Part shown: positions 1-34,551 of the stretch, one piece after another | Position numbering within the stretch: position 1 is the stretch's first letter | Layout: every line of letters starts with the position of its first letter | From: Hyphomicrobiales bacterium | GTDB taxonomy: Bacteria > Pseudomonadota > Alphaproteobacteria > Rhizobiales > Aestuariivirgaceae | Length of the DNA stretch: 34,551 bases | Reading direction: 5' to 3' | Assembly (NCBI GenBank): GCA_027024225.1 | Contig: JALVSR010000082.1 | Location: forward strand, 1 to 34,551 | The notes under the pieces: generated by a model | Seen by the model: only the letters and a program-made list of their open reading frames with translations | Databases searched by the model: none | Told to the model about the DNA's origin: nothing | Position numbers and translations under genes: made by a program

Positions 1-1
1 G

Positions 2-334
2 CGTGACGTGCAGGAGGCGCGCGAGAACCTGCGACGACTGCGCGGCAGGACGCATCATCTCGTCAGCGCGCTGGCGCTGGCGCGAAAGGGCGAGGTCATC
101 TGGCGATATCGCGACACGGCGGCCATGACCATGCGCGATTTTTCGGATGATTTCCTGGAACTCTACCTGCACCTTGCCGGCACAGGCGTCTTGTCCTCCG
201 TCGGATGTTACCAGATCGAGGGATTGGGCGTGCACCTGTTCGAGAAAATCGAGGGCGATCATCACACCATCATCGGCATGCCCATGCTGCCCCTGCTGGC
301 GGCTTTGCGCTCACATGGCATAGTGCCGGCCTGA
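2..334 (+). CDS. maf: Maf-family nucleoside triphosphate pyrophosphatase, C-terminal part
   Basis: This is the 3' part of a Maf/YceF-type gene whose 5' end lies outside the window. The family hydrolyses non-canonical or excess nucleoside triphosphates to monophosphates in the cytosol (family knowledge). The reading frame is already open at base 2. It reads QEARENLRRLRGRTHHLVSA, the typical Maf helix, then a strand with GEVIWRYRDTAAMTMRDFSD, and ends with SSVGCYQIEGLGVHLFEKIEGDHHTIIGMPMLPLL, the usual Maf C-terminus with the GCYQIEG and GMP motifs. The GTG at position 8 is internal, not a start. About 110 residues are present of a usual length near 190-200. The N-terminal substrate-binding SxSPRR motif cannot be checked. 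The next gene begins more than 400 bp downstream, so this gene is not obviously co-transcribed with the pilus genes. Confidence 0.88.
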   Translation, partial: RDVQEARENLRRLRGRTHHLVSALALARKGEVIWRYRDTAAMTMRDFSDDFLELYLHLAGTGVLSSVGCYQIEGLGVHLFEKIEGDHHTIIGMPMLPLLAALRSHGIVPA

Positions 335-585
335 GCCTGGCGCCCTCCACATGGCCTTCCATATGGCTTCATTCTGGCCATTTCGACATCTCGTCCTGTA
401 TTTCCGGTGAACAGACCGGCACGATACACACTTCTGATTGTCTCAAGCCCGCATCATTCAACCCTTTGGTTTTTTTGCATGTTAGCGCCCATGAATGCAT
501 TCTTGGGTTGCGCTTTTGAAATCCTCACAACCATTTACTGTTCATTTACCACATGCATAACAAACTACCTCAAATTATTACCACA

Positions 586-623
586 CTGATTCAGAAGCGA
601 ACATTTTTAAGATCTGATTCAGA
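586..623. promoter_or_regulatory. Pair of CTGATTCAGA boxes, candidate operator
   Basis: CTGATTCAGA occurs at 586-595 and again at 614-623. Their start points are 28 bp apart. The second copy extends to TCTGATTCAGA (613-623), an odd-length palindrome around a central T. Paired palindromic boxes upstream of a pilus operon fit binding sites for a dimeric regulator. This is inferred from position and symmetry only. Confidence 0.35.
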
Positions 624-672
624 GATGCGTGAGAGTCTCGGCGCGGGTGGGGAGAGTATGCGAGTACCGCCC

Positions 673-717
673 CTGGTGGAAAGGAAAAATGGCGTTGCAA
701 CCATCCAGTTCCACCAG
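673..717 (+). promoter_or_regulatory. Inverted repeat in the probable pilin 5' leader
   Basis: CTGGTGGAA at 673-681 is exactly complementary to TTCCACCAG at 709-717. The 27 nt loop contains a smaller palindromic GTTGCAAC (694-701) flanked by ATGG and CCAT. If the transcript starts upstream, this folds as a two-tier stem-loop ending about 40 nt before the pilin start codon. It could affect mRNA stability or translation; the sequence does not distinguish these. Confidence 0.35.
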
Positions 718-758
718 TCGTGTGCAACCAAGTGAGTGAAAAAGTGTGGAGTAGAACA

Positions 759-1235
759 ATGAAAAAGACTCTTGCCAAGCTGATGCTGGCCGCCACGGCC
801 GCCAGCATGCTCGGGGCCGCCGCACATGCCGCGACCGCGACCAACACCTTCACGGCGCGCATCGAGATCCAGGCCGCGTGTGAAGTGACCTCGCCGACGG
901 ATCTGGACTTCGGCACGCACGGCCTGTTGAACAGCACCATCACCGCCACGTCCACCTTCGTGGTGAAGTGCACCAACGGCACCAACTACACCATCGCCCT
1001 GACCGGCGCCAACGATTCCGGCGGCGTGAAAAACATGATCAACGGCTCGGAAGACGTGGCCTACCAGACCTACCAGGACAGCTCGCACAGCACTGTCTGG
1101 GATGGCAGCAACACCAAGAGTGGCACCGGCTCGGGCGTGGACCAGACTCACACCGTCTACGGCAAGGTGGATCCGCAGACGAGCCCGGCAGTGGGCACCT
1201 ACACGGATACCGTGACGATCACGGTGAGCTACTGA
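759..1235 (+). CDS. Spore coat U domain pilin subunit (SCPU family)
   Basis: The 158-residue secreted protein is probably the major subunit of an archaic (Csu-like) chaperone/usher pilus. Residues 1-24 form a signal peptide, MKKTL followed by an Ala/Leu-rich stretch ending AHA. The mature part shows the SCPU pattern: an early Cys in AACEV, then DFGTHG, a second Cys in FVVKCTNGTNYTIAL, then VYGKVDPQTSPAVGTYTDTVTITVSY at the C-terminus. The two Cys residues would form the usual disulfide. The ATG at 759 is preceded by GTGGAG and places the signal peptide correctly, whereas the upstream in-frame start at 720 would spoil it. Chaperone and usher genes follow directly. Only one SCPU gene is seen, and no two-domain tip adhesin is present. 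Confidence 0.9.
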   Translation: MKKTLAKLMLAATAASMLGAAAHAATATNTFTARIEIQAACEVTSPTDLDFGTHGLLNSTITATSTFVVKCTNGTNYTIALTGANDSGGVKNMINGSEDVAYQTYQDSSHSTVWDGSNTKSGTGSGVDQTHTVYGKVDPQTSPAVGTYTDTVTITVSY

Positions 1236-1281
1236 GGCGTATCGCCAAAAAGGCATGAAACGAGATCTGGGGGGATGGGTC

Positions 1282-2004
1282 ATGTGGACTCTTGTGAACA
1301 GGGCGAAGTGGCTGCCCGCCGCCGCGGCCACCTGCATGTTGGGCATTGGTGGCGCACATGCGGCGGGCCTGCAGGTCAAGCCGGTGGGGATCGAACTGCA
1401 GGAGCCGGCAAGAGCCGCCAAGCTGACGCTCACCAACAAGAGCCGCAAACCCATCACCGCCCAGGTCCGCATTTACCGCTGGAAACAACAAAACGGCAGG
1501 GACGTGCTGGAACGCACCCGCATGGTGGTGGCCAGCCCGCCCCTGCTGAAGATGCGCCCTGGCGGTCAGTACATCGTGCGCGTGGTGCGATTGTCCAAGG
1601 CGCCGGTGCGGGGCGAGGAGAGCTATCGGCTGCTGGTGGACGAGGTGCCGGAGCGCAAGCGGAAGAAGTCCGGGGTGATTTTCGCCCTGCGCTATTCCAT
1701 TCCCGTGTTCTTCGTCCAGCCCGGCGCAGCTCCGCCGAAAGTGACGTGGAGGGCCAGCATGCGCAAGGGCAGGCTGGTGCTGGTGGCGCACAACGCCGGT
1801 GAGCTTCACCAGAAGGTGTCGAAGCTGCGTGTGGTGCTGCCCGGCGGCAAGGCGAAAACCCTGTTTCCGGGGCTTGCCGGCTACGTGCTGGGCAAGTCCA
1901 CGCGGCGCTGGCAGACGCCGCTGAAGGTGCGCAAGGGCACGACCATCACCATCAAGGGACAAGGCATCAATGGCCCGTTCGTGGCAAAAGCCCGGGTCCG
2001 CTGA
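1282..2004 (+). CDS. Periplasmic pilus chaperone (PapD/FimC superfamily)
   Basis: This chaperone captures pilin subunits in the periplasm and delivers them to the usher by donor-strand complementation. From the ATG at 1282 the protein is 240 residues long, with a signal peptide ending GGAHA. The first immunoglobulin-like domain has LKVKPVGIEL-type strands (seen as LQVKPVGIELQEPARAAKLTLTNK), then RKPITAQVRIYRW, and the G1-type region LLKMRPGGQYIVRVVRL. A hydrophobic FALRYSIPVFFVQPG stretch starts the second domain. I chose 1282 because GGGGGA lies 7 bp upstream. An in-frame ATG at 1255 has only a weak AAAAAGG and would add nine residues before the signal peptide. The gene starts 46 bp after the pilin and overlaps the usher by 35 bp, so it is clearly in one operon. 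Confidence 0.88.
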   Translation: MWTLVNRAKWLPAAAATCMLGIGGAHAAGLQVKPVGIELQEPARAAKLTLTNKSRKPITAQVRIYRWKQQNGRDVLERTRMVVASPPLLKMRPGGQYIVRVVRLSKAPVRGEESYRLLVDEVPERKRKKSGVIFALRYSIPVFFVQPGAAPPKVTWRASMRKGRLVLVAHNAGELHQKVSKLRVVLPGGKAKTLFPGLAGYVLGKSTRRWQTPLKVRKGTTITIKGQGINGPFVAKARVR

Positions 2005-4729
2005 AACCCTTTTTCGCCTTGTCTCACATGACGGGAACAAGAGACGCTGGCTCCGAAAAACGGAGCTGGCGCACTGGGCGTTGGCTCTTGTGCTGTCGTG
2101 CGTTCCGGCCTGGGCCGGCTCCGTGGCGGAGGCCACGACCGAGAGAACCGCTCCCGCAACCGGCATCGCCCTGCCGGCCTTGAAAACCTACAATTTCTCG
2201 CCGGCGCGGCAAATGCTCCAGGCCCGCGATCATGCCGCCTCGGGCTCGGGCCGGGCCGATGCGGAAAGCGGCAGCGTGGAAGTGGTGAAACAACCCGCAC
2301 CGCAAGGCGAACAGGCCGCCATGCCCGGTCCGGCCGATGAAACCATCAGGGTGGAGGACGAAAAGGATGCCGCCGCCCTGACACCGGGGCCACCCCTGGA
2401 CCCGGCGCTGGAGATGCAGACGGGCATTCCGCTCTACCTGGAGGTCTATATCAATGGCCATCCCACCAACCTTATCGCGGAATTCGTGCAGTTGCCGGGC
2501 AATGGCTTCGCGGCCCGCGCAAAGGAACTCGATGATCTGGGGTTCCTTCTGCCGGAGGGCAAGGCGGATGATGAGCTGATACGTCTCTCCGAGCTGGGGG
2601 CCACGGCCAGGTATGACGAAGCCGAGCAGCGTCTGTACATCACGGTGGATACGCAAAGGCTGAAGAAAAAGGTCATCGACCTGGCCGGAACGAACCGGCA
2701 AAAGCCCGAACTCACTCCCAGCGGCACCGGATTCGTGCTGAACTATGGTCTTTATGCTTCCGGGCGCTCGGAAAAGACGTTCACCCGCACCGCATTCGAG
2801 GGGATCTCGGCCAACCTGGAGGGGTGGGTCTATTCCCCTCACGGCACGGTGTTCTCCTCCGGCCTGCTGAAACTGGAAAATACCAGCGGCACCGGCAAGA
2901 CCAGGCTGCGCGGCCGCGCCATCCGGCTGGACACCTACTGGACCTACGCGGATCTAAAGAGCGCGACCACCTGGCTGGTGGGCGACATCATCACCTCCGG
3001 CCCGGCCTGGGCGCGGCCGGTGCGCCTGGGCGGCGTGAAGGTCAGCCGCAGTTTCCGCCTGCGTCCGGATATCATCACCGTTCCCCTGCCCTCCCTTTCC
3101 GGCACGGCGGCGGTGCCCACCACCATCGATGTCTACGTGAACAATCTGAAGGTGCATTCCGGCATGGTGGAGCCGGGCCCCTTCGAGATCCACAATATCC
3201 CGGCCATTTCGCAAGGTGGCGTGGCACGCCTGGTGATGCGCGACGCCTCGGGACGCGAAATCGTGCGCGAGCAGAGCTTCTTCGTTTCTCCCAGGCTCCT
3301 GCGCGAAGACCTGATGGAATTCTCGATTGCTGCGGGCATTCCGCGCAACAGCTATGGCGACGCCTCCTTCGATTACGCCTGGAAACATCCCGGGCTGGCC
3401 GGCAGCATGCGCTATGGCCTGAGCAACACGCTCACGCTGGAGGCGCATGGAGAGGCCGCCCGCAATCTCGTCATGGCCGGTGGCGGTGTCAATTTCACGC
3501 TATTCAACCAGGCGGTCATCTCTCTTGCCGGGGCCGTGTCTCACAGCAAGGAGGGCATGGGATATCTCACGCACGCGGTGCTGGAAACGGGATTCGCCGG
3601 CTTTCAGCTGAATGCCTCCAGCTTGCGCACCTGGGGAGACTTCGTCGATCTGGCCGGGGTGGATGCCTCGCGCATCGCTCCCGACGCGGCAACAGCCATC
3701 TCCAGCATGACCACCTATCCGAAGGCGGTGGAGAGCGTTTCCATCGGCTACACCCTCTCCGACCTGCACGCCTCGGTCGTGACCAGCCTGGTGCATGCCG
3801 ACCCGCGCGACGGAAAGAGAACCCTGACCCTCAACCTCAGCTATCAACAGGGCCTGTGGGGCAAGGCGAGCCTGTATGTGACCGGCATCGTCGATGTGCA
3901 AGACCCGGGCAAACCGAGTGTCTTTGCCGGCTTCCACATGCCCCTTGGCGGAGACAGGTCGCTGAATACCGGAGGCAGTTACGACGCCAAGGGACGGTAT
4001 CGTGCCGAGATGAGCATCTACAAACCCTTGCAAATGAAGGACAATGCAGTGGGATGGCAGGCGCGCGTGACCTATGGCGACCTGAAGTCGCTTTCCGCTT
4101 CGCTGGCCTGGCGCGCGCCGGTCATGACCATACGCGGCAATGTGATGCAACTCGGCAAGGGAACAACGGGACACCTGTCCATCGACGGCGCCCTGGTGGT
4201 GGCGGACAGGGCCGTGTTCGCCGCCAACCGCATCATGGATGCCTTCGCCGTGGTGAATGCCGGGGCGCCAGGCGTGCGCGTGCGTTACGAGAACCGCGAG
4301 GTGGGCAAGACGCGCGGTGACGGACGGTTGCTGGTGACGCAGCTGCGTTCGCTGGAGCGCAACAAGATTTCCATCGATCCGGAAACCCTGCCGGTGGATG
4401 CCATCGTGGAAGATGACAAGACCTACGTGGTGCCGGGCGTGCGCGCGGGCGTGGTGGTGAATTTCAAGACCAGGCGCACCACGGATGCCGCGCTGGTCAT
4501 CCTGCACGACGCCAACGGCAAGCCGCTGCCGCCGGGCACGGAGGTGCGGCTGGAAGGCGTGGAAGAGGTCTTCATGGTGGGTTACGATGGCGAAACCTAT
4601 CTGGAAGGCCTGAAAAAATCCAACCGCATCATCGCGGCAACGGACAAGGGCGAATGCCAGGTCAGCTTCAGCTTCAGCCCGGGCAAGGAGGTGCAGCCCG
4701 TCATCGGGCCGCTCACCTGCACGCCATGA
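1970..4729 (+). CDS. Outer-membrane pilus usher (FimD/PapC family)
   Basis: The usher forms the outer-membrane pore that assembles and secretes the pilus. It is 919 residues long. A hydrophobic signal segment (LAHWALALVLSC, ending AWAG) begins near residue 33. A low-complexity Ala/Glu/Pro linker of about 100 residues precedes the N-terminal usher domain (YLEVYINGHPTNLIAEF). The FPKG-like plug and barrel region includes TYWTYADLKSATTWLVGD and SRSFRLRPDIITVPLPSLSG. The C-terminus carries YVVPGVRAGVVVNF and a terminal Cys in GPLTCTP. The start at 1970 has AAGG just upstream and overlaps the chaperone end. No other ATG, GTG or TTG precedes the signal peptide in frame, so a cytosolic tail of roughly 30 residues before the hydrophobic core is unusual. 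Csu-type ushers are usually shorter; the extra length sits mainly in the N-terminal linker. Confidence 0.9.
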   Translation: MARSWQKPGSAETLFRLVSHDGNKRRWLRKTELAHWALALVLSCVPAWAGSVAEATTERTAPATGIALPALKTYNFSPARQMLQARDHAASGSGRADAESGSVEVVKQPAPQGEQAAMPGPADETIRVEDEKDAAALTPGPPLDPALEMQTGIPLYLEVYINGHPTNLIAEFVQLPGNGFAARAKELDDLGFLLPEGKADDELIRLSELGATARYDEAEQRLYITVDTQRLKKKVIDLAGTNRQKPELTPSGTGFVLNYGLYASGRSEKTFTRTAFEGISANLEGWVYSPHGTVFSSGLLKLENTSGTGKTRLRGRAIRLDTYWTYADLKSATTWLVGDIITSGPAWARPVRLGGVKVSRSFRLRPDIITVPLPSLSGTAAVPTTIDVYVNNLKVHSGMVEPGPFEIHNIPAISQGGVARLVMRDASGREIVREQSFFVSPRLLREDLMEFSIAAGIPRNSYGDASFDYAWKHPGLAGSMRYGLSNTLTLEAHGEAARNLVMAGGGVNFTLFNQAVISLAGAVSHSKEGMGYLTHAVLETGFAGFQLNASSLRTWGDFVDLAGVDASRIAPDAATAISSMTTYPKAVESVSIGYTLSDLHASVVTSLVHADPRDGKRTLTLNLSYQQGLWGKASLYVTGIVDVQDPGKPSVFAGFHMPLGGDRSLNTGGSYDAKGRYRAEMSIYKPLQMKDNAVGWQARVTYGDLKSLSASLAWRAPVMTIRGNVMQLGKGTTGHLSIDGALVVADRAVFAANRIMDAFAVVNAGAPGVRVRYENREVGKTRGDGRLLVTQLRSLERNKISIDPETLPVDAIVEDDKTYVVPGVRAGVVVNFKTRRTTDAALVILHDANGKPLPPGTEVRLEGVEEVFMVGYDGETYLEGLKKSNRIIAATDKGECQVSFSFSPGKEVQPVIGPLTCTP

Positions 4730-4848
4730 AATTGGTTCCGCCTTGCCATCGCCGATTTACCGGCACATAAGGTTTCGCTGGCAAGATGCGCACGATCGAT
4801 ACGGGAACATGACCCGTAGCGCCACGTTTTCTATTCGGATACGACAGC

Positions 4849-5655
4849 ATGGACTTGTTGCAGATCATCGCGCTGGCCGTGGTGCAGGGCATCACGGAAT
4901 TCCTGCCCATCTCGTCCTCGGGCCACCTGATCCTGGTGCCGTTGCTCACCGGCTGGAAGGATCAGGGGCTGATCGTGGACGTGATGGTGCACATGGGGTC
5001 GTTCCTGGCGGTGGTGGTGTATTTCTGGCGCGACGTGCTGGCCATGGCCGGGGGCGTGCTCGACATGGTGCGCGGGCGCATGACGCCGGCGGGACGACTG
5101 GCGTTGATGCTGCTGGTGGGCACCATTCCGGCGGTGGCCTTCGGGCTGTTCATGAAACACTCCGGCCTGCAATACGCCATCCGCGGCGCGTTGATCGTCA
5201 TCATCAACGCGGTGCTGTTCGGCGTGGTGATGCTGCTGGCCGACAAATACGGCCCCAATCGGCGCCGGGCGGAAGATCTGAGCGTGGGGCAAGCCTTCTT
5301 CATCGGCATGGCGCAGGCGGTGGCCATCGTGCCCGGTGTATCGCGCAGCGGCATTACCATGTCGGCGGGACGGGCGCACGGACTGATGCGGGAGGAGGCG
5401 GCGCGCTTTTCCTTTCTGCTGGGCATTCCGGCCATTGCGGGGGCGGGCATGCTGGTGCTGGGCGAAGCCCTGAACAACGGCGTGCGCATCTCGTCCGATG
5501 CCATACTGGCAGGCGCGTTGACATTCTTTGTGGCATTGGCCGCCATCGCCTTCCTGATGAACATCATCAAACGCGTGGGGCTGTTTCCCTTCGTCATCTA
5601 CCGCTTCGCGCTGGCGGCGGTGCTGGCGGGGCTGATGCTGACGGGGCGCATCTGA
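4849..5655 (+). CDS. uppP: Undecaprenyl-diphosphatase
   Basis: UppP (BacA) dephosphorylates undecaprenyl diphosphate at the inner membrane, recycling the lipid carrier for peptidoglycan and surface polysaccharides. The protein has 268 residues, the normal family length, and is strongly hydrophobic with about eight membrane segments. The signature EFLPISSSGHL (Glu17, Ser22-24, His26) and the second motif PGVSRSG (Arg166) are both intact. The ATG at 4849 starts the conserved MDLLQIIALAVVQGITE. A six-base-pair stem, TACGGG/CCCGTA, lies at 4800-4818 in the leader. The gene stands 119 bp after the usher and is probably unrelated to it. The composite palindrome unit 1 follows 45 bp after its stop. 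Confidence 0.95.
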   Translation: MDLLQIIALAVVQGITEFLPISSSGHLILVPLLTGWKDQGLIVDVMVHMGSFLAVVVYFWRDVLAMAGGVLDMVRGRMTPAGRLALMLLVGTIPAVAFGLFMKHSGLQYAIRGALIVIINAVLFGVVMLLADKYGPNRRRAEDLSVGQAFFIGMAQAVAIVPGVSRSGITMSAGRAHGLMREEAARFSFLLGIPAIAGAGMLVLGEALNNGVRISSDAILAGALTFFVALAAIAFLMNIIKRVGLFPFVIYRFALAAVLAGLMLTGRI

Positions 5656-5700
5656 GCGCTCGCTCTCGTTTCCGTTCATCTCAACATGAGCGGCGGATGC

Positions 5701-5784
5701 TCCGCCCTGTCGATGGCGTCAAGGGGCATGCCCGCCTCCGGCGGCGGGCCTCAGGCCCGCCCTTGACGCCATCGACAGGGCGGA
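5701..5784 (-). repeat. Composite palindrome unit 1, A element
   Basis: The arms at 5701-5725 and 5760-5784 are perfectly complementary over 25 bp. The arm runs from TCCGCCCTG to GTCAAGGG. On the minus strand the 34 nt interior folds as GGCGGGCC-tga-GGCCCGCC followed by CCGCC-gga-GGCGG, then CATGCCCC. The core matches copies 2, 3 and 4, while the outer arm does not. This copy is in minus orientation judged by its core. Confidence 0.85.
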
Positions 5785-5800
5785 ACACAATCGAACTTGC

Positions 5801-5861
5801 CCTCCCCCACCGGGAAGAAAAAGTGCCCGTTGTGTGCACTTTTTCTTCCCGGTGGGGGAGG
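5801..5861 (-). repeat. Composite palindrome unit 1, B element
   Basis: A perfect 26 bp stem pairs 5801-5826 with 5836-5861 around a 9 nt loop. The inner half of the arm reads AAGAAAAAGTGC, shared with the B elements of units 2 and 3. The outer half is C-rich and specific to this copy. The flanks TCGAAC (5791-5796) and GTTCGA (5861-5866) extend the pairing beyond a small bulge. It ends about 40 nt before the next gene and lacks a T run, so it is not a standard terminator. Confidence 0.85.
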
Positions 5862-5903
5862 TTCGATAAAATCCTTCATTCCTTTTCCACGACGGTCTCG
5901 CGC

Positions 5904-8042
5904 ATGACCTTCCAGCTGCCGGACAGATCGGCCATCACCACGCCACTGGCATCGCTGGAGCTGGTGGTGCTGGACACCGAAACCACCGGCCTTGACGTGG
6001 CGCGCGACCGCATCATTGAACTGGCAAGCGTGCGCGTGCGGGCGGGTGAAGTGCTGGAAGAGGAGACCTTTTCCACCTTCGTCAATCCGGGCCTGCCCAT
6101 TTCCAGGGCCTCCACCGGCGTGCATGGCATCACCGACGCCGACGTGGCCGAGGCCCCCTCCTTCGCCGAGGCCGTGCACGAGTTCGCCGAGTGGGCCGGT
6201 CCGCATGTCATTGGCGGTTACATGGTGGGGTTCGATCTCGCCATCATGCGGGCGGAGCATCACCGCCATGGCCTGCGCTGGCAGATGCCGCTGGCGCTGG
6301 ATGTGCAGGCGCTGGCGCAGCTGGTGGCTCCGCGCCTGCCGGACTTCTCGCTGGAAACCATCGCCGCCTGGCTGGAAATCGATATAGGAACGCGCCATCG
6401 GGCGCTGGCCGATGCACTCACGGCCGCGCATATTTTCGTGCGGCTGCTGCCCCTGTTGCGCGAGCGCAACATTCGCACCCTGGCCGAGGCCCTGCGCGCG
6501 GTGGAGGAACTCCAGTCGCGCCGGGGCGCGGCGGCGGCGGGGCTGCCCGCGGCCTGGGAGCTGGAAAAACCGCAATGGCGGCCGGCGAAGCGGGTGGACA
6601 GCTATCCCTTTCGTCACCGCGTGCACGAAGTCATGCGGCGCGAAATCGCCACCATCGGCTCGCACGCCGGCGTGGAAGAAGCCCTGCAGACCATGCTGAG
6701 GAAGCAGGTGAGCTCGCTGTTCGTGCCGCCGGAAGAGGAAGGGGGCGAATGGGGCATCATCACCGAGCGCGACGTGCTGCGCGCCATCGCGGCGAACGGC
6801 CCCAGCGTGCTGCGCCACCAGGTGGGGCAATATGCCAGCTTTCCGCTCATCGCGGTGGCGGAAAACGAGTTCATCTACCGCGTGCTGGCGCGCATGGCGG
6901 AGCTCAACATCCGCCACATGGCCGTGCGCAGCCGGGTGAACGACGCAATCATCGGCGCGCTGACACAGGGCGACCTGCTGCGCTACCGGGCCAGCGAGGC
7001 GGTGGTGTTCACCGAGCGCATCAACAAGGCGCAGTCGGCCGAAGAACTGGCCGAGCTGTGGCCCATGCTGCTGGACGTGGTGCGCGCCATGCACGCGGAC
7101 AATGCTCCGGCCAATGACATCGCCGCAGTGATCGCGCGGGAGCTGCGGGCGCTGACGGCGCGGGCGTGCGAGCTGGCGCTGGCGCAAATGGAGGAGAACG
7201 GGCGGGGCAGGGCGCCGGTTGAGCATGGCATGCTGGTGCTGGGCTCCGCCGGGCGCGGCGAAAGCCTGTTGGCGATGGATCAGGACAACGCCATCATTTA
7301 TGCCGACGTGCCGCGGCAGGGGGCGGCAAAGGTGGATGCCTGGTTCGCCGACTATGGCGCGCGGGTGAACGAAATCCTGAACGACGCCGGGGTGCCGCTG
7401 TGTCAGGGGGGCGTGATGGCGCGCGAGGCGAAATGGCGCAAAAGCCGAACGCAATGGCTGAAGACGGTGGACAAGTGGCTTTCCACCGCCGAGCCGGAAG
7501 ACCTGTTGCACGTGGATATCTTCTTTGACCTGCGCCGGGCGTATGGCGACCGCGAATTGGTGCGGGACTTTCGGCGGGAGTGCCTGGAAAAGGCCAAGAG
7601 GGCGCGCACGTTGTTGAAATTCCTGAGCCTGCAGGCGGCGGACTTCGAATCGCCGCTTGGCTGGTTTGGACGCCTGCGAACCGATCACGAAGGTCGGGTG
7701 GACCTGAAAAAGGGTGGGCTGATGCCCATTCACTCCGCCGCGCGGGTGCTGGCCTTGCGGCTGGGCAGCGTGAAGCGGGCGACCCCGGCGCGGCTACGCG
7801 CCGCCGCGAGGGCCGGCATATGCCCCAAGCCGCAGGCGGAAAACCTGATACAGGCCCACCGGATCCTGCTGGGCACCGTGCTGGCGCAACAGTTGCGCGA
7901 CATCGAGCGGGGCCTGAAACCGTCGAACAGGGTGACCGTTTCGGAACTCGGTGCCTATGAACGCGACGAATTGCGCTGGGCCCTGGAGCAGGTGCGCTCC
8001 ATCCCTTCGCTGCTGGGTGTGCCGGAATTGAGGATGACTTGA
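5904..8042 (+). CDS. DnaQ-like exonuclease fused to CBS pair and DUF294 nucleotidyltransferase domains
   Basis: This is a 712-residue multidomain cytosolic protein. Residues about 18-190 are a DEDDh 3'-5' exonuclease: LDTETTGL gives Asp24 and Glu26, GFDLAIM supplies the second Asp, and HRALADA gives the His and final Asp. Residues about 235-365 form two CBS repeats (VSSLFVPPEEEGGEWGIITERDVLRAI, then IRHMAVRSRVNDAIIGALTQGDLLRY), which usually bind adenine nucleotides. Residues about 370-560 carry the DUF294 nucleotidyltransferase motif LGSAGRGESLLAMDQDNAIIYAD, related to the GlnD uridylyltransferase fold, followed by a helical DUF294 C-terminal domain. The ATG at 5904 directly precedes the exonuclease fold. 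The frame is open further upstream, but only through uppP. The cellular substrate is not known to me; nucleotide-sensing regulation through CBS is an inference. Confidence 0.87.
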   Translation: MTFQLPDRSAITTPLASLELVVLDTETTGLDVARDRIIELASVRVRAGEVLEEETFSTFVNPGLPISRASTGVHGITDADVAEAPSFAEAVHEFAEWAGPHVIGGYMVGFDLAIMRAEHHRHGLRWQMPLALDVQALAQLVAPRLPDFSLETIAAWLEIDIGTRHRALADALTAAHIFVRLLPLLRERNIRTLAEALRAVEELQSRRGAAAAGLPAAWELEKPQWRPAKRVDSYPFRHRVHEVMRREIATIGSHAGVEEALQTMLRKQVSSLFVPPEEEGGEWGIITERDVLRAIAANGPSVLRHQVGQYASFPLIAVAENEFIYRVLARMAELNIRHMAVRSRVNDAIIGALTQGDLLRYRASEAVVFTERINKAQSAEELAELWPMLLDVVRAMHADNAPANDIAAVIARELRALTARACELALAQMEENGRGRAPVEHGMLVLGSAGRGESLLAMDQDNAIIYADVPRQGAAKVDAWFADYGARVNEILNDAGVPLCQGGVMAREAKWRKSRTQWLKTVDKWLSTAEPEDLLHVDIFFDLRRAYGDRELVRDFRRECLEKAKRARTLLKFLSLQAADFESPLGWFGRLRTDHEGRVDLKKGGLMPIHSAARVLALRLGSVKRATPARLRAAARAGICPKPQAENLIQAHRILLGTVLAQQLRDIERGLKPSNRVTVSELGAYERDELRWALEQVRSIPSLLGVPELRMT

Positions 8043-8464
8043 GCCCGTGCCCCGGTCTTCTCGCCCATGATGCCAGCACGCATGAACAGCCGTTCCATCA
8101 CGCATGGGTCAGATCCCATGAAAAGACAGAGGGGTTGGTGGTGTTGGGTGATTTGCACCCACCGGCCCTTGCGCAATTTGACGTGAGAGCCCGCCGCGCC
8201 AGGCCAGAATCCCGCAATACCGGGTTGCGTGAGGGCTGAGCTGCGCAAACCACCCCGCGCCCTCACCCAAGCCCCAAGTCATGAAAAGCAAGGCTTGGAT
8301 GGGGGCGCGGGGTGGCGGATGGTTTCTCATGCATTCTGGTTCAAGCGGATGGGAGCAAGAGGCGTTTCGCCAAAATCTCGCGGAAGCTCGTGCCGATGCT
8401 TTCCGGACTCGCCGCCCGTTGCGGACGGCGGTCAAAGGGCGGAACGGAAAGGAGTGGTCGGGCT
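8043..8464. other. Gene-free region between convergent genes
   Basis: About 420 bp between the exonuclease-fusion gene and lapA, which converge here. No credible gene is seen. It holds a long imperfect hairpin (8250-8315, listed separately) and a short stem CATGGG/CCCATG at 8103-8120 containing GGGTCAGATCCC. A possible alternative pairing joins GTGAGGGC at 8229-8236 with GCCCTCAC at 8259-8266. Transcription termination from both sides is the likely role. Confidence 0.5.
8250..8315. repeat. Long imperfect hairpin between convergent genes
   Basis: The arms 8250-8273 and 8292-8315 pair over 24 positions with one mismatch and one G-T wobble. The outer part is CCACCCCGCGCCC against GGGCGCGGGGTGG. 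The loop has 18 nt. There is no T tract, so it is an unusual terminator if it is one. It does not carry the GTCAAGG or AAGAAAAAGTG cores of the other palindromes here. Confidence 0.7.
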
Positions 8465-8896
8465 TCAGGTTCCGGTTTTGGCCGGCAGGGTGGAAGCGGC
8501 GCCGGTGGTGTTGGCGGCGGGGCCGGGCAACACCTTGCCGGAAGAAGCGGAGAAGGCGGGTTTGTTCACGTTCTTGCGGGCCGAGGCGCCGCCGGTGACT
8601 TCGCGCTCGAGATCCTTGCGCGCCACCCGCTCCATGGCCAGCTCCCGCTCAAGGCGCCGGGCTTTCTTGCGCCACTTGGACTGCCGCATCCAGGTGGCCA
8701 CCCCGCCGGCCATCAGCCCCAGCAGGATGCCGGCGTACAGCACCACCCACAATGGCACCTCGATGCCCAGCCAGGGCTGCTCCGGCGTGACCGGGTCCAG
8801 TGAAAACATTACCGTGTGCCTATTTGCCAGCGCCACCAGCAAGAGCACGACGAGAATCGGCAAGCCCAGGAGCAAGGAAAGAATGCGCTTGATCAT
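8465..8896 (-). CDS. LapA-domain inner-membrane protein (DUF1049)
   Basis: This is a small two-helix membrane protein of 143 residues. Helix 1 spans residues about 4-24 (ILSLLLGLPILVVLLLVAL), followed by the family-typical ANRHTVMFSLDPV turn. Helix 2 spans about 47-67 (PLWVVLYAGILLGLMAGGVATW). A charged, probably coiled-coil segment then runs to residue about 100, ending in a Ser/Ala/Thr-rich tail. In enterobacteria LapA works with LapB in controlling LPS synthesis; whether that holds here is unknown. It lies 79 bp after ihfB on the same strand, an arrangement I know from many alphaproteobacteria. GGGGGA sits just ahead of the ATG at 8896. Confidence 0.82.
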   Translation of the reverse strand: MIKRILSLLLGLPILVVLLLVALANRHTVMFSLDPVTPEQPWLGIEVPLWVVLYAGILLGLMAGGVATWMRQSKWRKKARRLERELAMERVARKDLEREVTGGASARKNVNKPAFSASSGKVLPGPAANTTGAASTLPAKTGT

Positions 8897-8975
8897 GTCA
8901 TCCCCCGGAAGGTGTGGTGAGCGATGAGACGTGTCCTTGTCATATGCATCAGGATGCCCCCGGCATCAACCACCC

Positions 8976-9296
8976 TTAAGCGGCGGCGGTGTTGTCGCCG
9001 TCCTGATCGCCTCGATAGTTGCGGTTGAGTCGCTCATGCAACTCCTTGCCGGGCTTGAAATGCGGCGCCTTGCGCGCGGGCACCTGCACCGTCTCGTTGG
9101 TGCTGGGGTTGCGCGAGATACGGGGCTTGCGTTCGCGCACGGTGAACACGCCAAAGCCGCGCAGCTCCACCCGCTTGCCCTGGGCCAGGCCATCCACGAT
9201 CTCGTCCAGAATGGCATTCACCACACGCTCGGCATCGCGCCGGGAAAGCGCGGGGTTGAGCTCCACCAGCTTGGCAATCAATTCTGATTTTATCAT
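8976..9296 (-). CDS. ihfB: Integration host factor subunit beta
   Basis: IHF-beta pairs with IHF-alpha to bind and sharply bend DNA in replication, recombination and transcription. The 106-residue protein starts MIKSELIAKLVELNPALSRRD and contains GKRVELRGFGVFTVRERKPR. The DNA-intercalating arm region RNPSTNETVQVPARKAPHFKPGKEL includes the conserved Pro of NPST. A short acidic and Ala-rich tail (GDQDGDNTAAA) follows. The ATG at 9296 matches the family start; longer upstream in-frame sequence runs antisense-like through sppA and is not plausible. It begins 22 bp after the sppA stop, so the two are probably co-transcribed. Confidence 0.95.
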   Translation of the reverse strand: MIKSELIAKLVELNPALSRRDAERVVNAILDEIVDGLAQGKRVELRGFGVFTVRERKPRISRNPSTNETVQVPARKAPHFKPGKELHERLNRNYRGDQDGDNTAAA

Positions 9297-9318
9297 TTTT
9301 CCCCGAAACCTCAGAATC

Positions 9319-10278
9319 TTAGTTTCCCCCTGCGATGGTCGTGTCAGGGTGCCAGACGGAAAGCAGACCGTCAACCCTGACCGATGGCGCAAACAGCCGC
9401 ACCACGACTTCGTCCAGCCCCAACAACCCCAGCAGCCCGCCGGCCACGCCGGGCAACCCCAGCTCTTGCAGCAAGGGCTTGCGCGGGCGGTATTCACGCA
9501 CCTTGGTCTTGAAGGGTATCTTGTGCTCTTTCTCCAGCCACTTGCGGGCGTCCAGCTCATCGCCCAGCGCGTCCACCAGCCCCGCCTTCAGGGCCTGGCG
9601 GCCGGTGTAGATGCGGCCATCGGCCAGCTTGCGCACCTGGTTCTCGCTCATCTTGCGGCGCTTCGCCACGAGGGAGACGAACCAGTCGTAGGAATCGCGC
9701 ACCATCTCCTCGATCACGCGGCGCGCTTCGGGCGGGGTGGGCTCCACCGAGTTCGGCACCGCCTTCAGCGGGCCGGAGCGCACCGCCTGCATCTTCACCC
9801 CCACCCGGGTGAGCAGCTCGTGCACCTCGGGCCACTGCACGATGACGCCAATGGAGCCGGTGATGGTGTTGCCGCCGGCGATCATGCGATCGCCCGCCAG
9901 CGCCACCATGTAGCCGCCCGAGGTGGCGATGCTGTCCATGACCGTCACCACCGGCTTCCTTTCCGCCACCCGGCGCAGGGCCTTGTAGATGGCCTCGGAG
10001 CCGGACGTGGTGCCGCCGGGGCTGTTGATGCGCACGATGACAGCGCGCACGTCCTTGTTCTTCGCCAGCTTGTCGATGAGGTCCAGCTTCGCCTGGCGGC
10101 CGAAGATGAAATCGTTGATGCGGATGCGGGCGACGTGGTCTTCCTCGATCACGCCGTCCGCCTGCCATTCCGCCAGCGCCAGGAAAAGGGCGCCCATGGA
10201 CAGGAGCGCCACCACGCGCCAGAAACTGAGCTTGCGCCGCGTCTTGCCCAGCGCCACCCGCAACGACGTGATATCCAT
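9319..10278 (-). CDS. sppA: Signal peptide peptidase SppA (S49 family, short form)
   Basis: This is a membrane-bound serine protease that degrades signal peptides left in the inner membrane. It has 319 residues, the length of the short single-domain type rather than the double-length E. coli enzyme. An N-terminal anchor spans residues about 21-38. The nucleophile is Ser120 in DSIATSGGYMVA. The likely general base is Lys172 in RSGPLKAVPNS. The oxyanion region is INSPGGT at 85-90. The ATG at 10278 is preceded by GGGAGGGT, a strong ribosome-binding site; upstream in-frame residues look non-coding. It leads the sppA-ihfB-lapA block and diverges from yejB, with a 250 bp shared upstream region. Confidence 0.93.
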   Translation of the reverse strand: MDITSLRVALGKTRRKLSFWRVVALLSMGALFLALAEWQADGVIEEDHVARIRINDFIFGRQAKLDLIDKLAKNKDVRAVIVRINSPGGTTSGSEAIYKALRRVAERKPVVTVMDSIATSGGYMVALAGDRMIAGGNTITGSIGVIVQWPEVHELLTRVGVKMQAVRSGPLKAVPNSVEPTPPEARRVIEEMVRDSYDWFVSLVAKRRKMSENQVRKLADGRIYTGRQALKAGLVDALGDELDARKWLEKEHKIPFKTKVREYRPRKPLLQELGLPGVAGGLLGLLGLDEVVVRLFAPSVRVDGLLSVWHPDTTIAGGN

Positions 10279-10385
10279 GTTACACCCTCCCGGCCAGAAA
10301 ACCCGTGTATCCTTGCCGCAATCCGATTCCGAGACAAGGGAATACCGTATATCGCGGCGTGGGGCCAGCGGTGGGAAGGTTTCTG

Positions 10386-10399
10386 ATTTTGCGCAAAAT
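10386..10399. promoter_or_regulatory. Perfect 14 bp palindrome between sppA and yejB
   Basis: ATTTTGCGCAAAAT is a perfect palindrome in the divergent intergenic region, 108 bp ahead of sppA and 130 bp ahead of yejB. Such a site could be bound by a dimeric regulator controlling either gene. No convincing promoter hexamers could be fixed around it, so the role is inference. Confidence 0.4.
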
Positions 10400-10528
10400 G
10401 TTCTAAACAGGTCTTGTCGCCGTCGCGGGTGATTCCCTTTTCCGGGGTGCGGAACCAACCGCCCGGGCAAGGCTTGGAAAAGCGGGGGCATCCCGACACG
10501 CCAGGCAGGAGGCAAGCAAGGGGCGCGC

Positions 10529-11647
10529 ATGTTCGCCTATATCCTGAAACGACTGGGCCTGATGATCCCGACGCTCATCGGGATCATGCTGGTGAATTTC
10601 ATCATCGTGCAGTTCCTGCCCGGCGGGCCGGTGGAGCGCGTGCTGGCGCAGTTGCAGGGTCATGACGTTTCCGCCACCGCGCGCATTGGTGGCGCGGGCG
10701 CCGGCGGCGAGGTGGGCCAGGCCGCGGGCGCGGGCGCGGCCGGCGCGGCGGCGGAAGGCGGCTTCAAGTATCGCGGCGCGCAGGGGCTTGACCCGGAGTT
10801 CATCAAGCAGCTCGAGAAACAGTTCGGCTTCGACAGGCCGGCGCACGAGCGCTTTCTCAAGATGATCTGGGACTACTTCCGCTTCGATTTCGGCAACAGC
10901 TATTTCCGCGACCGGCCGGTCATCGAGCTCATCAAGGACGCGCTGCCCGTTTCCATCTCGCTGGGGCTGTGGCTCACTTTCATCTCCTACGGCGTGTCCA
11001 TCCCGCTGGGCATCGCCAAGGCGGTGCGCGACGGTTCGCGCTTCGACGTGTGGACATCGGCCGTCATCATCGTCGGTTACGCCATACCCTCGTTCCTGTT
11101 CGCCATCCTGCTCATCGTGCTGTTCGCGGGCGGCAGTTTCTGGAGCATCTTTCCCTTGCGCGGGCTGGTGTCGGACAATTTCGAGGAGCTGACATGGTGG
11201 CAGAAAATCCTGGACTATGCCTGGCATCTGGTGCTGCCGCTCACGGCACTCGCCATTTCCTCCTTCGCCACCATGACGCTGCTGACCAAGAACTCGTTTC
11301 TGGACGAGATCAAGAAGCAATACGTGGTGACCGCGCGCGCCAAGGGGCTGACGGAAAGACGGGTGCTGTATGGTCACGTGTTCCGCAACGCCATGCTCAT
11401 CGTGATCGCCGGCTTTCCGGGCGCGTTCATCTCGGCCTTCTTCACCGGCTCACTGCTCATCGAGCAGATCTTCTCGCTGGACGGGCTGGGATTGCTGGGC
11501 TTCAAGGCGGCGATCGACCGTGATTACCCGGTGGTGTTCGCCACGCTCTACATTTTCTCGCTGATGGGCCTGCTGACGAACCTCATCACGGATGTGGTTT
11601 ATACCCTCATCGACCCGCGCATCGACTTCGAGAAACGGGAGCTGTGA
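10529..11647 (+). CDS. yejB: Peptide ABC transporter permease YejB
   Basis: YejB is one of two inner-membrane permeases of the YejABEF importer, which takes up short peptides and, in E. coli, microcin C. The 372-residue protein starts [36 protein letters not shown], the typical first helix. Five more membrane segments follow. The cytoplasmic EAA loop is present near [29 protein letters not shown] Gly/Ala-rich insert, residues about 48-80 ([26 protein letters not shown]), lies in the periplasmic region before [16 protein letters not shown] and looks like a low-complexity expansion. It begins the yejB-yejE-yejF row. No yejA solute-binding gene is next to it; upstream is divergent sppA. Confidence 0.93.
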
Positions 11648-11680
11648 CGGATGCAAGGAATGCCGAACATCTTTTCGTCT

Positions 11681-11732
11681 CCCCCCTCCGGAAGAAACAG
11701 TGGAAAAATCCACTGTTTCTTCCGGAGGGGGG
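11681..11732 (+). repeat. Composite palindrome unit 2, B element
   Basis: A perfect 24 bp stem pairs 11681-11704 with 11709-11732 around a 4 nt AAAA loop. The inner arm is AAGAAACAGTGGA, matching the AAGAAAAAGTGC of unit 1 and AAGACAAAGTGC of unit 3. The outer arm is a copy-specific C tract. Here B comes before A, the reverse of units 1 and 3. It starts 33 bp after the yejB stop. Confidence 0.85.
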
Positions 11733-11749
11733 AACAGTTCCATGCTGGT

Positions 11750-11827
11750 GCTCTCCTGCCGGTTGTCAAGGGCGGGCCAAAGGCCCGCCGCGAAGCGGGC
11801 ATGCCCCTTGACAACCGGCAGGAGAGC
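11750..11827 (+). repeat. Composite palindrome unit 2, A element
   Basis: A perfect 23 bp stem pairs 11750-11772 with 11805-11827; the arm ends GGTTGTCAAGGG. The 32 nt interior contains GGCGGGCC-aaa-GGCCCGCC, then CCGC-gaa-GCGG, and ends CATGCC. It is the same core as unit 1 but in plus orientation. Because B also lies on the other side, the whole unit 2 is inverted relative to units 1 and 3. It ends 29 bp before the yejE start. Confidence 0.87.
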
Positions 11828-11856
11828 GCACACCACAAGCGGAGCGGCAACGGAGC

Positions 11857-13068
11857 ATGACCGAGCCGAAGAACATCGACGATCTGGACGCGGTGGTGGA
11901 CATCCGCGAGCTGGCCAAGGAGGCCGCCGTTGCGGGCGTGCCCGTGCCGGAGGTGGTGGCCGCAAAGGGCTGGCTTTCGCCCATCAACCGCCGCAGGCTG
12001 GCCCTGTTCAAGGCCAACCGGCGCGGTTACTGGTCGTTCTGGATTTTCCTCGCGCTGTTCGTGCTCAGCTTGTTCGCCGAGTTCATCGCCAACGACAAGC
12101 CGCTGCTGGTGAAATACAAGGGCGAGCTGCTCTACCCCGTGTTCGTCGATTACCCGGAATCGAAATTCGGCGGTTTTCTCGCCCAGACGGACTACCGCGA
12201 CCCGTTCATCCAGGAGGAAATCAACAAGCATGGCTGGATGATCTGGCCGCCCATCCGCTACTCATATGATACGGTGAACAACTATCTGCCCGAGCCCGCG
12301 CCCTCGCGCCCGGCCTTCCTGATGAGCTGGGAGGAAGCCTGCAAGAAATACCCCAAGGGCGTGAACGACCCCAATTGCGTGGCCGGCAACCTCAACTGGC
12401 TGGGCACGGACGATCACGGGCGCGATGTTCTCGCCCGGCTCATCTACGGCTTTCGCATCTCGGTCATCTTCGGCCTGTTGCTGACCTTCTTCTCTTCCAT
12501 CATCGGCGTGGCCGCGGGCGCCGTGCAGGGCTATTTTGGCGGGCTGCTGGACCTGTTGTTCCAGCGCTTCATCGAGGTGTGGACGTCCATTCCGACGCTC
12601 TATCTCATCATCATTCTCTCGGCGTTCTTCGTGCCCAACTTCTGGATATTGCTGTTCATCATGCTGCTGTTCTCGTGGACGGCGCTGGTGGGGGTGGTGC
12701 GCGCGGAGTTCCTGCGCGGGCGCAACTTCGAATACGTGCGCGCCGCACGCGCGCTGGGGCTGGATGACATGCGCATCATGTTCAAGCACATCCTGCCCAA
12801 CGCCATGGTGGCCACCATCACCTTCCTGCCCTTCATCCTGTCGGGCTCGATTACCACGCTCACCGCGCTGGACTTCCTGGGCTTCGGCCTGCCGCCCGGC
12901 TCGCCCAGCCTCGGCGAGCTCTTGAAGCAGGGCAAGGTGAACCTGCAGGCGCCGTGGCTGGGGCTGACGGGCTTCATCGTGGTTTCCGTCATGCTCTCGC
13001 TGCTGGTGTTCATCGGCGAGGCGGTGCGCGATGCCTTCGACCCGCGCAAGACCTTCGAGGAGGGGTGA
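11857..13068 (+). CDS. yejE: Peptide ABC transporter permease YejE
   Basis: YejE is the second permease of the YejBEF importer, forming the channel with YejB. The 403-residue protein has a soluble N-terminus and then LALFKANRRGYWSFWIFLALFVLSLFAEFIANDKP, a hallmark of YejE. A large periplasmic section follows with DDHGRDVLARLIYGFRISVIFGLL. The remaining membrane segments carry the EAA-type loop YVRAARALGLDDMRIMFKHILPNAM. The start at 11857 has CGGAG 6-8 bp upstream. It lies 209 bp after yejB, and the gap is almost entirely filled by composite palindrome unit 2. That is unusual for an operon in which these genes are usually nearly contiguous. Confidence 0.93.
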   Translation: MTEPKNIDDLDAVVDIRELAKEAAVAGVPVPEVVAAKGWLSPINRRRLALFKANRRGYWSFWIFLALFVLSLFAEFIANDKPLLVKYKGELLYPVFVDYPESKFGGFLAQTDYRDPFIQEEINKHGWMIWPPIRYSYDTVNNYLPEPAPSRPAFLMSWEEACKKYPKGVNDPNCVAGNLNWLGTDDHGRDVLARLIYGFRISVIFGLLLTFFSSIIGVAAGAVQGYFGGLLDLLFQRFIEVWTSIPTLYLIIILSAFFVPNFWILLFIMLLFSWTALVGVVRAEFLRGRNFEYVRAARALGLDDMRIMFKHILPNAMVATITFLPFILSGSITTLTALDFLGFGLPPGSPSLGELLKQGKVNLQAPWLGLTGFIVVSVMLSLLVFIGEAVRDAFDPRKTFEEG

Positions 13069-13087
13069 TGGGGATGCATTGCGTTTC

Positions 13088-13165
13088 GCCAGCCGTTCAC
13101 GCCTGTCAAGGGGAACACCCGCCGAAGGCGGCGCTACGCGCCCTTGACAGGCGTGAACGGCTGGC
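13088..13165 (-). repeat. Composite palindrome unit 3, A element
   Basis: A perfect 25 bp stem pairs 13088-13112 with 13141-13165; the arm ends GCCTGTCAAGGG. On the minus strand the 28 nt interior reads as GGCGC-gta-GCGCC, then CCGCC-ttc-GGCGG, then TGTTCCCC. The two inner hairpins are kept although their bases differ from units 1 and 2. It starts 19 bp after the yejE stop. Confidence 0.83.
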
Positions 13166-13181
13166 AAGCATCGGATTTGCT

Positions 13182-13237
13182 CCTGCCTGCTGCAAGACAA
13201 AGTGCCGGAACCGGTACTTTGTCTTGCAGCAGGCAGG
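13182..13237 (-). repeat. Composite palindrome unit 3, B element
   Basis: A perfect 22 bp stem pairs 13182-13203 with 13216-13237, with extra pairing inside through CCGG/CCGG. The inner arm AAGACAAAGT(GCC) matches the other B elements. The 16 nt linker to A (AAGCATCGGATTTGCT) resembles the linker of unit 1. Its 3' arm ends in AGGCAGG, 9 bp before the yejF ATG, so folding could cover part of the translation start region. Confidence 0.82.
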
Positions 13238-13246
13238 GCGCAAACA

Positions 13247-14899
13247 ATGGGAAAAAACATGAACGCCGATAGCGAAAAACATCTGCTTCAGGTGAAAAAT
13301 CTTGCCGTGGACTTCGTGCAGGGGCGCAAGGTCACGCATGCTGTCAAGGGCGTGTCGTTTCACATCGATAAGGGCGAGACGCTCGCACTCGTGGGCGAAT
13401 CCGGCTCGGGCAAGTCCACCGTGGCGCTGTCCATCCCCAAGCTCTTGCCCTACCCGGCGGCGCGCCATCCTTCCGGCGAGGTCATTTTCAAGGGCCGCGA
13501 CCTCTTGCACGCGCCGGAAGACGAGCTGCGAAAAGTGCGCGGCAACGACATCACCATGATCTTCCAGGAGCCCATGACCTCGCTCAACCCGTTGCACACG
13601 GTGGAGAAGCAGATCGGCGAAATCCTGGAAGTGCACCAGGGGTTGACGGGCGAAGAGGCGCGCCAGCGCATCATCGAGCTCCTGGAAGAGGTGGGCATTC
13701 CCGAGCCGGAAAAGCGGCTGTCCAGCTACCCGCACCAGCTCTCCGGCGGGCAGCGCCAACGCGTGATGATCGCCATGGCCCTGGCCAACCGGCCCGACCT
13801 GCTCATTGCCGATGAGCCGACCACGGCGCTGGACGTGACGGTGCAGGCGCAGATCCTGAAATTGCTCAAGCGTCTGCAGAAGCAGCACGGCATGGCCATC
13901 CTGCTGATTACCCACGACCTGACCATCGTGCGGCGCGTGGCCGACCGCGTGGCGGTCATGAAGGACGGCGAGATCGTGGAGCTGAAGCCCACCGAAGAGC
14001 TCTTTGCCAACCCGGAGCACGCTTACACGCAGATGCTGTTGGCCTCGGAGCCGAAGGGCGACCCGCCACCATTGGATGAAAACGCGCCGGTGGTGATGGA
14101 GGCGGAGAACCTGAAGGTGTGGTTTCCCATCAAGAAGGGTTTCTTGAAGCGCACGGTGGGCTACATCCGCGCGGTGAACGGCATCAGCGTGAAAATCCGC
14201 AAGGGGCAAACGCTGGGCGTGGTGGGCGAATCGGGCTCGGGCAAGACGACGCTGGGCCTGGCATTGCTGCGGCTCATCCAGTCGGAAGGGCCCATCGTGT
14301 TCATGGGCCGGCACATCGAGCAGTGCGATGCGAAATGCATGCGCCCCTTGCGGCGGCACATGCAGATCGTGTTCCAGGACCCGTATGGGTCACTCAGCCC
14401 GCGCATGAGCATTCGCCAGATCGTGGAGGAAGGCCTGCTGATCCAGGCGCCCGACATGCCCTATGAAGAGCGCGTGGCGCTGGTGGCGCAGACGCTGGAC
14501 GAGGTGGGCATCGACCCCGCCGCCATGGAGCGCTATCCGCACGAGTTCTCCGGCGGGCAGCGCCAGCGCATCGCCATTGCGCGGGCCATGGTGCTGCATC
14601 CGCGCTTCGTGGTGCTGGACGAGCCGACCTCGGCGCTGGACCTCACCGTGCAGGCGCAGATCGTGGAGCTGCTGCGCCGGCTGCAGGACAAGCATGATCT
14701 CGCCTACATGTTCATCTCACACGATTTGCGCGTGGTGAAGGCGCTGGCCAGCGAACTCTTGGTGATGCGCCACGGCGAACTCGTCGAATCCGGCCCGGCG
14801 AAAGAGATTTTCGACAATCCGCAACACCCCTACACGAAAGCGCTGCTGAAGGCCGCCTTCGAGCTGGAAGCGGTGGAAGACGACTTGGTGGCGCAGTAA
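13247..14899 (+). CDS. yejF: Peptide ABC transporter, dual ATPase YejF
   Basis: YejF is the cytosolic ATP-hydrolysing subunit that drives YejBE. It has about 550 residues with two complete ABC domains in tandem. Domain 1 has Walker [10 protein letters not shown], signature LSGGQRQRV and Walker [13 protein letters not shown]. Domain 2 has [18 protein letters not shown] and [11 protein letters not shown]. Both have the oligopeptide-type C-terminal pattern ([15 protein letters not shown] and [15 protein letters not shown]). Two starts are possible, ATG 13247 ([12 protein letters not shown]) and ATG 13259. The first has AGGGCG 7 bp upstream, partly inside the unit 3 B hairpin. The 178 bp gap to yejE is filled by unit 3. 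Confidence 0.93.
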
Positions 14900-14902
14900 T
14901 TT

Positions 14903-14987
14903 TTCCGCGTTCTTCGCCATGTCAAGGTCGGCCCTTCGGGCCGCCGCGAAGCGGTCGAAGAACCTTGACATGGCGAAGAACGCGGAA
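14903..14987 (+). repeat. Composite palindrome unit 4, A element
   Basis: A perfect 25 bp stem pairs 14903-14927 with 14963-14987, starting only 3 bp after the yejF stop. The arm runs TTCCGCGTTC to CATGTCAAGG. The 35 nt interior folds as GGCCC-ttc-GGGCC and CCGC-gaa-GCGG, then TCGAAGAA. Plus orientation. No B element accompanies it; a CGCCAATGG hairpin (14998-15033) lies downstream instead. Confidence 0.85.
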
Positions 14988-14997
14988 GAATGGCAAG

Positions 14998-15033
14998 GAA
15001 GCGCCAATGGCGGAAAATCGCCATTGGCGCTTC
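14998..15033. terminator. CGCCAATG hairpin C1 after yejF
   Basis: A perfect 15 bp stem pairs 14998-15012 with 15019-15033 (GAAGCGCCAATGGCG, loop GAAAAT). It ends TTCTCT rather than in a clean T run, 19 bp before queG. It shares CGCCAATG with two other hairpins in the window. It may be a weak terminator or a processing site between yejF and queG. Confidence 0.6.
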
Positions 15034-15052
15034 TCTCGGCTAAAAAAGCCAC

Positions 15053-16186
15053 ATGGGCAAATCCCTTGAACAGCGGCTGAAGGAGAAAGCGCGCGAACTG
15101 GGGTTCGATGCCTGTGGTATCGCGCGCGCGGAGGTGCCGGAACGTGCGAAAAAGGCGCTCATCGACTTCGTGCGGCAGGGGTTTCACGGCACCATGGAGT
15201 GGATGGAAACAACGTTGGAGCGCCGCATCGACCCCAAAAGGCTCATGCCCGAAGCCAGAAGCGCCGTGGTCTGCGCCATGAGCTACGCGCCACCACCCGA
15301 ACTCGACCCACTCGAGCGCGTGCAAGACCCGCACCTTGGCAACATCTCCGTCTATGCCCTGGGAAAGGATTATCACGACGTGGTCAAGGGCAGGCTGAAG
15401 CACCTTGCCCAATGGCTCGTTTCTCAGACGAAACAAGACGTGAAGGTCTTCGTGGACACCGCACCGCTTATGGAACGCGCGCTGGCCCAACAGGCGGGCA
15501 TCGGCTGGCGGGGCAAGCATACCTGCATCGTCTCGCGCGAACTGGGCGACTGGTTTTTCATCGGCGTCATCCTCACGGCCGCCGAGCTGGCGCCCGACGC
15601 TCCGGAACGCAACCACTGTGGCACCTGCACCCGCTGCCTCGACATCTGCCCGACGAACGCCTTCCTCGGGCCGAGAAAGCTGGATGCGCGCCGCTGCATC
15701 TCGTATCTCACCATCGAGCACAAGGGCCCCATCGAGCGCGACCTGCGCCCGCTCATGGGCAACCGCGTTTTCGGCTGCGATGATTGCCTGGCCATTTGCC
15801 CATGGAACAAGTTCGCGAAACCTCCGCGTGATGAGCGCCTGAAACCGAAGGAACACCTGAAGCATACGCCACTGGAAGAATTGCTCGCGCTGGATGAGCA
15901 AGCATTCCGCCGGATGTTCGCCGGCACGCCGGTGAGGCGGGCCGGGTTCGAGCGGTTCCTGGCCAATGCCTGCATCGCGGCGGGCAACAGCGGCGATGCC
16001 GCTTTCGTGGTGCCGCTCAAGCGGCTTTTGAGCGAAAACACGCCCCCGCTTGCCCGCGCCATGGCCGTGTGGGCGCTTTCTCGCCTGTTGCCAGACGCGG
16101 AATTCATCGCCCTGCGCGCGGCGCATCTGCCGGAAGAAGAAGATCCGCTGGTGCGCGGTGAATGGCTGGCGGCGGGGGTACGATGA
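15053..16186 (+). CDS. queG: Epoxyqueuosine reductase
   Basis: QueG reduces epoxyqueuosine to queuosine in tRNA, the last step of queuosine synthesis, using cobalamin and two [4Fe-4S] clusters. The 377-residue protein has the DUF1730 N-terminal part (GFDACGIARAEVPERAKKALIDFV). The likely catalytic Asp is in VFVDTAPLMERALAQQAGIGW. A ferredoxin-type cluster motif CGTCTRCLDICPTNA is followed by CDDCLAICPWNKFA. A HEAT-like C-terminal segment follows. All cluster cysteines are present. The ATG at 15053 follows the C1 hairpin by 19 bp. The gene is on the same strand as yejBEF, but unit 4 and C1 lie between, so co-transcription is uncertain. Confidence 0.94.
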   Translation: MGKSLEQRLKEKARELGFDACGIARAEVPERAKKALIDFVRQGFHGTMEWMETTLERRIDPKRLMPEARSAVVCAMSYAPPPELDPLERVQDPHLGNISVYALGKDYHDVVKGRLKHLAQWLVSQTKQDVKVFVDTAPLMERALAQQAGIGWRGKHTCIVSRELGDWFFIGVILTAAELAPDAPERNHCGTCTRCLDICPTNAFLGPRKLDARRCISYLTIEHKGPIERDLRPLMGNRVFGCDDCLAICPWNKFAKPPRDERLKPKEHLKHTPLEELLALDEQAFRRMFAGTPVRRAGFERFLANACIAAGNSGDAAFVVPLKRLLSENTPPLARAMAVWALSRLLPDAEFIALRAAHLPEEEDPLVRGEWLAAGVR

Positions 16187-16225
16187 AAATTTGCCTTATC
16201 TGGGCGCTTGCGGGTTGCCGGACGG

Positions 16226-16254
16226 TTGACCTGGTGCGCCTTTTGGCCTTATAA
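16226..16254 (+). promoter_or_regulatory. Candidate promoter for rpsT
   Basis: TTGACC at 16226-16231 and TTATAA at 16249-16254 are separated by 17 bp, a good match to the housekeeping sigma-70-type consensus. It would start transcription near 16261, giving a leader of about 95 nt before rpsT. Confidence 0.65.
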
Positions 16255-16269
16255 GCGCGCTCATCGGGT

Positions 16270-16303
16270 GCAGGCACTGCCCTTGTTCAGGGGTGGCGCC
16301 TGC
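16270..16303 (+). promoter_or_regulatory. Leader hairpin with T tract upstream of rpsT
   Basis: GCAGGC at 16270-16275 pairs with GCCTGC at 16298-16303. An inner CCC/GGG section with two wobble pairs fills the stem, and TTTTCT follows directly. It lies within the predicted rpsT leader. It resembles an intrinsic terminator or attenuator, and could serve ribosomal-protein feedback; S20 is autoregulated in E. coli, but by a different leader. Confidence 0.45.
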
Positions 16304-16356
16304 TTTTCTGGTTGAGAATGATCACTTGCTTGGAAAAATTGACGGGGTAGCTGACC

Positions 16357-16635
16357 ATGCCCAATACCAAGGCGGCAAAAAAGGCCCTGCGTGTGGCCCA
16401 GCGCCGCACCATCATCAACAAGGCGCGCAAGTCGCGCGTGCGCACCTTCATCCGCAAGGTGGAGCGCGCCATCGAGGCCGGTGACCTGCAAACGGCGAAG
16501 GAAGCCTTCCGCGCCGCCCAGCCGGAAATCATGAAGGGCGCGCAGCGCGGCATCATGCACAAGAAAACGGCATCGCGAAAAATCTCGCGCCTGCATCAGA
16601 AGATCAAGGCGCTGGAGCTGGGTGCGCAGGCCTGA
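16357..16635 (+). CDS. rpsT: 30S ribosomal protein S20
   Basis: S20 is a primary 16S rRNA-binding protein of the small subunit. The 92-residue basic, all-helical protein has the family start MPNTKAAKKALRVAQRR. The conserved RKSRVRTFIRKVERAIEAGD and KGAQRGIMHKKTASRKISRLHQKIKAL follow. The length is normal. The ATG at 16357 fits the family; the ribosome-binding site is weak (GGGGTAG, 8-14 bp upstream). It has its own promoter and terminator, so it is a single-gene unit. In many alphaproteobacteria rpsT neighbours dnaA; here it sits beside argD. Confidence 0.96.
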   Translation: MPNTKAAKKALRVAQRRTIINKARKSRVRTFIRKVERAIEAGDLQTAKEAFRAAQPEIMKGAQRGIMHKKTASRKISRLHQKIKALELGAQA

Positions 16636-16665
16636 ATATCCAACACCCAATTCACCAGGCACCAG

Positions 16666-16692
16666 ACCGCGCCAGTCCCTGGCGCGGTTTTT
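16666..16692 (+). terminator. Intrinsic terminator of rpsT
   Basis: ACCGCGCCA at 16666-16674 pairs perfectly with TGGCGCGGT at 16680-16688 around a 5 nt loop. TTTTTCATTTTT follows. It is 31 bp after the rpsT stop and has the classic form. Confidence 0.9.
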
Positions 16693-16754
16693 CATTTTTG
16701 GTGCGAAAATGGCACAATACCCGCTCGGAAAATGGATATACGGGAGGCGGAGCC

Positions 16755-17948
16755 ATGAGCATGAATACCTCGCACATCATGCCCACCTACGCGCGGGCCG
16801 ACGTGGCCTTCACCCGCGGCGAGGGTGCGCGCCTGTATGATGACAAGGGCCGCGAATACATCGACCTGTTGGCTGGCATTGGCGTTGTCTCGCTGGGACA
16901 TTGCCATCCGCACCTTGTGGAATCGGTACAGAAGCAGGCGGAGAAGCTCTGGCACGTCTCCAACCTGTTCCGCATTCCCGAGGCCGAGAAGGCGGCGGCA
17001 CGGTTGTGCGCCATGACCTTTGCCGACGTGGTATTCTTCAACAACTCCGGGGCGGAGGCCATCGAGGCGGCCATCAAGGTGGCGCGCAAGCATTTCGCCG
17101 CCGCCGGAGAGCCTCAGAAGAACCGCATCATCACCTTCGAGGGTGCCTTTCATGGCCGCACGCTGGGGGCGCTGGCCGCCGGTGGAAATCTCAACCACAT
17201 GGAAGGCTTCGGGCCCCATTGCCCGGGCTTCATCCAGTTGCCGCGGGACAATCTGCACGCGGTGGAAACGGCCATCACGCCTCAGGTGGCGGCCATCCTG
17301 CTGGAGCCCATTCAGGGTGAAGGCGGCATTCATGCCTTTTCCGACGAGTTCCTGCGGGGCTTGCGCAAGCTGTGCGATGAGCATGGCATCCTGCTGATCT
17401 TCGATGAAATCCAGTGTGGCATGGGCCGCACGGGCGAGATGTTCGCTTGCCAGCATGCCGGCGTGTGGCCGGACATCATGGCGATTGCAAAGGGCTTGGG
17501 CGGGGGCTTTCCCGTCGGTGCCTGCCTGGCAACAAGGAAGGCGGCTTCCGGCATGGTGCCGGGCACGCATGGCTCCACCTTCGGCGGCAATCCGCTGGCC
17601 ATGGCGGCGGTCAACGCCGTGCTGGACGAGATGGAAAAGCCCGAGTTCCTGCCCATGGTGCGCGACACGGCGGAAAAGCTGGACCTGCGCTTGCGTGAAC
17701 TGGCGGAGACACATTGCGAGGTGGTGCTGGGTTTGCGTGGGCGCGGGCTGATGCGGGGGCTGCACCTGCACGAGGCCGCGCCGAGCGCCGAGCTGGTGCG
17801 GCTGGCGCGCGAGGAAGGCGTCATCGTCTGCGGCGCATCGGAAAACGTGGTGCGCCTGCTGCCGCCGCTGACCATTTCGGCAGACGAGCTGCACGAAGGC
17901 CTCGCCCGGCTCGATGCCGCATTGACGAAACTGGGAAAGGCGGGCTAA
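16755..17948 (+). CDS. argD: Acetylornithine aminotransferase
   Basis: ArgD converts N-acetylglutamate semialdehyde to N-acetylornithine with glutamate, step 4 of arginine synthesis, and depends on PLP. The 397-residue protein is a class III aminotransferase: YIDLLAGIGVVSLGHCHPHL near the start, FFNNSGAEAIEAAIKVAR for phosphate binding, AFHGRTLGAL, LLEPIQGEGG, and IFDEIQCGMGRTG. The PLP lysine is Lys246 in IAKGLGGGFPVGA. The ATG at 16755 has GGGAGG 7 bp upstream. argF follows 42 bp downstream, and this pairing supports the arginine role over other class III activities. Confidence 0.94.
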   Translation: MSMNTSHIMPTYARADVAFTRGEGARLYDDKGREYIDLLAGIGVVSLGHCHPHLVESVQKQAEKLWHVSNLFRIPEAEKAAARLCAMTFADVVFFNNSGAEAIEAAIKVARKHFAAAGEPQKNRIITFEGAFHGRTLGALAAGGNLNHMEGFGPHCPGFIQLPRDNLHAVETAITPQVAAILLEPIQGEGGIHAFSDEFLRGLRKLCDEHGILLIFDEIQCGMGRTGEMFACQHAGVWPDIMAIAKGLGGGFPVGACLATRKAASGMVPGTHGSTFGGNPLAMAAVNAVLDEMEKPEFLPMVRDTAEKLDLRLRELAETHCEVVLGLRGRGLMRGLHLHEAAPSAELVRLAREEGVIVCGASENVVRLLPPLTISADELHEGLARLDAALTKLGKAG

Positions 17949-17990
17949 AGCCCGGAACTTCCCGGCAAACACCAAGACGAGCGTGAGCAA

Positions 17991-18923
17991 ATGCCACATT
18001 TCATCGACATCGCCGATTTCTCGAAGGAAGCCCTGCTGGCCATGCTGGCGGAGGCAAAGCGCCGCAAGGCTGCACGCGCCGGCCTGCCGAAGGGTGCGGC
18101 GGATGCCGATGCGCCGCTCGCCGGCCACGTGCTGGCCTTGATCTTCGAAAAGCCCTCCACCCGCACGCGCACCTCCTTCGACATGGCCATGCGCCAGCTG
18201 GGTGGCGGGGCCATGACGCTCAATTCGCATGATCTGCAGCTGGGGCGTGGCGAATCCATCGAGGACACCGCGCGGGTGCTGGGGCGGATGGTAGACGGCG
18301 TCATGGCGCGCGTGCACGAGCATGAGAAAATCACCGCCCTGGCCGAACACGCGGGCGTGCCTGTCATCAACGGGTTGAGCGATCTTTCGCATCCATGCCA
18401 GATCATGGCCGACTTGCAAACGCTGGAAGAGCACAAGAGCCGGCTCGAGGGCCTCACCGTGGCGTGGGTGGGGGACTGCGCCAATGTCACGCGCTCGTGG
18501 ATAGAGGCGGCGGCGCTTCTGGGCATGACGTTCAAAATCGGCGCCCCGCAGGGCTACTGGCCGGATGAAGAGGTGCTGGCCTGGGCCGATGAAAAAGGTG
18601 GCGAGGTGCTGATTACCGAGGACCCGGCCGAAGCGGTCGAGGGCGCGGATTGCGTGATGACCGACACGTGGATTTCCATGCATCACCGCGAAGAGGAAAA
18701 GGCCAGGCGCATGGCCGACCTGATGCCCTACCAGGTGACACCAGAGCTGATGGCGAAGGCAAAGGAAGATGCTATCTTCATGCACTGCCTGCCGGCGCAC
18801 CGCGGCGAGGAAGTGGCGGCGGAGGTCATCGACGGGCCGCGGTCGGTGGTGTTTGACGAGGCCGAAAACCGCCTGCATGCGCAAAAGGCCGTGTTGCTGC
18901 ACTGCTTCGGCAAATTGGGATGA
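17991..18923 (+). CDS. argF: Ornithine carbamoyltransferase
   Basis: ArgF makes citrulline from ornithine and carbamoyl phosphate. The 310-residue protein has the carbamoyl-phosphate motif STRTR at residues 56-60, HPCQ in the middle (LSDLSHPCQIMADLQTL), the ornithine-side motif with GDCANVTRSW, and the C-terminal MHCLPAHRGEEV. A short Ala/Gly-rich loop at residues about 26-42 is a little longer than in many homologues. It is 42 bp after argD on the same strand and shares an operon with it. Transcription should stop at the C2 hairpin downstream. hslO, which often follows argF in alphaproteobacteria, is absent. Confidence 0.95.
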   Translation: MPHFIDIADFSKEALLAMLAEAKRRKAARAGLPKGAADADAPLAGHVLALIFEKPSTRTRTSFDMAMRQLGGGAMTLNSHDLQLGRGESIEDTARVLGRMVDGVMARVHEHEKITALAEHAGVPVINGLSDLSHPCQIMADLQTLEEHKSRLEGLTVAWVGDCANVTRSWIEAAALLGMTFKIGAPQGYWPDEEVLAWADEKGGEVLITEDPAEAVEGADCVMTDTWISMHHREEEKARRMADLMPYQVTPELMAKAKEDAIFMHCLPAHRGEEVAAEVIDGPRSVVFDEAENRLHAQKAVLLHCFGKLG

Positions 18924-18953
18924 ACCGTGGCTGTCGCCCCGGGTTCCAGAGCA

Positions 18954-18991
18954 AAAGGCGCCAATGATGAACCATCATCATTGGCGCCTTT
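18954..18991. terminator. Bidirectional terminator C2 (argF / LysR gene)
   Basis: A perfect 16 bp stem pairs 18954-18969 (AAAGGCGCCAATGATG) with 18976-18991, loop AACCAT. The A-rich 5' edge and T-rich 3' edge suit termination in both directions between convergent genes. It contains CGCCAATG like hairpins C1 and C3. Confidence 0.8.
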
Positions 18992-19015
18992 CGACGAAAC
19001 CTGTGCAAATGCGGC

Positions 19016-19906
19016 TCAGAATTCCCAGCCGCGCGCCTGGGCCACGATGAAGTCGCGAAACACCTTCACCCGTTTCGAATTGCGCAGCTCTTCCGGATAG
19101 ACCAGATAGGTGTCGAACTGTGGCATGGCCACGTCCTTCAGGTCGATTTGCACCAGCCGCGAATCCGGCCCGATGATGTAATCGGGCAAGGCGGCAATAC
19201 CAATGCCGGTTTCCGTGGCGCGGGTGAGACCATAGACATTGTTCACGGTCATGATGGGCTGGCGCGGCTTGTCCTGTGGCCGGCCGACATATTGCAGCCA
19301 GTTGAGCGCCGCCAGGTAGCTGGGCGCGGGGCCGAACGAGATGATCTTGTGGTTGTCCAGCTCTTCCACGGTGGCGGGAATGCCGTGTTCCTGAATGTAC
19401 GAAGGAGCGGCATAGACGTGATAATGCACCGTGAAGAGCTTGCGCTGGATCAGATCCGGCTGCACCGGACGGCGCAGGCGAATGGCCACGTCGGCCTCGC
19501 GGCGAGAAAGATCCAGCTCTTCATCATAAAGAAGCAGGCTGGTCTGGATGTCCGGATACAGACGGATGAAATCGGCCAGCCGTGGCGTGAGCCACACCGT
19601 GCCCAGCCCCACGGTGGTGGTGATGCGCAAGGGGCCGGAAGGCTTTTCCCGCGCGTCCATCAGCTTGGTGCGGGCCGTGGCAAGGTGGTGCTCCATCTCG
19701 TGCGTGGCGCGAAACAGCAGCTCGCCCGCCTCCGTCAGCACCACGCCGCGGGCATGACGATGAAACAGCGAGGTCTTTAGCTCCTGCTCCAGAGAGGCGA
19801 TGTGGCGTGAAAGGGTCGATTGCGTCAGGTCAAGTTTTTCCGCCGCCTTGCTGAAACTGCCCGCGCGCGCCACCTCGTGAAAGATCCGCAATTTGTCCCA
19901 GTCCAT
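19016..19906 (-). CDS. LysR-family transcriptional regulator
   Basis: This is a 296-residue DNA-binding regulator. Residues 1-60 form the winged helix-turn-helix: MDWDKLRIFHEVARAGSFSKAAEKLDLTQSTLSRHIASLEQEL, then FHRHARGVVLTEAGELL. Residues about 90-290 form the LysR substrate-binding domain (PLRITTTVGLGTVWLTPRLADFIRLYPDIQTSLLL, later ATETGIGIAALPDYII). The ligand cannot be read from sequence. It lies 100 bp after the GST gene on the same strand and converges with argF. Its target may be the neighbouring GST/peptidase genes or arginine genes, but no evidence separates these. Confidence 0.92.
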   Translation of the reverse strand: MDWDKLRIFHEVARAGSFSKAAEKLDLTQSTLSRHIASLEQELKTSLFHRHARGVVLTEAGELLFRATHEMEHHLATARTKLMDAREKPSGPLRITTTVGLGTVWLTPRLADFIRLYPDIQTSLLLYDEELDLSRREADVAIRLRRPVQPDLIQRKLFTVHYHVYAAPSYIQEHGIPATVEELDNHKIISFGPAPSYLAALNWLQYVGRPQDKPRQPIMTVNNVYGLTRATETGIGIAALPDYIIGPDSRLVQIDLKDVAMPQFDTYLVYPEELRNSKRVKVFRDFIVAQARGWEF

Positions 19907-20006
19907 GCGCCCCTCCCGTTCACCACCCGACGGTTACGGGCTGGTCGGATTTTCGGCCAGCTCCCGTGCCATCTTTAGCCCGCGCCTTTCGCAAAAGTCC
20001 AGCGTC

Positions 20007-20729
20007 TCAGAAGTCCAGCTCCACATAAGCCGCAGGCGGCACGATGCCCCCCACCCTGTCCGCCAGCAGCGGACGAAACGACGGACGCGACTTGATGCGC
20101 TGATACCATGTCTTGGCGGCTTCCTGCCTGCCAAACCGCAGGGCGTCCAGATATTCCAGCACCGAAAGATGCGCCGCCGCCGCCAGATCCGCCAAGGTCG
20201 GTCTGTTACCCGCCAACAGGCCGCGTCGCTCCGCCAGATCGCCAATGAGAGCCAGATAGTCCGGCAGCCGCGCCAGCGCCGCACGCAGGCGCGCGGTATC
20301 CGGCGCGCCCGCACCCAGCTCGGCGGGCAACAGTCGCTTGAGAGCCTTTTCCATGAGCACCGGCGCGGTGACCTCCGCATAGAACCGGTGGTCGAAAAAC
20401 ATGACCAGCCTGCGGGCCTCGGCCCGCTCTGCGGGGCTTTCGCCCAGCAGCGACTGCCCCCCCGCCAGCGTCCCGCGAGTTTCCTCCAGATATTCCGCCG
20501 CGGCGTAAATGCCCGCCGCCACCGTGCCGTCCACATCCTCCAACACCGGCACGTCGCCCGCCGGACTCAGGGCGAGGAAATCCGCATCCGGCCGCCAGGG
20601 ACGGACATCCACCAGATCGTGCCGCACGCCATGCTCCCCCAGCGCCAGTCGTAGCCGGCGGCAGAAGGGATCCAGCGCGAAATGCCACACGCGAGGCAGG
20701 GTTTGCCCATTCTGATTCGTTTCCGTCAT
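20007..20729 (-). CDS. Glutathione S-transferase family protein
   Basis: This is a 240-residue cytosolic GST-fold protein. Residues about 12-85 are the thioredoxin-like domain (RVWHFALDPFCRRLRLALGEHG, LSPAGDVPVLEDVDGTVAAGIYAAAEYLEE), including the cis-Pro VPVL and the glutathione-contacting region. Residues about 100-225 are the helical domain with the conserved RPTLADLAAAAHLSVLEYL (N-cap box Asp). The Phe-Cys-Arg segment gives a possible catalytic Cys. The start ATG at 20729 overlaps the stop of the upstream aminopeptidase gene by 4 bp, so translation is coupled. The conjugated substrate is unknown. Confidence 0.88.
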   Translation of the reverse strand: MTETNQNGQTLPRVWHFALDPFCRRLRLALGEHGVRHDLVDVRPWRPDADFLALSPAGDVPVLEDVDGTVAAGIYAAAEYLEETRGTLAGGQSLLGESPAERAEARRLVMFFDHRFYAEVTAPVLMEKALKRLLPAELGAGAPDTARLRAALARLPDYLALIGDLAERRGLLAGNRPTLADLAAAAHLSVLEYLDALRFGRQEAAKTWYQRIKSRPSFRPLLADRVGGIVPPAAYVELDF

Positions 20730-22147
20730 GAAGCGACATGCTCCGCAATCAGGTGAAACACCGCGCGCGCGCACTGGATCTCGCCGCCCTTGGGCCGGCC
20801 GGGTTCGGCCTGCGGGTTCCAGCCGTAAATGTCCAGATGCACCCAGGCCCGGGCGTGCTCCACGAAGCGCGAAAGGAACAGCGCGGCGGTGATGGAGCCG
20901 GCGAAGCCGTTGGAGGTGACGTTGTTCAGGTCCGCCACATCGCTTTTCAGGGCCTCCCGATAGGGCTCCCACAGGGGCAGACGCCACATGGGATCATCCC
21001 GTTGCATCCCCAGGTCCTGCAAACGCGCAGCCAGCGCATCATCGGTGGCGAACATGGCGGGCAGCGCCGGCCCCAGCGCTACCCGCGCTGCGCCGGTGAG
21101 CGTAGCGAAATCCACCAGCAAGTCGGGGGCCTCCTCGTCTGCCGCGCACAGGGCATCGGCCAGAATCAGCCGCCCCTCGGCATCGGTATTGCCGATTTCC
21201 ACCGTCAGCCCCTTGCGCGAGGGCAACACATCGCCAGGGCGGAAGGCCTCGCCGGAGACGGCATTTTCCACCGCGGGTATCAGCAGTCGCAACCGCACGG
21301 GCAGACCGGCCGCCATGATCATGCGCGCACAGGCCAACGCCGTGGCGGCCCCGCCCATGTCCTTCTTCATCAACAACATGGCGGAAGAAGGCTTGATGTC
21401 CAGCCCGCCCGTGTCGAAGCACACACCCTTTCCGACGAGGCTCACACGCGGGCCTTTCTCGCCCCAGCGCAGTTCCGCCAGCCTTGGCGCGCGGGCCTTC
21501 TCCGCCCCTCTGCCCACCGCATGCACCAGCGGCCAGTGGCGCTTCAGCTCATCATCGGCGATCTCGCGAAATTCGGCGCCGAATTCCTCGGCCACGGCCT
21601 TTACCTGCAAGGCCAGTTCCGCCGGGCCCAGGTCATTGGCGGGGGTGTTGACGAGATCGCGTCCCAGCCAGATGGCGGCGGCCTGTTGCAGCAGGCTATC
21701 CATCGCCACGCCTTCCGGCGGCACCAGCCGGGCAGCCGGGCCCTTTCCGCCAGCTTCGTCACCAACCCGCCGGTAACGGTCGAACGCATAGGCCGAAAGC
21801 AGCCAGCCCAGCGTGGCCAGGCCGGCATCAACGGCCGGCGCGAAGCGGAAATCGAACCGATAATCGCCCGCAGGCAGTCGGCGCGCCAGCGCGCCGGGCG
21901 CGATGGAAGGGCGCGCCCCAGCGCCCGCGCCGGCCAGCACCAGGGCGGGACCACCCGCGTCATCGGGCAGTGTCAACAGATCCTTCGTCCGCCCGGCAAA
22001 GCCATTGCGCCGCGCCCAGGAGCGCCGGGCGGCGGGCAGGGATGAGAGCGCTTCCTCCAGCCTGTCTTCCGCCACCAGCAGGATGCGCGTGGCCGCCTCC
22101 GCGCGCGATGGCTCCGCCAGCAGGGTTTTCAGAATATCCGTCACCAT
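20726..22147 (-). CDS. M17 leucyl aminopeptidase family protein
   Basis: This is a two-metal aminopeptidase releasing N-terminal residues from peptides in the cytosol. From the ATG at 22147 it has 473 residues. The N-terminal macro-like domain is weakly conserved. The C-terminal catalytic domain has SLVGKGVCFDTGGLDIKPSSAMLLMKKDMGGAA, with the metal-binding Lys and Asp, and the family signature NTDAEGRLILADAL. The start MVTDILKTLLAEP fits related proteins; GGAGG lies very close upstream. ATGs at 22204 and 22252 are possible but have no good ribosome-binding site. It overlaps the GST by 4 bp and diverges from the TPR lipoprotein. Confidence 0.9.
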   Translation of the reverse strand: MVTDILKTLLAEPSRAEAATRILLVAEDRLEEALSSLPAARRSWARRNGFAGRTKDLLTLPDDAGGPALVLAGAGAGARPSIAPGALARRLPAGDYRFDFRFAPAVDAGLATLGWLLSAYAFDRYRRVGDEAGGKGPAARLVPPEGVAMDSLLQQAAAIWLGRDLVNTPANDLGPAELALQVKAVAEEFGAEFREIADDELKRHWPLVHAVGRGAEKARAPRLAELRWGEKGPRVSLVGKGVCFDTGGLDIKPSSAMLLMKKDMGGAATALACARMIMAAGLPVRLRLLIPAVENAVSGEAFRPGDVLPSRKGLTVEIGNTDAEGRLILADALCAADEEAPDLLVDFATLTGAARVALGPALPAMFATDDALAARLQDLGMQRDDPMWRLPLWEPYREALKSDVADLNNVTSNGFAGSITAALFLSRFVEHARAWVHLDIYGWNPQAEPGRPKGGEIQCARAVFHLIAEHVAS

Positions 22148-22278
22148 GCCCTCCGCCTTCTTCGCCGCAAGATCCCTCAAGCTGCATACAGTGAATGATT
22201 TCATGGTTAACAGTTTGTTGACGACTTGTCTGCAATCTGGAGCCAGAAGCAATGCATGGATGAAACAGCGGGAAGGCC

Positions 22279-23103
22279 ATGCCTGTGAAACATTTCAGCT
22301 GGATGGGCGCTCCGGGTCGCAGGGTCATGCTGGGCCTGGGCCTGCTGGCGGCCGCCCTGGCTCTGACAGGGTGCAAGACCACCTCGGCGGTGCGTGGCGC
22401 CAACATCACCACCGGCTCCACCTCTACCGCCGATGAGCGTCCCGGCTCCCTGCGCGAAGTGATGGAGCTGCAGGAGCAATGGAAAAAGCGCCCAGGTGAC
22501 CTGACCATTGGCCTCAGGCTGGCGGACGCGCACAAGCGGCTGGGGCAGCTCGAGCAGCAGGTGGAGGTGCTGAAGAAAGTGCTGGAGGCCAACCCGCGCC
22601 GCCAGGATGTGCGCCGGCATTACGCCATCGAGCTGTTGCGCGCCAACCGCCCGGTGCAGGCGGAGCAGGAACTGCGGCGTTTGCTGTCGCTGGGACAGCG
22701 CGACTGGAAAGTGTTCAACGCGCTGGGCTCGGCGCTGGCGGCGCAAGGCCGGCACGAGGAGGCGCGGCAGAACTACATGCTGGCGCTGAAGGTGGCGCCG
22801 AACAACCCCAAGGTCCTGAACAACCTGGCCATGAGCTATCTGCTGGACAGCAAGCCCGGAGAGGCGGAGCGGTATCTGCGCCAGGCCATGAACCTGGCCC
22901 GCGGCAAGCTGGCCATGAAGGTGCGGCAGAACCTGGCGCTGGCGGTGGGCTTGCAAGGGCGTTTCAAGGAGGCGCGCTACCTGGCCAGCCACGATCTCTC
23001 GCCGCAGCAAGTGGAGATCAACATGGCCTACCTGCGCAGGATGCTGGGCGAGGGTCAGGCCTGGCAGCAGATTGCGGGTGCGGGCAACAAGAGCGGGAGC
23101 TGA
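22279..23103 (+). CDS. TPR lipoprotein, TadD-like
   Basis: This is a 274-residue tetratricopeptide protein. The N-terminus has a lipoprotein signal peptide with lipobox LTGC (Cys32), so it is probably anchored in the envelope. Residues about 60-230 contain successive TPR helices: RPGDLTIGLRLADAHKRLGQLEQQVEVLKKVLEANP, VFNALGSALAAQGRHEEARQNYMLALKVAPNNPKVLNNLAMSYLLDSKPGEAERYLRQAM. This resembles TadD, the assembly lipoprotein of Flp pili, but no other tad genes are in the window, so the name stays general. GGGAAGG lies 3-9 bp ahead of the ATG at 22279. Confidence 0.82.
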   Translation: MPVKHFSWMGAPGRRVMLGLGLLAAALALTGCKTTSAVRGANITTGSTSTADERPGSLREVMELQEQWKKRPGDLTIGLRLADAHKRLGQLEQQVEVLKKVLEANPRRQDVRRHYAIELLRANRPVQAEQELRRLLSLGQRDWKVFNALGSALAAQGRHEEARQNYMLALKVAPNNPKVLNNLAMSYLLDSKPGEAERYLRQAMNLARGKLAMKVRQNLALAVGLQGRFKEARYLASHDLSPQQVEINMAYLRRMLGEGQAWQQIAGAGNKSGS

Positions 23104-23175
23104 ACGGAAAAGGTCCTGCGCCGGAAAGGGAGCGCGGGCTTGTCGCATCCCGGCCGCTGGGGTATGCCGGCGTTC

Positions 23176-23970
23176 ATGCTCGTCATCGCCAGCTGGAACA
23201 TCAATTCCGTGCGCCTGCGAAAGCACCAGGTGGCGGCCTTTCTGGAGGCCTGGCGGCCGGATGTGCTGTGCCTGCAGGAAATCCGCTGCGCCACCGAGAG
23301 CTTTCCCGCCGCCACCTTTCGCAAGCTGGGGTATGGCCACATGGCCGTGCGCGGACGCAAGAATCACCACGGCGTGGCCATCGTGTCGCGCCGTCCCATC
23401 AGCTTCGAGGACGCCCATGTCTTTTGCGGGCTGGACGACGCTCGCCATGTCATGGCCGTCATCGACGGCGTGCGCATCCACTCGCTCTATGTGCCCGCCG
23501 GAGGTGATGTGCCCGATGCCGGCGTGAACCCGAAGTTCGCCCACAAGCTCGCCTTCCTGGAGGAAATGCGCCACTGGCTGAGGGCGGAGGCACGGCAGGG
23601 TGCGCCGGTGGTGCTGACCGGCGACCTGAACGTGGCGCCGCTGGAGGATGACGTGTGGGATCATGCGCGCATGCGTCGGGTGATCACGCACACGGAGGTG
23701 GAGCGCGAGGCCCTGATGAAGGTGTTGCGCGAAAGCGGCCTGCATGATGTGGTGCGAGCGCACCTGCCACCGCCGCGCAAGGTGTTCACCTGGTGGAGCT
23801 ATCGTGCCGGAGCGGACTGGCGGCGGCACGACCGTGGCCGGCGACTCGATCATGTCTGGGCCACGGCAGACCTGCTCATGCGGGCGCGGGAGGTGGCCAT
23901 CGCGAAGGAAACCCGCAGCTGGCCCCGCCCGTCCGACCATGTTCCCGTGCTGGCGCGATTCGATATCTGA
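23176..23970 (+). CDS. xthA: Exodeoxyribonuclease III family AP endonuclease
   Basis: This is an apurinic/apyrimidinic endonuclease and 3' exonuclease of base excision repair. From the ATG at 23176 the protein has 264 residues. It has the EEP-fold motifs: IASWNINSVRLRKHQ, CLQEIRC (Glu35, metal ligand), GDLNVAPLEDDVW (catalytic Asp and Asn), WSYRAGADWRRHDRGRRLDHVW, and the terminal SDHVPVLARF His. I chose 23176 because relatives begin with M-x-I-A-S-W-N. ATG 23164 and TTG 23140 (with AGGGAG upstream) are in-frame alternatives. It follows the TPR gene by 72 bp and converges with the Tim44-like gene. Confidence 0.92.
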   Translation: MLVIASWNINSVRLRKHQVAAFLEAWRPDVLCLQEIRCATESFPAATFRKLGYGHMAVRGRKNHHGVAIVSRRPISFEDAHVFCGLDDARHVMAVIDGVRIHSLYVPAGGDVPDAGVNPKFAHKLAFLEEMRHWLRAEARQGAPVVLTGDLNVAPLEDDVWDHARMRRVITHTEVEREALMKVLRESGLHDVVRAHLPPPRKVFTWWSYRAGADWRRHDRGRRLDHVWATADLLMRAREVAIAKETRSWPRPSDHVPVLARFDI

Positions 23971-24075
23971 AGCGGCGGGGCGTCATTGCCGGGTCAGATC
24001 CCGCATATCATCTGGCGGGGAGTTTTCCCCTGCTCGGACATGGGCATGCATGTGGAGAAACGTAAGATCCGCGAT

Positions 24076-24789
24076 TCAGGCGGGCGCCTCGGTGGAAACC
24101 AGCCGCCAGTTGGGATCGGGAGAGGTCAGATCGCGCTCGAAGGTCCAGACGTCGCGCACCGTGGCCACCTTGTCCGGGTTGCCTTCCACCACGTTGCCCT
24201 CCCTGTCTCTCAGCGCGGTGATGACCTTGGAGGTGAACTTCACCGTCAGGCGGGCCAGGGTGCCATCGAGCTCGGCATCGACCAGCCTGGCCTTGTCCAG
24301 CCCGACGAATTCCAGATCCAGCGTCTGGCCTTTCGCCTTGCGCTCGTCGATGACCTTCTCGAACTGCCGGAACACCTCCGGCGAGAGCAGTGGCTTGAGC
24401 GTCTTGCGATCGCCTTCGGCAAAGGCGGTCACGATCATCTCGTAGGCGGTCTTGGCCCCCTCCAGGAAATGCCGGGGGTCGAAGTCGGGATCGATGGCGC
24501 GCATGCGCTCCAGCGTCTGCGCCAGCGCGCTGCCTTCTTCCGCCACGCCCTCCCAAATGGGCCTTTCCTCTTCCGGCAGACCATATTGCAGGTCTTCGCC
24601 CTGTTCGTCCGGCTTGCCCGAGCGGGCGCCGGCACGGGAGGCTTCTTCCTGCCGCTGTCCCGGCAGGGGCAGGTCAATGCGCTTTTCATGCCCCGTGCGC
24701 GTGCCCAGGACGGCATACAACCGCCAGGCCACCACCACGGCGATGACCAGCAATATGAGATTGAACGGATCGAAGACCTGATTGTCCAT
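24076..24789 (-). CDS. Tim44-like membrane-anchored protein
   Basis: This 237-residue protein has one N-terminal membrane helix (FDPFNLILLVIAVVVAWRLYAVLGTRTGHEKR). A Pro/Glu-rich linker follows. A C-terminal Tim44/NTF2-like domain then runs from about residue 95: DFDPRHFLEGAKTAYEMIVTAFAEGDRKTLKPLLSPEVFRQFEKVI, ending WTFERDLTSPDPNWRLVSTEAPA. In mitochondria this fold belongs to the import motor; alphaproteobacterial homologues are thought to act at the inner membrane, with an unclear role. The start is taken at 24789 (MDNQVFDP); in-frame ATGs at 24798 and 24816 are alternatives. SecB is encoded about 2.3 kb away, a proximity seen in many alphaproteobacteria. Confidence 0.9.
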   Translation of the reverse strand: MDNQVFDPFNLILLVIAVVVAWRLYAVLGTRTGHEKRIDLPLPGQRQEEASRAGARSGKPDEQGEDLQYGLPEEERPIWEGVAEEGSALAQTLERMRAIDPDFDPRHFLEGAKTAYEMIVTAFAEGDRKTLKPLLSPEVFRQFEKVIDERKAKGQTLDLEFVGLDKARLVDAELDGTLARLTVKFTSKVITALRDREGNVVEGNPDKVATVRDVWTFERDLTSPDPNWRLVSTEAPA

Positions 24790-25018
24790 TACTTCCATGC
24801 ACCAGCCTGTTTGCAACGTTCGCCCCAGTCATACCATGACGAGGGACAAAACGGGAGACACCGCGAATGAACTTGCCGTCATGCGCATTCGCAGGACGGC
24901 ACCTCCAACCCCGTCCGTTCGTGGTGCTCCCGCCACAACGGCGGCAACGGGCGCCGCATCGCCATCGCATCGCCATGGAAATGCGGACCGTGCCCGTCGG
25001 CCGCAAATTCGTCGTTGC

Positions 25019-25342
25019 TCAGGCGGAAAGGGTGCTTTCTATCCAGGAAACGATGGCGCTCTTGGGCGCGGCGCCCACCTGCTGGGAAACCACCTGGCCG
25101 TCCTTCACCAGTAACAGGGTGGGAATGCCGCGCACGCCATACATGGCGGGCGTGTTGGGATTTTCGTCAATGTTGATTTTCACGATCTTGAGCTTGTCGC
25201 CCATTTCCGCGTCCAGCTCGTCCAGCACCGGCGCGATCATGCGGCAGGGGGCGCACCATTCGGCCCAGAAATCCACCAGCACGGGCTTGTCGGACTTCAG
25301 CACCTTCTCTTCGAATTCGGCATCGGTGACGTGATCGACCAT
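25019..25342 (-). CDS. trxA: Thioredoxin
   Basis: This is the cytosolic dithiol reductant for ribonucleotide reductase, peroxiredoxins and other proteins. The protein has 107 residues, the usual size. The active site is WCAPC, Cys30 and Cys33, within [23 protein letters not shown]. The cis-Pro loop is [13 protein letters not shown]. The ATG at 25342 is preceded by GAGGAGAAG. The gap to the upstream SDR gene is 244 bp, so it probably has its own promoter, though I could not fix one. Confidence 0.96.
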
Positions 25343-25586
25343 TTTTCTTCTCCTCGCAGTGTTGCTTGCGCACTCGGCCCCAGGCCCTCTTACGCGCGCC
25401 TTCGCGCGAACCCTAAAAAGCGCAATCCATGCGGTCAAGGCCGCGCTTGCGCAAAGGCGTAGCCACGGGCGTGAATATGAACACGTTCCAATGAAATGAA
25501 CAGGCATTCACAACACAAGGCCCACGATGAATTCCCGCCGGTTGTTGCTCATGCCGCGGACAACCCGTGAGCGAAGACGCAACTGG

Positions 25587-26480
25587 TCACTCTCCCGCCT
25601 TCGGCCGCTCCGTCTCCAACAGGGCGCGCAACCCTTCCCTGTAGGTGGGATAGCGCGGCCGCCAGTTCAGTTCGGCCTTTGCCAGGGCGTTGGACACGCG
25701 TTTCGATTCACCATAGAAAGAGCGCGCCATGGACGACATTTCCACCTCCTCGAAGGGTTTCAGCGGCGGTGGTTCAAGCCCCAGCAATCGATGGGCGAAC
25801 AGCGCCACCTCGTGCGGCGGGGCCGGTTCGTCATCGGTGATATTGTAGATGCGGCCAGGCCGCGGCCTTCGCATGGAGGCCACCAGCGCCGCGGCAAGGT
25901 CGTCCACGTGGATGCGCGAGAACACCTGCCCTTTCTTCACCACCAGCGCCCTGCGGCGGCCCTCCAGCGCCTTGCGTAAGGGGTTGCGGCCCGGTCCGTA
26001 AATGCCCGGCAGGCGAAAGATGTGCACCGGCAAGCCATCCTGCTCGAATAGCGCCAGCCATTGCCGCTCCGCCATCAATCGCCGCCGCCCCCGGTCGCTC
26101 ACCGGCCGGCATGGCGTTTCCTCGTCCACCCACGCCCCGGCGTGATCGCCATAGACGCCGACGGTGGAAAGATAGCCTATCCAGCGAAACTGGTGCCTGT
26201 GAGCGCGCAAGGCATCCGCCAGCACCGGCACCACCATGTCGCCTTCGGGCCCGGGAGGAATGGAGCACAGGACATGGGTGACGCCCCGCCAGGCATGTTC
26301 GGGCAGTTCGGCGGTGGCATCGAAAGGATGGGCGGCAAGGCCGGCGCGCTCGATGACTTCCAGGCTCTCCTTCTCCCGCGCGGTGGCTGACATGCGCCAA
26401 CCGAGCCGCGCCAACCGCGGCGCGGTGTGAGACGCCACGTAACCAAAGCCGAGAAAAAGGATGTGCGCATCGATCGTCAT
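25587..26480 (-). CDS. Atypical SDR / NAD(P)-dependent epimerase-like protein
   Basis: This is a 297-residue Rossmann-fold protein of the extended/atypical short-chain dehydrogenase superfamily (YeeZ-like). The nucleotide-binding turn is LFLGFGYVASHTAPRLARLGW, with GxGxxA in place of the usual GxxGxxG. The strand end LSTVGVYGDHAGAWVDE is typical. The expected YxxxK is not clearly present; RLMAERQW sits where it should be, so dehydrogenase or epimerase activity is doubtful. A substrate-site strand HVDDLAAAL and an RIYNITDDEP strand follow. GGGGGAG lies a few bases ahead of the ATG at 26480. The function is unknown to me. Confidence 0.8.
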   Translation of the reverse strand: MTIDAHILFLGFGYVASHTAPRLARLGWRMSATAREKESLEVIERAGLAAHPFDATAELPEHAWRGVTHVLCSIPPGPEGDMVVPVLADALRAHRHQFRWIGYLSTVGVYGDHAGAWVDEETPCRPVSDRGRRRLMAERQWLALFEQDGLPVHIFRLPGIYGPGRNPLRKALEGRRRALVVKKGQVFSRIHVDDLAAALVASMRRPRPGRIYNITDDEPAPPHEVALFAHRLLGLEPPPLKPFEEVEMSSMARSFYGESKRVSNALAKAELNWRPRYPTYREGLRALLETERPKAGE

Positions 26481-26669
26481 GTTGCTCCCCCGGCAAGGTG
26501 AAAGGTGGAAATCCGCTGAAAAGTTAATATCTTGTTGTTTTGCTGCCTACTCTCGTCATCTTGAAAACACGGCTCGAAACCCCATCTACCAGACATGGCA
26601 AGCAAATGCACCGAGTGCATCGAGGCCCGCATGACGGGCCGGGACGATAGCAGACAACGGAACCGCGCC

Positions 26670-26939
26670 ATGAACAAGACTCCGAAAAAGCCCGAGGAAC
26701 GCAAGCAGATCACGCCGCTGGAGCTGGCCCGGATGGGTGGTGGCGAGGTTGCCTATATCCGCCCCATGCGGGTGGAAGAGGCCGTGCGCATCCTTGGCGC
26801 GCCCATCGATGCGCCGCCGGGCACGAAGCTCTATGGCGTGTTTCATGCCGATGGCCAGCCCATCCTGATTGCCGACAGCAAGGCGGGGGCACTGGCCAAC
26901 CTGATCGAACAGGAGCTGGAACCCGCCAGCGTGCACTGA
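26670..26939 (+). CDS. DUF1150 family protein
   Basis: This is a small protein of 89 residues. The family pattern is clear: ELARMGGGEVAYIRPM, then EAVRILG, PPGTKLYGVFHADGQPILIADSKAGALANL and the C-terminal EPASVH. DUF1150 is a short family I know mainly from alphaproteobacteria; its function is unknown. I chose ATG 26670 because the conserved part starts soon after. ATGs at 26595 and 26631 are in frame but add a non-conserved Cys/Arg-rich stretch. It converges with secB, with hairpin C3 between them. Confidence 0.85.
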   Translation: MNKTPKKPEERKQITPLELARMGGGEVAYIRPMRVEEAVRILGAPIDAPPGTKLYGVFHADGQPILIADSKAGALANLIEQELEPASVH

Positions 26940-27028
26940 CGGGCTGGCCGGGAGAGAGGCATCGATCGTGAAATGCCGCTGTGTGTGTACACACGGTCGG
27001 CAAGGCAGACCGGGGGCGTATCAATGAA

Positions 27029-27060
27029 AAACGCCAATGGCCGCGCGGCCATTGGCGTTT
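27029..27060. terminator. Bidirectional terminator C3 (DUF1150 / secB)
   Basis: A perfect 32 bp palindrome: AAACGCCAATGGCC at 27029-27042 pairs with 27047-27060 around GCGC, giving an A-rich left edge and T-rich right edge. It is placed between convergent genes. It shares CGCCAATGG with C1 and CGCCAATG with C2. A separate 12 bp palindrome, GTGTGTACACAC, lies 34 bp to its left (26983-26994). Confidence 0.8.
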
Positions 27061-27111
27061 CTTGCTTGTGAAAACCCGATTTGCTCGGCCAAGGGCCCGT
27101 CTCGGCAATGT

Positions 27112-27618
27112 TCAGCTGGCCTGCTGGCCTTCGCCACCTTCGGCCTCGGCCTGCTGCATGCGCTGTGCATACATGGCGGCGAAGTCGATGGGATCGAGCA
27201 TGAGCGGCGGAAAACCGCCGTCGCGCGTGGCGTCGGCCAAGATGCGACGCGCGAACGGGAACAGCATCCGCGGGCATTCGATGAGCACCGCCGGCCCCAG
27301 CATTTCCTGCGGAATGTTCAGCAGACGGAAAATGCCGGCATAGGAAAGCTCCACGTGGAAGATCACCTTTTTCTCATGCTCGGCATGTGCCTCCAGTTCC
27401 AGCACGACTTCATAATCGTTCTCGCCAAGCTGATTGGCGTTCACGTTCACGTTGATCCTGATCTCGGGCTGGGCCTGCAGGGAAAGCACCTGCGGCGCAT
27501 TGGGGTTTTCGAAGGAAAGATCCTTCAGATACTGCCCCAGGATGCTCAGTTGCGGCGCCGCCTGTTCTTCCTGCGCGCCCTGTTGGCCCTGGCCGTTGCC
27601 GGAATCCTTTTCGCTCAT
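27112..27618 (-). CDS. secB: Protein-export chaperone SecB
   Basis: SecB keeps preproteins unfolded and hands them to SecA. The 168-residue protein has a variable Gln/Gly/Glu-rich start, then [20 protein letters not shown], a SecB hallmark. [43 protein letters not shown] follows, then the C-terminal [40 protein letters not shown]. It ends in an acidic and Gln-rich tail. The ATG at 27618 is preceded by GGACA. The upstream in-frame residues run into tRNA-Phe on the same strand and are not coding. It probably exports secreted proteins of this organism in general; a specific link to the pilus is not shown. Confidence 0.95.
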
Positions 27619-27770
27619 GGTGTCCTGTCCCCGTGATTGGTGTGAATGATCGGGAAAATCCCGGCCATCGGTATCACGAAGCGGCCTTGCAGACAATGCG
27701 CAAAAGCATGTCCCGCGGTGTTGGACGGAAAAGCGATATGGGGGACATGTGGGAAAGGCAGCGATGGAAA

Positions 27771-27846
<76 letters not shown>

Positions 27847-27899
27847 ACGCCTGTCAGCGGCGTATATACAGGAGGCCCGCGATTTCTGACAAGTGTTTT

Positions 27900-28529
27900 T
27901 TATGACCCTGTTCGGTCCGCCATTTCCCGCACCAGGGCGGGCAAGTCGGCCTGCGTTCGCAGGTCATCGCAGGCGCGTACAAGGAACACCCGCAAGGTGT
28001 TGGTCACGTAATCCACATCCGGCGCCTTCAGGTCCGGGTGGATGGGAATGATGTCGAAAACCTCTTGCGCCCGCTGTCTTGCGATATCCTTCACCGGCAG
28101 AGGCGCGCGGCTGGCGAGATCTTCGACAAGCCCGGCCAGGCGCCGCCGGGTGATTTGGGCGAAATCCGCGCCCAATGCGGCTGGCATTTTCCCTTGCTGG
28201 CCAGCGATGATGCGCGCGCCCGCCTGCCGCAACCAGTCGTGCAACACGGCGGGCTCGGACACTTCGGGGCGCAGCACGGCGTCGAGCATTTCCGCCACAT
28301 CCAGCAGGGTGATGCTCCAGGCCCGCCAGCTGGCCCGATGCACCGCCTGCTGAAACGGCGCCTCGGAAAACAGCCGCTGCCAGTTCATCCCCGCACGGGC
28401 GCGGCAGTATTCGATGACGCATTTTTGCGCAATGAAGGCCGCGCGCGCCTGCCAGAAATCCTCCAGTTGCCGCGCCGAGGCGAGGCGGGCGCGCCCGAAC
28501 AGGCCTTTCAGCATTTCCGGCAGTGGCAT
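27900..28529 (-). CDS. Unrecognised protein, helical and probably cytosolic
   Basis: I do not recognise this family. The 209-residue protein has no signal peptide or membrane segment. It reads as mostly helical and rich in Arg and Ala. Notable stretches are [60 protein letters not shown], and a C-terminal [31 protein letters not shown]. Two Cys near residues 37 and 42 and several Trp residues in the first half stand out. Codon use fits the rest of the strand, which supports real coding. The ATG at 28529 is chosen because GAGAGG lies about 9 bp upstream; GTG 28538 is an alternative. It lies just upstream of tRNA-Phe and secB. Confidence 0.7.
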
Positions 28530-28918
28530 GGCTGACACCTCTCATGCATCTCATGCATCGTCGTCACTTTCTCGTCGCTCCTACAATCGGGGATGATCGA
28601 CCGATGATCAACGACCCGGCAGCCTGCTGGAGTAACAGCCCCGTTGGGGCAACCCCTCCGGAGCCTTCATCGCCGGCATTGGCTCCTGTCATGACTTTTC
28701 CATGCCGTTCCATGCCGTTTGCGTTTCAGGCGAAATGTGTGCAGTGTCATACGTGTCCGAAGGAACGCGCGCAGGCGCAGGTGGCGCCTGTCGGCCCGGA
28801 GGGCTCATGGATGCTCCGTTTCGTCGTCTTGTAGCGCTGGCCACATAACACTATACCACTTGGACCGTGCTTGTGGCCTGCATGCTGCGGGAAAAAATTG
28901 GCAAGCCGCTCATCAACG
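28530..28918. other. Gene-free region ahead of the polysaccharide cluster
   Basis: No credible gene is seen. It holds a tandem 10 bp repeat TTCCATGCCG (28698-28717), a CTCATGCAT direct repeat (28542-28558), and GATGATC repeated near 28590-28607. A possible promoter, TTGTAG at 28829-28834 and TATACC at 28852-28857 with 17 bp spacing, could drive the first glycosyltransferase. GC content falls from here onward. Confidence 0.4.
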
Positions 28919-30070
28919 ATGAAAGCTCCTGAAAGCATGAAAGAAAACAAACATCCTCGAAAAATATTGTATATTTGCGACTGGCTTCCCCCGGATTTTG
29001 GGGCGACGGGACAATATAGCGCGCTTTTCGCCCGCCGCTACGCGGAAGAGGGAAATGATGTCATCCTGGCGGGCCTGTCTTCCACCGGCGCATCGACGAC
29101 GACCGAAAACATCGGGCGAGGCAGGCTCACCGTCATAAAGTTGCACGCCCGGAAATACGACAAGACGCGTGCGCTGCAGCGAATGCTATGGACGGCCAAG
29201 GTCAATACCCGCCTGGCATTTCGCCTGCTGCCTCACATGCGCCGCGTGGATGAAATCATTTTTACGGGAAGCCCACCCCTTTTTCTGCACTGGATCGCCC
29301 CTCTCAACATTCTGCTGCGAAAGCACCTGGTTTATCGCATCACGGATTTCCATCCGGAATGCCTGATGGCAACCATGCCCTCTGTACCGTTTTGGCTGAA
29401 TCTGCTTTACAGGATGACCATTTTCTGGCGACGACGGATTGCCGAATTCGAGGTGCTGGGCCAGGACCAGATGGCGCGGCTGGAGGAGATCGGCATTCCG
29501 CGCAGCCGCATGCGGCTGAAGCGCGACCCTTCTCCGGTGCACATCTCGCCTGACACCCAGCCCTTGCCACGGCCGGTATCGGACGAAGGGAAATTCCTGC
29601 TGCTTTATTCCGGCAACTGGGGCGTGGCGCATGATTACCAGACTTTCGTGAAGGCCTACGAGCGCCATCATCGCGAAGGCTCGGGAAGAATGCTGCTGTG
29701 GCTCAACGCCACGGGCATGAATGCCGAAGAGGTGGAAGCGGCGCTAAAACGCTCCAACCTGCCGTTCATCCGCAGCCAGCCGGTGCCCCTGGAGGACCTG
29801 GCAAGCTTGCTCGTGACCCCGGACGCGCACCTCATAACCCTGAAGGACGCCTTCGTGGGATATGTCATGCCTTCCAAGGTTTACGGCTGCATCGAATCAG
29901 GAAGGCCGGTGCTCTTCATCGGCAGCAAGGACTCAGATGTGCATCTTCTGTGTACGGAACGCTCGTCGGCGCCCTATTTTCGGGTGGATGTGGGAGATGT
30001 CGATGCATGCGCGGAAACGCTCGAAAAACTTGCCGACATGATCGCGGTCGACCATGGTGAGCATGCATGA
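28919..30070 (+). CDS. Glycosyltransferase, GT4-like (GT-B fold)
   Basis: This is a cytosolic sugar transferase, about 383 residues. The N-terminal Rossmann-like half begins KILYICDWLPPDFGATGQYSALFARRYAEEGNDVILAGLSS, the usual GT4 acceptor-side start with a flexible Gly loop. The second half has FLLLYSGNWGVAHDYQTFVKAYERHHREG (donor-domain start) and later AHLITLKDAFVGYVMPSKVYGCIESGRPVLFIG, in place of the classic EGFGxxxxE motif. It has a Lys/Ser pattern typical of WbuB-like members. Start assignment is weak: ATG 28919 or 28937, neither with a good ribosome-binding site. The sugar and acceptor are unknown. It is the first gene of the low-GC polysaccharide cluster. Confidence 0.82.
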   Translation: MKAPESMKENKHPRKILYICDWLPPDFGATGQYSALFARRYAEEGNDVILAGLSSTGASTTTENIGRGRLTVIKLHARKYDKTRALQRMLWTAKVNTRLAFRLLPHMRRVDEIIFTGSPPLFLHWIAPLNILLRKHLVYRITDFHPECLMATMPSVPFWLNLLYRMTIFWRRRIAEFEVLGQDQMARLEEIGIPRSRMRLKRDPSPVHISPDTQPLPRPVSDEGKFLLLYSGNWGVAHDYQTFVKAYERHHREGSGRMLLWLNATGMNAEEVEAALKRSNLPFIRSQPVPLEDLASLLVTPDAHLITLKDAFVGYVMPSKVYGCIESGRPVLFIGSKDSDVHLLCTERSSAPYFRVDVGDVDACAETLEKLADMIAVDHGEHA

Positions 30071-30151
30071 AAATTATTGCAAATTGACAGGACCTATGCA
30101 TAAAGGGCCCTGCTCTGCCGTCTGGAGGAATTGGAAAAAGGTGGGCTTGAT

Positions 30152-30164
30152 AACAATCATTGTT
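30152..30164. promoter_or_regulatory. AACAATCATTGTT palindrome upstream of the epimerase
   Basis: AACAAT and ATTGTT flank a single C, forming a 13 bp perfect odd palindrome 29 bp ahead of the epimerase start. It may be an operator or simply AT-rich leader sequence. The position would suit repression of this gene. Confidence 0.3.
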
Positions 30165-30193
30165 TTGATCGTGGCTTGACGGAGTGAAGCATC

Positions 30194-31168
30194 ATGAAAA
30201 AGGTTCTTGTATGCGGCGCAGGTGGTTTCATTGGTGCGCATATGGTCAAACGGCTGAAAAGGGAAGGATGCTGGGTTCGCGGTGTCGATCTCAAGTTTCC
30301 CGAGTTTGCCGAAACCGAGGCGGACGATTTTGCCGTTGGCGATCTCAGGGATCCGGACTTTTGTCGCGATATCGTCGATATGCGCTTTGACGAGGTTTAT
30401 CAGTTCGCCGCGGACATGGGTGGAGCGGGCTACGTCTTCACGGGCGAAAATGACGCCAACATCATGCACAATTCCGCGTTGATAAACCTCAACATGCTCG
30501 AGGCCTGCCACAGAAGAAACACGAAAAGAATTTTCTATTCCTCATCTGCCTGCATGTATCCGGAATACAACCAGACCGACCCGGACAACCCCAATCTCTC
30601 CGAAGATTCGGCATATCCCGCCCAGCCCGACAGCGAATACGGCTGGGAGAAACTGTTCAGCGAACGCCTCTATCTGGCCTTTCATCGCAATTACGGCATG
30701 GAGGTGCGCATCGGGCGTTATCACAATATCTTCGGCCCGGAAGGGTCGTGGAATGACGGCCGCGAAAAAGCGCCGGCCGCCCTGTGCCGCAAGGTGGCCA
30801 TGGCCGAAGATGGCGGAGAGATTGAAATCTGGGGCGATGGCAAGCAGACGCGTTCGTTCCTGTACGTGGACGAATGTCTGGAGGCGACCATCCGTCTGAC
30901 CCGCTCCGACTGGACGGGGCCCGTCAACATCGGCTCCGACGAGATGGTTTCCATCGACGAGCTGGCGAAAATGATCATGAAGATCGCCGGCAAGAACTTG
31001 AAGTTGAAGCACGTTCCCGGCCCCACGGGCGTGCGCGGGCGCACTTCGGACAACACGCTCATCGAGCAGAAGCTGGGCTGGCGTCCGTCCATGCCCCTCA
31101 TCGAGGGCCTGAAAAAGACATACGAATGGATCAACGAGCAAGTGCAGGCAAGCCAAGGCCGCCAATAG
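30194..31168 (+). CDS. GDP-mannose 3,5-epimerase-like NAD-dependent epimerase
   Basis: This is an extended SDR sugar-nucleotide epimerase of 324 residues. The NAD-binding turn is KVLVCGAGGFIGAHMVKRL (Gly8, Gly11, Gly14). The segment FAADMGGAGYVFTGENDANIMHNSALINLNMLEA and FYSSSACMYPEYNQ resembles the plant GDP-D-mannose 3',5'-epimerase more than GalE or RmlB. The catalytic Cys is Cys120, and YxxxK is Tyr149/Lys153 in YGWEK. The expected product would be GDP-L-galactose or a related sugar; other sugar-nucleotide substrates are possible. The ATG at 30194 has GGAG upstream. It stands 123 bp after the glycosyltransferase. Confidence 0.85.
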   Translation: MKKVLVCGAGGFIGAHMVKRLKREGCWVRGVDLKFPEFAETEADDFAVGDLRDPDFCRDIVDMRFDEVYQFAADMGGAGYVFTGENDANIMHNSALINLNMLEACHRRNTKRIFYSSSACMYPEYNQTDPDNPNLSEDSAYPAQPDSEYGWEKLFSERLYLAFHRNYGMEVRIGRYHNIFGPEGSWNDGREKAPAALCRKVAMAEDGGEIEIWGDGKQTRSFLYVDECLEATIRLTRSDWTGPVNIGSDEMVSIDELAKMIMKIAGKNLKLKHVPGPTGVRGRTSDNTLIEQKLGWRPSMPLIEGLKKTYEWINEQVQASQGRQ

Positions 31169-31715
31169 TCCATCGCCGGCTTTCCGGCCCACGTTCTCGT
31201 CCCCATCATCGGGCCGGTGAACAATGGTCTGTGGCGCATGTTGCCTTGTCGCCTGCCGATACGAGATCCTTCATGTTCATGAGCACTTCTTGACGCCGGG
31301 GATGGACGCCATTGCCATTCGTCATGCCCCCGGGAGGGCGAGTGATGCCGCGTGGTGGATCACGATAGTTCCGACCCTCGTCCTGTCCCGGGATGGGATG
31401 GCGGTGGTTTCATGGCGGATCATTGCATCGTGCCGTTTCCGTGCCGCATCAGCCGGGATGTCGTTCTTCAGTGCAATGCCATCCGATCATGGTTGTGTCG
31501 GGCATGTCGGGGCGGGCATTTTCCAGAACACGAGCACCGGCACCAGCGAGCCAGGCATTGGTTTCCTCTTGTGCGTATTTGCGCTATCCGAAAGGAGGTT
31601 TGGTGCAGGCCCGTCGAATATCGACAAACATCTTCGGAACGAAAGGGCGTGGAGTGACCGGTTTTTTTGTCAGAAAGTGACATTCGTGATTCACGATTCA
31701 CGAGGCCCCCTCATC
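31169..31715. other. Gene-free region inside the polysaccharide cluster
   Basis: About 550 bp without a gene I can support. A reading frame in phase with the next glycosyltransferase is open from 31224, but its product resembles nothing I know and would displace the family N-terminus. A tandem GATTCAC repeat lies at 31688-31701, just before the next start. No transposase remnant or inverted terminal repeat was recognised. A promoter for the following four genes may lie here. Confidence 0.45.
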
Positions 31716-32894
31716 ATGAATATTCTGCAGGTCGTGCAAAGTTATTACCCGGCCACCATTTATGGCGGCCCCATTTTTTCCATTCATGACACCTGCTCCG
31801 CCCTGGCCGCGCTAGGGGTGCGTGTGCACGTGGCAACCACCAATGCCAACGGAGATGACAGATTGGATGTGCCAACGCACAAGCCGGTGAAGATGGGAGA
31901 AAACTATTTTGTCCATTACTATGACGATACCATCATCAGCCGCTTTTCGTGGGATTTCACACGACATTTGGGGCGCGACATGCGCAATGCCGACATCGTG
32001 CATCTGCACGATATTTTTTCGACCTATGCCGTGTGGACGATGCTTCTTGCCTGGCGCCAGGACAAGCCACTGATCATTTCACCGCGCGGCTCGCTGACGC
32101 CCTGGGGGCTTGTGAGCAAGCGGCCTTGGTTGAAGAAGTTCTGGCTGAACATTCTGGTGCGGCCATTGGTCCGGAATGCCGAGCGCGTTGCCTGGCATGC
32201 CACGAGCGACGCCGAGCGCGACGAAATTCTGGCGCAGTTTCCCAAGGCCCGCGTGTTCGTGATCCCCAATGGCATGAACTGCGCGGAATACGCAGCGGTT
32301 CAGCCTCCATCGCGTCCTGCCTGGTTTCGGCAATTCTTTCCCGACTCCAAGGCTGACAGGGAGAAGGCATTCGTGTTCGTTGGCCTGGGCCGTTTGCACG
32401 CAAAAAAAGCGTTTGACGTTGCCATTTCCGCCATGCATTCGATACGTGCGAAAGGGGTAGAGGCTGTGCTCGTCATCGCCGGAACCGATGATGGAGAGCG
32501 GCAGCGTCTGCAGACGATAATCCATGAACTGGCGCTGAATGGATACGTGAGGCTGGCGGGAGAAATTACGGGCACGGACAAGATTGCCTTTCTCAAGGGG
32601 GCGGATATGCTGCTGTTTCCCTCACATGGGGAAAATTTCGGCATGGTGGCGCTGGAGGCGCTGAGCGCCGGCCTGCCCGTGATCGCCAGCCGTCACACGC
32701 CATGGCGGGAGATAGCGGATCATGACGCCGGGGCCTGGGTGGAGAATGATCCTGAGAGTTTCGCAAGCGCGGCATTGGAACTCATGCGAAAAGATCCGCA
32801 AATCATGCGTGAGAATGCCGTCAAGTTGGCGCAACGCTACGACATAAAAAGTATCGCAGAAGCCTTTATTGACATTTACAAGGAGAAGCTGTGA
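31716..32894 (+). CDS. Glycosyltransferase family 4
   Basis: This is a retaining GT-B glycosyltransferase of 392 residues. The N-terminus MNILQVVQSYYPATIYGGPIFSIHDTCSALAALGVRVHVATTNANG is the typical GT4 start with the GGP loop. The acceptor domain has DIVHLHDIFSTYAVW. The donor domain has FVFVGLGRLHAKKAFDVAI, and the ExxxxxxxE motif SHGENFGMVALEALSAGLPVIAS, which binds the sugar nucleotide. The ATG at 31716 matches the family start; longer upstream frames are rejected. Its stop overlaps the methyltransferase start by one base (TGATG), indicating coupled translation. The sugar transferred is unknown. Confidence 0.9.
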   Translation: MNILQVVQSYYPATIYGGPIFSIHDTCSALAALGVRVHVATTNANGDDRLDVPTHKPVKMGENYFVHYYDDTIISRFSWDFTRHLGRDMRNADIVHLHDIFSTYAVWTMLLAWRQDKPLIISPRGSLTPWGLVSKRPWLKKFWLNILVRPLVRNAERVAWHATSDAERDEILAQFPKARVFVIPNGMNCAEYAAVQPPSRPAWFRQFFPDSKADREKAFVFVGLGRLHAKKAFDVAISAMHSIRAKGVEAVLVIAGTDDGERQRLQTIIHELALNGYVRLAGEITGTDKIAFLKGADMLLFPSHGENFGMVALEALSAGLPVIASRHTPWREIADHDAGAWVENDPESFASAALELMRKDPQIMRENAVKLAQRYDIKSIAEAFIDIYKEKL

Positions 32895-33559
32895 TGGCTC
32901 AATCACCCAATGAACAAGATATTGATGATCACACGAAGATTATTCTCAAGCGCTATGAAGATCGGGCAAATGTCACTTACAATCCGGTTCCAACGGATAT
33001 CTTGATCCATAACTATCTGGCGCCGGTGGCAAGCCCGGATTTCTTTCGTGACAAGGTGATCCTGGAAGTTGGCGCCGGATGTTCCAGTTACATTCCGCTA
33101 TTCCTGCAAAGTGGTTGCAAGCGCTACTACGCCAACGACATCATTCCGGAACGACTGGCGGCCTCGCGCGTGGATGACCCACGCTATCATGAACTGCCGG
33201 GAGATTTTCGTACTATCGACATTCCCGAACAGCCGGACATCATTTTTGCCAACCTTGTGAGGATGTTTCTCATTCCGTTCCTGGATGAGATTGTTGCGCG
33301 TTTTGCACGGATCCTGAAGCCTGGAGGCGTGTTTTTCAGCTATGATCCCAATTATTTTTGCCCATTGTCCATGTACCGCCGCTTTGCCGATCGCAAGGCC
33401 AATCCGGTTCGGTTGTTCAGCCCCTTTCGCTATGCAAACACATTCCGCCGCCATGGCTTCGAGATTGAAAAGCTCGTGCCGTTGACGGCCAAATATCCCT
33501 GGACGGTGGGCAACTGGCTGCTGGGAACATCCTTTTGGTTAAGGGCGCGGAAAAAATGA
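32894..33559 (+). CDS. Class I SAM-dependent methyltransferase
   Basis: This is a 221-residue cytosolic methyltransferase. The SAM motif I is VILEVGAGCSSYIPLFLQSG, the acidic motif II region is RYYANDIIPERL, then PDIIFANLVRMFLIPFLDEIVARFARILKPGGVFFSYDPNYF, the usual motif III/IV order. The substrate is unknown; from the neighbours a sugar or lipid-linked glycan is the likely acceptor. The ATG at 32894 shares a base with the upstream stop, and the GT2 gene begins inside its last codons (ATGA overlap at 33556-33559). The middle of a tightly coupled operon is therefore certain. Confidence 0.88.
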   Translation: MAQSPNEQDIDDHTKIILKRYEDRANVTYNPVPTDILIHNYLAPVASPDFFRDKVILEVGAGCSSYIPLFLQSGCKRYYANDIIPERLAASRVDDPRYHELPGDFRTIDIPEQPDIIFANLVRMFLIPFLDEIVARFARILKPGGVFFSYDPNYFCPLSMYRRFADRKANPVRLFSPFRYANTFRRHGFEIEKLVPLTAKYPWTVGNWLLGTSFWLRARKK

Positions 33560-34416
33560 TATCCGTGATCATTCTCACCTTCAATGACGAGTGCCAGATC
33601 GCCAACTGCCTGGAGTCCATCAAGGACTTGGCGGATGAAATCATCGTCATCGATTCCTTCAGCACGGATCGGACCGTGGAGATCTGTGAAAGCTATGGTG
33701 CAAGGGTCTATCAAAACCCTTTCATCAATCAGGCGATTCAGTTCAACTGGGCGCTCGATAATGTTCCGATAAAGAATGACTGGATTTTGCGTTTGGATTC
33801 CGACGAGATACTTCCCGGAAAACTTCGCGAAGAGATCAGGGAGCGGCTGGCGGCGAACGAAGACTACGCCGCTTATGCTCTCAACCGGCGGATGATCTGG
33901 ATGGGACGCTGGCTGCGCTGGGGACGCATGTACCCGCATTACATCGTGCGCCTGTTCCGCAAGGGCAAGGCCCGTTATGAGGAACGTACCGAAGAGCACC
34001 TGATCGTTGACGGTAAAATCGGCCGGATGAAAAATGATTTCATGGAAAACAACCGAAAGAACAACCTTGATTACTTTACTGAAAAGCATTTGGCGACGGC
34101 GCGCGGAGAGCTCCGGGAAATTCTGGCCCAGGAGCGCAACGAACTGGATGAAAGCATAGAGCCGAAACTGTTTGGCCCGAAGGTGAATCGCACACGCTGG
34201 CTCAAGCTCCACGTCTATTCGCGAATGCCCTTGTTCATCAGGCCTTTCCTTTACTTTTTCTATCGATATTTCATCCTGCTTGGCTTTCTGGATGGCAAGC
34301 CAGGGCTGATTTTTCATGTCCTGCAGGGATTCTGGTATCGTTTTTATATTGATGCGAAGGTTTATGAGGAGCGCCTCAAACGACAACCGGAAAAAAACTG
34401 GGAAGAAATATTTTGA
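33556..34416 (+). CDS. Glycosyltransferase family 2 (WaaE/KdtX-like)
   Basis: This is an inverting GT-A glycosyltransferase of 286 residues. Residues 1-20 are MISVIILTFNDECQIANCLE, followed by IVIDSFSTDRTVEICESYGARVY. The metal-binding DxD is DSDE in DWILRLDSDEILPG. A basic region (WMGRWLRWGRMYPHYIVRLFRKGKARYEER) and a C-terminal aromatic, probably membrane-associated segment (PLFIRPFLYFFYRYFILLGFLDGKPGL) follow. The arrangement matches the WaaE/KdtX group of lipopolysaccharide-core beta-glucosyltransferases, which suggests a hexose transfer to a lipid-linked or core acceptor. The start overlaps the methyltransferase by 4 bp. Confidence 0.9.
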   Translation: MISVIILTFNDECQIANCLESIKDLADEIIVIDSFSTDRTVEICESYGARVYQNPFINQAIQFNWALDNVPIKNDWILRLDSDEILPGKLREEIRERLAANEDYAAYALNRRMIWMGRWLRWGRMYPHYIVRLFRKGKARYEERTEEHLIVDGKIGRMKNDFMENNRKNNLDYFTEKHLATARGELREILAQERNELDESIEPKLFGPKVNRTRWLKLHVYSRMPLFIRPFLYFFYRYFILLGFLDGKPGLIFHVLQGFWYRFYIDAKVYEERLKRQPEKNWEEIF

Positions 34417-34433
34417 AAACTGGTCAAGACATC

Positions 34434-34551
34434 ATGAAGCCGCTTTCACCCTTCTACCTCGACCTGACGGAAGAGGAAATCGCCGCCATCCAGGAGGAAA
34501 TGGGGCGCATCCTGCGTTCCGGCCAGCTCATCCTGGGCGAGAACACCGAGA
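34434..34551 (+). CDS. DegT/DnrJ/EryC1-type aminotransferase, N-terminal fragment
   Basis: Only the first 39 codons are in the window. The sequence MKPLSPFYLDLTEEEIAAIQEEMGRILRSGQLILGENTE matches the N-terminus of sugar aminotransferases of the DegT family, including the SGQLILGENTE (xSGxxxxG) loop. These enzymes add an amino group to a keto sugar on a nucleotide, using PLP. The catalytic Lys lies beyond the end. The ATG at 34434 is chosen; TTG 34413 is in frame and would overlap the GT2 stop. It probably continues the same operon. Confidence 0.78.
   Translation, partial: MKPLSPFYLDLTEEEIAAIQEEMGRILRSGQLILGENTE

Follow-up and report, generated by a model that had tools for sequence, protein, structure and literature searches.

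We identified a gene that encodes, in a single chain, a DEDDh exonuclease, a CBS pair, a DUF294 nucleotidyltransferase (NT) and a helical DUF294_C domain, and this fusion is a covalent counterpart of a gene pair, exonuclease plus DUF294, that is itself conserved. Our preferred reading, to which we give a probability of about 0.35, is that the protein reversibly nucleotidylates a monocarboxylate-uptake protein under the control of its CBS pair, and that the exonuclease acts as the eraser. The gene lies on contig JALVSR010000082.1 of a Hyphomicrobiales bacterium (assembly GCA_027024225.1), the 34,551 nucleotides of which constitute the window analysed here (Table 1).

Table 1. Features of the window discussed in the text.
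Feature	Position	Strand	Basis
Fused CDS, 712 aa: DEDDh exonuclease - CBS pair - DUF294 nucleotidyltransferase (NT) - DUF294_C	5904..8042	+	
RNase_T / DEDDh exonuclease domain, residues 21-178	5964..6437	+	Pfam, Foldseek, conservation
Linker of low confidence, residues 208-230, pLDDT < 50	6525..6593	+	AlphaFold model
CBS pair, ~residues 240-362, end approximate; T287-D290, T354-D357	6621..6989	+	Pfam, conservation
DUF294 nucleotidyltransferase domain, residues 391-532	7074..7499	+	Pfam; GlnE/DrrA fold
NT motif GSAGRGESLLAMDQDN, residues 447-462	7242..7289	+	sequence, conservation
DUF294_C helical domain, residues 570-700	7611..8003	+	Pfam and profile search of genomes
ORF of 212 aa, member of the unannotated ~210-aa family UP	27900..28538	-	

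The fused gene and its domains

The gene is one uninterrupted reading frame (frame 1, ATG to TGA), and its start is supported by two same-genus homologues whose Met aligns there (MTFQLP and MSFALP). A longer gene starting at a TTG at 4743 was rejected, as the added part would run through the BacA/UppP gene in a different frame and the Met of the same-genus homologues sits at 5904 instead. An overlapping minus-strand frame (5751-7733) was likewise set aside as a mere mechanical ORF listing.

All parts were recovered by Pfam above their curated cut-offs: RNase_T (PF00929; E 1.5e-30, 107.3 bits), CBS in two stretches (E 5.8e-17), DUF294 (PF03445; E 1.4e-35, 122.6 bits versus a cut-off of 21) and DUF294_C (PF10335; E 1.4e-35, 122.6 bits versus a cut-off of 22.5). 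Pfam places no cNMP_binding domain in the fused protein. Against NCBIfam the best match of the exonuclease half was PRK07883 (DEDD exonuclease domain-containing protein), which at 125.1 bits does not reach its curated cut-off of 495 and covers only residues 18-198. T/S-x-x-D is the ribose motif of adenylate-binding CBS repeats. T287 and D290 of the first repeat are kept in 26/26 rows, as is T/S354 of the second, with D357 found in 20/26 (window included throughout). The CBS pair is a likely energy-sensing module.

A sequence-only reading of this stretch had proposed that an intact DEDDh exonuclease (D24, E26, H165xxxxD170), a CBS pair and an intact DUF294 motif (GSAGRGES and DQDN) are joined in one chain. 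This description holds in full: D111 completes the DEDDh set, and the same arrangement recurs as a single open frame in many genomes. Its further suggestion, that the protein could couple energy state to nucleic-acid degradation, is possible but is not the reading we prefer.

Conservation and origin of the fusion

Fused homologues encoded as a single reading frame comprise 41 rows from many genera, 40 of which are distinct (L229 is a duplicate of L032). The five exonuclease residues (D24, E26, D111, H165 and D170) and five residues of the transferase (G447, S448, R451, D459 and D461) are identical in 41/41 of these rows, window included. All 41 fused exonucleases fall into one clade (0.924). 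The NT tree recovers the same group with the addition of a single fragment from a contig end (0.941), and its neighbours there are split operons of the same order. L055, L065 and L105 (a duplicate of L045) were excluded from the trees, L053 was excluded from the combined clade test and L114 is truncated where its contig stops. As judged by both trees, the fusion arose once. An assembly or sequencing error joining two genes, for which the existence of unfused pairs could be cited, is ruled out by these homologues: since the fused exonucleases form one clade with catalytic residues intact in every row, the fusion is no artefact. The degenerate sites that the sequence-only reading had named as a possible objection are absent from the fused family, and so is its other concern, a mistaken join.

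Pairing of exonuclease and DUF294 genes across genomes

We surveyed 249 Pseudomonadota genomes, taking DUF294_C matches of at least 60 bits. Such a match was found in 96 of the 249, giving 136 DUF294 genes in 133 regions; among the matches listed, those below 60 bits were mostly frames of 900-1,200 aa with the look of GlnD/GlnE. Distances to the exonuclease were taken by domain positions, because frame ends give too short a distance when the domain occupies the distal part of a long frame. Of the 136 DUF294 genes, 5 are fused to the exonuclease and 113 have it no more than 2.5 kb away on the same strand, making 118 in all; the 113 comprise 91 within 600 bp and a further 22 within 2.5 kb. The 18 that lack a same-strand exonuclease within 2.5 kb include 7 with an exonuclease within 6 kb and 11 with none in the stretch. 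The pair is also found in Bacillota and, judged by place and frame, in loci from Bacteroidota, Campylobacterales and Thermodesulfobacterium. Our literature search, for which subscription papers and preprints were mostly out of reach, returned no publication on a DUF294-exonuclease fusion, and the literature found assigns no substrate to DUF294 proteins.

Fold of the transferase half

By sequence, the NT half has no solved homologue at E <= 1. The structural model of NT plus DUF294_C (pLDDT 95.5, pTM 0.92) resembles GlnE (1v4a, Z 25.1, rmsd 2.8 over 295 residues; 3k7d, Z 24.0, rmsd 3.2 over 293 residues) and DrrA/SidM of Legionella (6yx5, Z 24.4, rmsd 3.6 over 286 residues), which sharpens the earlier label of GlnD-like. 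Next in rank come a partial DrrA at Z 11.5 and remaining entries at Z <= 8.6. On this model, a GlnE/DrrA-type transferase fold is well supported. GlnE presumably contains neither an exonuclease nor a CBS domain. It shares the NT and helical domain fold over ~290 residues (Z 24-25, 15-16% identity), yet has two NT domains per chain whereas the fused protein has one DUF294 domain, and the latter is thus not GlnE proper. The kinship of DUF294_C with GlnE and DrrA is already published, as a 2013 paper sets GlnD/GlnE, DUF294_C and DrrA in one row (PMC3710099). 1v4a is the AMP-removing half of GlnE; given that the best match removes AMP, the fold is silent on whether the NT writes, erases or does both.

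Genomic neighbourhood

The pairs frequently have a sodium:solute symporter in their vicinity. A symporter or DUF4212 gene lies within 6 kb of 28/41 fused rows, versus 0/32 loci that have an exonuclease of the same superfamily and no DUF294 (from other taxa and hence a rough control). Symporters occur near 32/40 DUF294 genes without a close exonuclease and near 52/91 with one. As they are no rarer without it, the link to symporters is independent of the exonuclease. Counts for sensor-kinase neighbours were excluded, because that model cross-matches symporters. The fused gene of the window itself has no adjoining symporter and a BacA/UppP gene lies upstream; the symporter and small subunit of the MxtR/ErdR (CrbS/R) monocarboxylate module are not beside it. 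In the same genome DUF4212 and a symporter (SSF) are found on a different contig, C126.

An unfused counterpart is known from Pseudomonas. According to two papers (PMC9927547, PMC8402216), PP_0354 (CBS) and PP_0353 (RNase_T exonuclease) of P. putida KT2440 form one operon that belongs to the acetate/pyruvate regulon, ErdR binds the PP_0354 promoter, growth on pyruvate is harmed by deletion of PP_0353 or actP-I and not of PP_0354, and the homologues in P. aeruginosa PAO1 lie beside actP and yjcH. The likeness to the fused protein is drawn from these published descriptions; the P. putida pair consists of two genes with the exonuclease second, whereas the fused protein is one chain with the exonuclease first. 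The P. fluorescens regulon member Pflu5625 combines cAMP-binding, CBS and nucleotidyltransferase parts and is predicted to nucleotidylate (PMC5715377). Its deletion had a negligible effect on acetate, which counts against our preferred reading.

Proposed function and alternatives

We hypothesise that the fused protein unites in one chain the two partners of a widespread pair, exonuclease and CBS-nucleotidyltransferase, whose role would be to adjust the uptake of monocarboxylates (acetate/pyruvate-type) or the signalling connected with it. The DUF294 and DUF294_C half would be the writer, attaching rather than removing an NMP; the nucleotide would probably be AMP and the modified protein side chain probably that of Tyr. 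The CBS pair would bind adenine nucleotides and set which half is active, whilst the DEDDh half would erase the mark by hydrolysing the NMP-O-protein phosphodiester, as SidD does for DrrA and the N-terminal NT does in GlnE. In relatives the same parts are encoded by genes close to one another, often with acetate/pyruvate-type transporters alongside, and so the nuclease may be the 'off switch' for the attached nucleotide. Of the two genes of the P. putida pair, only PP_0353 is harmful to lose, which fits a target that stays modified when the eraser is missing and stays free when the writer is missing.

The eraser role is tentative, with the odds somewhat against it. A DEDD oligoribonuclease cleaves the p-nitrophenyl ester of TMP, which counts in favour because this aryl-nucleotide bond resembles NMP-tyrosine, and snake venom phosphodiesterase releases AMP from adenylylated glutamine synthetase. 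To our knowledge GlnE and FicD require no nuclease, which speaks against such a role. One study describes RNase Z as a deAMPylase (PMC12663964), and RNase Z with SelO is a precedent for a nuclease taking AMP off proteins; however, RNase Z is a metallohydrolase-fold endonuclease and the SelO writer a pseudokinase, whereas the fused protein pairs DEDDh with NT. The same study counts against the eraser in that RNase T failed to deAMPylate either sodA-AMP in vitro or sucA-AMP in cells, and in that it calls RNase Z specific for the SelO-made modification. The genes for DrrA/SidM and SidD, a writer and its eraser, lie side by side (PMC12409994), but SidD has a phosphatase-like fold and the target is host Rab1, whereas the candidate eraser here is a DEDDh domain.

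A rather unlikely, more specific version is that one polypeptide unites a GlnE-fold writer, a CBS pair that senses adenylates and a de-nucleotidylase derived from a DEDDh exonuclease, with UP or a sodium:solute symporter as the possible alphaproteobacterial target. On this version DEDDh nucleases would represent a new fold among protein de-nucleotidylases, and unfused pairs in several phyla would operate likewise. UP is a possible partner of the fused protein, its gene being directly upstream of the fused gene in 16/41 fused rows and 20 kb away in the window. A search of solved structures gave the family one match, which is not credible (E 0.79), only single members match Pfam (best E 0.024) and the three members scanned had no match in NCBIfam. 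Tyr44 of UP is kept in 26/27 rows of A4; as a modification site it is a lead only, because L046 (in A4) and L031 (outside A4) carry Phe.

DUF294 proteins are common, and the pairing, the fusion and the AMPylator fold replace an imprecise annotation with a proposed writer and eraser that can be tested and that would be tied to acetate and pyruvate uptake. If our preferred reading is true, a nuclease fold would join the few protein de-nucleotidylases, and the pyruvate phenotype of P. putida, which within the pair is limited to the exonuclease deletion, would gain an explanation.

Several other functions deserve consideration. The exonuclease may trim or degrade RNA, for example mRNA for uptake or the TCA cycle, in which case the unit would couple energy state to RNA decay and the CBS-NT part would regulate, place or nucleotidylate the exonuclease. 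This is a real possibility, although we would not bet on it: the exonuclease fold is nearest DnaQ/epsilon/PolC/RNase T (Foldseek) with all catalytic residues present, only the exonuclease deletion of the P. putida pair gave a phenotype, and the P. putida authors propose mRNA decay with an RNA substrate of the exonuclease's own. However, the NT that commonly accompanies the exonuclease has an intact active site and the fold of GlnE/DrrA and needs a substrate of its own, and besides the exonuclease no RNA-binding domain rises above the Pfam cut-off in the fused protein.

Tailing enzymes occur among those with the NT fold, and DEDDh enzymes take off 3′ nucleotides. The NT could thus add nucleotides to an RNA 3′ end or a small molecule for the exonuclease to remove, by the same pairing logic as with a protein target, but we consider this improbable as the TUTase 3hiy ranks far below GlnE/DrrA (Foldseek E 0.55 versus 1e-6 to 1e-5). 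Less probable again is synthesis by the NT of a small nucleotide signal, e.g. an oligoadenylate, for the exonuclease to break down. HalB is among the fold matches (Z 6.6-7.4), with one of its entries solved with oligodeoxyadenylate, and DEDD enzymes are reported to degrade dinucleotides; nevertheless a Z of 7 compares poorly with 24-25 for GlnE/DrrA, and no effector gene was seen among the ten neighbour representatives scanned. We regard a defence or CRISPR-associated protein as very unlikely despite matches of the PADLOC DEDDh and PDC-S48 models (E 3.9e-34 and 3.7e-29), which are confined to the exonuclease half. The ten representatives of recurring neighbours scanned included no cas or defence gene, and a search of viral contigs with P0001 as the only query found no relative, which also counts against defence and against a phage origin of the gene.

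Variation among unfused relatives

The NT and exonuclease trees of 120 unfused pairs correlate (r 0.60; permutation maximum 0.07), a result that shared genome ancestry alone can give. The GS...DxD core of the NT (G447, S448, D459 and D461) is intact in 190/191 rows. Candidates for its third carboxylate are D542, present in 184/191 rows, and D538, found mainly in fused and exonuclease-upstream rows. A few catalytic sites deviate in unfused relatives; in one case (L214) the partner exonuclease retains none of its five catalytic residues beside an intact NT, which counts against our preferred reading.

The fused gene

The sequence-only reading had placed a DEDDh exonuclease, a CBS pair and a DUF294 nucleotidyltransferase in one chain. 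This was confirmed, as the gene is a single open one of 712 amino acids whose Pfam domains all score over cut-off (see table). The best 25 of the 35 NCBIfam families matched concern the exonuclease half only, each under its own cut-off. Whole-sequence matches among solved structures fell in the exonuclease or CBS part, and the sequence search found no solved structure for the transferase part. Upstream lie a BacA/UppP gene and two strong inverted repeats. Elsewhere in the window, there is an outer-membrane usher gene, for which no chaperone or pilin was seen among the 20 window frames scanned, and there are three long frames with no Pfam match at 1e-5, some of which may be shadow frames.

Features of the window; residue positions are those of the fused protein
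Feature	Position	Strand	Remark
Usher gene	1970-4726	+	PF00577, PapC_C
BacA/UppP gene	4849-5652		upstream of fused gene
Inverted repeat 1	5698-5725/5760-5787		28 nt arms, 96%; between BacA/UppP gene and fused-gene start codon
Inverted repeat 2	5801-5826/5836-5861		26 nt arms, 100%; between BacA/UppP gene and fused-gene start codon
Fused gene	5904-8042	+	
RNase_T	residues 21-178		Pfam
CBS	two stretches		Pfam
DUF294	residues 391-532		Pfam
DUF294_C	residues 570-700		Pfam
Long frame	16695-18902	-	
Long frame	22210-23940	-	
UP family gene	27900-28538	-	
Long frame	28871-30067	+	

Recurrence and site conservation

The proposed domain survey of homologues was carried out and the fusion recurs. It is present in one frame in 13 of 40 related genomes, in one of which the contig stops within it, and in another of the 40 (G032) it appears as fragments at the ends of contigs. 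A scan of named genomes kept 80 loci, many with the exonuclease only; here, the fusion occupies a single frame in 26 loci among L021-L066, of which one is truncated. Their hosts are mostly Alphaproteobacteria (Bradyrhizobium, Stappia, Nitratireductor, Hyphomicrobium, Taklimakanibacter) and include three MAGs labelled Gammaproteobacteria. One-frame fusion in so many genomes rules out an error or artefact of joining two genes.

Once further genomes had been merged in, the set comprised 191 rows for the transferase. Of these, 41 are fused (40 of them distinct, as loci L229 and L032 have identical transferase regions), 10 have the exonuclease upstream, 121 have it downstream and 19 are without, meaning that no same-strand exonuclease lies closer than 700 bp by frame ends. 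In two alignments of fused proteins (A1 with 13, A2 with 26), neither the DEDDh residues nor the GS...DQD motif varies. Degenerate exonuclease sites, which would have spoken against the sequence-only reading, were not found in fused rows: among 171 exonucleases compared, all five residues (D24, E26, D111, H165, D170) are intact in 41/41 fused and 10/10 upstream cases. The motif II Asp, D111, is Glu in 42/120 downstream exonucleases (e.g. loci L115 and L148), whose common clade has 49 tips (support 0.997). Four downstream exonucleases show other changes: residue 111 is Ile in L183, Asn replaces residue 165 in L059 and residue 170 in L139 (which also has the Glu at 111), and L214 differs at all five positions. 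Thus, all five are identical in 126/171, or in 167/171 if Glu counts as acceptable at position 111. Of the 191 transferase rows, 190 keep an intact core, the exception being L139 (transferase gene 5212-7236), where the Asp pair is Val and Asn. With both halves deviating, this locus looks as if the two had been lost together.

Origin of the fusion

On the exonuclease tree, all 41 fused members group in a single clade (support 0.924). On the tree of transferases, the narrowest clade that takes in all 41 (support 0.941) includes just one additional tip, L114, which is a contig-end fragment. Adding nine split operons in which, as in the fused chain, the CBS-transferase follows the exonuclease (locus L053 left out) gives 52-tip clades with support of 0.891 and 0.981, each containing two tips of neither kind. 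Therefore, a single fusion event in an exonuclease-then-CBS-transferase operon is the most likely origin. A cNMP_binding domain occurs in downstream-type loci L056, L112 and L113, and is absent from L054, of the same type, and from the fused protein. Our literature search found no published account of an exonuclease-DUF294 fusion; the pair of which it is a variant is already known but uncharacterised.

The exonuclease and DUF294 as a pair

PF10335 scored over cut-off in 102 of 249 Pseudomonadota genomes, the weakest matches looking like GlnD/GlnE, and reached at least 60 bits in 96, the window's own included. The listed places of at least 60 bits outside the window were fetched (133 regions, 95 genomes), and they hold 136 genes for DUF294 proteins. 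Judged by where the domains lie, 5 are fused to an exonuclease; 91 have one on the same strand within 600 bp (89 downstream, 2 upstream), in a further 22 it follows on the same strand at a distance of 1.3-2.5 kb, 7 have one elsewhere within 6 kb, and in 11 none was found in the fetched stretch. In Cytobacillus spongiae, DUF294 is followed by a 3′-5′ exonuclease. The order in Ruegeria sp. TM1040 is DUF4212, symporter, DUF294, a hypothetical protein (7442-7960 of locus L258) and exonuclease. Tree distances of the two halves correlate, with r of 0.60 for 120 unfused pairs (permutation maximum 0.07) and 0.70 for the 41 fused (permutation maximum 0.18), a correlation to which common descent of the genomes contributes. 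We consider that exonuclease and DUF294 form one functional unit, with a probability of about 0.85.

Predicted fold and possible mechanism

The full-protein model (26 sequences) had a pLDDT of 86.7 and a pTM of 0.64, with residues 208-230 flexible; the structures similar to its exonuclease part are DnaQ, epsilon, ExoX and RNase T. For the model of the transferase (27 sequences; pLDDT 95.5, pTM 0.92), Foldseek found four chains at E <= 0.001: GlnE 3k7d A, 3k7d B and 1v4a, and DrrA 6yx5. VIA-align ranked GlnE 1v4a first (Z 25.1, rmsd 2.8, 295 residues), then DrrA 6yx5 (Z 24.4, rmsd 3.6, 286 residues) and GlnE 3k7d (Z 24.0, rmsd 3.2, 293 residues), followed by a partial DrrA match (Z 11.5) and others of at most 8.6. 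A relationship between DUF294_C, GlnD/GlnE and DrrA had already been published (PMC3710099). The modelled fold points to protein nucleotidylation chemistry, and, as it matches both the AMP-adding (3k7d) and the AMP-removing (1v4a) half of GlnE, is silent on direction.

One explanation is that the transferase half would add NMP to a protein, inactivating it, and the exonuclease half would remove it. Work on Pseudomonas putida (PMC9927547; PMC8402216) describes PP_0354/PP_0353 as an operon, with ErdR binding the PP_0354 promoter; deletion of PP_0353 or actP-I, not of PP_0354, harmed growth on pyruvate, and none of the three deletions had an effect at 20 mM acetate. An exonuclease phenotype with no transferase phenotype is what such a pair predicts if the modified target is inactive, whilst the authors suggest mRNA decay (PMC9927547). 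In P. fluorescens, Pflu5625 (cAMP-binding, CBS, nucleotidyltransferase) belongs to the CrbS/R regulon; nucleotidylation is its predicted mode of action, and deleting it made a negligible difference on acetate (PMC5715377).

Removal is chemically feasible, since TMP p-nitrophenyl ester, whose aryl-O-P-O-nucleoside bond resembles that of NMP-tyrosine, is a cleavable substrate for a DEDD oligoribonuclease (PMC6390093), and RNase Z takes AMP off proteins (PMC12663964). Against it, RNase T did not remove AMP from proteins in the latter study, and we regard removal by the exonuclease half as doubtful. That the transferase half acts on a protein is somewhat probable, and rated no higher given that its closest structural match is the half of GlnE that takes AMP off. 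The addition-and-removal explanation as a whole is offered tentatively. We infer the CBS ligand from a sequence motif. The sequence-only reading, in which energy state could be coupled to nucleic-acid degradation or nucleotidylation of a partner, is partly supported, and sharpened by the GlnE/DrrA-like fold of the transferase half.

Gene neighbourhood

Within 6 kb, 28/41 fused, 7/10 upstream and 82/121 downstream rows, and 10/19 without an exonuclease, have a sodium:solute symporter or DUF4212. In the survey alone, these were near 4/5 fused genes, 52/91 with a close exonuclease and 32/40 of the rest. Therefore, this neighbourhood does not follow the exonuclease. It was seen at 0/32 superfamily-exonuclease loci without DUF294, a rough control of mostly other taxa. 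A representative symporter was assigned to the VC_2705 family, a small subunit to TIGR03647; BLAST clusters, with one member each scanned, place a sensor-kinase at 21 loci and a LuxR-type regulator at 13. DUF4212 occurs in 13/14 related genomes with the fusion versus 8/26 without (Fisher 2e-4, the genomes not being independent); in the window's genome it and the symporter are on a different contig from the fused gene.

Lastly, UP, a family of ~210 aa, has no credible Pfam or PDB match and no NCBIfam match for three members scanned. In 16/41 fused rows it immediately precedes the fused gene (same strand, at most 400 bp away), in 6 more it is elsewhere within 6 kb, and in 18 it is absent from the stretch; within 6 kb it is found in 4/10 upstream rows and 0/121 downstream rows. 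Because the UP model was built from loci of this sort, a survey of 192 genomes of the window's class is the fairer test: UP occurred in 30, DUF294_C of at least 80 bits in 38 and both in 27 (Fisher 7e-21, kinship ignored). Among the 40 relatives, UP is in 10/14 genomes with the fusion and 2/26 without. UP may be a target, an adaptor or something else. The window's own copy lies 20 kb from the fused gene and adjoins tRNA-Phe and SecB.
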